DNA of 64,000 bases, taken from positions 813,440-877,439 of the forward strand of contig JAHBVV010000001.1 of NCBI GenBank assembly GCA_019637335.1. Direction: 5' to 3'. This document shows positions 1-64,000 of the stretch, in pieces. The stretch comes from Candidatus Hydrogenedentota bacterium. Lineage in GTDB: Bacteria; Hydrogenedentota; Hydrogenedentia; Hydrogenedentales; JAEUWI01. A program made the translations under genes and the position numbers. The first letter of the stretch is position 1. Every line of letters starts with the position of its first letter. Under the pieces are notes generated by a model. It was not told the origin of the DNA. It was given only the letters and a program-made list of their open reading frames with translations, and did no database searches.

Positions 1-175
1 CGATCGCGCGGCCTGGAACAGCGGCGCCGCCGGTTCGTCGTGGGCGGGTCCGGCCTGGCGCGCACCCCATTCGGTCGTAAGAACACACGGTTTACCCCAG
101 CGGCGGGCAAACGGTCCCTCCTATCCCGGAATTTCGTGGGAGCGGCCCGCCCCCGTGACACAGGAGTTCGCAAGC
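1..175. other. upstream region of the SUF operon
   Basis: No supported gene. An open frame crosses this stretch but shows no recognisable protein. The only clear signal is a ribosome binding site, CAGGAG, about ten bases before the chosen sufB start at 176. No convincing promoter or IscR/SufR-like operator was identified, so regulation of the operon cannot be read from this window. Confidence 0.4.
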
Positions 176-1672
176 ATGGCTTCCAAAGCAGGAAACCTGG
201 AAACAGCCCAGTACACGGGCACCCGCGTGGAACAGAGCAACAAGCGCGCGGCCGAGGCTGCGCAGCGCGAGTACAAGTATGGCTGGACCTCGGACATCGA
301 GTCGGAAACGATCCCGGTTGGCCTGAATGAAGACGTCATCCGGCTTATTTCCGCCAAGAAGAACGAGCCCGATTGGATGCTCGAGTGGCGCCTGAAGTCG
401 TACCAGGCCTGGCAGCGATTCGACGAGGAACCCACCTGGGCGAAGGTCAGGTACCAGAAGCCGGATTTCCAGGCAATCAGCTATTATTCCGCGCCCAAAG
501 AGAAAAAGAAGCTCAACAGCCTTGACGAGGTGGATCCTGAGCTGCTGGCAACCTTTGACAAGCTCGGCATCCCCCTCCATGAGCAGAAGCGCCTCAGCGG
601 CGTGGCGGTGGACGCCGTGTTTGACAGCGTCTCCGTCGTCACGACGCACAAGGATATTCTGGCCAAGCGCGGCATTATCTTCTGCAGCATTTCGGAGGCG
701 CTGCGCGATCACCCGGAGTTGGTGCGGAAGTATATCGGCTCCGTGGTGCCCCAGGGCGACAATTTCTACGCCGCGCTGAACTCCGCCGTCTTCAGCGATG
801 GTTCCTTCGTCTATATCCCGCCGAACACCAAGTGCCCGATGGACCTGTCCACGTATTTCCGGATCAACCAGGAAAACACCGGCCAGTTCGAGCGCACGCT
901 CATCGTGGCGGATGAAGGCAGTCAGGTCAATTACCTCGAAGGCTGCACGGCCCCGATGCGGGACGAGAACCAGCTCCACGCCGCGGTTGTGGAGATTGTG
1001 GCGCTGCCGGGCGCGACTGTGCGCTATTCCACGGTGCAAAACTGGTACGCCGGCGACGAGGAGGGCAAGGGCGGCATTTACAACTTCGTGACCAAGCGCG
1101 GCCGGGCCGAGGAAAACGCGCGCATTTCGTGGACCCAGGTCGAAACCGGCTCCGCCATCACGTGGAAGTACCCAAGCTGCATCCTGAAAGGCGACAACTC
1201 GGTCGGCGAGTTCTACTCGGTGGCCCTGACAAACAACCACCAGCAGGCCGACACCGGCACGAAGATGATCCACCTGGGCAAGAACACGCGCAGCACGATT
1301 ATCTCGAAGACGATATCCTGCGGGAAGAGCGACAACAGCTACCGCGGGCTCGTGCAGGTGATGCCGAAGGCCAGCAATGTCCGCAGCTATACGCAGTGCG
1401 ATTCGCTGCTGATCGGCAACCAGTGCGGTGCGCACACGTTCCCGTATATCAGCGTTCGCAACAAGAGCGCCTCCGTGGAGCACGAAGCCTCCACGTCGAA
1501 AATCAGTGAAGACCAGTTGTTCTATTGTCAGTCGCGGGGCATCGGCCCGGAGGACGCCATCTCCATGGTCGTCAACGGCTTCTGCAAGGAAGTCTTCGAT
1601 CACCTGCCCATGGAATTCGCCGTGGAAGCGTCAAACCTGTTGAGCCTGAGCCTCGAAGGGAGTGTTGGATAA
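176..1672 (+). CDS. sufB: Fe-S cluster assembly scaffold subunit SufB
   Basis: Core subunit of the cytoplasmic SufBCD scaffold that builds iron-sulfur clusters. The 498-residue product matches the usual SufB length and carries the SufB/SufD core, including [15 protein letters not shown] and the TQCDSLLIG stretch that holds the cysteine thought to accept sulfur. I chose ATG at 176 because CAGGAG lies about ten bases upstream. An in-frame GTG at 155 would add seven residues and overlaps the ribosome binding site. It is the first gene of sufB-C-D-S-U, with the stop two bases before the sufC ATG. Family assignment is secure. The exact residue roles are from knowledge of the E. coli complex. Confidence 0.97.
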
Positions 1673-1673
1673 C

Positions 1674-2441
1674 ATGCTCGAAGTAAAGAACCTGAAAGCG
1701 TCCGTGGACGGCAACCAGATCCTCAACGGCATCGACCTGACCGTGAATCCCGGCGAAGTGCACGCGATTATGGGCCCGAACGGGTCCGGCAAGAGCACCT
1801 TCGCGCAGGTCCTCGCCGGCCACCAGGCGTACGATGTGAATGAAGAGGATAGCAGCGTCAGCTTCCTCGGGCAGGATCTGCTCGAAATGCCCGCCGAAGA
1901 GCGCGCGCGCCTGGGCCTGTTCCTGGCCTTCCAGTACCCCGTCGAGATCCCCGGCATCACGAACAGTTACTTCCTGCGCGCGGCCGTAAACGAGATCCGC
2001 ACCAGCCGCGGCCTCGAAGATCTGGACGCGATGGATTTCGCCGAGTTGCTCAAGGAGAAGATGGAGCTGATCAATGTCGATCCGAGCTTTGCGGAGCGCT
2101 TTGTCAATTTCGGCTTCTCTGGCGGTGAAAAGAAGCGCAACGAGATCCTGCAGCTGGCGGTCATGGAACCGCGCCTCGCGATCCTCGACGAGACCGACTC
2201 CGGCCTGGATATCGACGCGCTGCGCGTGGTCTCCGAGGGCGTGAACAGACTCCGGACCCCAAACCGCGCGTTTATTGTGGTGACGCACTACCAGCGCCTC
2301 CTGCAGCACATCGTGCCCGACTTCGTTCACGTGCTGCACAAGGGCCGTATCGTGAAATCCGGCGGCAAGGAACTTGCACTGGAGCTGGAAGACAAAGGCT
2401 ATGACTGGCTCCGCGATGAGCAGGAAGCCCTCACCGCCTGA
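1674..2441 (+). CDS. sufC: Fe-S assembly ATPase SufC
   Basis: ABC-type ATPase of the SufBCD complex; it drives scaffold rearrangement and is not a transporter component. The 255-residue protein has a Walker A GPNGSGKST at about residues 34-42, the SufC-type signature FSGGEKKR and a Walker B ending in LDETDSGLD. The ATG at 1674 follows the sufB stop after a single base. A GTG at 1662 inside sufB is in frame but has no better ribosome binding site. The purine run GAAGGGAG just before it serves the ATG. It is probably translationally coupled to sufB. Confidence 0.97.
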   Translation: MLEVKNLKASVDGNQILNGIDLTVNPGEVHAIMGPNGSGKSTFAQVLAGHQAYDVNEEDSSVSFLGQDLLEMPAEERARLGLFLAFQYPVEIPGITNSYFLRAAVNEIRTSRGLEDLDAMDFAELLKEKMELINVDPSFAERFVNFGFSGGEKKRNEILQLAVMEPRLAILDETDSGLDIDALRVVSEGVNRLRTPNRAFIVVTHYQRLLQHIVPDFVHVLHKGRIVKSGGKELALELEDKGYDWLRDEQEALTA

Positions 2442-2463
2442 TCGGGGCGCACGGAGCACACGC

Positions 2464-3783
2464 ATGTCAGAAGCAACCCTGAAAACACCACACGATCAGT
2501 ATCTGGACGACATGGCGCGCGAGCGCCCGAATGGCCAGCCGGACTGGTTCAAGGCCATCCGCCAGGCCGGTCGCGAAGCGTTTGAGTCGAGCGTGTTTCC
2601 CCATACCAAAATGGAGGAATGGCGCCACACGAACATCAGCGCCATTACCGGCGCCCACTATACGCCGGCCGATCCGCGTGCGGCGGCCCCGGTGTCCGCG
2701 GCCGACATCTCCGGTGTCAGCTTCGCGGCGGAGGGCTACCACGAGCTCGTGTTTGTGGACGGATTCTACCGCCCGGAGCTCTCGAATACGGGCGCCCTTC
2801 CCGAGGGGATGGTGCTCGGCGGCATTCGCGATCATCTGGAGAACGAGGTCCTCCGGGCGCACCTGAACCAGCACGCGGAAAACCGGAGCGCCTACACCGC
2901 GCTGAACACCGCGTTTCTGCAGGACGGCGCCCTGGTGTACGTGCCGGCGAAAGCTGTGCTGGAGGCGCCCGTCCACCTGCTGTTTCTTCGCACGGGCGCC
3001 GGCGCCGGCGCGGCGGCACACATTCGCACGCTGATCGCCCTGGGCCAGAGCAGCGAGGTAACGGTCATCACGAGTTACGCCAGTCTCGACGACACGGCGG
3101 ACTACCTCGGCAATGTCGTCGAAGAAATCGCGCTGGCGCCCAACGCGTCGCTCAAGTACTACAAGGTGGTGCGCGAAGGCGCGGCGGGCAACCACCTGGC
3201 CACGACCGAAGTAAGCCAGGAGCGCGACAGCCGCTTTCTCTCCCTCGTGCTCAGCGAGGAAGGGCGCATCGTGCGGAACCAGCAGTGCATCAAGCTTGCG
3301 GAGCCGGGCGCGGAGTGCGCGCTGCACGGCCTGTACCTGAATGACGGCGACCGCCTGATTGACAACGCGATCAACATCCACCATGCCGCGCCGAACTGCA
3401 ACAGCCGCATCGCCTACAAGGGCATTCTGGACGGCAAGAGCAAGTCCGTTTTCACGGGAAAGGTGAACGTGGACCGCATCGCGCAGCAGACGGATTCCGA
3501 CCAGCTCAGCAACAACCTGCTCCTGTCCGACAGCGCCACGATCGACACGAAGCCGCAGCTGGAAATTTACGCCGACGACGTGAAATGCACGCACGGCGCG
3601 ACGGTGGGCGCGCACCCCGACCCGATCATCTTTTACTTCCGCAGCCGCGGTATTGACGAGGCGACGGCGCGCGGCATGCTGACCTACGGCTTTGCAGACG
3701 AAATCATCAGCGAGATCGGGCCCGAGGCCCTCCGCGCGCGCCAGGAAGAGTACGTTTTCAAGAAGTACAGCCCGAAACAATAG
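2464..3783 (+). CDS. sufD: Fe-S assembly scaffold subunit SufD
   Basis: Partner of SufB in the SufBCD scaffold. The 439-residue product has the SufD C-terminal region with FYFRSRGIDEATARGM followed by YGFADEII, which mirrors the [17 protein letters not shown] segment of SufB. A longer reading frame extends back into sufC (to 2374), but that extension is simply the sufC 3' end read in another frame. I therefore start at ATG 2464, preceded by an ACGGAG-type ribosome binding site. It sits 22 bases after sufC and 8 bases before sufS. Confidence 0.95.
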   Translation: MSEATLKTPHDQYLDDMARERPNGQPDWFKAIRQAGREAFESSVFPHTKMEEWRHTNISAITGAHYTPADPRAAAPVSAADISGVSFAAEGYHELVFVDGFYRPELSNTGALPEGMVLGGIRDHLENEVLRAHLNQHAENRSAYTALNTAFLQDGALVYVPAKAVLEAPVHLLFLRTGAGAGAAAHIRTLIALGQSSEVTVITSYASLDDTADYLGNVVEEIALAPNASLKYYKVVREGAAGNHLATTEVSQERDSRFLSLVLSEEGRIVRNQQCIKLAEPGAECALHGLYLNDGDRLIDNAINIHHAAPNCNSRIAYKGILDGKSKSVFTGKVNVDRIAQQTDSDQLSNNLLLSDSATIDTKPQLEIYADDVKCTHGATVGAHPDPIIFYFRSRGIDEATARGMLTYGFADEIISEIGPEALRARQEEYVFKKYSPKQ

Positions 3784-3791
3784 GAGCGCCC

Positions 3792-5063
3792 ATGGCTTCT
3801 CCCGCTGAAAAAATTACCACGGACCGCCTGGAAGAACTTGCGCGGCGCATCGATGTGGACAGGATCCGCGCCGATTTCCCGATCCTGGGTATCGAGCGGG
3901 GCGGCCGCCCGCTGGTCTATCTCGACAACGCCGCGACGTCGCAGACGCCCCGCCAGGTGGTGGAGGCGATCGAGGACTACTACTACACGAAGAATGCGAA
4001 CGTGCACCGGGGCGTGCACCACCTCAGCCAGGTGGCCACGGAGGCCTACGAGCTGGCGCGCAAGAAGATCGCGCGCTTCCTGGGGACGCACGTCACCTGC
4101 GAGCTGGTTTTCACGCGCGGGACGACGGAAGCCATTAACCTGGTGGCGCACACCTACGGCCGGCGGCATATCGGCGCGGGCGACGAAATTCTCATTACGC
4201 ACATGGAGCACCATTCGAACATCGTGCCGTGGCAGATGCTCTGCCAGGAGACCGGCGCGGTGCTCCGCGTGGTCCCGATCAACGACGACGGCGAGATGAT
4301 CATGGAGGAGTTCGACCGGCTCCTCACGGAAAAGACGAAACTGGTCTCCGTGGTGCATGTCTCCAATGCGCTCGGCACGGTCAACCCGGTGGAGGAGATC
4401 ATCGAGAAGGCCCACGCGATGGGGGTTCCGGTGCTGCTGGACGGGGCGCAGAGCACGCCGCACATGGCGATCAACGTGGCGAAGCTCAATGTCGATTTCT
4501 TCGCCTGCTCGGCGCACAAAATGTACGGGCCGACGGGCATGGGCGTGCTGTACGCCAAGGCCGCGCTCCTGGAGTCGATGCCCCCGTTCCACGGCGGCGG
4601 GGACATGATCCTGTCCGTCAGCTTCGACAAGACGACCTATAACCACCTGCCCTACAAGTTCGAGGCGGGCACGCCCCACATCGAGGGCGCAATCGCCATG
4701 GGCGCGGCGGTGGATTATCTCAACGCGATCGGCATGGACAACGTCGCCGCGTACGAGGCGGCGCTGCTGGAGTACGCGACGCGAACCATCGGCGAGATAG
4801 ACGGCGTCAACCTCATCGGCACGGCGCAACACAAGGCCGGCGTGCTTTCCTTCACGATGGACTGCGCCCACCCCCACGATATCGGCCAGATCCTCGATGA
4901 TCGCGGCGTCGCCATCCGCGCGGGCCACCATTGCGCGCAGCCCGTCATGCAGCGGTACGGCGTCGCGGCTACCGCCCGGGCCTCCCTGGCGGTGTACAAT
5001 ACCCGCGAAGATATTGACGCCCTGGCCGCCGCCATTGACGAAGTAAAGAGAGTTTTCGCCTGA
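3792..5063 (+). CDS. sufS: SufS-type cysteine desulfurase
   Basis: Group II PLP-dependent cysteine desulfurase that takes sulfur from cysteine and hands it to SufU. The 423-residue protein has the PLP lysine in SAHKMYGPTG (K243) and the catalytic cysteine in RAGHHCAQPVMQRYG (C381). The HHCAQP context is typical of SufS and differs from IscS. Its TGA stop overlaps the sufU ATG by one base (TGATG), a classic coupling arrangement. Confidence 0.97.
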   Translation: MASPAEKITTDRLEELARRIDVDRIRADFPILGIERGGRPLVYLDNAATSQTPRQVVEAIEDYYYTKNANVHRGVHHLSQVATEAYELARKKIARFLGTHVTCELVFTRGTTEAINLVAHTYGRRHIGAGDEILITHMEHHSNIVPWQMLCQETGAVLRVVPINDDGEMIMEEFDRLLTEKTKLVSVVHVSNALGTVNPVEEIIEKAHAMGVPVLLDGAQSTPHMAINVAKLNVDFFACSAHKMYGPTGMGVLYAKAALLESMPPFHGGGDMILSVSFDKTTYNHLPYKFEAGTPHIEGAIAMGAAVDYLNAIGMDNVAAYEAALLEYATRTIGEIDGVNLIGTAQHKAGVLSFTMDCAHPHDIGQILDDRGVAIRAGHHCAQPVMQRYGVAATARASLAVYNTREDIDALAAAIDEVKRVFA

Positions 5064-5521
5064 TGTCGAGTTCCCGCGCGCTGTACGAACAGGTTATTCT
5101 GGACCACAATAGAAACCCCCGCAACTTCGGGAAGCTCCCCGAAGCCAGCAAGAGCGTCGAGGGGTTTAACCCGCTCTGCGGCGATCATTTCACCGTGCAC
5201 GTGAAAATGGACGGCGACGTGATCAGCGCTATCACGTTCGAAGGTTCGGGCTGCGCCATCTCGAAGTCTTCCGCATCCGTCATGACGACGGTGCTGAAGG
5301 GGAAGACGCGGGCGGAGGCGGACGACCTGTTCAACCACTTTCACAGCATGATCACGGGCAATCCCGACGCGCCGATAGACGAGGCGGCCCTGGGCAAGCT
5401 GAAGGTCTTCTCCGGCGTGCGCGAATTCCCGGTCCGGATTAAGTGTGCGACGCTGGCCTGGCACGCGGTGCATTCGGCGATCGCCGGCGACGCGGAAACG
5501 GTTACCACCGAAGAGAATTGA
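5063..5521 (+). CDS. sufU: Fe-S assembly sulfurtransferase SufU
   Basis: Zinc-dependent sulfur acceptor that works with SufS. The 152-residue protein has the three conserved cysteines in NPLCGDHFTVH (C39), GSGCAISKSSASVM (C64) and RIKCATLAW (C128). It also has the extra segment between the second and third cysteines that separates SufU from IscU. The start is fixed by the TGATG overlap with sufS. It is the last gene of the SUF operon. nadA follows after about 240 bases with its own promoter-like sequence. Confidence 0.95.
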   Translation: MSSSRALYEQVILDHNRNPRNFGKLPEASKSVEGFNPLCGDHFTVHVKMDGDVISAITFEGSGCAISKSSASVMTTVLKGKTRAEADDLFNHFHSMITGNPDAPIDEAALGKLKVFSGVREFPVRIKCATLAWHAVHSAIAGDAETVTTEEN

Positions 5522-5530
5522 CGGGCGCGT

Positions 5531-5560
5531 TTGTACTTCACCGGGGGCTTGTGCTACCAT
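5531..5560 (+). promoter_or_regulatory. candidate nadA promoter
   Basis: TTGTAC (5531-5536), 18 bases, then TACCAT (5555-5560), in the 241-base gap between sufU and nadA. The match to a sigma-70 promoter is moderate. The gap itself suggests nadA is not simply the sixth gene of the SUF transcript. Confidence 0.4.
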
Positions 5561-5762
5561 CCACAGCTACATTGGCCGCCCTGTAACCGGTCCCCAACGG
5601 TTGGCTGGCCTGTTCGGGAGGCTCCTCGATTATCTGGCCTGAATGGGAAGAAACACCCGGCAGCCCGGGGTTGTGGCCAGCACCAGCATTGATCGATGGC
5701 GCCCCGAAGCCATCCCGGGCGCACCCTACACCGGGCGCGCCCGAAGCGAGGTACGACCAGAC

Positions 5763-6836
5763 ATGACCCACGCGAACACGCTCGAATACGGCGCCTCCCT
5801 CGACGAACTCCGGAAGCGGCTGCACGAAAAGCTGCACAAGGTGATGCCGGAGTTCGAAATCGACCTGAAGGCCGGTATCGCCCACCAGATCAATCTCCTC
5901 AAGAAGGAGATGAACGCGGTCATCCTCGGGCACAACTACATGGAGCCGGCGCTCTACCACTCCGTGCCGGACTATGTCGGCGACTCGCTCCATCTTTCCG
6001 CCGTCTCCGCGAAAACCAGCGCGGATATCATCGTCTTTTGCGGCGTCTGGTTCATGGGCGAGACCGCCAAGGTGCTCAACCCCGAGAAAACGGTCCTCGT
6101 CCCCTCCGACAAGGCCGGCTGCTCCCTCGCCGCGGGCATCAAGGCCAGCGATGTCCGCGCGCTCAAGGCCAAATACCCCGGCGCGCCCGTGGTCAGCTAT
6201 GTGAACACGTACGCCGACGTGAAGGCCGAATCGGACTACTGCTGCACCTCAGGCAACGCCGCCCAGGTGCTGCGCCACCTGGCCGATAAGGGCCACCAGC
6301 GGATCATCTTCCTGCCGGACGAGTTTCTCGCGCGGAATTCCGCCGCGGAAACCGGCCTGGCCTATGCCCCCGCCCTGGACGATGCCCAGGTCGCCGCGCT
6401 GCCAACGGACCGGCCCGCCGTCCTCGGCTGGAACGTCCGCTGCGAGGTCCACGAGCTCTTCACGCCGCAGGATGTGGACAACATCCGCCGCCAGTTCCCC
6501 GACGCCGCCATCCTGGCCCACCCCGAGTGCAGCCCCGAAGTCATCGCCAAGTCCGATGTCTCCGGCAGCACCAAGGCCATGGTCGATTATATTGAACAGG
6601 TCGACGCGCCGCAGTACGCCCTCCTCACCGAATGCAGCATGGGCGACAACATGGCGGGCCAGTTCCCCCACCGCGAGATGATCCGCAGCTGCAACCTCCG
6701 CTGCCAGCACATGAACCAGATCACGCTGGAGGACACGCTGGCGGCGCTGCAGAAAATCCAGTACAAGGTCGAGCTCGACGGCGCCATCATCCAGGCGGCG
6801 AAGAAGCCCATTGATCGGATGCTAGAGATACGGTAG
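5763..6836 (+). CDS. nadA: quinolinate synthase NadA
   Basis: Condenses iminoaspartate with dihydroxyacetone phosphate to quinolinate in NAD synthesis, using a [4Fe-4S] cluster. The 357-residue protein has the family hallmark VILGHNYM near the N-terminus and the cysteine-bearing segments CGVWFMGETAKVL, DYCCTSGNA, HPECSPEV and TECSMGDN. The frame is open further upstream (to 5643), but that stretch has no NadA-like sequence. ATG 5763 follows a GCGAGG ribosome binding site. An oxygen-sensitive cluster enzyme next to a SUF operon makes functional sense, although co-regulation is inference. Confidence 0.96.
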   Translation: MTHANTLEYGASLDELRKRLHEKLHKVMPEFEIDLKAGIAHQINLLKKEMNAVILGHNYMEPALYHSVPDYVGDSLHLSAVSAKTSADIIVFCGVWFMGETAKVLNPEKTVLVPSDKAGCSLAAGIKASDVRALKAKYPGAPVVSYVNTYADVKAESDYCCTSGNAAQVLRHLADKGHQRIIFLPDEFLARNSAAETGLAYAPALDDAQVAALPTDRPAVLGWNVRCEVHELFTPQDVDNIRRQFPDAAILAHPECSPEVIAKSDVSGSTKAMVDYIEQVDAPQYALLTECSMGDNMAGQFPHREMIRSCNLRCQHMNQITLEDTLAALQKIQYKVELDGAIIQAAKKPIDRMLEIR

Positions 6837-6859
6837 GGAAGACGACACACAAGACACCG

Positions 6860-6893
6860 CGCGCCCGAGGCTACAACCCCGGGCGCGTTTTTT
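6860..6893 (+). terminator. Rho-independent terminator after nadA
   Basis: Inverted repeat CGCGCCCG (6860-6867) and CGGGCGCG (6880-6887) with a 12-base loop, followed at once by six T residues. It lies 24 bases after the nadA stop and faces the convergent toxin module. Confidence 0.9.
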
Positions 6894-6928
6894 CTAATCG
6901 AAGATTCGACCCGGAACTCCCCCCTCGC

Positions 6929-7162
6929 CTATCGCTTGAAATCTTCCGGCTCCAGCGGAGGCACGACATTAGGCGCATCAGGGTATTTCCGCTTACGCTC
7001 CTCCTGCCTCTGCATGACATCGCGAAGCATGGCCTCAAGATCGCCGCCAAATGATTCCAGGATTTCCTGGCGTGCCCGGCGAACATCCGCCACAATCGGA
7101 TCGTCAAAGAGAGGTATACTCTCCGAAGAGTTCATAGGGTGTGCAGATGATGGGGAGTTCAT
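6929..7162 (-). CDS. small partner protein downstream of PIN toxin
   Basis: A 77-residue charged protein with no membrane segment. Its middle part, DPIVADVRRARQEIL then GGDLEAMLRDVMQRQEE, resembles short proteins often encoded beside PIN-domain genes. The ATG at 7162 is supported by GGAGGAA six bases upstream, inside the toxin gene. It overlaps the toxin 3' end by 59 bases, so the two are co-transcribed. A later ATG at 7135 lacks a ribosome binding site. It could be the antitoxin, placed after the toxin, which is the less usual order. I cannot assign a DNA-binding fold from sequence alone. Confidence 0.75.
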   Translation of the reverse strand: MNSPSSAHPMNSSESIPLFDDPIVADVRRARQEILESFGGDLEAMLRDVMQRQEERKRKYPDAPNVVPPLEPEDFKR

Positions 7163-7595
7163 AGCCTTCCTCCAAAACCAATTCCGCCAGGCGGCGCAAG
7201 ATTATCGCGTTTGCGATATGCCGGCAGTTCCACGTTGCCAAGTATTCCATTCCATGCCGCGTAGCGATTGCGACATGGGCGGCATCGGTTTCCGCCTTCT
7301 TCGGAATTATACCACTTTTCAAAATATGCTTGGAGAGCTGGATCGATTCCTCATCGAATTGGAGCAATCCCATCCCCGCCATGATCGCCAGCCGCCGGCG
7401 GGCGGCGTCCGGATGTCCTCGGGCTGCCTCGTCGACAACCGGTTGGGAGACAAAAAGCCGATAGTCGTCGCGCCGTTGGTCCCACCACTGCCACGTCAAC
7501 TGCTGATGCCCCGCCACGACGAGATCGTTCGACGGGCGCGCCGCCAGATAACTGATCACGCTCGTTTCGATATATACGGATGGAAGTTCTGTCAT
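7104..7595 (-). CDS. PIN-domain (VapC-like) toxin
   Basis: A 163-residue protein of the PIN-like nuclease superfamily, expected to cleave RNA with bound metal. It opens with YIETSVISYLAARPS, where the acidic residue near the N-terminus starts the PIN active site. Further acidic residues lie in SQPVVDEA and in KKAETDAAHVAIA. It ends in an ICTPYEL segment. GAGGA lies eight bases before the ATG. The following small gene overlaps its 3' end. It lies convergent to nadA and shares an intergenic region with the CRISPR tracrRNA. Whether the pair is a working toxin-antitoxin system is inference. Confidence 0.85.
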   Translation of the reverse strand: MTELPSVYIETSVISYLAARPSNDLVVAGHQQLTWQWWDQRRDDYRLFVSQPVVDEAARGHPDAARRRLAIMAGMGLLQFDEESIQLSKHILKSGIIPKKAETDAAHVAIATRHGMEYLATWNCRHIANAIILRRLAELVLEEGYELPIICTPYELFGEYTSL

Positions 7596-7624
7596 TCGAC
7601 AGTCCTCAAATTTGCGACACGGAC

Positions 7625-7653
7625 AGTCTAGTCGCTCACCCTGCTGGGGTCAA
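7625..7653 (-). promoter_or_regulatory. promoter of the PIN toxin pair
   Basis: On the minus strand TTGACC (7653-7648), 17 bases, then TAGACT (7630-7625). It lies about 30 bases upstream of the toxin ATG. Both spacing and boxes are close to the sigma-70 consensus. Confidence 0.6.
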
Positions 7654-7713
7654 TCCCCGGGAACCGCGCGGTTTGGATGCCGGGGCCGCGATTTTTTTCA
7701 GGGGGGATCCCAC

Positions 7714-7741
7714 AAAAAAAGAGCGCCCCGCAGGGAGGCGC
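7714..7741 (-). terminator. tracrRNA terminator
   Basis: On the minus strand a GCGCC/GGCGC stem, extended to about seven pairs with a G-U pair, closes a five-base loop (7741-7723). A two-base step and seven U residues follow (7720-7714). It also shields the PIN toxin promoter from tracrRNA read-through. Confidence 0.9.
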
Positions 7742-7792
7742 CGCTACATGTCCCATGGGACAGTGGGTTCGGAGTGTTCTCCTTACTATGAA

Positions 7793-7821
7793 TTGTCAGG
7801 GAACCACCGATCAGGTATACT
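7793..7821 (+). promoter_or_regulatory. cas9: repeat-derived promoter of cas9
   Basis: TTGTCA (7793-7798), 17 bases, TATACT (7816-7821). It lies entirely inside the tracrRNA anti-repeat, read on the opposite strand. The CRISPR repeat carries the matching TTGTGG-N16-TATACT. The one extra base in the anti-repeat changes spacing from 16 to 17 and the -35 box to TTGTCA, so it should be the stronger version. The transcript would start near 7828, about 68 bases before the cas9 ATG. Confidence 0.75.
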
Positions 7822-7827
7822 GAACGG

Positions 7828-7857
7828 AGTATACGGCAGTACCAGCCACTTTGTCAA
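7828..7857 (-). promoter_or_regulatory. tracrRNA promoter
   Basis: On the minus strand a perfect TTGACA (7857-7852), 18 bases, TATACT (7833-7828). The predicted start, about seven bases on, falls at 7821, which is exactly the first base of the anti-repeat. Its -10 box lies in the early transcribed region of cas9 and forms an inverted repeat with the cas9 -10 box. Confidence 0.85.
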
Positions 7858-7895
7858 TCGAAAAAATGGGAACAAACCAAGCAGGGGGCACCCCC

Positions 7896-10800
7896 ATGTC
7901 CAACAGTGAAAAAGCACGTTATGTCTTGGGTCTGGATCTCGGCGTTTCGTCGGTAGGCTGGGCGCTGGTCCGCTTCGACGGGAAACGGCCCGTCACGATA
8001 GAAGACGCGGGCTCCCGCATCTTTGAATGCGCGATGACCAACGACAAGGGCGAGATCACGCAGGGCAAGGAGGAATCGCGGAACAAGGCCCGCCGCGACA
8101 AGCGCCTCATCCGCCGCCAGCTCGACCGGCGGGCGCGTAAACTTCGGGGCCTGGCGCTTCTCCTCAGCGACGAGGGGCTGCTCCCCGGCGCCGACCTGTC
8201 CAGTTCGCAGAAACGCCACGAGTACCTGGTCGCGCTCGACCGGGAAATCGCCCAGCGCCACCTTGCCGAAATACCCGAGGAGAACCACCACCGCTTCCAC
8301 AACACGCTCCCCTACTGGCTTCGCGCGCGCGCCCTGGAAACGCGGCTTGAGGCCGACGAATTGGGGCGGGTCTTTTACCATTTCGGGCAGCGCCGCGGCT
8401 TTCTGAGCAACCGGAAGACGGACCGCGACGATGACGAGAAGAGCGTCGTCTATGAAGGTATCTCGGAACTCGAAGAGCAAATGTCGGAGGCGCGCTGCGA
8501 GACCCTGGGCCAGTACTTTGCCAATTTAGATCCCACCGACGCCACCGGCCGACGGATCCGCAAGCACTACACACACCGGCGGATGTTCGAGGCGGAATTC
8601 GAAGCCATCTGGCGTGCGCAGCAACCCCACCACCCGGAGCTGCTTACCGAAGAATTCAGAAAAAGACTCCACCGGCGCATTTTCTTCCAGCGCAAGCTGA
8701 AATCCGCCAAGCACCTCCGCGGACTTTGCGAATACGAATGTGAAGATCGGGGCGCCGAGCGGGACCGCCCCCGGGCGCCCTGGGCGCTGGAACTGTCCCA
8801 GCGTTTCCGCTGCGCCCAGGCCGTATCCAACCTGGAATACGAACTCCCGGACGGCACCGCGCACCGGCTCACCGACGAGCAGCGGGGGCGCATGCTGGCG
8901 CACCTGAACTCGGGGAAGCACCTGAACGACGGCGGCTACCTGAGCTATGCCGAAGCGAAAAAACTTCTCGCGCCTCCGAAGGGTCTTGGCAAGGGCGTCA
9001 CCCTGAATCTGGAGCGCGACGGCGGGCGCGGGATTCGGGGGAATTCCACCGCCCAGAAGCTGTACTCGATTTTCGGCGACCGCCTCGATGAATTCACGCC
9101 CGAGGAACGCCTCCAGGCCGTGGAAGACTTGCGGAGCTACGAAAAGGAGGGCGCGCTCGCGAAGCGCGGCCGCGAGCGGTGGGGGCTCAGCGCGGAGGCC
9201 GCCAAGCGCTTCAGCCAGATCCAGCTCGAACCGGACTACGCAGGCCTGTCGCGGCAGGCCATGGAGAAACTGCTCCCGCTCATGGAGGGCGGCACGCACT
9301 ACATGAGCGCGGTCATCGAAGTATACGGCGATCAGACGGCCGACTGGCACGCGGAACGCCTCCCCTCCCTCCGCGACGCACCCTTCGGCGAGATCCGCAA
9401 TCCCACGGTCTCCCGCATCCTCACCGAGCTGCGCAAGGTGGTCAATCACGTCATCGACACCTACGGCCTGCCGGACGAGATCCGCATCGAGCTGGCGCGC
9501 GACGCCAAGCGCAGCAAGAAGGAGCGGGCGGCGATGAACAAGAAAATGCGCGATCGCGAGAAGGAGCGGGCCGGCCTCCTGAAGGAGATTCAGGACACTG
9601 TCGATTCCAATTACCAGCCCAGCCGGGACGATATGACCCGCGTGCTTCTCTGGAAAGAGTGCAACGGCAAATGCCCCTACACCGGGCGATCCATCAGCAT
9701 GGGCCAGCTCCTCGGCGCCGCGCCGCAGTTCCAGATCGAGCACATCATCCCCTTCAGCCGGAGCCTGGACAACTCCTTTCTGAACAAGACCCTCTGCTAC
9801 CACGAGACCAACTACGCCAAGGGTAACAAGACGCCCTACGAGGCCTTCTCCGACGACGAAGACTGGCCGGCCATGCTCGCCCGGGTGGCGGATTTCAAGG
9901 GCGACGCGGCCCAGGAAAAGCTGCGCCGTTTCAAGATGCGGGGAAAGGAACTGGAGACCTTCATCGAGGACTTCAAGTCCTCGCAGCTCAATGACACCCG
10001 CTACGCCTCGCGCCTGGCGATGGAGTACCTCCGCATTCTCTACGCCGGCGACTGGCGCAAGCACCTCTTCGCCAGCAAGGGCACGATCACCGCCGAACTG
10101 CGGAACGCCTGGAAGCTCAACGGCATCCTCAACGACGGCGGCGAGAAGAAATCCCGCGAGGACCACCGCCACCACGCGGTCGACGCGATCGCCATCGCCC
10201 TGGCCTCGCCGGATATGGTTCAGGTCGTCAGCCAGGCCGCACAAATGGCGGAAAAGGAGGGCCACCGCCGCTGGTGGAAGGTCATCCAGGAGCCGTGGGA
10301 CGGGTTCCTGCGGGACGCCACCGCGGCCATCGAGCGCATTGTCGTTTCGCACGCCCCCAATCGCGTGGTGCGCGGCGGCCTGCACAAGGAAACGAACTAC
10401 AGCCCCGACAAGGAAAATCCGGACGGCAAGCGTGTGGTTCACGTGCGCAAGGCCCTCGCCAATCTCACCAGCGGCGAGGTTCAGAACATCGTCGATCCCG
10501 CCGTGAAGGCTTGTGTGCTCGAAAAAATGGCCGAACTGGGCAAGAGCAACCCGGCCGAGGCCTTCAAGAGCGACGCCAACCTCCCCCGCCACAAGAACGG
10601 CAAGATTATCCGCAAGGCCCGCGTCGCCAAGACGGATCCCACCATCCCCGTGGGCAAGGACGAGCGCGTGCGCTACGTCAGCCCCGGCAACAACCACCAC
10701 ATCGAGATATTCGAGGTGGCCGACAAGAAGGGAAACCCCAAGTGGGAGGGCCGCGTTGTCAGCATGTACGAGTGCTGCCGGCGGCGGGCGAAGGGCCTGC

Positions 10801-11093
10801 CCGTCGTCGACCGCACCCACCCGGATGGCGGGAAGTTCGTGTTTTCGTTGGCAAAAGGCGATATGGTAGAAATGCTCAACGAAGTGGGCGAGCGTTCGAT
10901 CTATGTAGTTCGAAAAATGTCAAAAAACAATCAGGGTGCGATTCAGCTACTGTTCCTCGAACACACTGACGCCCGAGATGTGACCAAGATCCCGGTGAAA
11001 GGTCGCCTCAAGGTACCCAACATCATGCGGCAATCTGAATGTCGTAAAGTCACCGTCTCCCCCCTCGGAGAGGTGCGCTATGCCCGCGATTGA
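7896..11093 (+). CDS. cas9: type II-C CRISPR nuclease Cas9
   Basis: RNA-guided double-strand DNA endonuclease. The 1065-residue length is typical of compact type II-C Cas9. Domains in order: RuvC-I YVLGLDLGVSSVGWALV (D14), arginine-rich bridge helix RNKARRDKRLIRRQLDRRAR, REC lobe, RuvC-II EIRIELARDAKR (E532), HNH with QIEHIIPFSRSLDNSFLNK (H616) and NYAKGNKTPYEAF, RuvC-III EDHRHHAVDAIAIALA (H760, D763), then the PAM-interacting region. All catalytic residues are present, so it should be active. I chose ATG 7896, which has AGGGGG seven bases upstream. In-frame TTG 7851 and ATG 7866 lack one. cas1 overlaps the 3' end by 14 bases. No csn2 or cas4 is present, which fits II-C. Confidence 0.97.
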   Translation: MSNSEKARYVLGLDLGVSSVGWALVRFDGKRPVTIEDAGSRIFECAMTNDKGEITQGKEESRNKARRDKRLIRRQLDRRARKLRGLALLLSDEGLLPGADLSSSQKRHEYLVALDREIAQRHLAEIPEENHHRFHNTLPYWLRARALETRLEADELGRVFYHFGQRRGFLSNRKTDRDDDEKSVVYEGISELEEQMSEARCETLGQYFANLDPTDATGRRIRKHYTHRRMFEAEFEAIWRAQQPHHPELLTEEFRKRLHRRIFFQRKLKSAKHLRGLCEYECEDRGAERDRPRAPWALELSQRFRCAQAVSNLEYELPDGTAHRLTDEQRGRMLAHLNSGKHLNDGGYLSYAEAKKLLAPPKGLGKGVTLNLERDGGRGIRGNSTAQKLYSIFGDRLDEFTPEERLQAVEDLRSYEKEGALAKRGRERWGLSAEAAKRFSQIQLEPDYAGLSRQAMEKLLPLMEGGTHYMSAVIEVYGDQTADWHAERLPSLRDAPFGEIRNPTVSRILTELRKVVNHVIDTYGLPDEIRIELARDAKRSKKERAAMNKKMRDREKERAGLLKEIQDTVDSNYQPSRDDMTRVLLWKECNGKCPYTGRSISMGQLLGAAPQFQIEHIIPFSRSLDNSFLNKTLCYHETNYAKGNKTPYEAFSDDEDWPAMLARVADFKGDAAQEKLRRFKMRGKELETFIEDFKSSQLNDTRYASRLAMEYLRILYAGDWRKHLFASKGTITAELRNAWKLNGILNDGGEKKSREDHRHHAVDAIAIALASPDMVQVVSQAAQMAEKEGHRRWWKVIQEPWDGFLRDATAAIERIVVSHAPNRVVRGGLHKETNYSPDKENPDGKRVVHVRKALANLTSGEVQNIVDPAVKACVLEKMAELGKSNPAEAFKSDANLPRHKNGKIIRKARVAKTDPTIPVGKDERVRYVSPGNNHHIEIFEVADKKGNPKWEGRVVSMYECCRRRAKGLPVVDRTHPDGGKFVFSLAKGDMVEMLNEVGERSIYVVRKMSKNNQGAIQLLFLEHTDARDVTKIPVKGRLKVPNIMRQSECRKVTVSPLGEVRYARD

Positions 11094-11982
11094 GCGCATT
11101 ATCGACATCAGCGAGTCCGGCGCGCGCCTCCAGGTGCGTCACGAGAACCTCGTTGTATTGCGGGGCGAAGAGAAGCTCGGGAGCATGCCCCTGGAGGAGG
11201 TGGCGGTGCTGGTGGTTTCGCACCCGGCGGTCACCTACACGCAGGCGGTGCTCTCGGGCCTGATGGAGGCGGGCGGCGCCTTTGTGTGCTGCGATGCGCG
11301 GCGCATGCCCAATGGCGTGCTGCTGCCCCTTGATGGCCACCATCTCCACGCGGAGCGGCTCCAATTGCAACTGGCCGCCACGGCCCCGACGAAGAAACGG
11401 GCCTGGCAGCAGGTGGTGCAGGCCAAGGTTCGCAATCAGGCGGCCCTGTTGGAAAAACTCCGCGGGGACGACGGCGGGCTCGCCGCGCTCGCGGAGCGCG
11501 TGCAGTCAGGCGACCCGAAGAACGTGGAGGCGCAGGCGGCGCGGCGCTACTGGCCCCTGCTCTTTGCGGACGAGGGCTTCCGGCGCGATCGGGACGCCGA
11601 GGGGGCGAACGCCCTGCTCAACTATGGGTATGGCGTGCTCCGGGGCGTCGTGGGGCGCGCCATCGCGGCGGCGGGGCTGCACCCGGCGCTCGGCATTCAC
11701 CACCACAACCGCTACGACGCCTTTTCCCTGGCGGACGACCTCATGGAGCCTTACCGCCCCCTGGTGGACCACGCCGTGGCCGGCTGGGTAACCGCGCACG
11801 GCATGCTTGCCCCCGTGGATAAGGAAGCCAAGGCCGCCCTCATCGGCCCCCTCATGGGGCGCTACCCGGCCGGCGGCGAGACCCGGAGCTTCTTTGAGCT
11901 GGTCCACGCCGCCGCCGTCTCCCTCGTGCAACTCTACCAGGGCGAAAGAAAGAGCCTGGTCTTGGGCGATGTGATATACTAA
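11080..11982 (+). CDS. cas1: CRISPR spacer integrase Cas1
   Basis: Metal-dependent integrase that inserts new spacers as a complex with Cas2. The 300-residue length is normal for the type II Cas1 branch. The expected ligands are visible: glutamate in NVEAQAARRYWP, histidine in LGIHHHNRYDAF and the acidic pair in LADDLMEPYRP. The ATG lies within the cas9 3' end, with CGGAGAGG upstream, so translation is probably coupled. cas2 follows only after a 200-base gap that holds a dispersed palindromic element. Confidence 0.96.
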   Translation: MPAIERIIDISESGARLQVRHENLVVLRGEEKLGSMPLEEVAVLVVSHPAVTYTQAVLSGLMEAGGAFVCCDARRMPNGVLLPLDGHHLHAERLQLQLAATAPTKKRAWQQVVQAKVRNQAALLEKLRGDDGGLAALAERVQSGDPKNVEAQAARRYWPLLFADEGFRRDRDAEGANALLNYGYGVLRGVVGRAIAAAGLHPALGIHHHNRYDAFSLADDLMEPYRPLVDHAVAGWVTAHGMLAPVDKEAKAALIGPLMGRYPAGGETRSFFELVHAAAVSLVQLYQGERKSLVLGDVIY

Positions 11983-12002
11983 TGCGCTGAATCAGGATAA
12001 AA

Positions 12003-12151
12003 CGAAGGATCGTGGACATTCCTGTCCGCGGCAATTGGCGCGCAGGTGTGAACAGGCGCGAATACGCTGAAAAAAGGGCGTCTTGCCAGCGGGTGGCGCT
12101 TCCGCGATGGCATTGCGCTTACGCTGCCGCGGACAGGAATGTCCGCGATCC
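12003..12151. repeat. dispersed inverted-repeat element between cas1 and cas2
   Basis: Two arms in inverted orientation, 12003-12033 and 12125-12151, share GGACATTCCTGTCCGC and its complement with few differences. Each arm has its own small palindrome with a GGAA or TTCC loop; the right one is GCGGACA-GGAA-TGTCCGC (12129-12146). Closely similar arms occur at 26189-26375, and related single units at 30840-30901. The middle is not coding. The element separates cas1 from cas2, which are normally adjacent. Confidence 0.8.
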
Positions 12152-12182
12152 TCAAGAACGGCGTGTGCGAAAAGGCCAACCC

Positions 12183-12527
12183 ATGGCACAGCAACGGCTG
12201 GAACTCTCGGAGTATCGCGGCGTGTGGGTATTCGCCATGTTCGATTTGCCCGTGGTCCTCAAGGAGGACCGGAAGCGGGCCACGGAGTTCAGAAATCTGC
12301 TGTTGAAGCTGGGCTTCGAAATGATGCAGTTTTCCGTGTACGCCCGCTACTTTCCCCGGGAAGAAGCGGCGGACACCCTGCGCAAGCGCATCCGCAGGGG
12401 CCTGCCTCCGGCAGGACAGGTCCGGCTCCTGCTGGTGACCGACAAGCAATTTGGCAAAATGGAAGTTTACTTCGGGAAAAAACGAGCCGATGCTGAAGCG
12501 CCGCCCGACCAAATGCAGCTTTTTTAG
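12183..12527 (+). CDS. cas2: CRISPR-associated protein Cas2
   Basis: Dimeric core of the Cas1-Cas2 integration complex. The 114-residue protein has the ferredoxin-like Cas2 opening VFAMFDLPVVLKEDRKRATEF followed by LLLKLGFEMMQFSVYARYF, then the LLLVTDKQFGKM strand. I start at ATG 12183. The open frame continues upstream to 12012, but that part lies inside the palindromic repeat element and is not Cas2-like. No strong ribosome binding site is seen before 12183. The array starts 50 bases after the stop. Confidence 0.93.
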   Translation: MAQQRLELSEYRGVWVFAMFDLPVVLKEDRKRATEFRNLLLKLGFEMMQFSVYARYFPREEAADTLRKRIRRGLPPAGQVRLLLVTDKQFGKMEVYFGKKRADAEAPPDQMQLF

Positions 12528-12577
12528 CCGCCCGACCCAGACTAAACCTCCCTATACGAAGGTCTTAGCCCGCAGGT

Positions 12578-13999
12578 AGTATACCTGATCGGAGATTCCC
12601 CACAAACCACAGCAAGGGGTTAGTGTTTGGCACGGTTCCTGCTAGTATACCTGATCGGAGATTCCCCACAAACCACAGCTGGCCAGAGGGTCGCTTTTTG
12701 GCTCTGTAAAGTATACCTGATCGGAGATTCCCCACAAACCACAGCCGGCGCATCGCCAGGGGCCTCAAGCGCTACAGTATACCTGATCGGAGATTCCCCA
12801 CAAACCACAGCTGGCAGGCCCGCCTTAAATCCCAACGAGAGAGTATACCTGATCGGAGATTCCCCACAAACCACAGCCGCAAGGGCCGTGATCAGCGTGA
12901 TTGGCTAGAGTATACCTGATCGGAGATTCCCCACAAACCACAGCTGCACTTCACGCCTTGGGTTTCGAGGGCGGAGTATACCTGATCGGAGATTCCCCAC
13001 AAACCACAGCCAGTATCCCGCGCACGCGCGAGGGGAAGGAAGTATACCTGATCGGAGATTCCCCACAAACCACAGCTACAACATCCGTGACGCGTAAAAG
13101 TTCCGTAGTATACCTGATCGGAGATTCCCCACAAACCACAGCTGAGGTGCGACACTGCCTCACTTGCAAAAAGTATACCTGATCGGAGATTCCCCACAAA
13201 CCACAGCCCACCCCCATCACAACACCAATGGCAAGACAGTATACCTGATCGGAGATTCCCCACAAACCACAGCCAATCACTGCGTCTACAGCGCCCAGCT
13301 TCAAGTATACCTGATCGGAGATTCCCCACAAACCACAGCTGCACTCGCACACGAGGTTAAAGTCATCCAAGTATACCTGATCGGAGATTCCCCACAAACC
13401 ACAGCGACCGGTGTAGCGAATAGCTTCCGCTCCCAAGTATACCTGATCGGAGATTCCCCACAAACCACAGCAACGAGGCCATACACGAGTGGTGGGAGAA
13501 AAGTATACCTGATCGGAGATTCCCCACAAACCACAGCCTACTGTTACAGATTCCCCGCACCGATCCGAGTATACCTGATCGGAGATTCCCCACAAACCAC
13601 AGCCCTGGTCCCACGTTGGGCAGGTGGCGGAAGAGTATACCTGATCGGAGATTCCCCACAAACCACAGCCGGGCCAGAATGCAAAAATCCAGCAAAACCA
13701 GTATACCTGATCGGAGATTCCCCACAAACCACAGCGAGACGATAGCACTCAGGCTTGCGGACATTAGTATACCTGATCGGAGATTCCCCACAAACCACAG
13801 CGCAAGAATCCAAACTCCCGCGCGGACGCGGAGTATACCTGATCGGAGATTCCCCACAAACCACAGCGGCGTCGCCGGAATCCAGGGCGCCTATTGCAGT
13901 ATACCTGATCGGAGATTCCCCACAAACCACAGCATCAGTTTCATGTTCATTGTTTCACCCTTTAGTATACCTGATCGGAGATTCCCCACAAACCACAGC
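12578..13999 (-). CRISPR. type II-C CRISPR array, 22 repeats and 21 spacers
   Basis: Twenty-two copies of a 36-bp repeat occur at an exact 66-base period (first 12578-12613, last 13964-13999), giving 21 spacers of 30 bp. All repeats read identical, with no decayed end copy. On the minus strand the repeat starts GCTGTGGTTTGTGGGG and ends GATCAGGTATACT. The 5' half pairs with the tracrRNA, so crRNAs are made from the minus strand, opposite to cas9-cas1-cas2. The last six bases, TATACT, form a -10 box with TTGTGG 16 bases upstream, so each repeat can drive the next spacer, as known in Neisseria type II-C arrays. Spacer targets could not be searched here. Confidence 0.98.
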
Positions 14000-14042
14000 T
14001 CGCCGTTGCGCTGTCGCGCAACGGCTCGCTGTGGTTTGTGGG
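13985..14042. repeat. 58-bp near-perfect palindrome made from the last repeat and an inverted half-repeat
   Basis: The last 15 bases of the outermost repeat (13985-13999) are repeated in inverted orientation at 14028-14042. Between them is a second palindrome with 10-bp arms (14002-14011 and 14016-14025) and a four-base loop. The two stems are separated only by a TC step on each side. It lies at the upstream end of the array for minus-strand transcription. Confidence 0.9.
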
Positions 14043-14407
14043 AAATTGCTTTGGAGGGGTATGGGCGCGGGGTCATGGGGCGTGGCTGGTCGGCGCGGGG
14101 GACAGCGGGGAGGGCTATCGTGATTTTGCGCCTTGCGGCGCATTCTGCCGGCGGGCCGCCGGCGCTCCATAGTTGTATTGCGCCTTCGGCGGGCTCTGCC
14201 GGCGGGCCGCCGGCGCTCCATAGTTGTATTGTGCCTTCGGTGCGGGGGACTGCCGGGACGGCTATCCTACTCTCGCGCCTTCGCGCGGGAAGGGCCTTGT
14301 TTCGGGCGGCTTCTTGACGGGGGGATCGCGGTTTCGTAGAGTAACGTTATTGCGTTGTCGCCGGTGTGTGGAACGATTGGCGTTCTCGCGCCCGGCGCCG
14401 GGAGTGT
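14043..14407. repeat. intergenic region with tandem copies of a dispersed GC-rich repeat
   Basis: No supported gene. From about 14144 to 14240 there are two tandem copies of a roughly 50-base unit containing GCCGGCGGGCCGCCGGCGCT followed by CCATAGTTGTATTG. The same words recur at about 62180-62292. A further segment near 14250 (GCCGGGACGGCT) recurs near 30945. Any leader sequence of the CRISPR array would have to lie at the left edge of this region; nothing recognisable is seen. Confidence 0.65.
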
Positions 14408-14932
14408 ATGTCCATGGAATGCCCGATTTGCAGCCGGTCCGTAACCCAGGCGGAATCTCCGGATGGGGAGTTGCGTATCTGGTGCGCGGCGTGTGGATGG
14501 GGCGCGGGCCCGGGCGGGGCCGATGTGCGGGAGGAGCGCCCCGCGGGCGGCGGGGCGGCCCCGCTTTGGCAGGTGGCGCTGTTGTGGGCGGTTGCGGTGG
14601 CTGTTGTGGTTGGCCCGTATTTCGCGTTGCGCTTCGGGCTGCCGGCGTTGTTCGACGTTGGGCTGCGCGGCGCGGGGGCGGCGCATGCGAAGTACGTGAC
14701 GGCGCTGAATGGCTGGTACCCGATCGTGATGGGGGCGTATCTTGCGGCGGCGGGGCTTTTTACGCCCGCGTATGATCGGGATAACGTGGGGTGGTTTGGC
14801 GGCTTGCTGGACAATCCGTTCAGCCTTCAGGACGACTGGGAGCGGACGAAGCGGACGTGGCTGTTTGTGTTGCTGCCGGGAAAGACGGTGTGGGTGGCGC
14901 TGAAGCTGACGTGGCGTCGGGTGCGGGGGTAG
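14408..14932 (+). CDS. zinc-ribbon membrane protein of unknown function
   Basis: A 174-residue hypothetical protein. The N-terminus holds a two-CxxC zinc ribbon, CPICSRSV then WCAACGWG. It is followed by a hydrophobic span WQVALLWAVAVAVVVGPYF, a second span around PIVMGAYLAAAGLF and a possible third, WLFVLLPGKTVWVAL. I chose ATG 14408; ATG 14414, two codons later, is equally possible and no clear ribosome binding site separates them. It has no neighbour that suggests a role. Confidence 0.7.
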   Translation: MSMECPICSRSVTQAESPDGELRIWCAACGWGAGPGGADVREERPAGGGAAPLWQVALLWAVAVAVVVGPYFALRFGLPALFDVGLRGAGAAHAKYVTALNGWYPIVMGAYLAAAGLFTPAYDRDNVGWFGGLLDNPFSLQDDWERTKRTWLFVLLPGKTVWVALKLTWRRVRG

Positions 14933-15539
14933 CGCCTGGGGCGCCGCTGGCTGTCCGGCGCTCTTCTGGGGGCTCGCACGCTCAAGCCTTCGCGGCGGAG
15001 CCGCGGAGCTTGAACGTCGTAGATCCGCCGCAGGAGGATGGCGCCCGTGGCTCTTTTTGAAGTCTTATAGCAGCTACCGGCTGGTTAGTTTTTGGGGGTA
15101 CAGCCACCGGCTGGTTTGGGGCTGGTTGCTCCGGATGCGGGCTTGTTTGCCAGCCGGAGGCAGTCCCCTGGTTTGTTTTAGGGGTACAGCCACCGGCTGG
15201 TTTGGGGCTGGTTGCTCCGGATGGGAGCTTGTTTGCCAGCCGGATGCAGTCCCCTGGTTTGTTTTGGGGGTACAGCCACCGGCTGGTTTGGGGCTGTTTG
15301 CTCCGGACATGGGCTTGCTTGCCCGCCGGATGCAGTCCCCTGGTTTGTTTTTGGGGGTACAGCCACCGGCTGGTTTGGGGCTGTTTGCTCCGGACATGGG
15401 CTTGCTTGCCCGCCGGATGCAGTCCCCTGGCTTTTGGGGGTACAGCCACCGGCTGGTTTGGGGCTGGTTGCTCCGGATGCGGGCTTGTTTGCCAGCCGGA
15501 GGCAGTCCCCTGGGGCGCCAGCCGGATGCAGTCCCCTGG
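14933..15539. repeat. tandem array of about 86-bp units
   Basis: Five tandem units of 83-87 bp start at 15095, 15181, 15267, 15354 and 15437, each opening with GGGGTACAGCCACCGGCTGG and ending with CAGTCCCCTGG. A partial unit precedes them (from 15072) and a truncated one (15518-15540) touches the stop codon of the next gene. Within most units CCGGCTGG near the start is the inverse of CCAGCCGG near the end, so each can form a hairpin. The frames opened by the repeat are not proteins. Confidence 0.9.
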
Positions 15540-17921
15540 CTATTTCTTTATCAGCCAGACTTCGGCCACCTGCGTTCCACGGCCTTCGGGGATTTCCCAG
15601 GTGAGCTCGAGCTTGCCGTCGGCGGTCGCCGCTTTGGGAATACCATATTCCACCGGCCAGAGGGGCGTCTCGGAGAGCACGGGCCCGTGAATTTCATGGG
15701 TCCCGTCGGCCACGAGCGCGGTGGCGGCGCGGTAGCGGCCGAATTCGATCACCTTGACCTTGTATTCCGCATTGGGGTCGAGCCCGTCGTAGCGGAGGGT
15801 CAATGGGAAGCCGGCGAGCGTCTTCGCCTGGCTCAGCATGGAGTATTTGAAGTCGGGATTCACTTCCAAGGTCGTGTTGTCCTGCCAGCGGTAGTGTGAA
15901 CTCGTCACCTGCTCCACGCGGCTCGGGTTTTCTTCGAAACTCGCCGGGATCACGAGGCGCGGCTGTTTCTCGGGATTGCCCAGATCGTCGTAGAAGCCGC
16001 CCGGGCCGGGATCTTCCCAGTTGACCAGTGCGGCGATGGCTTCCAGGCGTTCGTCTTCGTTGTTCATGGCCAGGATCGCGCCGAACTGCTTCTCCAGCCA
16101 AGGCCGGTCATTCATGGGAATTTCCAGGGCGTCGAGGAGGGCGCCGCGCTCCGGATTGCGCGTGAAATAGGGCGGCTTCACACTGAACTGGAACCCGATG
16201 CTGTGGAACATCTGGTCCGCCAGCGCGCGCATTTCCTCGACGAGCCCGGGGGCGATTGCATCGGTGTCGGCCTGGGCGAACGCGGCCTTCGCCGCCGCGA
16301 TGGCGTCCGCCGCGCCGGTATCGCCGGCTTTGGCGAGCGCTGCGAAGGCTTCGCGCTCATATGCCGCCTCCGCGATGGCCCGCTCGCGGGTGAACTGATC
16401 GAAGATCGCGCGCATCAGGTACATCTGGTAGCGCCAGCTGGCCCGCACGGCGGGGCTGGCCTGCTCCCCTATCGCACGCCAGTGCGCCAGCGCCTTGGGG
16501 ATGTTCTCGTTTCGCTCCAGGTTGGCTTCGATGTTCGCCTGCAGCATCCAGAGCCCTTCGGCGACGGCTTCGCCCAGGTCCTCCCCGAAGAAGACCCGGC
16601 CATAGTCCACCACAATCTCGTGGATATCCGCGTCCGGATCCCACGCCAGCGCACTCCAGACCATCTTGTTCAGGTCGTCGTGGATGCCGTCGGAGTAGGA
16701 GCCGAAGCCGGCGGTATAGTGCGCGAAGGCGGTGTGTATCGCGTGCTGGTGGCCGGGGCGCGGGTTGATCCCCTCGCGCCCAAGGGTCTGCGCGATGCGG
16801 CCGTCCAGCCAGTGCACCTGGTATTGCGCGCGCACGTTGTGGGTAATGTCCGGGTAGTGGCGAATCTCATACTGGTCCGGCAGCCATTCGCGCGCCTGCT
16901 TCAGCGTATGCGCGGTCCCGGGGCCGTAGACATACCCGCCAAGCCACTTGGGCTGTTCCTCGCGGATGTAGTCGAACATCCAGTTGTACCATTCCGGCGT
17001 CATTTTCTGATTGGAGACGAAGATGCCGGCTTCGGGGTGGTAGCGGTGGAGCGACGCCGCCATCTTTTCCAGTGCCGGCATGAGCACTTTCGGGTGGTTG
17101 TTGCCCGGATCCCCGCCCGGGACGAAGACGTGATCGAGGCGCGGAATCTCCTGGAAGAATTGTTCCCGGTAGCCAATTTCCCGGTCATACTGTGCCTGAT
17201 CGTCCGTCAAAATGGGGACCGGATACCAGACAAACACCTCCAGGTCGTATTCATCCATCATCGCCGCCAGCTTCATGTTCATCGACCACTGGGACTCCGC
17301 CATCAGCACGCTGTCCTTCTCGCCCGGCGGCATGTCCTGAATGAGCTCCGCGCCGTTCGTCCCGAAGATGGCCATCTCGCGCAGGTACTGCTCGTAGGCG
17401 TTCACATCCCAGAGATCGTAACTGGTGGCGGTGTTGCGGTAGCCCAGCTGGTGGACGCGCATCGGGTATTTGGGGGCCGTGGCGATGCGCGTGTCACGCG
17501 GCAGCGTGATGGCGCCCGGGCGGAGGGTCATGGCGCGGAGCAGCCGGCCCACGCCGAACAAGGCGCCGCGGGCATCGCGTCCGGCGATCACCACCGTGTC
17601 ACCCGACACGCCCAGGGCGAAGCCCTCCTCCCCCGCCGGCACGGCAAGCCCGTTGGGAAGCGACACGCCTTCCGGCAACGCGTCCGCCGTCGCAATGACC
17701 ACCCGCGCCGCGCCGGGATAGTGATCGCGAATGTACCAGCGAATTCCCGTGCGCGCGTACACCTCGTCGCTCAGGAAATCCGCCGCCTTGCTCAGCGGGC
17801 CATCCGTCGGGGCGACGAGGACGGTGTTCCGGAGGTCGAGGGGACCTTGCGAAACGGCATGCAGCGCCGGCAGGAGGAAGAGAAGAGCGAGGGGTAGAAA
17901 GATGCGGATTCGACTGGTCAT
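15540..17921 (-). CDS. exported glycoside-hydrolase-like protein
   Basis: A 793-residue protein with a signal peptide (MTSRIRIFLPLALLFLLPAL, cleaved near HAVSQG). The first 140 residues resemble the small alpha/beta domain found before catalytic barrels in GH20, GH67 and GH84 enzymes (GEEGFALGVSGDTVVIAG, GALFGVGRLLRAM). The middle is rich in aromatic and acidic residues, as in a barrel (YDLEVFVWYPVPI, VFVPGGDPGNNHP). A helical region and a C-terminal beta domain follow. It probably acts on a polysaccharide in the periplasm. I cannot name the substrate or the catalytic pair. The stop abuts the tandem repeat. Confidence 0.8.
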   Translation of the reverse strand: MTSRIRIFLPLALLFLLPALHAVSQGPLDLRNTVLVAPTDGPLSKAADFLSDEVYARTGIRWYIRDHYPGAARVVIATADALPEGVSLPNGLAVPAGEEGFALGVSGDTVVIAGRDARGALFGVGRLLRAMTLRPGAITLPRDTRIATAPKYPMRVHQLGYRNTATSYDLWDVNAYEQYLREMAIFGTNGAELIQDMPPGEKDSVLMAESQWSMNMKLAAMMDEYDLEVFVWYPVPILTDDQAQYDREIGYREQFFQEIPRLDHVFVPGGDPGNNHPKVLMPALEKMAASLHRYHPEAGIFVSNQKMTPEWYNWMFDYIREEQPKWLGGYVYGPGTAHTLKQAREWLPDQYEIRHYPDITHNVRAQYQVHWLDGRIAQTLGREGINPRPGHQHAIHTAFAHYTAGFGSYSDGIHDDLNKMVWSALAWDPDADIHEIVVDYGRVFFGEDLGEAVAEGLWMLQANIEANLERNENIPKALAHWRAIGEQASPAVRASWRYQMYLMRAIFDQFTRERAIAEAAYEREAFAALAKAGDTGAADAIAAAKAAFAQADTDAIAPGLVEEMRALADQMFHSIGFQFSVKPPYFTRNPERGALLDALEIPMNDRPWLEKQFGAILAMNNEDERLEAIAALVNWEDPGPGGFYDDLGNPEKQPRLVIPASFEENPSRVEQVTSSHYRWQDNTTLEVNPDFKYSMLSQAKTLAGFPLTLRYDGLDPNAEYKVKVIEFGRYRAATALVADGTHEIHGPVLSETPLWPVEYGIPKAATADGKLELTWEIPEGRGTQVAEVWLIKK

Positions 17922-18078
17922 GATACGACGAGGTCCCGACGGGGTTGTGGGCGGGGCCCTGGGGGGCGGCCCAACAGCGAATTTGACTAAATCACATTAA
18001 GCCAGTGTAACCTCGAAAAGGTTGTACGTCAAATTCCGCGAAACCGGCACCTCCGCCGCACTCCGGGGTATGTCTCAC

Positions 18079-18107
18079 TTGCCCAACAACCCGACATCGG
18101 ATACAAT
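18079..18107 (+). promoter_or_regulatory. promoter of the vapBC-like pair
   Basis: TTGCCC (18079-18084), 17 bases, TACAAT (18102-18107), about 34 bases before the antitoxin ATG. Immediately downstream, ACACATA (18108-18114) and TATGTGT (18133-18139) form a perfect inverted repeat around the ribosome binding site. It is a likely site for autoregulation by the antitoxin. Confidence 0.65.
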
Positions 18108-18140
18108 ACACATAGAGCAACTATATTTGGAGTATGTGTC

Positions 18141-18368
18141 ATGCCACAGTTACACTGCTACGTGCCCGAGGACCTGGCCAAACGGCTTCAGGAGAAAGCG
18201 CGACACCAGCACCTCTCGGTCTCGAAATACCTCGCCAACCTGGTGGAGAAGGACGTGGGCAACGAATGGCCGGAGGGGTATTTTGAAACCGTGTGTGGAG
18301 GTTGGCAGGGCGAACCCCTTGAACGTCCCGATCAAGGCGAGTTTGAAGAGCGCGAGCCCTTCGACTGA
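18141..18368 (+). CDS. VapB-like antitoxin
   Basis: A 75-residue protein that opens with MPQLHCYVPEDLAKRLQEKA and LSVSKYLANLVEKD, a ribbon-helix-helix DNA-binding pattern. An acidic tail probably covers the toxin. GGAG lies nine bases upstream of the ATG. Its TGA overlaps the toxin ATG by one base. It probably represses its own promoter through the inverted repeat just upstream. Confidence 0.85.
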   Translation: MPQLHCYVPEDLAKRLQEKARHQHLSVSKYLANLVEKDVGNEWPEGYFETVCGGWQGEPLERPDQGEFEEREPFD

Positions 18369-18766
18369 TGTACCTGCTCGACACGAATGTCTGCATCCAT
18401 ATTCTGAATCGGTCTCACGCGGGGGTCGCGAGGCAGTTTCGCTTGCACGCGCCCAGAACGCTGACGTTATGTAGTGTCGTAAAAGCGGAATTGCTCTTCG
18501 GCGCGCGCCGGAGCAGCAGAGTCGAAGAGAACCTTCGCTTGCTGGAGGTTTTCTTTGCTCCGTTTCAGAGCCTTTCCTTCGATGATCGCTGCGCGGAGGA
18601 AGCGGCGCTGATTCGCGCCCAGCTCGCGGCGCAGGGCCGGCCCATCGGCCCGCACGATATCCTTATCGCCGCCACCGCGCGTGTACACGACGCGGTGCTG
18701 GTGACGCACAACACGGGCGAGTTTGCGCGCGTCACGGGGCTGCGGCTGGAGGATTGGGAAACGTGA
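18368..18766 (+). CDS. VapC-like PIN-domain toxin
   Basis: A 132-residue PIN-domain ribonuclease with the four acidic positions in place: MYLLDTNVCIHIL (D5), KAELLFGA, HDILIAATA and NTGEFARV. The length matches canonical VapC, unlike the longer PIN protein at 7.1-7.6 kb. It is translated from the TGATG overlap with the antitoxin. It lies convergent to carB. Confidence 0.92.
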   Translation: MYLLDTNVCIHILNRSHAGVARQFRLHAPRTLTLCSVVKAELLFGARRSSRVEENLRLLEVFFAPFQSLSFDDRCAEEAALIRAQLAAQGRPIGPHDILIAATARVHDAVLVTHNTGEFARVTGLRLEDWET

Positions 18767-18882
18767 ATCGGGAGCAGGGCGCGGCTACTCCACGGGTGGC
18801 CCGCGCCTGGCCGCAGGGACGGCAGGGACAATAGAGACGGCAGGCGCGCACATCGAAGCGAGGCGCGCTACCGCAGTCCGCC

Positions 18883-21800
18883 CTACTTCGACCGCATTGC
18901 GCCGTGGTATTCCTGCAGCGAGGTTGTGGAGAGTTTGCCGTCCTTGAGGGCGCGTATGGCCTGCACGGCGGCGCGGGCGGCGGCGAGGGTGGTCATGGTG
19001 GGGATGCTGTTTTCCAGGGCGGTGCGGCGGATCGCCACCTCGTCGTGCTTGGAGGCGGCGCCCATGGGGGTGTTGATGATCCAGTCCACCTGATCATTGA
19101 TGATGGCGTCGACGATATTGGGGCGTCCTTCGCCGACCTTGTAGACCTCTTCGACTTCGATGCCGTCTTTCCGGAGAATGGCGGCGGTGCCGTCGGTGGC
19201 CAGGAACTTGAAGCCGAGTTCGGCCAGGTCCTTGCCGAGCGAGCCGATCTTCTCCTTGTCCCGCGCGTTGAGGCTGATGAATACCGTGCCGCCGAGGGGG
19301 ACGCTGGCGCCCGCGGCGATCTGGCTCTTGGCGAAGGCGAGGCCCATGTTCTGGTCGATGCCCATGACCTCGCCGGTGCTGCGCATCTCGGGTCCAAGCA
19401 GGATATCCACGCCGGGGAACTTGATGAAGGGGAGCACCACTTCCTTGGCGGAGGTGTATTCCGGGGTTGGATCCTCAGTGAAGCCCAGCTCCTTTAGGGT
19501 CTTGCCGGCCATGACGCGCGCGGCGAGCTTGGCGAGCGGCACGCCGATGGCCTTGCTGACGAAGGGGACGGTGCGGCTGGCGCGGGGGTTCACCTCCAGC
19601 AGGAAGATATCGGCGTCGCGTATGGCGAACTGGATGTTCATGAGGCCGATGACGTTCAATTCCAGGGCAAGCGCGCGGGTCTGCGCCTTCACTTCCTCTA
19701 TCAGCGCGGGATCCAGATCGTAGGGCGGCAGGATACAGGCGCTGTCGCCGGAGTGCACGCCCGCCTCTTCGATGTGCTGCATAATGCCCGCCACCACCAC
19801 CGTCTCACCGTCGGAGATGGCGTCCACATCCAGCTCGATGGCCCCTTCCAGGAACTTGTCGATAAGGATGGGGGAATCGGGAGAAGCCTCCACGGCGTAG
19901 GTCATATAGCGGTTGAGGGAATCGCGATCATATACGATTTCCATTGCGCGGCCGCCCAGCACGAATGAAGGGCGGACCACCACGGGATAGCCGATCTTCT
20001 CCGCAATCACGGCGGCTTCGTCAAACGATACAGCGGTATCATTGGCCGGCTGCAGCAGGTTCAACTTCTCCACGACCTCACGGAAGCGCTTGCGGTCCTC
20101 GGCGCGGGCGATGCTGTCCGGCGAGGTGCCGATGATGGGGGCGCCCGCCGCCTCGAGTCGCTCGGCCAGGTTCAGGGGAGTCTGGCCGCCATACTGCACG
20201 ATCACGCCCTTTGGCTGGACACGATCGATGATGTTCATCACGTCTTCGAAGGTCACCGGCTCGAAGAAGAGGCTGTCGGAGGTGTCGTAGTCGGTTGAAA
20301 CGGTCTCCGGGTTGCAGTTGACCATGATGGTCTCGTAGCCGTCTTCCTTCAGGGCGAACGCCGCGTGCACACAGCAGTAGTCGAACTCAATGCCCTGCCC
20401 GATGCGGTTGGGGCCGCCGCCCAGAATGACGATACGCTCCTTGTCGCTGCCTCGGAATTCGTCTTCATCGCCGTAGGACGAGTAGTAATAGGGGGTGTAG
20501 GCCTCGAATTCCGCCGCGCAGGTATCCACCAGTCGGTAGCACGGGAGCACGCCCAGTTTCTTCCGCCGCGTGCGGATGGACTGGTCGGACTTGCTCCAGA
20601 GCCGGGCAAGCTGCTGATCCGAGAAGCCCATTTCCTTTGCGCGCCGGAGGGTTGCGGCGTCGTCTGGGTTCGCGGCGGCGAGCGCCCGGTATTCGTCCAC
20701 GATTTCCTTCATCTGCCGGAGGAACCAGGGATCGATCCAGGTGGCCTTGTAGATCTGGTCCACGGTCGCGCCCAGCGCCATGGCCTCGGCGATCTGGCTG
20801 AGGCGATCGGGCGTGGGAAGCCGCATCGCGTGGAGCAGGGCCTCTTTTTCCTTCTCGCTGCCGGGCTGGTCGGTGAGGGGCTTGGCCTTGCCGTCGCCAA
20901 GCAGGCCGCTGCGCCCGATTTCGAGGCCGCGCATGCCTTTCTGCAACGATTCCTTGAAGGTGCGCCCGATGGCCATGGTTTCGCCGACGCTCTTCATCTG
21001 CACGCCGAGGTGCGGCTCGGAGCCGGGGAACTTTTCGAAGGCCCAGCGGGGGATCTTGGTCACGACGTAGTCGATGGTGGGCTCGAAGGAGGCGGGCGTC
21101 TCGCGCGTGATGTCGTTTCGGATTTCGTCGAGCGAGTAGCCGACCGCGAGTTTCGCGGCGATCTTGGCGATCGGGAAGCCGGTCGCCTTGGAGGCCAGCG
21201 CGGAGCTACGGGAGACGCGCGGGTTCATCTCGATGACGATCATGCGCCCTGTTTCGGGATGCACGGCGAACTGCACGTTCGAGCCCCCGGTATCCACGCC
21301 GATTTCGCGGATGATGGCGACGGCGGCGTCGCGCATTACCTGGTATTCCTTGTCCGTCAGCGTCTGCGCGGGTGCCACGGTGATGCTGTCGCCGGTGTGC
21401 ACGCCCATGGCGTCCACGTTTTCGATCGAGCAGATGATCACGACGTTGTCGTGGAGGTCGCGCATGACCTCGAGCTCGAATTCTTTCCAGCCGATGATCG
21501 ATTCCTCGATCAGGACTTCCGTGACGGGGCTCATTTCCAGCCCGTACTTGACGGCCTTTTCGTATTCGTCCTTGTTGAAGGCGAGCCCCGCGCCCGAACC
21601 GCCGAGCGTGAAGGCGGGACGGATGACGGCCGCGTAGTTCACTTCCACGCCGAAGTCCCGGGCCTCTTCCAGCGTGTGCACGACCTGGCTGCGGGGCACG
21701 TCGAGGCCGATCTTGATCATGGCCTCCTTGAACTCGCCCCGGTCCTCGGCCTTTCGGATGGCGGGCAGCTTCGCGCCGATCAGTTCGCAGCCGTACTTCT

Positions 21801-22125
21801 CCAGGATGCCGGCTTCCGCCAGGTTCACGGCCAGGTTCAGACCGGTCTGGCCGCCGACCGTCGGCAGGAGCGCGTCGGGGCGCTCGCGCTCGATGACGCG
21901 TTCGAGGAACTCCACCGTCAGTGGCTCGATGTAGACGCGATCGGCCGTATCGGGGTCGGTCATGATGGTGGCCGGGTTGCTGTTGACCAGAACGACCTCG
22001 TAGCCTTCCTCGCGCAGCGCCTTGCACGCCTGCGTACCGGAGTAGTCGAATTCGCAGGCCTGCCCGATCACGATCGGGCCGGAGCCAATCAACATGATTT
22101 TCTTGAGGTCAGTTCTCTTCGGCAT
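18883..22125 (-). CDS. carB: carbamoyl-phosphate synthase large subunit
   Basis: Makes carbamoyl phosphate from bicarbonate, ATP and glutamine-derived ammonia for pyrimidines and arginine. The 1080-residue protein shows the expected internal duplication of two ATP-grasp halves: [20 protein letters not shown] near the N-terminus and [19 protein letters not shown] in the middle. Each half has its own NSNPAT or NCNPET and FVLGGRAM-type segments. A C-terminal regulatory domain starts with [12 protein letters not shown] start at ATG 22125; the frame opens 14 codons earlier without a ribosome binding site. carA is not adjacent. greA lies upstream on the same strand, with a hairpin between them. Confidence 0.97.
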
Positions 22126-22220
22126 AGCACACCTGGTCCAGGTCCCGATTGCTCGGTGGGGAAGCACACTCCGGTTCTGCGCGGCGAGGCGTCAGGGCGG
22201 GGCCGGAAATTCCCGCCGGG

Positions 22221-22245
22221 AAAGGGCCCGCCGGAAAGCGGGCCC
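22221..22245 (-). terminator. hairpin between greA and carB
   Basis: GGGCCCGC (22224-22231) and GCGGGCCC (22238-22245) form an eight-pair stem with a six-base loop, seven bases after the greA stop. The U tract on the minus strand is only three residues, so it may be an attenuating or weak terminator. Confidence 0.55.
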
Positions 22246-22251
22246 CGGGTA

Positions 22252-22719
22252 TCAGTAACTAATTTCCAGAATCTTGAGCTTGAGGTCGCCCGCAGGCACC
22301 TTCGCCACCACTTCTTCACCCGAGGCCTTTCCCAACATGGCTTTCCCGACCGGCGAACTCGTCGAAATTTTACCGTTCACCATGTCGGCTTCCACGGGGC
22401 TGACGAGGGTGTAGCTAATCTCTTTTTTCGTTTTCACGTTCAGTACGCGGACCGTCGCGCCCATGTAGGCCTTGCTGGTGTCGATATCCTGCTCTTCGAG
22501 GATCTCGGAGCGGGCGATTTTGTCCTCGGTGTCCTTGATCTTGGCGTGGAGCATGGCCTGCTCCTCTTTCGCCGAGTGGTATTCCGCGTTTTCCTTGAGG
22601 TCACCGAGCGAGCGTGCGTGCTCGATCGCCGCCGCCACCAGCATGCGCCGCTCGTTCATTTCCTGGAGCTCGCGCTTGAGCTTCTCAAGGCCATCCCGCG
22701 AGATATACAGTTTTTCCAT
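22252..22719 (-). CDS. greA: transcription elongation factor GreA
   Basis: Rescues backtracked RNA polymerase by stimulating transcript cleavage. The 155-residue protein has the N-terminal coiled coil with the tip SLGDLKENAEYHSAKEEQ, whose acidic residues enter the polymerase channel. The C-terminal domain ends with SPVGKAMLGKASGEEV. ATG 22719 begins MEKLYISRDGLEKLK; upstream codons in frame are not GreA-like. It is divergent from guaB. Confidence 0.97.
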   Translation of the reverse strand: MEKLYISRDGLEKLKRELQEMNERRMLVAAAIEHARSLGDLKENAEYHSAKEEQAMLHAKIKDTEDKIARSEILEEQDIDTSKAYMGATVRVLNVKTKKEISYTLVSPVEADMVNGKISTSSPVGKAMLGKASGEEVVAKVPAGDLKLKILEISY

Positions 22720-22813
22720 GACAGGTTTCCGTGGGTTTTCGTGGCTACTGCTTGAATCCTGAAGCCACGCGGCAAACGGGCGACGCCCCGCGCCGGCGTG
22801 CTGGCCCATTTAG

Positions 22814-24469
<1,656 letters not shown>

Positions 24470-24522
24470 CCGGGGGTCGCGCGGGGCCCCGCCCGGGAGC
24501 GCCCGCGTTGGAAGGAATTGCC

Positions 24523-26070
24523 ATGCAGGGAATCGGACGCCCCATTGTCGTTCTGGATTTTGGCGCCCAGTACAGCAAGCTCATTGCGCGGCGCGTGCGC
24601 GAAGCGGAAGTCTACAGCCTGATACTCCCGTTTAACGCGCCGCTGGACGAAATCCGCGCGCTGGACCCCGCGGGCCTCATATTCAGCGGCGGCCCCGCGA
24701 GCGTGCATGTGGACGGTGCCCCGTTGCCGGATCCGGGCGTGTTCGACCTGGGGGTTCCCATCCTGGGCATCTGCTACGGGGTGCAACTCCTGGCGCATAT
24801 GCTCGGGGGCAAGGTCGAAGCGGCGGACGAGCGCGAGTACGGCATCGCCCACCTCACTCACAACGATCCGACCGGGTTCCTGGCCAACATCAATGAACAT
24901 GCGCAGGTATGGATGAGCCACGGCGATCGCATCACGCGGCTGCCGGATGGCTTCCAGGCCATTGGGCGCACCGAGAACTCGCCCTATGCGGCGATCGCGG
25001 ATCCGTCCCGCAAGCGCTACGGCGTGCAGTTCCATCCCGAAGTTGTTCACACGCCGCAGGGCGCCGAGATGATCTCCAATTTCGTGCACACGGTTTGCGG
25101 TTGCGGCGCGGGCTGGAATATGGGGTCTTTTGTCGATGTGGCGGTTCAGGAGATCCGAGACCGCGTGGGCAATCGCCAGGTGCTCTGCGGGCTCAGCGGC
25201 GGCGTCGATTCCAGCGTGGCGGCGGCGCTCATTCATAAGGCCATCGGCGACAACCTCACGTGCGTGTTTGTGAACAACGGCCTGCTCCGCAAGGGCGAGG
25301 CCGATCTGGTCCAGCATGTGTTCCGCGACAACTTCCACATCAATCTCGACTACGTGGACGCCGAGGATCTGTTTCTCGATGCGCTGGCGGGCGTCACCGA
25401 TCCGGAGCGCAAGCGCAAGATAATCGGCAATCTTTTCGTGGACGTATTCGAAAAAGAGGCCACGCGCCTGGGGCACATGGACTTCCTCGCCCAGGGCACG
25501 CTGTACCCCGATGTCATCGAGTCCGTCTCCGCGACGGGCGGGCCTTCGGTCACGATCAAGAGCCACCACAATGTGGGCGGCCTCCCCGAGAAGATGAACA
25601 TGGAGTTGCTGGAGCCCCTCCGCGAGCTTTTCAAGGACGAAGTGCGCGCACTCGGCCTGGAACTGGGGCTTCCGAAGGAAATTGTATACCGGCACCCCTT
25701 CCCCGGTCCGGGCCTCGGGGTCCGCTGCATCGGCGAGGTGACGCGCGAGCGCCTGAAGACCCTGCGCGAGGCCGACGCCATCTTCATCGAGGAGATCCGG
25801 AAGGCGGGCCTGTACGACGCCATCTGGCAGGCCCTGGTCTGCCTGCTGCCCGTGCGCAGCGTGGGCGTGCAGGGCGACGAGCGGACGTACGAGGAGGTGT
25901 GCAGCCTGCGCGCGGTGACGTCGGAAGATGCGATGACCGCCGACTGGTTCCGCTTTCCCCCGGAGGTGCTCCAGCGCGCGAGCAACCGCATCTGCAACGA
26001 GGTGAAGCACATTAACCGCGTGCTGTACGATGTCACCTCGAAGCCGCCGGGCACGATCGAGTGGGAGTAG
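24523..26070 (+). CDS. guaA: GMP synthase (glutamine-hydrolysing)
   Basis: Aminates XMP to GMP. The 515-residue protein has a class I amidotransferase domain with the nucleophile in GICYGVQLL (C84) and [12 protein letters not shown]. The ATP-pyrophosphatase domain has the P-loop LSGGVDSSV, and the C-terminal dimerisation part ends [15 protein letters not shown] lies six bases before the ATG. It is the second gene of guaBA. Confidence 0.98.
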
Positions 26071-26557
26071 CGGAATTCCGTCGTTCACTTCTTTCTGGCT
26101 GTGAACGAGATGTTGAAATTCGTGTAACACTTTGGCGGAGTGAAGTCCCCCCGGTGGATGAGGATGTCTCGGTCAAGACAGCGTGAATCGAAGGATCGCG
26201 GACATTCCTGTCCGCGGCAGGAGGAGCGCAATACTTCAAGTGATCGATGCGCTTGTGAAATGGCCCCGGTCCCCATTGCATTCCGGTTTCGGGGACGCCG
26301 GGAGTCTATTCCAGGCCAGCCATGCCCGTCGAATGCCGAAGCGGGCGTTGCCGCAGGCAGGAATGCCCGCGATCCGATAGCCGGGCGTCCTCGCAATGTC
26401 CCGGAGCGCTTGAAATGATACCTGCTCGCGGCTTCAGATAGCTAGAGTCGTACAAATCCATTTATTGCCACAAAGAAGCGCAGAGAGCACAGAGAGCCTT
26501 CTTCTCCGCGGTCTCTGCGTTCTTTTGTGGCTGAACCATTGGTTGGGCCCGTCACGT
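26071..26557. repeat. intergenic region with two dispersed palindromic repeats
   Basis: No supported gene. The first element (26189-26375) has inverted arms that match those between cas1 and cas2, with inner palindromes such as GCGGACA-TTCC-TGTCCGC (26198-26215). The second (about 26466-26534) is an imperfect palindrome that opens GCCACAAAGAAGCGCAGAGA and closes TCTCTGCGTTCTTTTGTGGC. That is a type of sequence seen between genes in many genomes of this general group. It ends about 25 bases before the sulfatase start. Confidence 0.75.
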
Positions 26558-27829
26558 ATGAGCACTATCCTCCTCCCCGTTCTCTTCGCCGCCCTCGCGG
26601 CGCCGAATGTTGTGTTTATCTCGGTCGACACCCTGCGCGCGGACCATCTGGGCGCCTACGGTTTCCACCGCAACACGACGCCCCACCTCGACCGGCTTGC
26701 GGAACAGTCGCTGCTCTTTGAGGACGCGCTTTGCGAACAGCCCCAGACCGGCCCTTCCATGATCGCGATGCTGGCGTCCCGGGTCCCGCGCGTGACCGGC
26801 GCGATCCGCAACGGCGTCCCCCTGCCGCCCGGCACGCCCACGGCGCCGATGATCTTCGAGAGCGCCGGCTATCAGACCGCCGCAATCGTCAGCAACTGGA
26901 ATCTCAAGCCGAAACTCTCCGGGCTCGACCGGGGTTTCCAGCATTACGACGCGGATTTCGGGCGGGGCTTCCTGGGCCGGGAAAAGGATGAGATAGCGGC
27001 GGACGAGGTCACGGATCGCGCCCTGGCCTGGCTCGCGCAACGGGATACCGCGCGCCCGATGTTCTTCTGGGTTCACTACATGGACCCGCATGCACCGTAC
27101 AAGAAGAAGCGCGGATTCGAGGAGCAGCTCGGCATGACGGACAATACGCGCGGCCGCCGCATCGATCCGCCGGAAGATCGCTACCAGACCGAGGTAGCCT
27201 TTGCCGACCAGCAGATCGGGCGCCTGCTGGACGCGCTGCCCCGCGAGAACACCTTCATCGTGTTCACCGCCGACCACGGCGAGGGCCTTGGCGAGCACAA
27301 TGAGTGGGGCCATTCCCGCTACCTGTACCAGACCACCATGCACATCCCGCTGTTCATCCACGGCCCGGGCGTTGCGCCCGGCCGGAGCGACGCGCCCGTG
27401 CGCGGGATCGATATCGGGCCGACGCTCCTCGGGCTCGCCGGGCTGGCCGCGCCGGAGAGCATGCAGGGGCAGAACCTGCAGGCCGCGCTTCCACAATCCG
27501 GGACCCCGCGCGAAGTCGAGACCTACGGCGGCGGCGTGCCGGACGGGGAGGATGTTCGCGAGGCCCTGGCCACGCGCCCTCCGGATCGGCAGGCCATCGT
27601 GATTGACGGCTGGAAGCTGATCCGGAATGAAGGCGGCGCGCGGGAACTCTACAACCTGCGCGACGATCCCGAGGAAGAGCACAACCGCGTTGAGGACGAC
27701 CCCGAACGCGCCGCGGACCTCGAAGCGACGCTGGAGACGTGGCATCGGGAAACCCCGCGCAACCAGTCCACCGCCGAGGACCTCTCCGACGAAGACCTCC
27801 GCATGCTGGAGGCCCAAGGCTATCTTTGA
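26558..27829 (+). CDS. sulfatase-fold hydrolase, secreted
   Basis: A 423-residue member of the alkaline phosphatase/sulfatase superfamily with a short signal peptide (MSTILLPVLFAALAA). Metal-binding segments are ISVDTLRADHLG at the N-terminus and FTADHGEGLGEH with WGHS later. At the nucleophile position, where sulfatases have Cys or Ser in CxPxR, this protein has PQTGPSMIAMLASR. A threonine (T) would be the nucleophile and no formylglycine could form. It may be a phosphodiester or phosphonate hydrolase, or a divergent sulfatase. ATG 26558 begins the signal peptide. Upstream in-frame codons lie in the palindromic repeat. Confidence 0.85.
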   Translation: MSTILLPVLFAALAAPNVVFISVDTLRADHLGAYGFHRNTTPHLDRLAEQSLLFEDALCEQPQTGPSMIAMLASRVPRVTGAIRNGVPLPPGTPTAPMIFESAGYQTAAIVSNWNLKPKLSGLDRGFQHYDADFGRGFLGREKDEIAADEVTDRALAWLAQRDTARPMFFWVHYMDPHAPYKKKRGFEEQLGMTDNTRGRRIDPPEDRYQTEVAFADQQIGRLLDALPRENTFIVFTADHGEGLGEHNEWGHSRYLYQTTMHIPLFIHGPGVAPGRSDAPVRGIDIGPTLLGLAGLAAPESMQGQNLQAALPQSGTPREVETYGGGVPDGEDVREALATRPPDRQAIVIDGWKLIRNEGGARELYNLRDDPEEEHNRVEDDPERAADLEATLETWHRETPRNQSTAEDLSDEDLRMLEAQGYL

Positions 27830-28144
27830 GTTGACAGTTGACAGTTGACAGTTGACAGTTGACGGTTGACGGTTGACGGTTGACGGTTGACGGTTGTCGG
27901 TTGACGGTTGACGGTTGTCGGTTGTCGGTTGGCGGTTGTCGGTTGGCGGTTGGCGGTTGGCGGTTGTCGGTTGACGGTTGACGGTTGACGGTTGACGGTT
28001 GTCGGTTGGCGGTTGGCGGTTGGCGGTTGTCGGTTGGCGGTTGTCGGTTGTCGGTTGGCGGTTGTCGGTTGTCGGTTGTCGGTTGGCCGTTGGCCGTTGG
28101 CGGTTGGCGGCTTTAGGCTTTAGGCTTTAGGCTGTGGGCTGTAG
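27830..28144. repeat. heptamer tandem repeat, 45 units in phase
   Basis: Forty consecutive seven-base units (27830-28109) share GTTG and vary only at the last three positions: GTTGACA x4, then mixtures of GTTGACG, GTTGTCG, GTTGGCG and two GTTGGCC. Five more units in the same phase follow: GCTTTAG x3, GCTGTGG, GCTGTAG. The array begins within three bases of the sulfatase stop codon. The remaining 100 bases to 28248 hold no gene. Confidence 0.97.
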
Positions 28145-28248
28145 GCCGAGTGTGCTGTTGGCGCGTGCTTGAAAAGCCTCGGTTTGACGGCTACACTTGC
28201 CGGAATACTCCTTTCTCGCAAAAAAACCAACCCTCCGAGGCTTGACGT

Positions 28249-29550
28249 ATGATCAAGAAGACCGTTACCCGGCGCGGATTTCTGAAGGGCGCCGCCGCCG
28301 CTACCACCGCTCCGCTGTTGCTTCCCGCGTGCGCCACCACGCGCCATGGCCGCCGCTATCCCGGCCCGAACGACCGCATTAACGTGGCCGTTGTGGGCGC
28401 TGGATGGCAGGGCACGAGCAACATGGAGGGCTTCCTCCAGAACAAGGATTGCCGCGTCATCGCCGTTTGCGATATCGATGCGCACCACCTCCGCGGCGCC
28501 CGCGATATCGTCAATCGCACCTACGAGAATCAAGACTGCCAGGCCTACCGCTTTTTCGAGGAGATGTACGCGCGCGAAGACATCGACGCGGTCAGCATTG
28601 CGCTGCCGGACCACTGGCACGCTATCCCCGCGATTGCGGCGGCGGAACGGGGCTTCGACATCTACGGCGAGAAGCCGCTGGCGCACTCCTGGGCCGAGGG
28701 CCGCGCGATTGTCGACGCGGTGGAGAAGAACAAGTGCATCTGGCAGACCGGAAGCTGGCAGCGTTCCGTGGAGAACTTCCACCACGCGTGTGAACTGGTC
28801 CGCAACGGCTACATCGGCAAGGTCAACCGCGTCGAGATCGGCCTGCACGACGGGTACAGCGACTACGCAAAGACCCGCGAACTGACCGAGTTCACGCCGC
28901 CGCCCCCGCACCTCGACTACAACCGCTGGCTCGGTCCGGCGCAGGTCGCGCCCTACTGCCCCGCGCGCACGCACAAGAACTGGCGCTGGATCATGGCCTA
29001 CGGCGGCGGGCGTATCCTTGACTGGTGCGGCCACCACTGCGACATCGCGCACTGGGGCCTGGGCTTTGACCACACGGGCCCGATCAGCGCGGAGGGCACG
29101 GGCGAATTCAAGGACCCGCACCCGCTCTGGGACGCGCCGACGCACTACGATGTGGATTGCGTCTACGCGGACGGCATGGTGATGAATGTCAGCAGCGGCA
29201 ACCGCAGTGGGACCAAATGGATCGGCGAGGACGGCTGGATCCACGTGGACCGGAGCGAAACCGAGGCGAGTAATCCCAATCTCCTCGAACACACCATCGG
29301 CGACCATGAAATCCGCCTCTACAAGAGCCGCAATCACATCGCCAATTTCCTGGAGTGCATCCGGACCCGGCAGGAGACCATCACCCCCGCCGAAACCGCC
29401 CACCGTTCCGCCACCATCGGCCACCTCTGCAACGCCGCGATCTATACCGGCCGGAAGGTGAACTGGAACCCGGTGACCGAGCGGGTCGTCGGCAACCGGG
29501 AAGCCAGTGCGATGATGTACCCGGTTTACCGGGCGCCGTGGAAGTTGTAA
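28249..29550 (+). CDS. Gfo/Idh/MocA family oxidoreductase, Tat-exported
   Basis: A 433-residue NAD(P)-binding dehydrogenase. A twin-arginine signal VTRRGFLKGAAAAT is followed by a lipobox-like LLLPAC, so it is probably exported folded with its cofactor. The Rossmann motif is INVAVVGAGWQG, and GEKPLAHSWAEG is the usual EKP signature. The C-terminal sandwich has YGGGRILDWCGHHCDIAHWG. Paralogues of this type are numerous in Planctomycetes-like bacteria and are thought to act on sugars. The substrate is unknown. GAGG lies nine bases upstream of the ATG. Confidence 0.92.
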   Translation: MIKKTVTRRGFLKGAAAATTAPLLLPACATTRHGRRYPGPNDRINVAVVGAGWQGTSNMEGFLQNKDCRVIAVCDIDAHHLRGARDIVNRTYENQDCQAYRFFEEMYAREDIDAVSIALPDHWHAIPAIAAAERGFDIYGEKPLAHSWAEGRAIVDAVEKNKCIWQTGSWQRSVENFHHACELVRNGYIGKVNRVEIGLHDGYSDYAKTRELTEFTPPPPHLDYNRWLGPAQVAPYCPARTHKNWRWIMAYGGGRILDWCGHHCDIAHWGLGFDHTGPISAEGTGEFKDPHPLWDAPTHYDVDCVYADGMVMNVSSGNRSGTKWIGEDGWIHVDRSETEASNPNLLEHTIGDHEIRLYKSRNHIANFLECIRTRQETITPAETAHRSATIGHLCNAAIYTGRKVNWNPVTERVVGNREASAMMYPVYRAPWKL

Positions 29551-29581
29551 TTCGGGGTATCGCGATCAGGAGATAGTGAAG

Positions 29582-29613
29582 CGCCGGCAGCGCGAACGTG
29601 CTGCCGGCGTTCT
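29582..29613 (+). terminator. terminator after the oxidoreductase gene
   Basis: CGCCGGCAGC (29582-29591) and GCTGCCGGCG (29600-29609) form a perfect ten-pair stem with an eight-base loop, then TTCT. It lies about 30 bases after the stop. Confidence 0.75.
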
Positions 29614-29714
29614 CATCGAAACGAAACTCGCGAGCTGCATGGCGGTGGAGAAAAATACAGTTCATGAAGAATTGATAACCAATAACCTGCATACTCTCAG
29701 ACAGGAGGTCTCCG

Positions 29715-30437
29715 ATGAAACCTGCTCCGCCTGTTGCTAAACGCCACGGACACTCGCTTCTGATATCCGCTCTTGCTGTAGTCCTTGTTCAGGGCTGTAT
29801 CGGTGTCGGCGACACGAGCTACGAGATACCTGCTTTCAGCATCTACGGAGCGTCCGCGGAAGCTCCCCCGAGGGAGAACAGTACAGCAATTCCATTCAAG
29901 CTTCTCACGATGTCGAGGGAATGGGGAAACCACCTTCCAAAATACGATGTTGTGCTGAATGATCTTCAGCCCGAAGAAACCCGAAGCATCACGAACTCCG
30001 ACGTTGCCGAAGTCCAATTGACCCCAAAGAAGACGCTTCTCGCAGAGGGTGAAGCGACGCGATCCAAGCTGATCGGAATGGCGTTTATCGGATTCATACC
30101 GATTCGTTCCGGCTCCGCGAAAAAGTACGCTACGGGGCGCAAGTTTGTCTTCTGGCACGATGATTGGCCGGTTGTGTACTGGCTCGATCAACATGGGAAG
30201 CGGGTCCAAGTGAACGAACTCGACAAACAGTCGATTCAGGGGGCGCTGGCCGGCTGGCGCGAACTTAATGGACCTCGCTCGTCTTCGAAGCTGGCCTTCG
30301 ACGCGAAGGATTCGGCTGCGCGGTTCTGGGTCAATTTACCCTGGAAGGCGTCCGAGTCTCTCCAGATCGATTCGAAAAAGATTAGATATGACGAAGTTTC
30401 CATTTCGGTCATCTTGGATCCAAGTGCGATAGACTAA
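29715..30437 (+). CDS. lipoprotein of unknown function
   Basis: A 240-residue hypothetical protein with a lipoprotein signal (SLLISALAVVLVQGC, cysteine at about residue 28). AGGAGG lies seven bases before the ATG. The mature part has no recognised domain. It contains a hydrophobic stretch IGMAFIGFIPIRSG and ends in a beta-rich segment. Base composition is lower in GC than its neighbours, which may indicate a different origin. It is flanked by a terminator and by repeat-rich DNA, so it is probably a single-gene unit. Confidence 0.8.
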   Translation: MKPAPPVAKRHGHSLLISALAVVLVQGCIGVGDTSYEIPAFSIYGASAEAPPRENSTAIPFKLLTMSREWGNHLPKYDVVLNDLQPEETRSITNSDVAEVQLTPKKTLLAEGEATRSKLIGMAFIGFIPIRSGSAKKYATGRKFVFWHDDWPVVYWLDQHGKRVQVNELDKQSIQGALAGWRELNGPRSSSKLAFDAKDSAARFWVNLPWKASESLQIDSKKIRYDEVSISVILDPSAID

Positions 30438-31084
30438 GCAGCTATTTCCCGGCCGAGCACCGCACAGCGTGGAATGAAGCCCACGTTCATCCTCAGAATC
30501 CAGTCGTTTCCGACGCCCCTCCGGGGCTGTTTGGGGAGGGAAGTCCCCTTGACCCAGGGTTCCACTCGTTCGCGCTGTCGCGCGATCTCGTTTCATCCGC
30601 CGTGGCGGACTAAGCTCCGACGCCACTACATGGCTGAAGAGACGGCGAGGCGGAGATGTGGGTGGCGGGTGGCGTGATGTCCGGTTGATGATAATAGGTC
30701 TGATGGGGTATAGGGGTATTTCAGCTGCCTGGGGCATGAGCCGCCGGAATATCAGCAAGCGTTCGGGCAAGTTACGAGGAAGCGCGTCCAAGGATTGTGG
30801 ATCATTACTGTCCGCGATCGTTGCGCCTTGCGGCGCTTCGCAGACAGGAATGTCTGCGTCCCTGGCGCGCCTTGGGGCGCTTCGCAGACAGGAATGTCTG
30901 CGATCCTTGCGCCTGGCGGCGCGGGCGGCTTTGCCGCCGTGGACAGCCGGGACGGCTGTCCTACTTTTTGCGCGGAAGGGAATAAGCGCGTCGCTGGCGG
31001 GGCTGAGGGGATTGACACGTCCCGGGAAAACAGTTACGATACTATTCACTGAGTCGATACAGTTTTCGAACACGGGTAGTCTCC
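30438..31084. repeat. intergenic region with dispersed repeat units
   Basis: No supported gene. Two small palindromes, GCAGACA-GGAA-TGTCTGC, at 30840-30857 and 30884-30901, belong to the same family as the units at 12129 and 26198 but with a compensating base change in each arm. Upstream, 30527-30630 is non-coding and contains a GCGCTGTCGCGC palindrome like the one beside the CRISPR array. A promoter for the next gene lies at the right edge. Confidence 0.65.
31012..31040 (+). promoter_or_regulatory. promoter of the PSCyt/DUF1501 operon
   Basis: Consensus TTGACA (31012-31017), 17 bases, TACGAT (31035-31040), about 45 bases upstream of the ATG at 31085. Confidence 0.65.
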
Positions 31085-34000
31085 ATGATGCGTTGCCGTA
31101 TTGTTGTCGCCGGATTGCTTCTGGCCGGGCCGGGGTGGGCCGAGGTTGGGGTGGACTTCCGCCGCGAGGTTCAACCTGTCCTGGCGGCGCATTGCTTCGA
31201 GTGCCATGGCCCCGATGCGGCATCTCGAAAGGCCGGGCTGCGGCTCGATACGGAGGACGGGGCGCGGGCTGCGCTCACCGGGGCGCCTTCAGAGTTTCTC
31301 CGCCGGATCCTTTCCACCGATCCGGATGTTCAAATGCCGCCGCCGGGTCCCGCGCGCCATCCGCTTTCGTCGGAGCAGGTGCGCCTCCTGGAGCGGTGGG
31401 TGGCGGAGGGCGCGCCCTGGGCCTCGCACTGGGCCTTCGAGGCGGTCGCGCGACCCGAGGCGCCGCCGGCGGGCGCGTGGGCCCGCAACGAGATTGATGC
31501 GTTTATCCTGCGGCGGCTTGAGCGCGAAGGGTTGCGGCCCGCGCCGGAAGCCCCGCGGGAGAAGCTCCTGCGCCGGCTCAGCTTCGACCTTACGGGGCTC
31601 CCGCCGTCCCCCGGCGAGATCGATGCGTTCCTCGCGGACACGTCACCGGAGGCCTATGAACGGGCTGTTGGCCGAATGCTCGCGTCTCCCCGCTATGGCG
31701 AGCGCATGGCCATGCATTGGCTGGACGCGGCGCGGTTTGCCGACACGAACGGCTTCCAGGGCGACTTTCAGCGGTTCATGTGGCCCTGGCGCGACTGGGT
31801 CATTGACCAGTTTAATCAGAACCGCCGCTTCGACGAGTTCCTTGTGGAGCAAATCGCGGGCGATCTGCTTCCGGACGCGACCAAGATGCAGCGCGTGGCC
31901 ACGGGCTTCCTTCGAAATGGCCGATCGGTGACGGAAGGGGGATCGATAGAAGAAGAGTGGCGCGTCGAGAGTATTGTGGAGCGCGTGGAAACGGTCGGGG
32001 CGGTTTTTCTCGGGCTGACCACCGGTTGCGCGCGCTGCCATGATCACAAATACGACCCGTTCAGCCAGCGCGAGTTCTTTCAGTTCTATGCGTTCCTCAA
32101 CAGCACCGCGGAAAAGGGCGTGTACCTCGAACGCCGCGGCAACACCGGCCCCCTCGTGCTGTTTCCGGAACCGGAGCACGAGGAGAAGATCGCGGCGCTG
32201 GAGCAGCAAGTGGAAGCGAGCCGCGAGGCCCTGCGAAAAGCGACTGAGGAAAAGGAAATCCCCTTCGACGACTGGCTGGCGCGGCTTGCGGAAACGCCGC
32301 GCGGGGCGGAACACGACCACCTGTCGCTGCGCGCACGGCTCCACGGCCCGGAGCTATCCCCCATCGGGCCGGCCACCGCGCTCGCGAGTGCGCCCAGCCT
32401 GGGCCAGGGCCACCGTTTCACGAAGGATCAGGCGTTCAGCGTGTCGGCCTGGGTGCGACCGGATGGCGAAGGGGCGCTCTGGAGCCAGATGGAAGGGACG
32501 CCGGGCCAGCGCGGCTTCGACAGCATCATCACGGATGACCTGCGCGTCGTGGCGCATCTGGCGAGCGCGGGAGCGGACAACGGCCTGCGTATGCTCTCTC
32601 ATCCCTCTCTGGCCTGGGGGGCGTGGGCCCACATCGCGGTCACCTACGACGGTTCCGGTCGCGCTTCCGGCGTCGGGATCTACGTCAACGGCAAGCCGGC
32701 GCACTGGGTGATGCAATACGACACGCTTAAGGACGAAATCGCGACCGATGCGCCGCTGTTGCTGGGCCGGCATGCCGATGGGGCCGCGCTGCCCGGGGCG
32801 ATGGCTGATTTTCGCGTGTACAACACGGCCCTGGGCTGGGACGAGGTCCGCGGCGAAATGGAGCAGGCGCTCGCCGGCGCGGCGCAGGCTCCGATGGTCG
32901 AAGCGCAGCGCACCGCATTGGCGGAATACTACACGCACCGCAATGTCTTCTGGACGGACCTGGAGCAGCGCCAGCTGGAGGCCGCGGAGTACAACAAACT
33001 CGCCTACCTCGAAACGGAAGTCCCCTCGGTGATGGTGCTGGAGGAACTGGCGGCGCCGCGCCCGACCTACCTCCTTCGGCGCGGCGCGTATGACAATCCG
33101 GACACCAGCGAGGCGCTTCAGCCGGCGACTCCGGCGTTTCTTCATCCGTTTCCGGAGGGCGCGCCGGCAAACCGCCTGGGCCTCGCCCAATGGCTCGTGG
33201 CCCCGGAGAATCCGCTTACGGCGCGCGTGACCGTCAACCGGCTCTGGCAGGGTTTCTTCGGCGGCGCGCTGGTCAATACGCCGGGCGACTTTGGCAAGCA
33301 GTCCGAGCCTCCCTCCCACCCCGAATTGCTGGACTGGCTCGCGTCGGAATTCGTCGAGAGCGGCTGGGATGTTAAGGCGCTCCAGAAGCGGATCGTGATG
33401 AGCGCAACGTACCGGCAGGATTCGGCGGTATCGGCGGAGCTTCTCCAGCGCGACCCGGAGAACCGGCTGCTCGCGCGCGGTCCACGCTACCGCATGCCGG
33501 CCGAATTCATCCGCGACAACGCCCTGGCGGTCAGCGGCCTGCTGACCCCGACGATCGGCGGTCCCTCGATTATGACCTATCAGCCGGAAGGCCTGTGGGA
33601 CGACCTGGCCAGCCTCCTGAAGGGCCTGTACAAGCAGGCCACAGGGCCCGACCTGTACCGGCGCAGCCTGTATACGTTCCGCAAGCGCACCGTGCCGCAC
33701 CCCACCCTGGCGAGTTTCGACGCGCCCACGTTTGAACAGTGCGCGGTGAAACGGGCGCGAACCAACACCCCGTTGCAGGCGCTGGCGCTGATGAACGATG
33801 TGACGTATGTGGAAGCCGCCCGGCGCCTGGCGGGCCGCATCCTCCGGGAGGGGGGCGAGGCGCCCGCCGAACGCCTACGCTATGGCTTTCGCCTGACCAC
33901 GGGCCGCTGGCCGAACGCGCGGGAGGAGGCGATCCTGGGCGACGCCTTGAACAGCTACAGCGCCCGCTTCCAGGGCTCCCCCGAAGACGCGAAGGCATTC

Positions 34001-34114
34001 TTACAGCATGGAGAATCGCCCGTGGATGAGACGCTGGACCCCGTGGAGCTGGCGTCGTACATGGGGTTCGCCCGCGTGCTGCTGAACCTGGACGAAACGA
34101 TTACCCTGGAATGA
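31085..34114 (+). CDS. PSCyt1-DUF1549-LamG-DUF1553 protein
   Basis: A 1009-residue exported protein of the planctomycete cytochrome family. After a signal peptide (IVVAGLLLAGPGWA) comes a heme-binding AHCFECHGPDA motif at about residue 37 (PSCyt1). DUF1549 follows at about residues 145-350 (RLSFDLTGLPPSPGEID). A concanavalin/LamG-type beta sandwich sits at about 440-590 (FSVSAWVRPDGEG, GAWAHIAVTYDGSG). DUF1553 is at about 695-950 (NRLGLAQWLVAPENPLTARV). The role is unknown; carbohydrate binding plus a cytochrome suggests polymer oxidation. The DUF1501 gene directly follows, the usual pairing. Confidence 0.95.
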   Translation: MMRCRIVVAGLLLAGPGWAEVGVDFRREVQPVLAAHCFECHGPDAASRKAGLRLDTEDGARAALTGAPSEFLRRILSTDPDVQMPPPGPARHPLSSEQVRLLERWVAEGAPWASHWAFEAVARPEAPPAGAWARNEIDAFILRRLEREGLRPAPEAPREKLLRRLSFDLTGLPPSPGEIDAFLADTSPEAYERAVGRMLASPRYGERMAMHWLDAARFADTNGFQGDFQRFMWPWRDWVIDQFNQNRRFDEFLVEQIAGDLLPDATKMQRVATGFLRNGRSVTEGGSIEEEWRVESIVERVETVGAVFLGLTTGCARCHDHKYDPFSQREFFQFYAFLNSTAEKGVYLERRGNTGPLVLFPEPEHEEKIAALEQQVEASREALRKATEEKEIPFDDWLARLAETPRGAEHDHLSLRARLHGPELSPIGPATALASAPSLGQGHRFTKDQAFSVSAWVRPDGEGALWSQMEGTPGQRGFDSIITDDLRVVAHLASAGADNGLRMLSHPSLAWGAWAHIAVTYDGSGRASGVGIYVNGKPAHWVMQYDTLKDEIATDAPLLLGRHADGAALPGAMADFRVYNTALGWDEVRGEMEQALAGAAQAPMVEAQRTALAEYYTHRNVFWTDLEQRQLEAAEYNKLAYLETEVPSVMVLEELAAPRPTYLLRRGAYDNPDTSEALQPATPAFLHPFPEGAPANRLGLAQWLVAPENPLTARVTVNRLWQGFFGGALVNTPGDFGKQSEPPSHPELLDWLASEFVESGWDVKALQKRIVMSATYRQDSAVSAELLQRDPENRLLARGPRYRMPAEFIRDNALAVSGLLTPTIGGPSIMTYQPEGLWDDLASLLKGLYKQATGPDLYRRSLYTFRKRTVPHPTLASFDAPTFEQCAVKRARTNTPLQALALMNDVTYVEAARRLAGRILREGGEAPAERLRYGFRLTTGRWPNAREEAILGDALNSYSARFQGSPEDAKAFLQHGESPVDETLDPVELASYMGFARVLLNLDETITLE

Positions 34115-34162
34115 GACAGACGGTGGGGCGCCCGAAGAAAAGCGCCCTGAAAGGAGTCCATC

Positions 34163-35590
34163 ATGGCCCGAATGGCTGTGGCGCAGGAAATGAACCGCCG
34201 CGTGTTTCTCAAACGCGCGGGACTCGGCTTCGGCGCGCTGACCGGCCTGATCGCCGGCGCGGGTCCAGTGCAGGCCGCGCCCGCGCCCCACTTCGCGCCC
34301 CGCGCGAAGCGCGTGATCTATCTGTTTCAATCCGGCGGCCCCTCACAGTTCGAGCTCTTTGACCACAAGCCGGCGCTCGCAAGATATCACAAGACGGAAC
34401 TGCCCGCTGAAATCCGGATGGGGCAGCGCCTCACGGGGATGACCGCGGATCAGAGCGCGTTTCCCGTGGCGCAATCGATCTTTCAGTTCAGCCGCCATGG
34501 CGAGAGCGGCCAAGTCATCAGCGAGTTGCTTCCCCACACCGCAGGCATCGCCGATGACCTTTGCATCATACGGAGCGTGCATACGGACGCGATCAACCAT
34601 GACCCGGCCATCACCTATTGTCAGACGGGCTCCCAGCTTCCGGGGCGGCCCAGCATGGGCACGTGGGTGGCGTATGGACTCGGCAGCGCGAACCAGGATC
34701 TCCCGACATTCATGGTGCTTATCAGCCATGGCACGGGACGCCTGGCCGATCAGCCGCTGTACGACAAACTGTGGGCAAGCGGGGCGCTGCCCGGCCAGTA
34801 TCAGGGGGTGAAATTGCGCAGCGCGGAAGATCCCGTGCTCTACCTGAGCAATCCGGCCGGTTGCAGCCGCGACAGCGAGCGGGAGACCCTGGGGCATCTC
34901 CGCGCGCTCAATATGGAACGGCACGCCGCCGTGGGCGATCCCGAGATTCTGACGCGAATCGAGCAATACGAACTCGCATTCCGCATGCAGAGCGCGGTAC
35001 CCGATCTCACCGATATCTCGGACGAACCCCGGCACGTGCTGGAGATGTACGGGCCGGATATACATAAACCCGGCACGTACGCGCGGAATTGTCTCCTGGC
35101 GCGCCGGATGGCGGAGCGCGATGTGCGCTTCATCCAGCTGTACCACATGGGCTGGGACCAGCACGACAACCTGCCGAGCCACCTGCCCCGGCAATGCCAG
35201 GACACGGACCAGCCTTCCGCCGCGCTGGTCAGCGACCTCAAGCAGCGCGGATTGCTCGACGACACGCTCATCGTGTGGGGCGGCGAGTTCGGGCGCACCA
35301 CGTACTGCCAGGGCCCTCTCACCGCAGATAATTATGGCCGCGATCACCATCCCCGCTGCTTCAGCGTCTGGCTCGCGGGCGGCGGCATTCGCGGCGGGCT
35401 CACCTGGGGGCAGACCGACGACTTTGGCTACAACATCGTCGAGAACCCGGTTCCGGTGAATGATCTCAACGCGACCATACTGCATTGCCTCGGTCTCGAC
35501 CACCGCCGCCTGACCGTCAAACACCAGGGCCTGGACGTCCGCCTCACGGGCGTGGAAGAGCAGCACCCGGTTATGGGGATTCTTGCGTAG
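34163..35590 (+). CDS. DUF1501 family protein, Tat-exported
   Basis: A 475-residue protein with a twin-arginine signal [18 protein letters not shown]. The DUF1501 (sulfatase-like fold) pattern follows: [19 protein letters not shown], ending near HPVMGILA. A metal-site-like segment is [22 protein letters not shown] lies seven bases before the ATG. It is the second gene of the two-gene operon with the PSCyt1-DUF1553 protein. The two families almost always occur as a pair in Planctomycetes-like genomes, but their joint function is undescribed. Confidence 0.93.
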
Positions 35591-35657
35591 GGGGGGTCTG
35601 GGCGCGCGGGGGAGGTTGGTGCGCGTGGCGTCACTGTCCTGGTGGGCAGAAAACCGA

Positions 35658-35744
35658 TCGGCGGGGGCTGTGTCTCGGGACGTGAGGCGGCGCTTCTCCA
35701 GGCACACGAACGGGCGTTGCCCGATCGCGTGGCACGGATTGGTG
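35658..35744. repeat. 87-bp direct repeat, left copy
   Basis: Eighty-seven bases that recur at 37601-37687 in the same orientation with two differences by my alignment. The core contains GCTGTGTCTCGGGACGTGAG and GCACGGATTGGTG. The two copies bracket the AbiE module. The surrounding 35591-35775 has no gene. Confidence 0.9.
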
Positions 35745-35775
35745 TGCGTGGCGGGCTGCGGGCATGCGCACAATA

Positions 35776-36765
35776 TTAATGACGATTGATCCGGTTTTCC
35801 AGGGCGGTGAGCCCCTGTTCGATCATCTCGAAGCTGGGGATTGCTCCGAAGAGCATGGCGCGCATCTTGAGGTAGTCTTCCAGAAGCGCCTTGCGATGAT
35901 GTGGCTGGGGCAACAACCGCAGACTCCCGGGGCGAGCTGAGTCGTAGTTGGCCCACGGCGCGCGATAGAAGTGTTTCTTGAATTCCACCACATCCCGCAG
36001 TAGATCTGTGCGCTCCAGCGCCGCGTCACACAACGGCAGCAGCGTCATTCTATACAGGTCGTAGTAGTGGCGAGAATAGCGTGGGGGCAGCCGCTTTTCC
36101 GCCGTGCGGTGGGCTTCCTGATGAAGAATGGTGGCCTTTTCCCAGAAGGTGCGCTCGGCGTCGATCGTTCGCACGGAGGTGTACTGTTGCTTGAAGGCGT
36201 TTGGAAAGTGCTCCGCCGCGTAGGGCCGAATCGGGCGTTGGGAATGTGGCAACCATGCCGCAATGGGGCCGATTTCCAGCTGGATTTCGGGTTGGATGGC
36301 ATCCAGCGCGAACGCGCGGGGATAACGAATTCGAACATTCTCTCCTTCCGCATATACCCGCATGGGTTCCGCGACGCGTTCTGACAGTTCGGCGCCCAGG
36401 GTTGGAGCGACGGTATGCATGAGAAAATCCGCCGCCCGCTGATTGGCCAGCTTCCCAAAGCGAGCCTGCTGGGTGGCGCTGCGCGCGGCGAGCGGTTCGG
36501 TATCGGTATAACCCAAAATGCGCCAATCGAGAACCAGGTCAATATCTTCGGAGAAGCGTTCGATCGCGGCGAAGGCTTTGGAAAGACTTGTCCCGCCTTT
36601 GAAGGATAGCCGCTCCTTCCAGGGGCTGTCCGCGAAGAGGTAATCCAGCACCAGGCAAACCCAGAAGTCCTTCTCGACGATTGCGGGATGCGCGCCCATC
36701 TCTACGGCGGTTTCGCGAAAAAGGTCGCGCCGGTCTTCACGTGACCACCGCGCCACCTCACGCAT
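35776..36765 (-). CDS. abiEii: AbiEii toxin, nucleotidyltransferase
   Basis: A 329-residue toxin of the AbiEii/DUF1814 family. The nucleotidyltransferase core shows FKGGTSLSKAFAAIERFSEDIDLVLDW: the GGTSLSK loop and the DxD pair for nucleotide and metal. A C-terminal helical part contains HYYDLYRMTLL. Known relatives stop growth of phage-infected cells by modifying tRNA or binding GTP. The start at 36765 overlaps the AbiEi 3' end by eight bases. It is the second gene of the operon. Confidence 0.93.
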   Translation of the reverse strand: MREVARWSREDRRDLFRETAVEMGAHPAIVEKDFWVCLVLDYLFADSPWKERLSFKGGTSLSKAFAAIERFSEDIDLVLDWRILGYTDTEPLAARSATQQARFGKLANQRAADFLMHTVAPTLGAELSERVAEPMRVYAEGENVRIRYPRAFALDAIQPEIQLEIGPIAAWLPHSQRPIRPYAAEHFPNAFKQQYTSVRTIDAERTFWEKATILHQEAHRTAEKRLPPRYSRHYYDLYRMTLLPLCDAALERTDLLRDVVEFKKHFYRAPWANYDSARPGSLRLLPQPHHRKALLEDYLKMRAMLFGAIPSFEMIEQGLTALENRINRH

Positions 36766-37378
36766 CGGACGTATCTTCCCCGGCGGCGAGACGCCTGATT
36801 ATCTCGTGAACCCACGTGGTGACGTAGCGTGTTTCGCGGAGAGCGTTGATGAGTTCCCGCCGGGTGAGCCGCTTGCGCAGGGAGTCCAACGTCTGCTCCT
36901 CGACGCGCTCTTCGCCCAGGGCCTTGAGCGCGTGAACCAGGAGTGCGGTCCTTGGAGAAAGGCCGGTGGTTTCTTTGTTGGCGCGGCGTTTCAAGTGAAT
37001 GCGACCACCATCCCATTCGTACTGCTTGGTTGGACCGTCGCTGAAGTACTCCCATTGCGCGGGCACCTGGGTCGAAAGGCCCAGCAGATTCAGGGCCGTG
37101 ACGCCCGTGGGCACGAGAGTCCAGCCGTGGGCGCGGGCAATCGCGTGGGCGATAGCATCCGGATCGGGGCTCGCCGGGCCTCGGCGCACCGCGCTGTAGG
37201 CGGGGAAATCATAGACCCCGCGGAGCGGTCGACGGAGCGTGCCGGCATTGGCCAAGCGAAGCAGCCCTTTCTTCGCCGCTTCATAGCCCGCGAGATCGAG
37301 GAAGTCTTTCGGCGTAAACGCGCTGCCCGGACCGGCCCGACGCACCCGCGCAAGTATCTTGTTTTCTGTCGTTTGCAT
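36758..37378 (-). CDS. abiEi: AbiEi antitoxin, type IV family
   Basis: A 206-residue protein with an N-terminal winged-helix region (ENKILARVRRAGPGSAFTP, GLLRLANAGTLRRPLRGVYDF) and the C-terminal AbiEi_4/DUF6088-type antitoxin domain. It is expected to neutralise AbiEii and repress the operon. I start at ATG 37378. The open frame runs 42 codons further upstream, but through the promoter and operator, so those codons are not translated. A near-perfect palindrome covers the promoter. Confidence 0.9.
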   Translation of the reverse strand: MQTTENKILARVRRAGPGSAFTPKDFLDLAGYEAAKKGLLRLANAGTLRRPLRGVYDFPAYSAVRRGPASPDPDAIAHAIARAHGWTLVPTGVTALNLLGLSTQVPAQWEYFSDGPTKQYEWDGGRIHLKRRANKETTGLSPRTALLVHALKALGEERVEEQTLDSLRKRLTRRELINALRETRYVTTWVHEIIRRLAAGEDTSDA

Positions 37379-37396
37379 GGGGTTTTGGCTTTCTTC

Positions 37397-37435
37397 TTTG
37401 TCCCGAATTATAGCATAAATTCGGGACAAAGTAAA
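37397..37435 (-). promoter_or_regulatory. abiE promoter with 13-bp inverted-repeat operator
   Basis: On the minus strand TTTACT (37435-37430), 17 bases, TATAAT (37412-37407). The inverted repeat TTTGTCCCGAATT (37397-37409) and AATTCGGGACAAA (37418-37430) covers the whole spacer and -10 box. Known AbiEi proteins bind inverted repeats in their own promoter, so this is the expected autorepression site. Confidence 0.85.
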
Positions 37436-37600
37436 GCGAAGTTCCACCTGCACTCCCAACTTGAGACACTTCCGTGTTCGCACATATTGTAACCTGGTTG
37501 CCATGAGGCAAATATGGATATGCTGGATCGAAAGTTTTCACAGAAGCCATCGGCTGGCTTGGCGCAAATGCCGTCTCCGCTTTGGCGGTCGTCAATTCGC

Positions 37601-37687
37601 TCGGCGGCGGCTGTGTCTCGGGACGTGAGGCGGCGCTGCTCCAGGCACACGAACGGGCGTTGCCCGATCGCGTGGCACGGATTGGTG
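37601..37687. repeat. 87-bp direct repeat, right copy
   Basis: Second copy of the repeat at 35658-35744, same orientation, two mismatches. It lies between abiEi and the dimethylformamidase-like gene. The rest of the 37436-37774 gap shows no gene. The open frame running through it into the next gene is the repeat read by chance. Confidence 0.9.
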
Positions 37688-37774
37688 AATTCGCGGTTTT
37701 TGGCGTCGGAGCTGGCCCTGTTATACTGCCCGCGTTTGACACCACCCGGACCCGGCCGAATGGAAGGTATACCC

Positions 37775-39280
37775 ATGCGCCTCGCCACTTACTTGTTCCC
37801 ACTCGTTCTCGGCATGTTACTTGCCCTTCCGCACGGCGCCCTGGCGCAGGGGGCCTCCAACCCCATCGTCGAGGAAAACCGGAAGCCCGGCGCCAACGAT
37901 TGGCAGCTGACGCGCGCGCGCGTGGATAGCGGCGGTTTCCGGTCTCCCTGGATTGAGGGCTATTGCTCGAAGCAGAGCGTGAAGGCGGGCGAAACGATCG
38001 ATATCATGGTGTCGACGAATCCGCCGGTCCGCTTTGAGATCGAGGTTTTTCGCATGGGCTATTACGGCGGGAAGGGCGCGCGCCTCATGACAAAGCAGGG
38101 GCCGTTCGATGGCGTCACGCAACCCGACCCGGAGAAGGGCGATAAGGACCTGCACGAGTGCCAGTGGACGCCTTCGGCCTCCCTCACGATTCCGGAGGAC
38201 TGGCTGAGCGGGGTGTATCTGGGCCGGCTCACAACGCTGCCGGGTAGCGAGGAGCTCCCTTATTGGCAGAGCTATGTGATCTTTATCGTGACGGACGACC
38301 GGCCGGCCGATATTCTCTTTCAGTGTTCGGACAACACGTGGCAGGCGTATAACCGCTGGCCGAACAAGTACTCGGTGTACACGCACCCGAAGGGCGGGCA
38401 GGGCCCCTGGGCGGATGTGAGTTTTGATCGCCCCTACGGCTTCGAGGCGCAGAACACGAGCGTGGTCTATGCGCCGCTGACGATTGGCTCGGGCGAGTTC
38501 CTCCCTTTCGAGTTCCCGCTCGCCTACTGGCTCGAAAAGGAAGGCTTCGACGTCACCTACGCGAGCAACAGCGACATGCTTTCCCCGGATCGCGGGCTCA
38601 AGTGCAAGGCGTTCATCAGCGTGGGGCACGATGAGTACTGGGATATCCGCCAGTTCGACAGCGTCACCCGGATGCGCGACGAGGGCGTTGATCTGCTCTT
38701 TCTCTCCGGGAATTCCGTGTGCTGGGTGTCGCCGTTCCGGGAGAGCAGCGACGGGCGCCCGAACCGCATTATCTTCCGCGGCGGCCCCTACGGCGCGGAC
38801 AACTATTACGCCGTCGACCGCCAGCGCGATCATGGCCCCTTCCCGGAGCACGGCCCCGACGAGGGCCTGCTCATGGGCGCGCGCAACGTGGAGCCGGTCA
38901 ACGGCGGCGGCGACTGGATCATCCGGATGCCGGCGCACTGGATGTTCGAGGGCACGGGCGTGGAACAGGGCGATCGCATCCCCGGGCTCATCGGCTGGGA
39001 ATACCACGGGATGCCCGCCGACATCCCCGGTCTGGAGATCGTCGCCAGCGGGACGGCGTGGGTCGGCGGCGAAACGCCCCAGCAGTGGACCGCCACGATC
39101 TACCCCGGCCCCAAGGGCAACTTCGTCTTCAACGCCTCGTCCATCTTCTGGGTGCAGGGCCTGAGCTCGCCCCCCGGGCACGTGCTGCCGTGGTCGCACT
39201 GGAGCCGCCCCCACGGCCCGGATGAACGCGTGCAGCGGATGATGGAGAATTTGCTGGAGCGGGCATTGGGCGGGGAGTAG
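37775..39280 (+). CDS. dimethylformamidase-beta-subunit-like secreted protein
   Basis: A 501-residue protein with a signal peptide (YLFPLVLGMLLALPHGALAQ). It resembles the large-subunit C-terminal domain of N,N-dimethylformamidase, with ILFQCSDNTWQAYNRWPNK, VGHDEYWD and LSGNSVCWVSP as conserved-looking blocks. The family includes many secreted proteins of unknown activity. GGAAGG lies seven bases before ATG 37775; upstream codons come from the 87-bp repeat. The last 46 bases of the gene, plus eight more, are duplicated 9.1 kb downstream. Confidence 0.85.
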   Translation: MRLATYLFPLVLGMLLALPHGALAQGASNPIVEENRKPGANDWQLTRARVDSGGFRSPWIEGYCSKQSVKAGETIDIMVSTNPPVRFEIEVFRMGYYGGKGARLMTKQGPFDGVTQPDPEKGDKDLHECQWTPSASLTIPEDWLSGVYLGRLTTLPGSEELPYWQSYVIFIVTDDRPADILFQCSDNTWQAYNRWPNKYSVYTHPKGGQGPWADVSFDRPYGFEAQNTSVVYAPLTIGSGEFLPFEFPLAYWLEKEGFDVTYASNSDMLSPDRGLKCKAFISVGHDEYWDIRQFDSVTRMRDEGVDLLFLSGNSVCWVSPFRESSDGRPNRIIFRGGPYGADNYYAVDRQRDHGPFPEHGPDEGLLMGARNVEPVNGGGDWIIRMPAHWMFEGTGVEQGDRIPGLIGWEYHGMPADIPGLEIVASGTAWVGGETPQQWTATIYPGPKGNFVFNASSIFWVQGLSSPPGHVLPWSHWSRPHGPDERVQRMMENLLERALGGE

Positions 39281-39288
39281 GCGAGGCG
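39235..39288. repeat. 54-bp direct repeat, left copy
   Basis: The 3' end of the preceding gene (encoding MMENLLERALGGE) and eight further bases. It recurs at 48332-48385 in the same orientation with two mismatches. The two copies bound the histidine-rich metal-uptake block. Confidence 0.9.
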
Positions 39289-39491
39289 GGGTGTCAGAGC
39301 GCAGCTGCAACGCTCATCTGAGCGACTCCAAGCAGGGTAGGAAACATGAACTCGCCCCGCATTTTCCTGATTCCCCGCTGAGGCGACCGGAGTCCCCAAG
39401 ATGCAATTCTCGATACTTGGTCGAACCAAAAAACCTAAACGAACAGGGTAGGATTTGAGTCGATCCTGTAAATGTCGATACCTCAGGAGTA

Positions 39492-39521
39492 TTGACACGT
39501 GTCGGCGATACGTGGTATGTT
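39492..39521 (+). promoter_or_regulatory. promoter of the first His-rich gene
   Basis: Consensus TTGACA (39492-39497), 18 bases, TATGTT (39516-39521). The ten-base palindrome GACACGTGTC (39494-39503) overlaps the -35 box and could be an operator. The rest of 39289-39568 has no gene. Confidence 0.55.
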
Positions 39522-39568
39522 CGGATTCCGTTGATTATGAGATTGTATTTTCAATTGGAGTCTGGAAA

Positions 39569-39952
39569 ATGCACGGAAGACTGGACATGAACCGCATTGC
39601 GGGCAGCCTAACGGCGCTGCTCGTGGCGGTTATTCTTGTCCAGCCATTTCTCTTGCCGATTCACCTTCTGGTTTCGCATGGTGCGGATCAGCACAGCCAT
39701 CACCACAAAGGCAGTGCGGGGGAAGCAAACTGGCGGGCCGTCAACTGTTCTGACGAAAATGAAGGCTTTTCGGCGGCCCATCATTGTCCGATCTGCGCGT
39801 CTTATTGTGCCAAAGGGCGTACCCAGGCTATTTGGACCAATACGACGGCCTTCTTCCCCGCTGCATTAGCGGTGGGGTATGCGGAATTCGCCGAGCGGAC
39901 CGCAAGCCTGCCCCTTTTCTCGGCTCCAGGCCGAGCCCCTCCCGTCGCTTAA
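39569..39952 (+). CDS. DUF2946-like His/Cys-rich membrane-anchored protein
   Basis: A 127-residue protein with an N-terminal hydrophobic segment (LTALLVAVILVQPFLLPIHLL). A metal-binding stretch follows, SHGADQHSHHHKG and AAHHCPICASYC, with a CxxC just after paired histidines. This is the pattern of DUF2946-type proteins, which often sit beside metal transport genes. The C-terminus is GRAPPVA. TTGGAG lies upstream of ATG 39569. It is a likely paralogue of the IS-split gene that follows: nearly equal length and the same ending. Metal binding is inference from composition. Confidence 0.75.
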   Translation: MHGRLDMNRIAGSLTALLVAVILVQPFLLPIHLLVSHGADQHSHHHKGSAGEANWRAVNCSDENEGFSAAHHCPICASYCAKGRTQAIWTNTTAFFPAALAVGYAEFAERTASLPLFSAPGRAPPVA

Positions 39953-40643
39953 CTCCCAAGCGACAACGTTTTAATCCTCCATTTTCCAGGCTTGCACGTT
40001 TTGTACGGTTGCGTACCGACGCTTAACTGAGCGCCCCGTCACAATGCATACCAAGCGGAACGTGACCAAATCCCCGCAACGTTGACAGGCGCAATGGCTC
40101 ATTGCATCCTGCGGGCGGTCCATTTGTGGAGATCGTTGTCCGCAGACGTTTTATCCATGATTGCGGTGTGATTTTACTGGCTTCTTGTGCGTGGGCGCCT
40201 GCGCGATTCGGGAAAACTCGAAACCCCAATTCTCCCGTTTGAGATTCAGGCTCGGCGTGCTCCGGAGAGCCCTGAATTCCATACGCCGCGTACGGAAAAG
40301 CCGCAATACTACACGTAAATCGGGCCATGAAGTTTACCGAGATTCGTAACAGCGTGAAACGGAATCGTGTCAGACATAGAGGATCTTCTGGTCCGGTCAT
40401 CTTGATGCACGTATTGCTGGTGGCGGCATTGCTCCAGTTAATGGCGCACCGCAGTCATGGACACGCCCCTGGCCCTGTGCCCATGTCCGGCGCCGCATTC
40501 GGCGAGTCATCCGATGGGCATAACCACAACGACCCTGCAGAGTCTGAAGTTACCCCCATTTTTTGGACAGGTGCTAAGTAAAGATTTGCCGGGTTGACCC
40601 GGCGGATCAGCACCCCGGACAATGTCCGGAAGGAGTTCGAGAA

Positions 40644-40922
40644 ATGGCTCAGAAGCGCAAGAATCACTCCCAGGAGTTCAAGGCGAAGGTGGCGCTGGAG
40701 GCGGTGAAGGGGGTGCACACGTTGAGCGAGCTGGCGTCGCGATACAAGGTGCATTCTACACAGATAGCGCAGTGGAAGAAGCAACTGCTTGAGAACGCTC
40801 CGCATTGCTTCGAGCGCGGGCGTTCGGGGGGTGTTGTGGACGCGGAGGCGCTGACCGCGCCTTTGTATCAGGAAATTGGCCGTTTGAAGATGGAGGTCGA
40901 CTTCCTCCAAAAAAAATACTGA
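40644..40922 (+). CDS. IS3-family transposase OrfA
   Basis: A 92-residue helix-turn-helix protein: HSQEFKAKVALEAVKG and LSELASRYKVHSTQIAQWK, then a coiled-coil end LYQEIGRLKMEVDFLQKK. It binds the IS ends. A run of eight A (40909-40916) just before its stop is the expected slippage site for a -1 shift into orfB, giving the full transposase. Confidence 0.93.
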   Translation: MAQKRKNHSQEFKAKVALEAVKGVHTLSELASRYKVHSTQIAQWKKQLLENAPHCFERGRSGGVVDAEALTAPLYQEIGRLKMEVDFLQKKY

Positions 40923-41758
40923 GCGCACCCGCATCTGAGCGTCGCGGCTGGGTCAACCACACGCACCCCGGCTTGTCGATTTCGCGGCAGTGCGCATTGC
41001 TTGGCGTATCACGTTCGAGCGTGTACTACACCCCCAATAGAAGCGAATCCGAAGAGAATCTGGCCCTGATGCGGCTCATCGACGAGGAATATCTCCGGCG
41101 CCCCTTCTACGGCGTCCCGCGCATAACACACTGGCTCAACAGCCAGGGCTGGGAAGTTAACCACAAGCGCGTGGCGCGGCTCATGCGGCTCATGGGGCTG
41201 CAGGCCACACTGCCCGGCCCGCACACGAGCAAGCCGCACCCGGAGCACACGATCTACCCATATTTACTGCGGAATCTCGTCATATCCGTGCCCGACGCGG
41301 TGTGGTGCGCCGACATCACGTACATTCCGATGTACAGAGGCTTCATGTACCTCGTGGCGGTCATGGACTGGTTCAGCCGCTACGTGCTGACGTGGGAGCT
41401 CTCCAACACACTGGAGGCCAGCTTCTGCACGCACGCGCTGGAGCGGGCCCTGGAGGGCGCCTGTCCGGCCATCTTCAACACGGACCAGGGCAGCCAGTTC
41501 ACGAGCGCGGAATTCACCGGCGCGCTGCTGGGGCGGGACATACGCATCAGCATGGACGGACGCGGACGGGCGCTGGACAATGTGTTCATCGAGCGGCTCT
41601 GGCGAAGCGTAAAGTACGAGGACATCTACCTGCGCGAATATGCCGACGGCCGCGCGCTGCACGAAGGACTGTCGGCGTACTTCCAATTCTACAACCACGA
41701 ACGCCCTCACGACGGGCTGGGCAAGCGGACACCGGCCTATGTCTACCAGAATGGCTGA
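40914..41758 (+). CDS. IS3-family transposase OrfB (DDE integrase), read after -1 frameshift
   Basis: Catalytic part of the transposase. It has HTH_21-type IDEEYLRRPFYGVPRITHWL and the rve integrase core with the DDE triad in VWCADITYIPM, FNTDQGSQFTS and VFIERLWRSVKYE, ending NHERPHDGLGKRTPAYVY. No lesion is visible, so it should be active. It is open from 40805 in the -1 frame, but like other IS3 elements it is made as an OrfA-OrfB fusion through the A8 slippery run. I give the start at the shift point; its own start codon is unclear. Confidence 0.9.
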
Positions 41759-42349
41759 CCCCACGGAAAAATCGCGCGCTTATTTGGGCCGCTCCGCTCC
41801 GGCCTTGCCCTTCGGGCATTCCGCCTTCGGCGGAAACGGCCTCCGCTCCGCGGCCCAAATAAGCGTCCCCAGCTCGGAGGCATTGCCCCAACCCCGGGGG
41901 GACTGCTACGATGTCCGGAGGTAGACCGTATCTGCCACCGTACTAGGACATCTTAATTCACCCCGGTACCTGTCGAAGGATGGGGGTAAGCTCAGTCCGG
42001 CTGTGAACTTTGCATCGTCGCCTCTGGTTTGAAGGCGACGGCCTCATTCACCCTACCCCTTCCTTTCACGCGCCTGGGCAGCATGCTGACCCACCCGGCG
42101 TTCCGCTACGTGTCGCTAGCTTCCTACGGCCCGTGGCTGGGCCGCGCCCCTCCCGTCGTTTCCTGAATCCCTTTGACACTCGAGTTGTCCCTCCAGGGAG
42201 AAGTCTGCTCGGTCGCGCCCTGTTCTGCGGCGTGAAACCGTCCGAAGTTCAGAAGCATTCGCTTGTCGAAGGTCGCACGCACCCAAACGTGGTGTTGCGG
42301 GCGCACCGTTGCCGCGAGCTTACCCATGACACGAATGGAGTTAGATTCA

Positions 42350-43651
42350 ATGAAAACAATTCTACAACCAATACAACTATTCGCTCTCTTTTGCATTGCC
42401 GTGCAGCTAGTCGGGTGCCCGCTGCCTCCACCCCCTGAGCATCCCGATTTGCTCGGCGAATGGCAGCGGCGAAGTCCCGTAGACGCCCATCAATGGGAGG
42501 CGGAGCAAATACATTTTGCATCCGGAACTGAAGTCTACTACTTCGGGAGCTTCGGCGGCCCAAACAGCTTTGTGGACACCAAGCAGGGCGGAGACTTTCC
42601 TGTCTATCCCGCCTTCCGCGGCACCTATGTGGTGGACGAGACGGCCGAGCCGATTGCCATCGATTTCACTTGGACCGATTACTGGCCCAGCGCCGAGGGT
42701 GGGCAAGATGCCAGTTTCGAGCCATTTACGCAGGTCGCCATATTGGATACCATTCTGGACGGCCACGGCGACCACAGTCACGAGTTGCTGTACATTAACT
42801 TCGGCGATTCGGTTACCCGGCCAACCAACTGGCATGGTGAAATCAAGTTCGAGCGGATTGCGCATGGAGATCACGACGACCACCTGCCGACCACCGCGGA
42901 GGTGTATCTTCAGGGCGGTACGGAGCGCCTGGCGGATGTTCATGGTGACCACTGGCATGGCCGCATCGAGCTTGAACTGGGCGCCTCGCTCGAGTTCGAT
43001 GTTCGTTTTCTCAACGACGAGGGGGACGAAATTCTGCTCGACGCGAACTTCACAATGAGCGCCGAAATTGCACCGGGCTACCCGACGGACATTGCCCAGA
43101 TAGTAGCCCACGGCGATCACTTCGATGTGGAAGGGCTGGCTGCGGGCGAGACGCGCATCGTCATCCACTTCCTGCACGACGGGCATATCGAGTGGAGCAC
43201 GCCCGCGCTGCGGGTGATCGTCCACGAAGCCGACGAGCACGAGCACGAGCACATGCCCGTGTCGGCGGACGTCTACCTCCGGGGCACGGAGGACCGCCTC
43301 GCCGACATGCACGGCGACCACTGGCACGGCCGCATCGAGCTGCAAGTGGGCGAGAGCGTCGAGTTGGATGCCGTATTCGTGAACGCGGCGGGCGGCATGA
43401 TTGCCCTGGGCGGCGAGCATAGCCTGGCGGTCGAGATCGCGCCCGAACGGCCTACGGGCATCGCGGGCGTCGTAGCCCACGGCGATCACTTCGATGTGGA
43501 AGGGCTGGCTGCGGGCGAGACGCGCATCGTCATCCACTTCCTGCACGACGGGAACATCGAATGGAGCACCCCCGCGCTGCGGGTGATCGTGCACGAACCC
43601 GACGAGGAACACGGGCACGGCGATGATCACGGGCACGATCACGACCACTAG
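42350..43651 (+). CDS. His-rich lipoprotein with two tandem metal-binding-like domains
   Basis: A 433-residue lipoprotein (signal ending CIAVQLVGCPLPPPPE). The N-terminal 180 residues contain GHGDHSHELL. Two copies of a roughly 123-residue unit start at about residues 183 and 306, each with ADVHGDHWHG or ADMHGDHWHG and VAHGDHFDVEGLAAGETR. The C-terminus is HGHGDDHGHDHDH. This suggests a periplasmic zinc-binding or buffering protein that feeds the transporter encoded downstream. GGAG lies about nine bases before ATG 42350. A GC-rich hairpin (43685-43718) follows the gene. No exact family match can be named. Confidence 0.85.
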   Translation: MKTILQPIQLFALFCIAVQLVGCPLPPPPEHPDLLGEWQRRSPVDAHQWEAEQIHFASGTEVYYFGSFGGPNSFVDTKQGGDFPVYPAFRGTYVVDETAEPIAIDFTWTDYWPSAEGGQDASFEPFTQVAILDTILDGHGDHSHELLYINFGDSVTRPTNWHGEIKFERIAHGDHDDHLPTTAEVYLQGGTERLADVHGDHWHGRIELELGASLEFDVRFLNDEGDEILLDANFTMSAEIAPGYPTDIAQIVAHGDHFDVEGLAAGETRIVIHFLHDGHIEWSTPALRVIVHEADEHEHEHMPVSADVYLRGTEDRLADMHGDHWHGRIELQVGESVELDAVFVNAAGGMIALGGEHSLAVEIAPERPTGIAGVVAHGDHFDVEGLAAGETRIVIHFLHDGNIEWSTPALRVIVHEPDEEHGHGDDHGHDHDH

Positions 43652-43684
43652 CGGCATAGTTGCGGTCTGAATCGGGTATTGAGC

Positions 43685-43718
43685 GGGCCAGCCACTTCCG
43701 ATGTGGCGTGGCTGGCCC
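43685..43718 (+). terminator. hairpin after the His-rich lipoprotein gene
   Basis: GGGCCAGCCAC (43685-43695) and GTGGCTGGCCC (43708-43718) form a perfect 11-pair stem with a 12-base loop. No U tract follows, so it may stabilise the mRNA end rather than terminate on its own. Confidence 0.55.
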
Positions 43719-43752
43719 CGACAATTGTACGTCGTTTAAGCAATGACAACAT

Positions 43753-43767
43753 GCCATGTCACATGGC
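43753..43767. promoter_or_regulatory. 15-bp palindrome before the His-tail peptide gene
   Basis: GCCATGT-C-ACATGGC, a perfect palindrome around one central base, located just before the AAGGA ribosome binding site of the 58-residue gene. It is a candidate operator for a metal-responsive regulator. It does not match the classic Zur box. Confidence 0.35.
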
Positions 43768-43785
43768 GATATAAGGAATTACATC

Positions 43786-43962
43786 ATGCACATTAAGCCA
43801 GTAAGCCGTCCGGAATCCGCGAGCCTTCGATCGACTTTCGAGTTGACCCTGCTTTTTCTCGACATTGTGCACTCTACAATGGCTGCCCTCCGCAAGGAGC
43901 CCTTTGACGGTGGCCACAACCATGACGATGATCACGATCACGATCACGGCCACACGCACTGA
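43786..43962 (+). CDS. 58-residue protein with a histidine/aspartate tail
   Basis: Small protein: a 40-residue body (STFELTLLFLDIVHSTMAAL) and the tail GGHNHDDDHDHDHGHTH. AAGGA lies eight bases before ATG 43786. The body has one amphipathic or hydrophobic helix but no clear signal peptide. The tail could carry zinc, nickel or copper. It sits between the His-rich lipoprotein and the His-loop porin and is probably part of the same system. It is not recognised as a known family. Confidence 0.7.
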   Translation: MHIKPVSRPESASLRSTFELTLLFLDIVHSTMAALRKEPFDGGHNHDDDHDHDHGHTH

Positions 43963-44083
43963 ACCAAGTCTTGCCGCACGTATCCAGCCGGGATCTTGCC
44001 CTCGCCGAGCTGCGTTTCCCGGAGCTTGAGCATGTATATGCGGCTCTGCGGGACCTGTGGCAACTTCGATAAGGAATGTGAAA

Positions 44084-45544
44084 ATGACAAAACCAGCATT
44101 GAGGCGCATCACCCTATGCGCCGCGTTGGCCTTTGGTCCGGCGGCATGGGCGGGCGCCCAGGATTCTGACCTCGATACACTCAAAGAAAACGTCCATTTG
44201 CTTCAACAACAAATGCAACAGATGCAGGAGGCGCATCAGGAAGAATTGCGCCAGCTCCGTCAGGAGGTTGAAGTTCTACGGCAGCGTCCGGCGCCGCCGG
44301 ATCCCGCGATCGAGCGTGATTTCGCCGACGCCTTGGAAGAGGAATCCAAGTCCGCGCCGCAACCGACGCTTATGGACAACATTCGGACGGGCGGGCGAAT
44401 TTCACTCAGCAATTACATGGACATCTCGGCGAACGTGGACATGGTCGGGCGGCTGCACTCGAACAGCCTGCGGCGGAACCGCGAATACCTGGATGTGCGC
44501 CACGTCGAACTGGGGCTCTCGGGCGCGGTGGACCCCTACGGCAAGTTTGTGATGTACCTCGGCATGCATCCCGGGCACGGCCACGACCACGGCCACGATC
44601 ACGGGCCCGTTTCCGGCAGTTTTCCGCGTTTCAGAAGCCCGACCGTCAACGCGCTGGCCGAGAGTATAGACAATCTGTTTGGCTGGTTTTGGGAGAACAG
44701 GTACTGGCACCCGCGCGAGCACGGGCACGACGACTGGGAACTGGATGTCGAGGAGGCCTACTTTACCTTCGACAAGCTGCGCTACAACCTTCAGCTTAAG
44801 GTGGGCAAGTTCAAGGCCAATCTCGGCAAAGCCAACCAGGATCACCTGCACTCCCTGCCGTGGACCGACTACCCGCTTGCGCTGCAATACAATTTCGGCC
44901 CCGAGGGCCTGGCGGGTATAGGCGCGTCGCTGAGTTGGATGATACCCAATCCCTGGGACCACTATGCGTTGCTTACCTATGAGGCGTTCAAGAACGATAA
45001 TCCAGGTGTTTTCGCCGGTAGCGACGCCACCGACTTGACCCACCTGGTGAACCTCAAAAACTTCTGGAGTATCGGCGACGAGTCCACGCTTGAGCTCGGG
45101 TTAAGTGCCGCGTGGGGGCCGAACGACCACCGGCACGGAGGAAACGCGACCTGGCTGCAGGCCGTGGATTTGACCTACCGCTGGCGTCCCTTGGATGAAT
45201 CCCTCTATCGCTCATTCCTCTGGCAGACGGAGGCGTTCTTCGTGCAAAAGGATGTGCCGGACAATGAGAGCATGGACACCTACGGTTGGTTCACGGGCAT
45301 GGAGTACCAGTTCGCGCGGCGCTGGTCGGCGGGCCTGCGCTATGATTTCGCGCAATGGCCCGACGACGACCGCTTTCGCGAGCACAACTACCAAATCTAC
45401 ACCACGTTCCGGCAGAGCGAGTTCGCCTACTGGCGGCTCGGGTACCGGCACCGCGACCCGAACTTCGGAAGCAAATACGACGACAATGAGATCTTCCTCC
45501 AGTTGAATGTCTCTCTCGGGGCGCACGGCGCGCATAAGTACTGA
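44084..45544 (+). CDS. outer-membrane porin-like protein with His-rich loop
   Basis: A 486-residue protein with a signal peptide (ALRRITLCAALAFGPAAWAGAQ). A coiled coil follows (LKENVHLLQQQMQQMQEAHQ), as in trimeric or peptidoglycan-linked porins, then many amphipathic beta strands to the C-terminus. A loop near residue 165 reads HPGHGHDHGHDHGPV, and REHGHDDWELD comes later. The fold suggests an OprO/P-like barrel, and the loop suggests metal capture at the surface or channel mouth. AAGGA lies eight bases before the ATG. The zinc-type ABC transporter genes follow directly. Confidence 0.8.
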   Translation: MTKPALRRITLCAALAFGPAAWAGAQDSDLDTLKENVHLLQQQMQQMQEAHQEELRQLRQEVEVLRQRPAPPDPAIERDFADALEEESKSAPQPTLMDNIRTGGRISLSNYMDISANVDMVGRLHSNSLRRNREYLDVRHVELGLSGAVDPYGKFVMYLGMHPGHGHDHGHDHGPVSGSFPRFRSPTVNALAESIDNLFGWFWENRYWHPREHGHDDWELDVEEAYFTFDKLRYNLQLKVGKFKANLGKANQDHLHSLPWTDYPLALQYNFGPEGLAGIGASLSWMIPNPWDHYALLTYEAFKNDNPGVFAGSDATDLTHLVNLKNFWSIGDESTLELGLSAAWGPNDHRHGGNATWLQAVDLTYRWRPLDESLYRSFLWQTEAFFVQKDVPDNESMDTYGWFTGMEYQFARRWSAGLRYDFAQWPDDDRFREHNYQIYTTFRQSEFAYWRLGYRHRDPNFGSKYDDNEIFLQLNVSLGAHGAHKY

Positions 45545-45583
45545 TTAGAAGTCCGAACATGCGAATTGCAAGGAGTTTTGGGT

Positions 45584-46618
45584 ATGCGACTTACTAAGCC
45601 GTCTGCGGTCCATTCTTGGCTGCTGGCATTTTCGATTCTGGCGTTGGCGCTGAACGCCTCGGCGCAGCTCCGCATCGTTACCACCACCACCGACCTCAAG
45701 TCCCTTGCGGAAGCCGTCGGCGGGGAACTCGTCACCGTAACCTCGCTGGGGACGGGCAAGGAGGACATTCACCAATTGGCGGCGAAGCCGAGCTATATGG
45801 TTGCGGCAAACAAGGCGGATCTTTGGATCCGCCAGGGCCTCGAACTCGAAATCGGCTTCGAACCGTTAATACTGGAGGGCGCGCGAAACCCGGATATCCA
45901 AATCGGGCGCCGGGGACATTTGGAAGCGTCTATTGGCGTGCGGGTGCGGGACGTTCCGACCGTGCCCGTGGACCGCTCCCTCGGCGATGTCCATCCGATG
46001 GGCGATCCCCATGTGCAATCGGACCCTCTCAACGGGCGGATCATGGCGAAGAACATCCGCGATCGGCTGGCCGACCTGGATCCCGCGAACGCGGACACGT
46101 ACACCGCCAACCTCGCCGAGTTCTATGCGCAACTCGACACGGCGATGTTTGGCGAGGCATTGGTTCGGGAATTCTCCGGCGAAGTACTGTGGGCGCAGCA
46201 GCAAGGCGGCGCCTTGGACGCCTTCCTGAAGGAACGTGGCCGCGAAGCCGGCGGGTGGTTGGCGCATATGGCGCCCCACCGGGGGGCGCGGCTGGTGACC
46301 TACCACCGAAGCTGGGGCTATTTTGCGGACCGCTTCGGGCTGGAGGTCATCGGCGAACTCGAGCCGAAGCCCGGAATCCCCCCCACGGCGCGGCACCTGG
46401 CGCAACTGGTAGAACGCATGCAGGCGCTCGGTTGCAAAGTCGTTCTCATGGAACCGTATTATAGCCAGAAGGCTCCCCAACTTGTTGCCGCCCGTACTGG
46501 CGCGGAGGTGGTCGCGGTTGGCAACATGGTGGGATCGGAACCCGCGGCGTCCGGCTACATCGCGATGATAGATAACATCGTCAAGCAACTGTCGCAGGCA
46601 TTTTCGGAAGTATATTAA
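45584..46618 (+). CDS. ZnuA-type metal ABC transporter substrate-binding protein
   Basis: A 344-residue periplasmic protein of the cluster A-I (Zn/Mn) family. It has a signal peptide (LLAFSILALALNASAQ), then LRIVTTTTDLKSLAEAVGG. Candidate metal ligands are histidines in GKEDIHQLAAKP, MGDPHVQSDPLNG and TYHRSWGYFADRFG, with MEPYYSQKAPQ later. It lacks the long acidic His loop of typical ZnuA, a role perhaps taken by the separate His-rich proteins upstream. AAGGAG lies eight bases before ATG 45584. The ATPase gene starts 11 bases after it. Confidence 0.9.
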   Translation: MRLTKPSAVHSWLLAFSILALALNASAQLRIVTTTTDLKSLAEAVGGELVTVTSLGTGKEDIHQLAAKPSYMVAANKADLWIRQGLELEIGFEPLILEGARNPDIQIGRRGHLEASIGVRVRDVPTVPVDRSLGDVHPMGDPHVQSDPLNGRIMAKNIRDRLADLDPANADTYTANLAEFYAQLDTAMFGEALVREFSGEVLWAQQQGGALDAFLKERGREAGGWLAHMAPHRGARLVTYHRSWGYFADRFGLEVIGELEPKPGIPPTARHLAQLVERMQALGCKVVLMEPYYSQKAPQLVAARTGAEVVAVGNMVGSEPAASGYIAMIDNIVKQLSQAFSEVY

Positions 46619-46628
46619 GGAACAGCGT

Positions 46629-47447
46629 GTGGTTTTCTCGCCCAAGGCGCACCCAGAACAAACCGTCCCCCATGTCTCGGCCGGCCATGGACCGGCCGGG
46701 GCGCCCGTGACAGACAACGTCGCTGTGTACTTTCGGCGGCTCTGTCTGGGCTACGGAGGCGCCCGGGTGTTGGATAATATTGACCTGGACATACCGGAAG
46801 GGGCGTTCCTGCCCTTCGTGGGCCCCAACGGTGGCGGGAAGACTACGCTCCTCCGGAGCATTCTCGGTTTCGTCAAGCCCGAGCACGGCGAAATCGGCTT
46901 CGGTAGGCCCGAGATCAAGCTCGGGTACGTGCCTCAGCAAAAGTCTATCGATCCGCTCTTTCCGGTGTCATTGCGACAGATTGTCACTATGGGCCTGTAT
47001 CGTGAACTCGGCTATTGGCGCCGCCCCGACAAGACCCACAGGGCGTTTGTATCGGCGCAGTTGGAGGAAATGGGCCTGGCGGAACACGAGCACAAAAACT
47101 ACCGCGAACTTTCCGGCGGCATGAAGCAAAAAGCGCTGATTGCCCGCGCCCTGGTTTCCGGGGCGGATGTGCTCATCCTCGACGAGCCGACGTCAGAACT
47201 GGATACGCCGTCCGAGCGGGACATCATCCATCAACTCCTCCGGCTCTGCAGGGAGCAGGGGAAGACTGTGCTGATCGCCTGCCACGGGATCCAGATGGCC
47301 CTTAGCGTGGCTGATCGCGTCTGCCTCGTCGAGCGCTCGCAGGCCCAGATCGTGCCGACGGCCGTAGCCTGCCATTTTACGGCAGCCAATCTCCACTTCG
47401 AAATGCCCCCCGCCGAACCGAGGGTGCAGGGGGCCGACCATGCCTGA
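46629..47447 (+). CDS. metal ABC transporter ATPase (ZnuC-type)
   Basis: A 272-residue ATPase with Walker A GPNGGGKTT, Q-loop VPQQKSIDPLFPVSL, signature LSGGMKQKALIARAL and Walker B VLILDEPTSELD. VPQQKSID is characteristic of the Zn/Mn importers. The GTG at 46629 follows AAGGA; a GTG at 46707 is an alternative that would remove a poorly conserved 26-residue lead. The 3' end overlaps the permease gene by eight bases. Confidence 0.92.
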   Translation: MVFSPKAHPEQTVPHVSAGHGPAGAPVTDNVAVYFRRLCLGYGGARVLDNIDLDIPEGAFLPFVGPNGGGKTTLLRSILGFVKPEHGEIGFGRPEIKLGYVPQQKSIDPLFPVSLRQIVTMGLYRELGYWRRPDKTHRAFVSAQLEEMGLAEHEHKNYRELSGGMKQKALIARALVSGADVLILDEPTSELDTPSERDIIHQLLRLCREQGKTVLIACHGIQMALSVADRVCLVERSQAQIVPTAVACHFTAANLHFEMPPAEPRVQGADHA

Positions 47448-48288
47448 CGACTTGCTTGTGCTCTTTGAGGTCTTTCCCTACGCCATCGCCGCCGGACTGA
47501 TCATCTCAACGGTCTGCGCGCTCCTGGGGGTCTTCGTGGTGCTGAAGCGGGTCGTCTTCATCGGAATTACGTTGTCGCAAACAGCCGCCGCGGGCATAGC
47601 CCTTGCCTTCCTGCTGGGCCTGCCTTCTATGTTGGGCGCAGGCGTGCTCACCATGCTGACCGTTGTTATGCTTGCTATTCCCTACGAATCGCGACGCGTA
47701 CCACGGGACGCCGCGCTGGGGGCCGCTTTCCTGTTTTCATCGGCGCTCAGCATTCTCATCGTGTCTAAGAGCGGATTCGGTTTGGCGGAGGTACAGGCGC
47801 TACTTTACGGGGACCTCATCGTGACCAGCGCGCGCGATTTCCGCAATGTCATGTGGTTCCTGGCGCCGGTGCTCGTTGTGTTCCTCGCCTTCTTGCGACC
47901 GATCTATTGCGTCTTCCTCGACCGCGACCAGGCGGTAGTTCTCGGTCTTCGCGCGGGCGTATGGGAGTTACTCTTTTTCTGCCTGCTCGGCCTTGCGACC
48001 TCCGGCGCCTCGAAGGTGGGCGGCGCGCTGCTCGTGTTCAGCTACCTCACCGTACCCGCCATGATTGGCCTCATGCACGCCTCCCGGCTTTCCTCAGTCA
48101 TGGCCGTCAGCGTCGCCGTGGCGTTGCTGGCCACGATAGCAGGTATCTACGTGTCCTATATTACAGATCTTCCTACAAACCAGGTTATCATCGTGCTCCA
48201 GTGCCTCATGCTGGTGGCGGGGGTCCTGGTCCGGGCGGCTCTTCCCTTCGCGTGGCGTGTGCGAACGTCATGGCCGCGCGCGCGCTGA
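47440..48288 (+). CDS. metal ABC transporter permease (ZnuB-type, ABC-3)
   Basis: A 282-residue membrane protein with about eight hydrophobic spans. It begins YAIAAGLIISTVCALLGVFV and contains GITLSQTAAAGIAL and VGGALLVFSYLTVPAMIGLM, the ABC-3 family pattern. It is translated from an ATG within the end of the ATPase gene. It completes an A-C-B operon and is the last gene before the right 54-bp repeat. Zn against Mn or Fe cannot be decided from sequence; the His-rich neighbours favour zinc. Confidence 0.92.
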   Translation: MPDDLLVLFEVFPYAIAAGLIISTVCALLGVFVVLKRVVFIGITLSQTAAAGIALAFLLGLPSMLGAGVLTMLTVVMLAIPYESRRVPRDAALGAAFLFSSALSILIVSKSGFGLAEVQALLYGDLIVTSARDFRNVMWFLAPVLVVFLAFLRPIYCVFLDRDQAVVLGLRAGVWELLFFCLLGLATSGASKVGGALLVFSYLTVPAMIGLMHASRLSSVMAVSVAVALLATIAGIYVSYITDLPTNQVIIVLQCLMLVAGVLVRAALPFAWRVRTSWPRAR

Positions 48289-48736
48289 TGACGATCCTCG
48301 TCCTGCCCTGCTACGGAGTCGGTGGCGGTGCGCGGATGATGGAGAATTTGCTGGAGCAGGCGTTGGGCGGGGAGTAGGCGAGGCGCAAATGCAGCCTGCG
48401 AGCTGCGACACTGTGAGTTAGCCCTTGGATCTGACGCAAGGCGTGGCCGGGATGTTCTGAGTTGTTTGGGCATACCAAGGAAAGCCACAGAATGTAAGTC
48501 AGGCGTCTCGCCTGTCTCTCCGCGCCGCAGGGCGCGGAAACACAGGAACGGTCGCGCCATCCTGAAGTCAGGGCGTGCCGATTGGTCCATCAACCGTCCT
48601 GCGACAGGCGGTCGTTGCGTCGTGCTGGAGGCAATGCGGGCGGTCCGCTTGCGGCGGACCTGCGGGTTTGTCCCCGGCAGCATTTCGGCCTGCCGTGCTC
48701 CATGCGTTGCGAAAGCGCAATTGCGCACCCCTGCGC
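48289..48736. repeat. right boundary of the metal block: 54-bp repeat and non-coding DNA
   Basis: The 54-bp direct repeat (48332-48385) matches 39235-39288 with two mismatches. It would encode MMENLLEQALGGE, the last residues of the dimethylformamidase-like protein, but no such gene is attached. The rest, 48386-48736, shows no supported gene and has the look of degraded intergenic repeat DNA. Confidence 0.85.
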
Positions 48737-49540
48737 TCATTCCCCGTCCACAAGTTCGCCCGATTGCATGCCGCCATCATCGATTCTACGCTGTGGCACG
48801 ATGTAACAGAAGATGAATACATAGCAATAAAAAGTGGCTGCAAGCACAAAGAATACGACGCTGGAGCCGCCGACAAACCACCAAAGCATGGGAATAAGGT
48901 CGAGCGAGAGCAAGTCAAAAAAGACGCCGCCCAGAAATGTATCGTAGTCCCATAGCACCAGGCCAATAGCGGGTGGCAAAAGGACGCACACGGCAAGGAG
49001 AACGACCGAGGAAAGCACTCGAGCCCACAAACGAGGGCCGAAAAAGTACCCGGGCCCGACGAGCGCCGCGAGAAAGACCACCATCAGGACCAATTCCTTC
49101 GCCTGAGGTATCCACCTGGCCCACTGCGCACGCCATTCCTCCAGCCCAATATAGTGAAATTCGTCGAGGGCGGGCGAGTGCAGGTAATAGAAGCGAACAA
49201 CGCCATCGCTCGTATGGGCGGCCAGAGCCTCTCTTCCAAACAGGATATAAAGTGCAAACAGGCTCAGGTATCCCAGCACGAAGAACAGGGCAAAAGCCCC
49301 GGCTTTCCGAACATTCCCTTGAAGCTGTTCGTACAGGGGACGTATTGCAAAAGGGAAGAGAACGATGGCGGCCAGCTTGAGCACGCCCATAGCCGCGTGA
49401 ATGGCCCAATCCGGCGGTCCGTCGAATGGCGGCAGCGCTGCGGTAAGTAACGCGTGAACGGCCCAGGCAACGGCGCCCGAAAACGATAGAACTCCGGCAA
49501 CCAGCGTTGGCCTGAGTCCCCCTTCAACCGCGTGTTTCAT
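48737..49540 (-). CDS. multi-pass membrane protein of unknown function
   Basis: A 267-residue protein with six or so hydrophobic spans, including LVAGVLSFSGAVAWAVHALL, AAMGVLKLAAIVLFPFAI, AFALFFVLGYLSLFALYILF, LVLMVVFLAALVGPGYFF, VLLAVCVLLPPAIGLVLW and VVFFVLAATFYCYVFIFCYI. GC is lower than in the core genes. The long frame and clean membrane pattern support a real gene. No family is recognised. GGAAGG lies somewhat far (about 13 bases) from the ATG. Confidence 0.7.
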   Translation of the reverse strand: MKHAVEGGLRPTLVAGVLSFSGAVAWAVHALLTAALPPFDGPPDWAIHAAMGVLKLAAIVLFPFAIRPLYEQLQGNVRKAGAFALFFVLGYLSLFALYILFGREALAAHTSDGVVRFYYLHSPALDEFHYIGLEEWRAQWARWIPQAKELVLMVVFLAALVGPGYFFGPRLWARVLSSVVLLAVCVLLPPAIGLVLWDYDTFLGGVFFDLLSLDLIPMLWWFVGGSSVVFFVLAATFYCYVFIFCYIVPQRRIDDGGMQSGELVDGE

Positions 49541-49559
49541 AGGGACGATCGCCTTCCGT

Positions 49560-49873
49560 GTGACAGCCGGTGTCGCTGCCGCTCAAAACACACGACCGCA
49601 CGCTCGCCAACTCGCCTCCGGCCCGGGCCGTGTACCGAGGGTTCACTTGTATTGCCCGCGGATCGTCTCGTGAACCTGCTTCCAGTCGTGTAGATCGGCC
49701 TCTCGCTTCCGAAGCGCCACCGAACGGCGCCGGAGGGCAACAAAGAGGGCGTCCAGGCCCTCCTCGCTGATTATTTCGGTGTGCCGCCCGTTTTCGAGGT
49801 CCTCTATGCCCTTCTGGACGTCCGCGCGGAGGCGTTCCAGCTTCGTGCGCTCATCGTCAAGCTGCGACCTCAA
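49560..49873 (-). pseudogene. chimeric toxin-antitoxin remnant
   Basis: A 76-residue frame (TTG 49873 with GGAGGAA upstream, stop at 49643). Its first part (TKLERLRADVQKGIEDLENG) copies the middle of the ParD-like antitoxin encoded at 50244-50564. Its last 19 residues (EADLHDWKQVHETIRGQYK) copy the C-terminus of the other antitoxin at 52535-52762. It is followed by the decayed start of a RelE/ParE toxin (VNPRYTARAGGELA, compare MNLRYTARAGGELE at 52538). Bases 49608-49711 align with 52501-52603. It is probably a recombination product, and may or may not be expressed. Confidence 0.7.
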
Positions 49874-49876
49874 GAT

Positions 49877-50269
49877 TCATTCCTCCTCGTCTGAAAGAAA
49901 TGCCTCATCGCCGTATAGGTGACTCTCCGGGATGTGTTGCTCCATAAGCATTGCGTCGTGAAGGATGCGGCTGACACCAACGAAGTCTCCAGACAGCGAA
50001 ACGTATACGATAATATGGTGTGAACGCTTAACCCCAGTCCCACTGCGCTTTCGGCTCAGTTCTACGCGATATGATCGAAACCTCTCACCAAGCACGGGCC
50101 GCGCTTGGCTATCCGGTCGCTCGGGTTCGTCGTCGATATCTCTTAGTGCTTGTGCAATCAATAATTTGTAGCGAACCGCTTGTTCCGGGCCAAATAGTCT
50201 GCGCGAAGTGGCCTGTATGGCGACCAAGTCCTGTCTGGCCGCGCTACTGAATTTCAGTCGCCGATACAC
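49877..50269 (-). CDS. RelE/ParE-superfamily toxin
   Basis: A 130-residue toxin with the family layout: MYRRLKFSSAARQDLVAIQ, a helical pair, then a strand-rich end RSHHIIVYVSLSGDFVGVSRILHD. It is expected to inhibit gyrase or translation. It overlaps the 3' end of the ParD-like antitoxin gene by 26 bases and is its cognate partner by position. A copy of its C-terminal coding part survives at about 52130-52246. Confidence 0.85.
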   Translation of the reverse strand: MYRRLKFSSAARQDLVAIQATSRRLFGPEQAVRYKLLIAQALRDIDDEPERPDSQARPVLGERFRSYRVELSRKRSGTGVKRSHHIIVYVSLSGDFVGVSRILHDAMLMEQHIPESHLYGDEAFLSDEEE

Positions 50270-50564
50270 GTTGACGCTCGTTCTCTACGATTTCCTCGGC
50301 TTCCCGGTCGATCCCATCCAAGAACGCGTCCAGTTCCTCATCACTGTTGACCTCGGTGTACCTCCCGTTCTCCAGGTCGTCCATGCCCTTCTGCACCTCC
50401 GCGCGGAAACGTTCCAGCTTCGCGCGCTCGGTCGCCTCCTGTCGTTCGAGCAGATGCAGGCCCGCCAGCACCACCTCCCGCTCGTTGCCGTAGCGGCCTT
50501 CCGATACGCAACGGCGGACATATTCCCTTTCGTGCTCGGGCAAATCCAAGTGTTCTACCGCCAT
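50244..50564 (-). CDS. ParD-like antitoxin
   Basis: A 106-residue protein with a ribbon-helix-helix-type N-terminus (LDLPEHEREYVRRCVSEG, NEREVVLAGLHLLERQE) and a long charged helix containing ERAKLERFRAEVQKGMDDLENG. AGGAGG lies seven bases before the ATG. A -10-like TATAAT is present on the minus strand at 50630-50625, overlapping the end of the hydrolase gene, so the pair may have its own promoter. Confidence 0.85.
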   Translation of the reverse strand: MAVEHLDLPEHEREYVRRCVSEGRYGNEREVVLAGLHLLERQEATERAKLERFRAEVQKGMDDLENGRYTEVNSDEELDAFLDGIDREAEEIVENERQRVSATEIQ

Positions 50565-50625
50565 GACCGTTCCTCCTGCTTACTCAAGTGCGCATCCCAC
50601 GCCCATCGGAATGCCAACAACGTCA

Positions 50626-51528
50626 TTATACATGCTTCCCGAACCACTGCACGACCCGTCGCAACGCCGCGACCTCCCGCGGTTCTTCTCCGTTGCTCAG
50701 GTGCTCCGTTTTCACGCGGTTATCAAACGAATGCGCGCCTTCCGGGATGGTGACCAGCTCGTGCGCGACGCCGGCCTGCTTGAGCGCCTCGGCCATCATC
50801 ACCGACTGCGCGTAAGGCACGTCGGTATCGGCGTCGCCGTGGAGCAAGAGCGTGGGTGGAAAATCGCGCGTTACGTTCCGCACTGGACAATAGGGCCTGA
50901 ATGCTTCGGGATTGGTGTGCGGATCGACATCGAGCACGGCCTTTGGCCACAGCCCGTGCTGGCGGCAGTACCGGTAATAGGTCCCCCGCTCCCCGCCCGT
51001 CGCCTCGGCAATGGGCGTCTCCCCCACGGCGGCCCGCGCCTCCGCTTCCGAGATGATCGGCTGCCGGCGGTAGAAGGGGTCCGGCTTCGCGTACCAGTCG
51101 CCGATGATGTCGCCATAGCCGTAGAACGAGACAATGGCTTTGGGGCGCAGCCCGAGACAACAGCCGGTCATGAGCGCCAGGTAACCGCCCGCCGAGTGGC
51201 CGATGACGCCCAGACGCGCCACATCGATATGGAGCGCGCCCGCCTCCTTCTCAAGCCAGTGAAACGCGTCCCGCACGTCGCCCGTGATGTCGGGCAGCCT
51301 CGTCTCCGGCGCCAGGCGATAATCGATGGAGACCTGGGCATACCCGGCGTCATGCAGCAAGCGCCGCTGCACCGGCTGCATCCACCGGCGCGTGCCCATC
51401 ATCAGCGCGCCGCCGTGGAGCCACACGATCACCGGCGCGGACACGGAACGCTCGGCCGGATAGACATCAAGCTGGATTTCCAGGTCACCCGCGCGCTTGT
51501 ACGTGAAGGTATGCGTTGGCAATTCCAT
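50626..51528 (-). CDS. alpha/beta hydrolase (esterase-lipase family)
   Basis: A 300-residue cytoplasmic hydrolase. It has the oxyanion-hole motif VWLHGGALMMG, the nucleophile elbow IGHSAGGYLAL, the acid in LLHGDADTDVPYAQS and the histidine in PEGAHSFDNR. The layout matches the hormone-sensitive-lipase/BD-FAE group of carboxylesterases. The substrate is unknown. It is followed on the same strand by the ParD/ParE-like pair. Confidence 0.9.
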   Translation of the reverse strand: MELPTHTFTYKRAGDLEIQLDVYPAERSVSAPVIVWLHGGALMMGTRRWMQPVQRRLLHDAGYAQVSIDYRLAPETRLPDITGDVRDAFHWLEKEAGALHIDVARLGVIGHSAGGYLALMTGCCLGLRPKAIVSFYGYGDIIGDWYAKPDPFYRRQPIISEAEARAAVGETPIAEATGGERGTYYRYCRQHGLWPKAVLDVDPHTNPEAFRPYCPVRNVTRDFPPTLLLHGDADTDVPYAQSVMMAEALKQAGVAHELVTIPEGAHSFDNRVKTEHLSNGEEPREVAALRRVVQWFGKHV

Positions 51529-52256
51529 GACGGCGGCTCCTCGACACCATCATACCCTTCGGGCACGATAGACGGAAGGGGTATCCACAATGAAACCTTG
51601 GATGCGCTTTCGGTGCATTGCAGGCGGGGACGCCCTCCTGTGGCGTGTCTTCGAGCTGCGCCCCGGCTGTAAAGAAGGACGGGCGTCTCACCTATATCAC
51701 ACAGGTCAAAGGCCTCTCGGGCCGGGCCGCCTTTCGCGAGGGTGCGCACTTTTACGGCCGGTGGTTGCGAGATGCTCCAGTCGGGACATACCGCCGCGTC
51801 AGCGGCCTCCTCCGCATTTTTTTTGGGCGCCGTTCTGACATTACCGCGCCCGGATTATTTGGAAGTAAGAATAGTCCCGATTTTTGCAGTTCGCCGGAAA
51901 CCCACTATGATACGGGCTTTCAGCCCTGGCCGAAATCGTCGTCATTCTTCCTGGGCCTGCGGCCCAGGCTGGTATGATCGGCGCCTTCGGCGCTGAAGAA
52001 ACGATTTTCAGGGTCGAAGGTCAGTTTCCGAGCAGACCGGGCCCGCAGCCCCGGTAAAGGGAGCCTATAGGCATTGACGGCGAAAGGCCCGCTCCATAGC
52101 GCCGGCAATTCATCGGCAATATCAATTGCCGCACCCCGCCATATCGGTAACTCTCCGGGATGTGTTGCTCCGTAGGCATCGCGCCGTGATGGATGCGGCT
52201 GACACCAACGAAGTCTCCAGACAACGGCACGTTGACGAAAACATGGCGTGGAGGCT
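51529..52256. repeat. non-coding region with a ParE remnant
   Basis: Most of 51529-52130 shows no gene; 51940-52000 has words such as CCTGGGCCTGCGGCCCAGG that look like dispersed intergenic repeats. From about 52130 to 52246, minus strand, the sequence matches the 3' part of the ParE-like toxin gene (49914-50018). It encodes PLSGDFVGVSRIHHGAM and TEQHIPESYRYGG, so it is a truncated copy. It directly follows the stop of the RelE-like gene. Confidence 0.75.
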
Positions 52257-52538
52257 TCAGGGGCGATTACGCGGATCCCGGCGGTTGTCGAATATGGCGT
52301 GAACCACGATCCGCTCAAGCTCGACTTCGAAGTAAATTGAGAATGGAAAGCGCTCGACCACACACCGCCTCAGATTACCCTGAACGAGCGGATAGATTTC
52401 CGGGGCTTTCCGAATCCGGTCAAGCGAAATCTCAACGCAGTCCAGGAATTCCAATCCCAAGCCCGCTCGCTGCAATTCGTACCAGGCGACGGCAAGCTCC
52501 AACTCGCCACCGGCTCGCGCCGTGTACCGAAGGTTCAC
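52257..52538 (-). CDS. RelE/ParE-like toxin
   Basis: A 93-residue toxin of the RelE/ParE superfamily: LRYTARAGGELELAVAWYE, then FLDCVEISLDRIRKAPEIYP and a strand-rich end RFPFSIYFEVELERIVVHAIF. The start overlaps the antitoxin stop by four bases. It is a complete partner for the addiction-module protein upstream. Confidence 0.9.
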   Translation of the reverse strand: MNLRYTARAGGELELAVAWYELQRAGLGLEFLDCVEISLDRIRKAPEIYPLVQGNLRRCVVERFPFSIYFEVELERIVVHAIFDNRRDPRNRP

Positions 52539-52762
52539 TTGTATTGCTCGCGGATCGTCTGGTGAACCTGCTTCCAGTCGTGTAGATCGGCCTCTCCCGT
52601 CCGATGCGCGTGCAATCGGCGCTCCAGTTCACTTCGATGCCACTCCGGCATCGGAAGAGCGTGGTTGTCGGCAGCGATTGAATCCCAGACGTCCTCGACG
52701 AGCAGCAACTTATCGGCGAGATCAAGCTTTCCTATTTCATTTTTCAGTTGTTCGATGGTCAT
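52535..52762 (-). CDS. addiction-module antitoxin
   Basis: A 75-residue protein of the short addiction-module type usually found with RelE/ParE toxins: IEQLKNEIGKLDLADKLLLV, EDVWDSIA, then a C-terminal helix with HDWKQVHQTIREQYK. I start at ATG 52762; the longer frame to 52831 lacks a ribosome binding site. The last 19 codons are the source of, or share a source with, the chimeric remnant at 49.6 kb. Confidence 0.88.
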   Translation of the reverse strand: MTIEQLKNEIGKLDLADKLLLVEDVWDSIAADNHALPMPEWHRSELERRLHAHRTGEADLHDWKQVHQTIREQYK

Positions 52763-52925
52763 ATGGTGAATACCCTCAATTTTAGTCGTTGGGCTGCCCA
52801 CCATTAGAGCATTCACCCGGCCGCCTGTCAATCGGGCCCAAGGCGTCGCAAGGTAGTGGGTTCAAGATATGCCGATCGGGCATGCCGACGCGATGGATTG
52901 CCTACATTGATCTTCGCGCGGCCCG

Positions 52926-52962
52926 AAGAGAAACACCCGCGCATCTTCCCGATGCGCGGGTG
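52926..52962 (-). terminator. terminator of the PFOR gene
   Basis: CACCCGCGCATC (52934-52945) and GATGCGCGGGTG (52951-52962) form a perfect 12-pair stem with a five-base loop, read on the minus strand and followed by TTTCTCTT. It lies 28 bases after the PFOR stop. Confidence 0.85.
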
Positions 52963-52989
52963 ATTGTTAGCGGATTCGCCGTGTGGACG

Positions 52990-55900
52990 CTATTTCGCGG
53001 CGGCTTCTTCTTCGAGCACGGCCATGCCCCGTGTCCAGACGTCGTCGCGGGTGATTTTACCCGCGTCCAGGCGCTTGATGATTTCGCGCTGGGCGATGTA
53101 GTCCTTGTTCTCCTGGCCGGCCTTGCTCTGGAGCATGCGCCAGGCCTTGCGGCGCTCGACGTTGAAGAGCACCATCTGGCGGGACAGCTTCATGGGGATG
53201 CGCTTGCCGTTGTTGCCTTCGACAATCACGTAGGATCCGAAATCGGGCACATAGCTCCGCGAAGCCGGATCGAGGTAGCGGCGGTTGACCACGTCGTTCT
53301 GCTCGATGCAGAGCAGGAGGTTGTCCAGCAGGATCATGCCCTGAATTTCCTCGCCGGTGGCCTTTTTGATGTGCTGGCGGAAGCGCGCCTCGGTGGCCGC
53401 CCAGTGGGCCACGGTGTAGTTGTACTTTTCCTTCGTTCCCTTGATGGTGACTTCCATCCAGTCGCGGTCGGGGTTGCGGTTGCCCTTGATGCTGAGGGCG
53501 TCGGCGTAGGTTTCGCCCAGGGCCGGGTTGAAGGTGAATTCCGGCAGGCCGCGCGAGTCGCGCACGGACTTCGCCTGCTGGGTGGCCATGTCGTCCGCCA
53601 CGCCGTGCTCCGGCTGGCAGGTGGTGTAGCAGTGGAAGAAAGCCGTGCCGCGGTAGGTGAGGCCGTCGAGCAGGCTCTTGTAGAACTTGGGCTCGTCGGC
53701 CATGGATACCTGGCCCACATACGGGGAGCCGTGGCCGGCGGTGAAGGACTCGGCGATGTTCTTCATTTCCACGAGCTTGCCCTGCGAGGCCTTGCCGAAC
53801 TGATTCATATCGAAGCCGCCGGTCATGGGGGAGGCGTCGGAGTTCTGGCCGCCGGTGTTGGAGTACACCTGCGTGTCGAGCATGAGGCACTTCACGTTGG
53901 GCCGGTTCTGCACGATCACCTTCGAGACGTTCTGGTACCCGATGTCGCCCATGCCGCCGTCGCCACCGACGCACCAGACCTTCGGCAGTTCGGCCACCTC
54001 CTGGTCCGTCATGATGGCGTCGGTGAAGTGCGTGAAATTGAAGTAGTCCTGCTCGGAGGTTTTCTCGCCGGCCAGCAGTTGATCCGCGAGGCGCTCCGGC
54101 ACGATCGAGAAGCGCGCGTTTTCGATCATGAAGCTCTCGCCCATCAGCCAGCTGATGGTGGCGCCGTCCTGGAAGAGGGAATTCATCCAGGGGTACGGAT
54201 GCGGGTTGTTCGGCGGGGTCGAGCCGTACACGGTGTTGCAGCCCGTGTGCGCGCCCATCGCCATGACCGACATGCCATTGGAGAGCCGCCCGTCGAGGGC
54301 CTGGAGGCTGTCGTGGTTGAAGGCGGTCTGACGGAGCACGGCGACAACGGCCTCAACGGCCTGCGCATCGCTGATCGCGCCATGCGCTTCCAGGCGCGCC
54401 AGCGTGTCCTCGTCGGTTTCGCCGCCGAGGCCCATCAGGACGTGCGCCACGGAGCGCTTGAACGTTTCGTGCGCCTCGGGATCGTCCTTCTTCCAGGCCG
54501 CCAGCAGGGCGACGCCGTTCTTCTCCAGTTCATCGGCCTTTTTGCGCAGGCGGCGGGCCTTGTTGTGGTAGAGCGGCCGCATGTAGGCTTCGGTGATAGA
54601 CGCCAGCGCGTGCAGGACCGATTTCTCGCCGCACCCCGCGCAGGCGCCGTCGCCGGAAACCAGCGCTTCGTAGTTTTTCCGCACCATCAGGTGGTTGCGG
54701 AGGGCGGCCTGGCGGGACTGTTCGGGTGTCTCCGCGTCGTACAGGCCCAGGTACTTGTTCGGCGTCTCGGGCAGCAGGTCGAAGAAGTTCTGTGCGGACG
54801 TGATGCCCGAGTTCACTTCCTCGTTGTCCGGCACCATCACGAGCGCGTTGTGGTCGCCGCATTCGGTGACGCACTCGCCGCAGCCCTTGCAGAGGTCAGA
54901 CACGAAGATCGAGAAGACGCCGCCCGCGCCGGCTTCCTTCTTCTCGCGGCTGGCGAACACCGCGTTTACCTTCGAATAGGCCACCGGCACCTTATTCAGC
55001 ACGGTTTCCAGCTCGGTGCGCGCCTGCCCGGTTGCGTAGCCCTGCAGATCCACTTCGTCCATGATCAACTCGACATAACTCGGCGCGGTGTCGCTCTTGG
55101 ACTGCTCCAGCATCTTCGCGCGCACCGTCTTGTCGAGATCGGGCACGGCCGCCAGCAGCTTCTCGCGGCCCGCCGGTTCGGACACATAATTCGTAATCGC
55201 CGTTCGCAGTATCGTCTCCAGATCCTGCGCCGTATTCGGCAGCGCGGTATCGGGGCAGGCCGCGATGCACTCCATGCACTGCGTGCAGTTCTCGGGGATC
55301 CACTTCGGCGTTTCCCGCCGGGATCCGTACTTCGACGAGGTAGCGCCGGTGCCCGCCGCCATAATGCCCACCGCCGCGAGCGGCGAGGCCGGCTGATCGT
55401 AGCCCAGCCCGGCGCGGAATTCGTCATCGAAAGTCTTGAGCTTGTACATCGGCACGCGCTCGGGCTGCGCCTCGGGCGTTCCGCAGCCGCAACGCGCGCC
55501 ACAGCCGCCCACCGCTTCCAGGGCCACGCCACGCATCGAGGAAGCGTCCATCGCGGCCACATCGCCGTAGTGCACCTGCTGAAGGCGCAAGCCGCCCTGG
55601 ATCATGACCTGCATGTTCGACTGGACGACGGCTTCGCCGAAGCGCCCAAATTTCTTCTGGTACTGCGCGAGCACGAGTTCCTGGAAAAGCTCCTCGGAGA
55701 TGCCGAACTGGCTCAACAGCGGGGACACCTTGAAGAAGGCGCCCAGGAAGGCGTTGCCCTGCATGCGGAGCTGGAGGTCGTGCCGGTCCGTCGCTTCCTT
55801 GGCGATATCGAAGCCGGGGAGAATGTAGACCTTGATGCGCTTGTCGATGATCTCCTGCCGGTACTTCTTCGGGATGCGCGTCCAGGCCTTTTCCGGGGTC

Positions 55901-57639
55901 TCATCCGATTCCCACACCAGCGTGCCGCCCTCGGCGATGCCGTCGATGGGGTTGATGTGGGTAAAGGCGCGCGGGTCGCAGCACAGCACCACGTTCACGT
56001 GGCGCAGGTCGCAGTTTACGCGGACGCGCTCCGGTGCGGCCACGAGGAAGTACGAGGTGGGCGAGCCCTTCTTTTCCGACCCGTATTTCGGGTTGGCGCT
56101 GATGTGGATTACCTCGCCGGGCTGTCCCAGTTCGTCCTTCACGCCGTCGCGATCGGCGACGTGCGTGCCGATTTCACCGACGATCTCGGCGAGGTTCTTG
56201 CCCGTGGTGATCATGCCCCAGCCGCCAATCGAGTGGAGGCGCACCGCGACGGCGTTCTCCGGGAGCAGCGAGGGGGTTTCGGCGGAGCGGACGTTGTAGG
56301 GGTGGTCGATGCCGAGGGTGAAGAAGGAGGCGCCATCGGCCAGGCGCTTGCCGTCCTGCCGGTTCACGAGCCCCTGGGTGTATTCGTAGGCGCCGATGAT
56401 ATCCTCGGGCCGAAAATCGCGGGAGCCAAGCCCGTAGATGCCGGTGGCGATGTGCGGCATTTCGGAGGGCGCGATTGCGGGAATGCCGGCGTAGGCCAGC
56501 CCGTCGTAGTTCTGGAGGGCCTTGCTGAGGGCGGTGCGGATGTCGCGCGCCATGGGGTTGTCGCCCGCGAGCGGCTCGTCCGTGCGCTCCAGAATGATGA
56601 CCTGCTTCTTGCCCTTCAGGGCCTCGACAATCGCCGCCTCGGGGAAGGGCCGGATCACGTTCAGGTGGATGGAGCCGACCTTGGCGTCACGCGTGGCGCG
56701 CAGGTAGTCGCAGGCGGCCTCGATATTCTCCGCCGCCGAACCCAGGGACACATAGACCGTGTCCGCGTCGTCCGTCTTGTATTTCGAGACGAGGCCATAG
56801 TGCCGCCCGGTAAGCTTCCCGAATTCGGCGTAGGCGTCTTCCAGGAAGCCGAGGATCGGCTCGATGAAGTTGTTCCGGCGCGCCGCCACGCCGTTCATGT
56901 AGTGTTCCTGATTCTGCACGGGGCCGATCATCGCCGGGTGCTGCAGGTCGATCACCTTGGGCACGCGCAGGCGTTTCGGCCCGAAGAGCACGCGCTGCGC
57001 CTCGGTCGGGCAGTTGATCAGATCATCCGGGGACCCCAGGAACTCGCGAATCAGGTCGGACTCGTGCTTGAGGAAGGTGCGCTCCAGGTGGGAGGTCAGG
57101 AAACCGTCCTGAATGTTAATGCCCGGCGTGAGAGACAGCTCGGTGACCTTGCGTATGATCAGGGCCTGATCCGCCGCCTGCTGGGCGTCCTTGCCGAACA
57201 GCATGATCCAGCCCGTGTCGAGGGCCGCGTAGATGTCGTCGTGGCCGCAGTGCACGTTGAGCGCGTGCTTGGTCAGGGCGCGGGCGGCCACCTGCACCAC
57301 CATGGTCGAGAGTTTGCCGGGGGCGTGGTAGTACTGCTCCAGCGCGTAGACAATGCCCTGCCCGCTGGTGAAGTTCACCGTGCGGCGGCCGGTCACCGAG
57401 TAGGCGATGGCGCCGCCCTGGGCCGCGTGCTCGCCCTCGCATTCGATGGCGATCTTCTGGCGCCCGAAGACGTTCAGCTTGCCTTCCGCATACGACTGCT
57501 GGTAGAGCTCGCCCATTTCCGTGGAGGCGGTGATCGGGTAGAAGATGCCGCCGTCGGTCACCCGGGTTTCGGTATGGTAGGAAACGAGCTGGTTCCCGTT
57601 GGTCGTAATGCGTATGCCGGGATACTTCGGTGTCGACAT
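52990..57639 (-). CDS. pyruvate:ferredoxin oxidoreductase, long form
   Basis: Oxidises pyruvate with CoA to acetyl-CoA, passing electrons to ferredoxin or flavodoxin. The single chain of 1549 residues is well above the roughly 1170-1230 of common NifJ-type enzymes. In order: alpha/pyrimidine domain (SYHTETRVTDGGIFYPITAS), transketolase-C-like domain, gamma domain (VRLHSIGGWGMITTGKNLAE), and an extra region with GGCGARCGCG. Two 4Fe-4S motifs follow, CTQCMECIAACP (about residue 783) and CKGCGECVTECG (about 915). The thiamine diphosphate part has CAGCGEKSVLHALA and GGDGGMGDIGYQN. AAAGG lies upstream of the ATG. It is a single-gene unit with its own terminator. Confidence 0.93.
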   Translation of the reverse strand: MSTPKYPGIRITTNGNQLVSYHTETRVTDGGIFYPITASTEMGELYQQSYAEGKLNVFGRQKIAIECEGEHAAQGGAIAYSVTGRRTVNFTSGQGIVYALEQYYHAPGKLSTMVVQVAARALTKHALNVHCGHDDIYAALDTGWIMLFGKDAQQAADQALIIRKVTELSLTPGINIQDGFLTSHLERTFLKHESDLIREFLGSPDDLINCPTEAQRVLFGPKRLRVPKVIDLQHPAMIGPVQNQEHYMNGVAARRNNFIEPILGFLEDAYAEFGKLTGRHYGLVSKYKTDDADTVYVSLGSAAENIEAACDYLRATRDAKVGSIHLNVIRPFPEAAIVEALKGKKQVIILERTDEPLAGDNPMARDIRTALSKALQNYDGLAYAGIPAIAPSEMPHIATGIYGLGSRDFRPEDIIGAYEYTQGLVNRQDGKRLADGASFFTLGIDHPYNVRSAETPSLLPENAVAVRLHSIGGWGMITTGKNLAEIVGEIGTHVADRDGVKDELGQPGEVIHISANPKYGSEKKGSPTSYFLVAAPERVRVNCDLRHVNVVLCCDPRAFTHINPIDGIAEGGTLVWESDETPEKAWTRIPKKYRQEIIDKRIKVYILPGFDIAKEATDRHDLQLRMQGNAFLGAFFKVSPLLSQFGISEELFQELVLAQYQKKFGRFGEAVVQSNMQVMIQGGLRLQQVHYGDVAAMDASSMRGVALEAVGGCGARCGCGTPEAQPERVPMYKLKTFDDEFRAGLGYDQPASPLAAVGIMAAGTGATSSKYGSRRETPKWIPENCTQCMECIAACPDTALPNTAQDLETILRTAITNYVSEPAGREKLLAAVPDLDKTVRAKMLEQSKSDTAPSYVELIMDEVDLQGYATGQARTELETVLNKVPVAYSKVNAVFASREKKEAGAGGVFSIFVSDLCKGCGECVTECGDHNALVMVPDNEEVNSGITSAQNFFDLLPETPNKYLGLYDAETPEQSRQAALRNHLMVRKNYEALVSGDGACAGCGEKSVLHALASITEAYMRPLYHNKARRLRKKADELEKNGVALLAAWKKDDPEAHETFKRSVAHVLMGLGGETDEDTLARLEAHGAISDAQAVEAVVAVLRQTAFNHDSLQALDGRLSNGMSVMAMGAHTGCNTVYGSTPPNNPHPYPWMNSLFQDGATISWLMGESFMIENARFSIVPERLADQLLAGEKTSEQDYFNFTHFTDAIMTDQEVAELPKVWCVGGDGGMGDIGYQNVSKVIVQNRPNVKCLMLDTQVYSNTGGQNSDASPMTGGFDMNQFGKASQGKLVEMKNIAESFTAGHGSPYVGQVSMADEPKFYKSLLDGLTYRGTAFFHCYTTCQPEHGVADDMATQQAKSVRDSRGLPEFTFNPALGETYADALSIKGNRNPDRDWMEVTIKGTKEKYNYTVAHWAATEARFRQHIKKATGEEIQGMILLDNLLLCIEQNDVVNRRYLDPASRSYVPDFGSYVIVEGNNGKRIPMKLSRQMVLFNVERRKAWRMLQSKAGQENKDYIAQREIIKRLDAGKITRDDVWTRGMAVLEEEAAAK

Positions 57640-58044
57640 GAAGTTGGTGCCTTTCTCTCAATGCCCGTTCCGGTGTGGAAACGAACTCATGCGGAATACA
57701 GCGTCGAGGGCGCGATGGCCGCCACTGCCCGGGTGAGGCTCCGCGGTAGGGCCGCCTCGGGAGACGGTCCGGGTGCAGGCGCCCTGAATTGACGCCCAAC
57801 CCACGTGCGGAAGCGTATTCTATCGTATTCCCAAAACCCAACGCCAATCCCGGATGAACCGCCATTCACCACCGCAGGCGCAAGCCGGAATGAACCCGGG
57901 GGCCGGATTCTGGAAGATTTCTATCCTCTGGAGCTTGTTTTCGCTATAATGAAACTCATAGACTTGCGCGCTTTTGGACGGGCCTGTGGCCCAATCCGCG
58001 GGTCACTAGCTGGAGCCCGTTCTTGCGTCCTGGAGGCTCCTCCT
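57640..58044. other. intergenic region between PFOR and the PKD lipoprotein
   Basis: Divergent region with no supported gene. TATAAT at 57945-57950 is a likely -10 box for the lipoprotein gene, about 95 bases before its ATG, with no clear -35. The open frame that runs from 57805 into the lipoprotein gene is not protein-like. Confidence 0.45.
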
Positions 58045-59622
58045 ATGCGATCAACACCGTATCGCGCGCTCCCATTCCTGGCCTGCCTGCTTTTTTCCCT
58101 CTCCCTGATCGGCTGCCCAACGCCGCCGGCCAAACCCAATGCCGCGTTCACCGCGACGCCCACCTCCGGGACCGCACCACTTACGGTCCAGTTCACGGAT
58201 AGCTCCGCTTCGGGCGGCAGTCCCATCACGGCCTGGGCGTGGAACTTCGGCGACGGTGGGACGAGTAGCCAGAAGAACCCAACCCACGTTTACGGGGCCG
58301 CCGGTAGTTATACCGTCACCCTGACCGTAACCACCGCCAACGGGAGCGACACCGAGACGAAGGGTGGGATGATTACGGTTACGGAGGACGCGGCGTGGGC
58401 CCCGAACACGGAAACCTTCAACGTCTCGATAGCGCCCGAGGTGCTCCGGGTTCCGAAGGCGGAGCTTGAGAACGTGATTCTGCAGTGGAACCCCGACGAG
58501 CACGCCTACCTGCTGGACAAGACGGAAACCGACCGGCTTGGCCTGACGCTGGACGTGGGCGATCCTCTCTTATTGGACGGAATCGAAATTGGACGGATCA
58601 CGGTGGTCGATGTGGACGGCACGGAAGTCTACGTCGAAACCGAGATGATCCCGCTCAATGAGGTCTTTCCGGACGGGGAAATCAGCTGGGATTACGGGGT
58701 GGAGTTCACGGAAGAGACCGTGAAGAGCATTGAAATCCCGGGTGTTGGGGTGTTTCCGGTCAAGGCGGGCACGCCCATCAATATCACCTTTGAACAGGGC
58801 GGGTTCAAGTACGAGCTGAAGGTCACGCTGGATGGCGCGACGGCCGATTACGACTTCACCGTCACCAAGGGCGTTGGCCCGGCGACGAAGGGGCGTCTCA
58901 CCGCCAAGGGCCAGATTGTCCGGTTCCGGAGCCGGAATCAAACGCGTTTTGACGGGGGCGAGCTGACGGAATTCGGGCATGAATTAAACGGCATGCGCGG
59001 AACCGCGGAGCTTAAACTCGTCGTAACGGCCTCCGGGAACGACGCCATCGATTATAAGCTGCCGGTGCCGATTATGAATATCCCCTTCGTGGTGGGCCTC
59101 GTACCGGTGAAGCTGAAGATCGGCGCGCAGTTCGTGGTGAACGCCGCGGTGCCGCTCGACGGCAGCGCGCAGGTGGGCACGACCTTCACCTACGACAGCG
59201 ATCTCGGGCTGGATTTCGACGGGGTCACGGTCCAGGCGGGCGGTCGCGCGGGCGACACCACGTTTGGCGACCCGCTTCACATGACCGGGGCGTCCAGCGC
59301 GATTTCCGCCAATTTCGGCATCGGGTTCCCGCGGGTGTCGCTCGACATCGCGGGGGGAACGCTGGTGCCCTGGGCGCAGACGGCGTTCCTGATTGGCGGG
59401 TCCTACACGTTCACGCCGGCGTGCCAGACGGCCGACGCCCAGTTTATCGGCGCGGTTGGCTACGACCTGGGCATCCTGGGCTTTGAACTGGCCAGCGGCA
59501 CGAAGACTCTTTTCACCCAGAAGAAGGAACTGCTCCGCGCCGGCAATTGCCCGCCCTCGAAACTCGCCGACCTGTCGGCCCTGTGGCTGATGGAGGATTT
59601 CGCGCCGATCCCGATGAATTAG
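58045..59622 (+). CDS. PKD-domain lipoprotein
   Basis: A 525-residue lipoprotein (signal FLACLLFSLSLIGCPTPP). A PKD domain occupies about residues 30-115: AAFTATPTSGTAPLTVQF, then AWAWNFGDGGTSSQKNPTHVY and SYTVTLTVTTANG. The rest is beta-rich, with no recognised catalytic domain. A surface adhesion or structural role is likely but inferred. GGAGG lies eight bases before ATG 58045. Its stop overlaps the stop of the convergent PH-domain gene by four bases. Confidence 0.85.
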   Translation: MRSTPYRALPFLACLLFSLSLIGCPTPPAKPNAAFTATPTSGTAPLTVQFTDSSASGGSPITAWAWNFGDGGTSSQKNPTHVYGAAGSYTVTLTVTTANGSDTETKGGMITVTEDAAWAPNTETFNVSIAPEVLRVPKAELENVILQWNPDEHAYLLDKTETDRLGLTLDVGDPLLLDGIEIGRITVVDVDGTEVYVETEMIPLNEVFPDGEISWDYGVEFTEETVKSIEIPGVGVFPVKAGTPINITFEQGGFKYELKVTLDGATADYDFTVTKGVGPATKGRLTAKGQIVRFRSRNQTRFDGGELTEFGHELNGMRGTAELKLVVTASGNDAIDYKLPVPIMNIPFVVGLVPVKLKIGAQFVVNAAVPLDGSAQVGTTFTYDSDLGLDFDGVTVQAGGRAGDTTFGDPLHMTGASSAISANFGIGFPRVSLDIAGGTLVPWAQTAFLIGGSYTFTPACQTADAQFIGAVGYDLGILGFELASGTKTLFTQKKELLRAGNCPPSKLADLSALWLMEDFAPIPMN

Positions 59623-60143
59623 GCCGGTGAAGCGACCGCCGGCATGCCAGACTGCTCCCGCACCGCCGCCACCAGGGCGGCGGGGTCGCGGGGGGAGACC
59701 ACGATGACGCGGTTCTCCGCGCGGATGACGACCGCGTGCGCGGGATGGGTGACGAAGGCCCGGTAGTTGCCCAGGGCCTTGTTCCGAAACAGCCCGGCGA
59801 AGCAGAAGAGGCCACCATTGCCGAAGAGCCGTATTGAGCGCTTCATGGCGTCCGGGTCGGCGTAGACCTCCGCCACCCGGCCAAGCTCCAGGTGGGATGA
59901 CCAGCCCAGCCGCCGCACGCGGAGGTTTCCGTCTTCCATAGCGTAGCCGCGAATGGCGAAGAGCGGGCTGGTCACCAGGAGGGCCAGCGGCATGCCGACC
60001 ATGGACAACGTCCAGGCCAGCATGTCGCGCGGGCCGGTCCAGAGTCCGACGGCGAGCAGGCCGACCATAAGGGCCATGCAAAGCCAGGTCGCCAGGTGAA
60101 GCAGGCCACACCAACGTGCGGCGGGATAGTATTCGCGGTCCAT
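59619..60143 (-). CDS. membrane protein with bacterial PH-like domain
   Basis: A 174-residue protein with two hydrophobic spans near the N-terminus (LLHLATWLCMALMVGLLAVG and LSMVGMPLALLVTSPLFAI). A beta-rich PH-like part follows: YAMEDGNLRVRRLGWSSHLEL, then ENRVIVVSPRDPAALV. The final PRDPAALVAAV is typical of such domains. GGAGGA lies eight bases before ATG 60143; the longer frame has no such site. The role is unknown. Confidence 0.8.
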   Translation of the reverse strand: MDREYYPAARWCGLLHLATWLCMALMVGLLAVGLWTGPRDMLAWTLSMVGMPLALLVTSPLFAIRGYAMEDGNLRVRRLGWSSHLELGRVAEVYADPDAMKRSIRLFGNGGLFCFAGLFRNKALGNYRAFVTHPAHAVVIRAENRVIVVSPRDPAALVAAVREQSGMPAVASPA

Positions 60144-60332
60144 GGGGTGTTCCTCCGGCGCCAATACCGCTGGCGCCGGAGATTTATTCAGCGAGGGTGC
60201 ACTTCGTGACCCCCGCCGGGACATACCCCCGCGTTTGGGGCGCTTGCCGCCGGGAAAACGGGTGTCGGGTTTACGCGGGGGTGTGCGTTCCAGGATCGGG
60301 CGTATGTGCGCGGGTGCGTCCCTTGTCCGCGG

Positions 60333-60722
60333 CTACTGCGCCCAGTAGTCGAATACGCAGACGTCCGTCACCTTGCCGTCGAGCTTCGCGACGAAGGCCT
60401 TGTGCGCCTCGTGGACGATGTATGCGTCGAGGTCTTCCTGGCTGTGGAAGGTCAGGGTGTAAGCGTGGGTCAATCCCTTGTCGAGGCCTTCCTTGCTGAC
60501 GTTCGTGCCCCATTCGAAGTCCTTGATCAGGTCGATTTCCTGTTTGAGGGCGACAAAGGCCTCCGAGATCGCCTTGGCGCTCGCTTCGTCCGCATACTTG
60601 AACATCACAATGTGGCGCAATACCTTCACGTCTTCTTCCTTCTCCACGGCGTTTACGCGGACCGCGGCCACCGACAGGCCCAGGGCGACCAGGGCCATTC
60701 CGACAACGAGTGTGCGTTTCAT
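60333..60722 (-). CDS. Dabb-family protein with signal peptide
   Basis: A 129-residue protein: signal peptide (TLVVGMALVALGLSVAA), then the stress-responsive alpha/beta-barrel (Dabb) domain with VLRHIVMFKYADEASAKAI, FEWGTNVSKEGLDKG, THAYTLTFHSQEDLDAYI and HEAHKAFV. Dabb proteins form ferredoxin-like dimers; the periplasmic version here is of unknown function. It starts one base after the sialidase stop, so the two form an operon. Confidence 0.9.
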   Translation of the reverse strand: MKRTLVVGMALVALGLSVAAVRVNAVEKEEDVKVLRHIVMFKYADEASAKAISEAFVALKQEIDLIKDFEWGTNVSKEGLDKGLTHAYTLTFHSQEDLDAYIVHEAHKAFVAKLDGKVTDVCVFDYWAQ

Positions 60723-60723
60723 C

Positions 60724-61875
60724 TCAAAACTCCTCCTCGATTACGCGACCGGCATCACAGCCGGCGTACAGTTCTTCCAGCGGCACACGGGTGACCTTGG
60801 TGGTCTGGAGACCATTCTCCACCCGCCGGTCGCCGGCACAATACCCAAGCAATACCTGATCCCCGATGAAATCCATGGCGATATAGCAGTACCAGCCGTC
60901 CGCCAGGTCTTCGAGCGTCTTCACGACATGCCACGTGCGGCCGTCGTCCTTCGAGAGTGCGGCGCGCAACGGCGTGCGCTTGCCGCGGCGGGACTCGTCC
61001 ACATCGGTATGGTCGTTCCACACCAGCAGAAGGTCGTCGCGGCCCGGGATCCGCTCCACGGTGGCGGGCGACGTGGGCGACAGGAGGTTCGTGCGCGCGG
61101 GTTCGCTCCAGGTCACGCCGCCGTCGGTCGAGATGGAACGGTATTGCGCGCCGTCGCTCGTGCGGCACAGCATCAGCACGCGCCCGTCCTGTAGTTCGAG
61201 GACGAGCGGCTCCTGCAGGCCCGATCGCACCGATTCCGGGAGCGACAGCAGGCTGTCGCTCAGGCGCCAGGTCTGGCCGTTGTCGTCGGAGATGGCGCAG
61301 AGCGCCTGGCCGGGATGGAACCCCTCCTGACCTTTCAATACGTGGCGCGCCGCCGGAATGAGCAACCGCCCGCTCGCCAGCTGGACGAGCCGGTCGTTGT
61401 TCACCACGTAATAACCCAGCGGGTCCGTGATACAGGCCACCGGCGCGGACCAGGTCTTCGCCTCGTCGGTGGAGCGCAGGAACATCGGGATGCATTCGTC
61501 CACCTCGACCTTGTTCAGGTACAGCAGCGCGATGGAGCCATCCTGGAGGCGCAGGAGCGACACGGACATAATGTTGCGCCCGCCGGAATACGGGATGATG
61601 ACCGTATCCTCGGTGTCCCACGTTGCGCCGCCGTCCGACGAGAAACGGCCGGCCAGATGCGCGGTGGCGTGGTCGCCCGCGCCCCCGGTGAAGTGCGTGT
61701 AGACAAACAGCACGCGCCCGTCCTTCAGTTCAATGAAATCCCCCTCCGAATTGCGGGGGTTGTCGTCGCTCGGGGAGAGGAGCAGGTTTGCGGGCATCGA
61801 AATGGCGTCCGCGGCCGCCGTGATCGGGGTAAGGGGCAGGAAACAGAGCATCAGGCACAGCATGAGAAATCGCAT
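60724..61875 (-). CDS. secreted sialidase-like (BNR repeat) protein
   Basis: A 383-residue protein with a signal peptide (FLMLCLMLCFLPLTPITAAA) and a six-bladed-propeller pattern with five Asp boxes: SSDGGATW, STDEAKTW, SDDNGQTW, STDGGVTW and SKDDGRTW. It belongs to the exo-alpha-sialidase superfamily. Many relatives in this group are not true sialidases, so the substrate is open. AAGGA precedes ATG 61875; an ATG six codons earlier is possible. It is the first gene of a pair with the Dabb protein. Confidence 0.88.
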   Translation of the reverse strand: MRFLMLCLMLCFLPLTPITAAADAISMPANLLLSPSDDNPRNSEGDFIELKDGRVLFVYTHFTGGAGDHATAHLAGRFSSDGGATWDTEDTVIIPYSGGRNIMSVSLLRLQDGSIALLYLNKVEVDECIPMFLRSTDEAKTWSAPVACITDPLGYYVVNNDRLVQLASGRLLIPAARHVLKGQEGFHPGQALCAISDDNGQTWRLSDSLLSLPESVRSGLQEPLVLELQDGRVLMLCRTSDGAQYRSISTDGGVTWSEPARTNLLSPTSPATVERIPGRDDLLLVWNDHTDVDESRRGKRTPLRAALSKDDGRTWHVVKTLEDLADGWYCYIAMDFIGDQVLLGYCAGDRRVENGLQTTKVTRVPLEELYAGCDAGRVIEEEF

Positions 61876-62294
61876 CACAGGGGTTCCTTTCACCCGCGCA
61901 TACTACCCGATGTACGCCACGCCGCGCCAACGTGCAGGCCAGGGCAATCGCATTTGAACTCGATCTCGGTATATGGGCGTAAACTTGAATCGATTTGGGA
62001 CCTTGAATCAACGATAGTGAGCGTTTTGGAGCGCCGGCATCAGTGCCGGCAAGGATGCCAGCGCTCCAACACGCGCCCTTTTGAACATTGAAGGTGGTTC
62101 ATGTGGCGCCCGGCTCGAGTTGGAAGTTCAAATGCGAGTAACACTTTAGCGGTCTGAAGTGCGGACCAGTATATGTTTTTACTAATGGAGCCGGCGTTCA
62201 ATAGTTGTCTTGCGCCGGTGGCGCAAGTTGCCGGCGGGCCGCCGGCGCTCCATAGTTTTTTGCGCCAGTGGCGCAAGTTGCCGGCGGGCCGCCG
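61876..62294. repeat. intergenic region with dispersed GC-rich repeat
   Basis: No supported gene. From about 62182 to 62292 two tandem copies of GTTGCCGGCGGGCCGCCG with CGCTCCATAGTT repeat the family seen at 14144-14240. Near 62029, GGAGCGCCGGCATCAGTGCC is followed by its approximate inverse. The repeat runs up to the stop of the LysR gene. Confidence 0.65.
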
Positions 62295-63206
62295 TCAGAG
62301 TTCGGCTTCCGGGAGCATGAGCTCGATGAAGCGGCGGGCCTGGGGGCTGAGGAATTTTCCTTTGCGGATGACGACGCCGTAGGTGCGGTTGGGGAAGAAT
62401 TCGCCGGCGGGTATTACGGCGAGCTTTTCTTCGCCGGTGATGCAGATGCTCATGACGACGGAGATGCCGAGGCCGAGCTCGACGTATTTCTTGATCACCT
62501 CCCACCCGCCCACTTCCATGGCGACTTCGTAGGGGAGGCCGTGGGACTTGAAGACGGAATCCACGGTGCTCCAGGTGCTGAGGTGGCGCGGCGGCAGGAT
62601 GAGCGGGTACTTGCTGATCTCTTTCAGGGTCAGATGCTTTTTCCCGGCGAGCGGGTGGTCCGGCGCGGTGATCAGCAGTGGCTCGTAGCTCACGATGGGA
62701 TGGAAGTCGATATCCTCCGGCGCCTGGAGCATCGGGCCCACGGCGAAATCCACGTGCCCCGCGCGCAACTGCGCGAGCCCCTCGGCCCCGGTGACGTTGT
62801 GGAGCTTGAGTTCGATACTCGGGTGGGCCTTCCGGAAGCGCTCGACATACTCGGGCAGGACGTACAGAATCGTGGACCAGCCCGCCGCCAGATCGATCCG
62901 GCCCTGCTCGACGTTGCCGCGGCGCGCGGAGAACTCGTTCGAAAGGTTGTCGATACGTTCCACGAGCGGCATGGACAGCTCGAAAAGCAGCTCGCCGTCC
63001 GGGGTGAGCTTGATCCGGGGGCCGCGGCGCTCAAAGAGTGTGACGTCCAGTTCCCTTTCGAGGGCCTGGATCTGGAGCGAGACGGAGGGCTGGCTGAGAA
63101 ACATGCGCTCGGCCGCCTTGGAGATGCTGCCATCGGCGGCGGCGTAGCAGAAGCCCCGGAGTTGCTGCAGGCGGTTTTGCTTGTAGCGGAATTCGTTCTT
63201 GGGCAT
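62295..63206 (-). CDS. LysR-family transcriptional regulator (CysB/Cbl-like)
   Basis: A 303-residue regulator with an N-terminal winged helix (LQQLRGFCYAAADGSISKAA, MFLSQPSVSLQIQALERELD) and a periplasmic-binding-type effector domain from about residue 95. The early residues and LFERRGPRIKLTPDGELL fit the family well. ATG 63206 was chosen; the longer frame passes through the promoter. It is divergent from malate synthase, which it may regulate. That link is inferred only from position. Confidence 0.92.
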   Translation of the reverse strand: MPKNEFRYKQNRLQQLRGFCYAAADGSISKAAERMFLSQPSVSLQIQALERELDVTLFERRGPRIKLTPDGELLFELSMPLVERIDNLSNEFSARRGNVEQGRIDLAAGWSTILYVLPEYVERFRKAHPSIELKLHNVTGAEGLAQLRAGHVDFAVGPMLQAPEDIDFHPIVSYEPLLITAPDHPLAGKKHLTLKEISKYPLILPPRHLSTWSTVDSVFKSHGLPYEVAMEVGGWEVIKKYVELGLGISVVMSICITGEEKLAVIPAGEFFPNRTYGVVIRKGKFLSPQARRFIELMLPEAEL

Positions 63207-63253
63207 GGCGCCTCCCGGCGGGGGCGGTGCTTGGGAAAAACCTACCGCCCGGT

Positions 63254-63283
63254 CGTATACTGATCGGTATACCATTATTGCAA
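63254..63283 (-). promoter_or_regulatory. LysR gene promoter and GTATAC palindrome
   Basis: On the minus strand TTGCAA (63283-63278), 18 bases, TATACG (63259-63254). GTATAC at 63255-63260 and 63267-63272 with a six-base gap forms a perfect palindrome covering the -10 box and spacer. It is a likely autoregulatory site. The rest of 63284-63496 has no clear promoter for the plus-strand gene. Confidence 0.5.
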
Positions 63284-63496
63284 TTTTTTAATCTCAGCGG
63301 CAATAGCATATACGCAGCCAATATTAAACATTGAAACAACTGATTTGTCATACACGTAGATCGAGTGGTAGCCTTAACTTAGACCGGGCCGAGAGCAGCT
63401 GGGTCTGGTCGTGCATGGTTTCAAGGCAGTGTTTTTGACACGGAGCGCAAAGCGCTCATTCCATTTTAATCCCTTATCTTGAAAGGACATGCATCC

Positions 63497-64000
63497 ATGG
63501 CATCCATCGATGTGCCCGAGGGCCTGGAAATCCTGGGACCCGTATCGGACACGCATGCGACGATCCTGACCCGGGACGCGCTTACCTTCTACGCCACCCT
63601 GCACCGCGCCTTTAATCCCCGGCGTCTGGAGCTCCTGGAGAAGCGCAAGGCGCGCCAGGCGGAGCTGGACTTGGGCGCCCTGCCCGATTTCCACCCCGAA
63701 ACCCAGTCCGTGCGCGACGGCGACTGGCGGGTGGATCCCGTACCGGCCGATTTTCAGGATCGCCGCGTCGAAATCACCGGCCCGGTGGATCGCAAGATGG
63801 TGATCAACGCACTTAATTCCGGCGCGAAGACCTACATGGCGGATTTTGAGGACTCGCACGGCCCGACCTGGGAAGCGACGCTGGACGGTCAGGTAAACCT
63901 GTACGACGCGATCCGCCGCCAGATCGATTTCACGGCGCCGAACGGCAAGGAATACAAGCTCAACGCGCAGGTGGCGACGCTGATTGTGCGCCCGCGCGGC
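63497..64000 (+). CDS. aceB: malate synthase A, N-terminal part (runs off the window)
   Basis: The open frame from ATG 63497 continues past the window end (168 codons visible). It begins [18 protein letters not shown] and contains [40 protein letters not shown] and [20 protein letters not shown], the malate synthase A signature, then LIVRPRG at the edge. The enzyme joins glyoxylate and acetyl-CoA to malate in the glyoxylate shunt. GAAAGGAC lies about ten bases upstream. An ATG at 63489 is out of frame. Isocitrate lyase may follow outside the window. Confidence 0.95.

Follow-up and report, generated by a model that had tools for sequence, protein, structure and literature searches.

The locus described here raises the question of whether the arm with which a tracrRNA pairs to the CRISPR repeat can, when read on the opposite strand, also be the promoter of cas9. 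An earlier note on this DNA had proposed that a single ancestral sequence does three jobs: it would promote crRNA transcription, provide the pairing part of the tracrRNA and promote cas9. The locus lies in a stretch of 64,000 nucleotides, which was analysed as a whole and is called the window below. Its features are the following:

7714..7821, minus strand: predicted tracrRNA gene (terminator scan and fold of 7821-7715; the 3' end is a stem-loop, 7742-7722, followed by a T run)
7785..7821, minus strand: tracrRNA anti-repeat (alignment and duplex energy; spans the whole 36-nt repeat, with one bulged base)
7793..7798, plus strand: -35-like TTGTCA facing cas9 (promoter scan, matrix score)
7815..7834, no strand: inverted repeat GTATACT-GAACGG-AGTATAC around both facing -10 boxes (sequence)
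7816..7821, plus strand: -10-like TATACT facing cas9 (scan, alignment and matrix score; the hexamer is identical to the end of the CRISPR repeat)
7828..7833, minus strand: -10 TATACT of the predicted tracrRNA promoter (promoter scan, matrix score)
7852..7857, minus strand: -35 TTGACA of the predicted tracrRNA promoter (promoter scan)
7896..11093, plus strand: cas9 (Pfam RuvC_III and HNH_4; TIGR01865, 676.6 bits)
11080..11982, plus strand: cas1 (Pfam Cas_Cas1)
12183..12527, plus strand: cas2 (Pfam CRISPR_Cas2; open frame from 12012, probable ATG at 12183)
12578..13999: CRISPR array of 22 identical 36-nt repeats, with the crRNA sense on the minus strand

Two facing box pairs upstream of cas9

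This is a conventional type II-C locus, with tracrRNA and cas9 divergently transcribed. It combines a small Cas9 with RuvC and HNH domains, the gene order cas9-cas1-cas2, and 36-nt repeats with a tracrRNA anti-repeat. By Pfam, the operon contains only these three genes and lacks csn2 and cas4, and the 51 bases between the end of cas2 and the array leave no space for a further gene. The probable start of cas9 is ATG 7896 (1065 aa), and the listed open frame opens earlier, at TTG 7851. A G/C inverted repeat (GGGGGCACCCCC) at 7882-7896 lies immediately 5' of this probable ATG and could mask the start codon. Rfam returned zero matches up to E = 1 in 7500-14200. Beyond the tracrRNA gene, a 163-aa open frame on the minus strand (7104-7595) has no Pfam match at E 0.001.

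In agreement with the earlier note, 7785-7821 aligns with the whole repeat through 29 Watson-Crick pairs, 5 wobbles, 2 mismatches and 1 bulge, as was also obtained by realignment. The duplex of anti-repeat and repeat has a calculated energy of -51.0 kcal/mol, compared with -71.5 kcal/mol for a perfect complement. The promoter scan likewise returned TTGTCA-N17-TATACT, aimed at cas9, on the plus strand of the anti-repeat, and the CRISPR repeat reads TTGTGG-N16-TATACT, with a -10-like end as in repeat-embedded crRNA promoters. In 7600-7950 the promoter scan gave three promoter-like sites, where 50 shuffles gave 0.1 on average. Scores were calculated with promoter matrices that approximate E. coli sigma70 consensus frequencies. 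The plus-strand box pair scores 13.6; with both strands of the 64-kb window counted, some 128,000 sites, four reach this value (7816 and 39516 on the plus strand, 7833 and 37412 on the minus strand), and the pair ranks first among the 280 plus-strand sites upstream of cas9. Between the anti-repeat and cas9, the best other plus-strand site of the window is weak (3.9, shuffle p = 0.34). The -10 half counts as non-independent evidence, because faithful anti-repeats of this repeat carry TATACT on the opposite strand; with that reservation, the rarity of such sites makes a chance origin of the full box pair unlikely. As the strongest plus-strand candidate, TTGTCA-N17-TATACT is probably the sequence that drives cas9 in this locus, with a predicted start near 7828.

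The promoter types of the host were surveyed at its tRNA genes. Its own genome yielded 46 tRNA matches; loci were obtained for 30 of these, and 29 had enough upstream sequence to be scored. The 110 bases upstream of these 29 loci reached a median score of 5.9, versus 2.7 in control stretches (p = 4e-7), and scores of at least 11 were found in 5/29 of them versus 0/290 controls. The five best of these upstream regions have boxes that resemble sigma70 types, with TTGACA, TTGATA or TTGACT, a spacing of N17-18, and TACAAT, TACTAT, TATACT or TACACT. Since TATACT is among these upstream boxes, it is a plausible -10 for this host.

The predicted tracrRNA promoter on the minus strand reads TTGACA-N18-TATACT from 7857 to 7828 and is itself one of the four top-scoring sites of the window. 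Its -10 box faces that of the plus-strand pair at a distance of 6 bases. With the start usually 7 bases from the -10 (PMC12825309, in excerpt), we infer a cas9 start near 7828 and a tracrRNA start at about 7821, where the anti-repeat begins; at this distance, the predicted cas9 mRNA and tracrRNA would therefore not overlap. The region 7600-7950 contains one promoter-like site on the minus strand upstream of the anti-repeat, and no second one was found there. A symmetric -10 shared by both directions, as in bidirectional promoters, is not present in the window, which has two boxes 6 bp apart. Derivation of the tracrRNA promoter from a decayed repeat was also considered and rejected, as the two share, by eye, GTATACT and little more.

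These features suggest a mechanism by which the anti-repeat could serve cas9. As a near copy of the repeat, its plus strand brings along the repeat's TATACT -10, and TTGTCA lies 17 bases upstream. Cas9 transcription would begin at the anti-repeat boxes and tracrRNA transcription at the facing promoter, and polymerase would not be expected on both promoters simultaneously, their -10 boxes being 6 bases apart. The promoters would be mutually exclusive, so that each initiation yields either tracrRNA or cas9 mRNA.

The anti-repeat among related loci

Relatives of the window Cas9 were collected from its phylum (16/68 genomes, its own included), from a genome-contig scan (best 80 of 410), from viral contigs (21) and from four phylum samples (38/392, 13/396, 19/387 and 35/398 genomes), for which 94 regions were fetched from 105 matching genomes. 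Removal of near-duplicates left 194 distinct loci, 130 of them with an assembled array, and 107 were counted. A counted locus has a 36-nt repeat and a minus-strand anti-repeat with a score of at least 38 that ends before the cas9 start or at most 60 bases after it; 64 array-less loci and 23 others were left uncounted, and the minus-strand layout is thus partly selected. A first-pass set of 52 loci overlaps the 107, and 54 plasmid records from tblastn were left out of the counts. The loci were divided into a core (the groups WIN, L096, L116, L142 and L107) and three outlying groups (L137-like, Lentisphaerae-type and Neisseria-type) by best query and repeat type after the per-locus table had been inspected, which favours the core figures. 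Relationships were read from a quickly built FastTree tree, whose branches are long. In 67/74 core loci, no more than 200 bases separate the anti-repeat from the cas9 start, the strand of the anti-repeat being a selection criterion.

The anti-repeat -10 hexamer is identical to that of the repeat in 63/107 loci overall. In the core loci near cas9 it is kept in 55/67, with TA at positions 31-32 in 66/67 and the last letter in 55/67. The anti-repeat also follows unusual repeats (L117 and L106); in L117, repeat and anti-repeat alike carry TAGAAC, and the hexamer tracks the repeat away from the -10 consensus, as pairing predicts. The facing tracrRNA -10 ends 6-9 bases past the anti-repeat in 61/74 core loci. 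This placement is seen in 56/63 loci with the hexamer kept versus 12/44 with it lost (p = 1e-10), and within the core in 55/59 versus 6/15 (p = 2e-5); both values are uncorrected for kinship, and the anti-repeat edge, which enters the comparison, is less certain in loci without the hexamer. Since hexamer retention follows the tracrRNA start, pairing accounts for it no less well than promoter use does. At position 36 the duplex ends and so does the -10, with its last T; this letter is unchanged in 55/67, and 10 of its 12 changes are pair-breaking transversions, not T-to-C wobbles, a pattern that pairing alone would not predict well.

Several possible signs of promoter constraint were examined and set aside. 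T-to-C wobbles in the hexamer show no significant shortage (3/144 versus 9/187, p = 0.24), and the p = 0.003 obtained for T and G pooled is confounded by base composition, so wobble avoidance was rejected as proof. Where the core anti-repeat lies over 200 bases away from cas9, the hexamer is retained in 4/7 loci, versus 55/67 at shorter distance (p = 0.14); distance from cas9 as a natural control was given up on these 7 distal core loci and a non-significant difference, tree pairs also having been examined. Hexamer-less loci have no generally better promoter nearer cas9, either overall (31 lost, 54 kept, p = 0.27) or in the core (9 lost, 50 kept, p = 0.83), and the proposal that a lost hexamer is always replaced was abandoned, replacement being found only in Lentisphaerae-type loci. 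In favour of promoter use, the anti-repeat site of core loci close to cas9 is the top-ranked upstream plus-strand site in 7/10 loci with TTG, in 10/46 with the hexamer and no TTG, and in 0/12 without the hexamer (L244 counts in both the first and the last class).

The outlying groups mostly lack the hexamer, which is kept in 1/8 Lentisphaerae-type, 2/19 L137-like and 1/6 Neisseria-type loci. The earlier note had named anti-repeats conserved without the boxes as an observation that would speak against it, and these groups provide it. The Lentisphaerae-type loci form the sister clade of the window Cas9 (support 98, quick tree). Four of their seven hexamer-less members were testable: in L072, L074 and L293 a plus-strand promoter follows at about 40 bases past the anti-repeat (shuffle p 0.005-0.025), and no such promoter was found in L284 (p = 0.30) or in L046, which keeps the hexamer (p = 0.90). 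The best plus-strand site of L069, L079 and L097 also lies about 40 bases past the anti-repeat. Such a pattern would be expected if cas9 had acquired its own promoter, in a single clade and perhaps in a single event. The Neisseria-type loci break the rule that links placement and retention, with the tracrRNA -10 placed as in the core in 5/6 yet the hexamer in 1/6, which speaks against pairing alone. L313, whose repeat equals that of N. meningitidis, carries GACAAT instead of TACAAT. Five loci (L094, L119, L254, L269 and L317) contain a stray degenerate repeat in array orientation between anti-repeat and cas9, which recalls scaRNA genes (PMC6199352, in excerpt).

For the -35, TTG at a spacing of 16-18 is found in 49/67 core repeats versus 10/67 core anti-repeats, namely those of the window, L042, L050, L085, L086, L122, L123, L240, L243 and L244, and a -35 kept throughout the family was rejected on this count. 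The highest score belongs to L086, with TTGACA-N17-TATATT. At repeat positions 9 and 10, the anti-repeat has changed from TT to AA in 41/107 and 33/107 loci, respectively, and identity to the repeat at these positions is about one third in the first-pass set. The -10 copy may be retained mainly since the anti-repeat must match the repeat, with the full promoter depending on the duplex. AA in place of the TT of TTG would form a U-U loop in the duplex of many relatives, with loss of the -35; the window has a bulged base and a single mismatch instead, by which the -35 could survive at spacing 17. Duplex shape seems to decide whether the -35 survives. G-to-A changes of the anti-repeat recur at repeat positions 1, 4 and 7 and give lower-stem G-U wobbles in 61, 45 and 58 of the 107 loci. 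Of the earlier proposal, the repeat's -10 directed toward cas9 and its place in the best plus-strand candidate upstream of cas9 held up, whereas a general rule of three jobs for one sequence is not supported.

The earlier note had also claimed that the inserted base of the anti-repeat sets the 17-base spacing. This extra base is indeed commoner in TTG loci (8/10 versus 20/57 others, p = 0.013), and in 7/10 TTG loci the repeat has a spacing of 16 and the anti-repeat one of 17. However, tree-independent pairs were too few, with mostly 3-4 for the association and 0 against (median p 0.125), and 14/19 L137-like loci have the extra base without TTG. The spacing base is therefore unconfirmed as a selected promoter feature. 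Among the ten TTG loci, the anti-repeat -35 is better than that of the repeat just in the window and L244.

Promoter use and the demands of pairing

Taken together, we lean toward the view that the plus-strand box pair of the window is a cas9 promoter facing the tracrRNA promoter, and that its -10 copy is kept mainly by repeat matching. The main rival, which we regard as possible but doubtful, holds that the boxes are a passive by-product of complementing a promoter-bearing repeat, that TTGTCA is there by chance, and that cas9 has its promoter at another site or is only weakly transcribed. Much of the comparison would fit such a by-product: the hexamer goes with the repeat and with the position of the tracrRNA start, TTG is missing from 57/67 core anti-repeats, and in the three outlying groups the minus-strand anti-repeat in front of cas9 mostly has no -10. 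In Group B Streptococcus, moreover, the cas promoters lie outside the anti-repeat (PMC12216829, in excerpt). It accounts less readily for the window, where the anti-repeat site holds the first rank and no other convincing plus-strand site precedes cas9, and for the transversions at position 36.

Beyond the window, the reading of the box pair as a cas9 promoter could be extended to part of a type II-C clade. One repeat-derived sequence would then be the crRNA promoter in the array, its mirrored copy would be both tracrRNA pairing arm and cas9 promoter, and the facing tracrRNA promoter would make an either/or polymerase switch whose geometry is kept across phyla; we offer this only tentatively and think it rather unlikely. 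A much stronger generalization, in which anti-repeat and cas9 promoter form one co-evolving element across type II-C and the bulge is kept for the 17-base spacing, appears very improbable. It can draw on the excess of the extra base in TTG loci and on the shift of spacing, but the tree-independent pairs, the L137-like loci with the extra base and no TTG, and a -35 improved over the repeat in two of ten loci all speak against it.

A further expectation, that a mutation in guide pairing would also alter cas9 expression, applies more narrowly than proposed. In C. cellulolyticum, crRNAs contain 24-28 nt of repeat (PMC7038990, in excerpt); by these lengths, the -10 would pair with a part of the repeat that is lacking in mature crRNA.

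Known systems and consequences

Repeat-embedded promoters are already known (PMC3656092 and PMC7038990, both in excerpt). In C. jejuni, the type II-C repeats contain a promoter and each crRNA starts within the spacer (PMC3656092); in C. cellulolyticum, tracrRNA precedes the cas genes, and the array is read in the direction opposite to theirs (PMC7038990); and Neisseria meningitidis is cited there for repeat-embedded promoters as well. As in the window, the repeats of these three species end in a -10-like sequence. In contrast to the reading favoured here, the promoter is placed in the array repeats of C. jejuni and C. cellulolyticum, and the excerpts of PMC3656092 and PMC7038990 do not propose that an anti-repeat copy drives cas9.

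Streptococcus resembles the window in having a cas9 promoter in or beside the tracrRNA gene, with regulation that links both (PMC11417352 and PMC12216829, in excerpt). P2cas of Group B Streptococcus, however, lies at the tracrRNA 3' end (PMC12216829), whereas the window boxes lie in the anti-repeat. In tracr-L autoregulation, a second upstream promoter gives a long tracrRNA, with which Cas9 is guided to the cas promoter and represses P1cas (PMC11417352), whereas no second minus-strand promoter was found upstream of the window's anti-repeat in 7600-7950. Bidirectional promoters of E. coli are similar in that opposed starts share one polymerase footprint and one direction blocks the other (PMC12825309, in excerpt). 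They differ in sharing a -10, with starts mostly 18 and also 10 or 23 bp apart, whereas the window has separate -10 boxes across 6 bp and predicted starts 7 bp apart. For Flavobacterium psychrophilum, the cas9 promoter was placed in an element that has inserted between these two genes, tracrRNA and cas9 (PMC10309648, in excerpt), and cas9 of N. meningitidis has its own predicted boxes (PMC13431127, in excerpt). A cas9 promoter within the anti-repeat is absent from the excerpts of PMC10281378, PMC5006608 and PMC6199352, and the literature searched, to which most subscription papers did not belong, gave no report of one.

If the boxes are used, levels of cas9 and tracrRNA would be coupled through promoter competition, with no regulator. 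Part of the anti-repeat would be constrained by two molecules, which bears on the co-evolution of tracrRNA and repeat, and there would be a concrete place to search for cas9 promoters in II-C systems lacking annotated ones. If they are unused, the lesson would be one of caution, since the anti-repeat of a promoter-bearing repeat tends to resemble a promoter. The facing-promoter geometry is the part that most deserves a bench test.

Two further observations concern the sequence to the right of the array. At 15090-15466, a 35-base unit occurs five times with CRISPR-like spacing, overlapping a listed open frame; a CRISPR array is improbable there. At 14028-14042, 28 bases past the last repeat, the first 15 bases of the repeat recur exactly in inverted orientation, and among 130 arrays, 92 of them with at least 100 bases of right flank, that of the window is the sole case with such a partial copy on the right. 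This copy sits at the crRNA-upstream end of the array, where leader RNA could fold onto the first repeat.

Follow-up and report, generated by a model that had tools for sequence, protein, structure and literature searches.

Our analysis suggests that a block of adjacent genes in a Candidatus Hydrogenedentota genome probably encodes a high-affinity importer of the ZnuABC/AztABC type, most likely for zinc, equipped with its own porin and with His-rich envelope proteins that we propose to act as a relay. The block lies in the window (the whole 64,000-nt stretch of DNA that was analysed), which comes from a 7.16-Mb assembly (G000). The original prediction had described eight plus-strand genes at 39569-48288, seven of them intact and one broken, forming an envelope pathway for zinc capture, and this anatomy and its coordinates were confirmed exactly. 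The features of the block and its borders are as follows:

39235-39288, no strand: left copy of a 54-nt direct repeat, located at the 3' terminus of the DMFA2_C-domain gene that lies upstream
39492-39521, plus strand: promoter-like TTGACA-N18-TATGTT 5' of the first gene, read from the sequence, with a merely degenerate operator-like element, CGATACGTGGTATG
39569-39952, plus strand: DUF2946/DUF6153-like His/Cys membrane-anchored small protein, 127 aa, C-terminus GRAPPVA
40327-40549, plus strand: 5' portion of a second His-rich gene of DUF2946-like type, split by the IS3 element
40550-41989, plus strand: IS3-family element (Pfam HTH_Tnp_1, rve, HTH_21), with orfA at 40644-40922 and the orfB reading frame at 40805-41758, both on the plus strand; its inverted ends, read from the sequence, are imperfect (TTACCCCCAT...)
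42136-42166, plus strand: what is probably left of the 3' end of the broken gene, coding for ...GRAPPVVS-stop, from a repeat match and the layout of the C-terminus
42350-43651, plus strand: lipoprotein, 433 aa
43786-43962, plus strand: 58-aa protein with a hydrophobic segment and a His/Asp tail ending in HGHTH
44084-45544, plus strand: porin-like outer-membrane protein, 486 aa, with a coiled coil at its N-terminus and a His-rich loop, HPGHGHDHGHDHG, as an insert
45584-46618, plus strand: ZnuA-type (cluster A-I) binding protein with His at three ligand positions and without a long His loop
46629-47447, plus strand: ABC ATPase, nearest to AztA/ZnuC
47440-48288, plus strand: ABC-3 family permease, nearest to AztB/ZnuB
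48332-48385, no strand: right copy of the 54-nt direct repeat

The importer core is the best-defined part of the block. A ZnuA-family binding protein (Pfam ZnuA, 167 bits), an ABC-3 permease (150 bits) and an ATPase matching the ABC ATPase family stand together in one operon, which bears out the predicted importer of zinc type. The closest curated NCBIfam models are AztC, AztA and AztB for the binding protein, ATPase and permease, respectively, all matched below their cut-offs (93 against 350 bits, 173 against 220 and 117 against 280). In alignment, the first three ligand positions of the binding protein are His (in EDIH, DPH and TYH), and the usual Asp is absent from the fourth; the third position is also His in ZnuA, whereas it is Glu in YfeA. 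From these residues and families, the metal would most likely be zinc. The binding protein lacks the His loop, as predicted, yet this is ordinary: G000 has three cluster A-I binding proteins, all of them without a long loop (the ZnuA-type protein on C36 has no loop and the third, at C1:720 kb, a short one), so that the absence of the loop says little by itself.

Among the accessory proteins, the lipoprotein matches no family in Pfam or NCBIfam. It had been described as a two-domain His-rich lipoprotein; the His-rich character holds, but there are more parts than two. A lipobox, LVGC, after which the next residue is Pro in all four relatives, is followed by an N-terminal domain of ~140 aa (~residues 30-170), two Ig-like His repeats (residues ~180-300 and ~303-420) and a His/Asp tail. 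The repeats are roughly 110 residues long, the two copies are 68% identical, and their conserved residues include DHWHG, HGDH and HxG. AlphaFold (AF2) predictions of the repeat domain from six sequences gave a best model with pLDDT 87.5 and pTM 0.78, and four others with pLDDT 60-76; a model of the whole lipoprotein (pLDDT 40) was set aside. In a Foldseek search of the PDB, the repeat model resembled Ig-like folds (the Rib long domain, SbsC, lambda gpV and LigB, E 3e-5 to 2e-4), known metal-transfer proteins were not among its top matches, and no Pfam Ig family passed its cut-off for the repeat. The repeat is therefore predicted to be a novel domain with an Ig-like beta-sandwich fold. Rib, SbsC, gpV and LigB are structural or adhesive, whereas the repeat has conserved His residues and sits in metal proteins. 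A sequence search of the PDB with profiles of the repeat and of the N-terminal domain returned chance-like matches only, e.g. SPT5 and interferon gamma, and no family matched the N-terminal domain, for which a lipocalin- or ZinT-like barrel had been considered.

The repeat also occurs outside the phylum. In two spirochaete MAGs (L011 and L013) it lies within ZnuA-type proteins, immediately ahead of the second ligand His, which is the position of the His loop; the operons of both also carry permeases and an ATPase, and the L011 protein matches Pfam ZnuA at 196 bits. In a haloarchaeal MAG (L012) it is fused to a NosL-domain protein. These fusions support a link of the repeat to metal handling, and the repeat itself may bind metal. 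They also lend some weight to the original idea that the function of the His loop had been moved to separate proteins, against which stands the ordinary absence of the loop. Within the phylum, the repeat is absent from the other 67 genomes, including those that have the same operon, and would thus be inessential to the system. It was not found on plasmids.

The smaller accessory proteins are harder to place in families. The first gene matches Pfam DUF6153 below the cut-off (E 4e-4, 21.6 bits against 27.7), and DUF2946 was not matched above its Pfam cut-off. Its layout, with a His-rich segment, Cys-x-x-Cys and a RAPPxA C-terminus, is shared with the small genes that neighbour related porins and is typical of DUF2946. 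The 58-aa protein matches no family in Pfam or NCBIfam, and its strong matches are confined to G000, G041 and G043. It is nevertheless more than a chance reading frame, since it recurs in two further genomes and its substitutions fall most often at the third codon position (20, 10 and 38 substitutions at positions 1, 2 and 3), an excess expected of a translated gene. The porin-like barrel is weakly BBP2-like by Pfam and NCBIfam, and the His-rich loop predicted for it is present as an insert.

Conservation of the block was assessed in a phylum sample of 68 species genomes from one order. The N-terminal domain of the lipoprotein was found in three other genomes (G041, G043 and G011), all outside the window's family. 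In G041 (locus L014, another family), a lipoprotein with a long His tail is followed by a 63-aa His-tail protein, a porin with the same His-rich insert, a binding protein and an ATPase, after which the contig stops; the last four are 60%, 71%, 66% and 61% identical to their counterparts in the block. G043 has the lipoprotein and the small protein, followed by the first part of the porin, and G011 has the lipoprotein at a contig end. The original prediction held that the proposal would fall if the cluster were confined to this genome; co-occurring genes are in fact kept in others. Moreover, a porin of the block's family lies directly upstream of the binding protein in the eight genomes with enough contig. 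Distant porins in other families (27-31% identical) lack the His-rich insert, and at each of the seven loci whose contig is long enough (L037-L041, L043 and L044) a ZnuA-type binding protein lies directly 3' of the porin, with one or two ABC-3 permeases after it. Directly before the porin, six of these seven have a His-rich, membrane-anchored small gene with Cys-x-x-Cys and a C-terminus of RAPPAA or similar, and no ABC ATPase was detected near the porin in any of the seven. From this pattern of neighbours, the conserved core is the small DUF2946-like gene, the porin, the binding protein and the permease, to which the type of operon found in the block adds the ATPase, the lipoprotein, the 58-aa protein and the His-rich insert. 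Its recurrence in distant relatives makes it likely that the set is a genuine route of metal capture.

The relatives also provide a hint about regulation. An inverted repeat, GATAAYGCRTTATC, lies 5' of the lipoprotein in G041, G043 and G011, with 0, 1 and 0 mismatches, respectively, and overlaps a TTGACA-N17-TATCAT promoter of the relatives' lipoprotein operon; the chance expectation at the three loci, from shuffles, is 0.001. The repeat is predicted to be a Fur-family-type operator. The same repeat was found 5' of Zrg-like operons at five of the 12 loci looked at (exact in G051 and G022, one mismatch in G047, G016 and G059; chance expectation under 0.01). These operons contain an ATPase, a MacB/FtsX-type permease with a His-rich loop and a DUF3299 protein, whose best PDB match is a weak one (E 0.029) to 4hsp, the structure of PA4066, a homologue of ZrgE (PMC8561739, PMC9820375). 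In Vibrio, zrgABCDE, in which zrgE encodes the DUF3299 protein, serves zinc uptake, is induced by zinc limitation and is repressed by Zur (PMC9817125). Given the shared operator and the control of Vibrio zrg by Zur, the best reading is that the relatives' operon is co-regulated with the zinc operon by a Zur-like protein, as we infer from the sites. In G041 the operator also precedes an unrelated-looking glycosidase-like gene. A motif search found no operator of this type in G000 or near the block, and no motif is common to the block and G000's own Zrg-like operon. The proposed zinc-capture pathway thus gains from the conserved cluster, the zinc-type pump and the operator that its relatives have in common with Zrg-like zinc-transporter operons, but G000 has no such operator.

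We propose that the parts of the block work in sequence. Divalent metal would enter via the porin, whose His-rich insert would concentrate it locally around the pore; at the membranes it would be held by the DUF2946-like anchors, the Ig-repeat lipoprotein and the 58-aa His-tail protein; and the ZnuA-type protein would collect it from these carriers and hand it over to the ABC permease and ATPase, with the Ig-like repeats standing in for the His loop of other ZnuA proteins. A relay from porin to carriers to binding protein is plausible. We infer that the metal is zinc, that each carrier binds it, in which direction and sequence it is passed on, and that the system is active in G000. A bolder version is a full zinc relay from the outer to the inner membrane, in which the ZnuA His loop has moved to a metal-binding Ig-like family and to anchored His tails, the porin with its His loop is dedicated to the task, and the DUF2946-like gene, porin, binding protein and permease form an undescribed core of the phylum. 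We hold this version only tentatively, as one that may be right but is more likely to be wrong.

The original prediction also stated that no named system has this set, which is too strong. AztABCD of Paracoccus denitrificans and Citrobacter koseri is a zinc ABC importer of cluster A-I in which an additional periplasmic protein passes zinc to the binding protein (PMC6689063), and the Azt models are the nearest for all three ABC parts of the block. However, AztD is a beta-propeller, to which no block protein has a match in Pfam or NCBIfam; the block instead has the Ig-repeat lipoprotein, the 58-aa protein, the DUF2946-like anchors and the porin. Similarly, in ZnuABC with ZinT and in AdcA, a ZnuA-ZinT fusion, an accessory zinc carrier aids the binding protein and is fused to it in some lineages (PMC6689063). 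The block shares the ABC families of these systems, but no ZinT family match was found in it and its carrier domains match no known family. ZrgABCDE and PA4063-PA4066 likewise pair an ABC transporter with a periplasmic zinc protein rich in His, and Zrg-like operons have an operator in common with the block's relatives, whereas Zrg has ZrgA and a permease of the MacB/FtsX type where the block has an ABC-3 permease and a ZnuA-type protein; ZrgA, the MacB/FtsX-type permease and the DUF3299 protein are absent from the block, and a Zrg-like permease is encoded elsewhere in G000. Parts of the block also match TIGR03770, 03771 and 03772 below cut-off. These models describe metal-type ABC parts that adjoin an anchored repeat protein, but the block lipoprotein has no match to an anchored-repeat model. 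By these features the block is neither AztABCD nor ZrgABCDE: its importer core is known, its particular set is unnamed, and its accessory set, of which we found no description in the literature searched, is apparently undescribed.

The same machinery could be at work with the His-rich proteins as passive envelope buffers or sponges for metal, and not as a relay, and with the porin as a general channel. The His/Asp tails of the carriers differ in length and composition among relatives, and the His-rich region of ZrgA is dispensable in V. cholerae (PMC9820375), both of which speak for a buffer. However, the repeat inside ZnuA-type proteins at the His-loop site and the conserved gene order suggest a direct coupling to the importer, and we consider passive buffering unlikely. 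An importer for another divalent metal (manganese, iron, nickel or copper) appears improbable to us. Cluster A-I proteins include manganese and iron binders, the NosL protein to which the repeat is fused belongs to a copper family, and DUF2946 genes of Caulobacter form part of an efflux operon or neighbour a TonB-dependent receptor (PMC4176598), whereas the His at the third ligand position is as in zinc binders and the operator is common with Zrg-like operons.

A further concern is whether the block still functions in G000. The flanking 54-nt repeats are 95-96% identical and occur in only two copies in the genome, and in three same-genus genomes the DMFA2_C-domain gene is present and the block, the lipoprotein and a close porin are absent. 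The block was thus probably acquired, possibly from a lineage similar to G041. When the repeat was examined as an insertion scar, no cleanly empty site appeared, as the gene after the upstream gene differs in each same-genus genome. Base composition also favours acquisition: the GC content is 60% in the block (55% in its first part) against 62-64% in the flanks, and its GC3 is 0.61-0.77 against 0.85 in the upstream gene. Such an origin, together with the IS3 element that breaks one gene and sits between the first promoter and the lipoprotein gene, and with the missing operator, would fit a decaying island without present function. This is very unlikely in our estimation, however, since all other frames are intact and the core genes overlap by 8 nt (ATPase and permease) or lie 39 nt (porin and binding protein) and 10 nt (binding protein and ATPase) apart. 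We therefore retain an importer with a proposed relay as the preferred reading.

The way in which free zinc passes the outer membrane and is delivered to ZnuA-type proteins is poorly known, and the outer-membrane zinc routes in the literature searched are TonB-dependent receptors. A porin gene that consistently adjoins a zinc-type binding protein, together with His-rich carriers as proteins of their own, opens a porin-plus-relay route to testing. The three undescribed families, namely the N-terminal domain of the lipoprotein, the metal-linked Ig-like domain and the 58-aa His-tail protein, would likely have a shared role.

Cassettes encoding a porin, a binding protein and an ABC-3 permease, the porin being a distant relative of the block's porin and the binding protein being of the ZnuA type, were found in seven genomes (loci L037, L038, L039, L040, L041, L043 and L044), and an ABC ATPase gene was not detected near the cassette at any of these seven loci. 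The Zrg-like operon, a zinc-transporter type that in five genomes shares the GATAAYGCRTTATC operator with the lipoprotein operons of relatives, is present, as judged by its permease, in 56 of the 68 species genomes of the phylum set. One example is arranged as follows:

L088:1011-3962, ATPase, FtsX-type permease with a His loop, and DUF3299 protein

An exact copy of GATAAYGCRTTATC also lies at L084:3184 in G041, a relative carrying the lipoprotein operon, upstream of a gene for a 1050-aa protein that by eye is glycosidase-like and whose link to zinc is not evident. The Ig-like His domain of the block's lipoprotein also occurs in a haloarchaeon, fused to a NosL-domain protein (L012:9221-10342).

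Elsewhere in the window, some 20 copies of a unit of about 36 nt, AGTATACCTGATCGGAGATTCCCCACAAACCACAGC, recur at 66-nt spacing in 12573-14000, separated by 30-nt stretches that differ from one another, which looks like a CRISPR array. An 86-nt unit is repeated five times in tandem at 15081-15513 with matches of about 92%, and at 27830-28146 some 40 copies of GTTGACG, a 7-nt unit, are followed by GGCTTTA units. Downstream of the block, small minus-strand genes occur in duplicate (49607-50564 and 52137-52622), and by eye they resemble a toxin-antitoxin pair, with RelE/ParE-like and ParD-like members.
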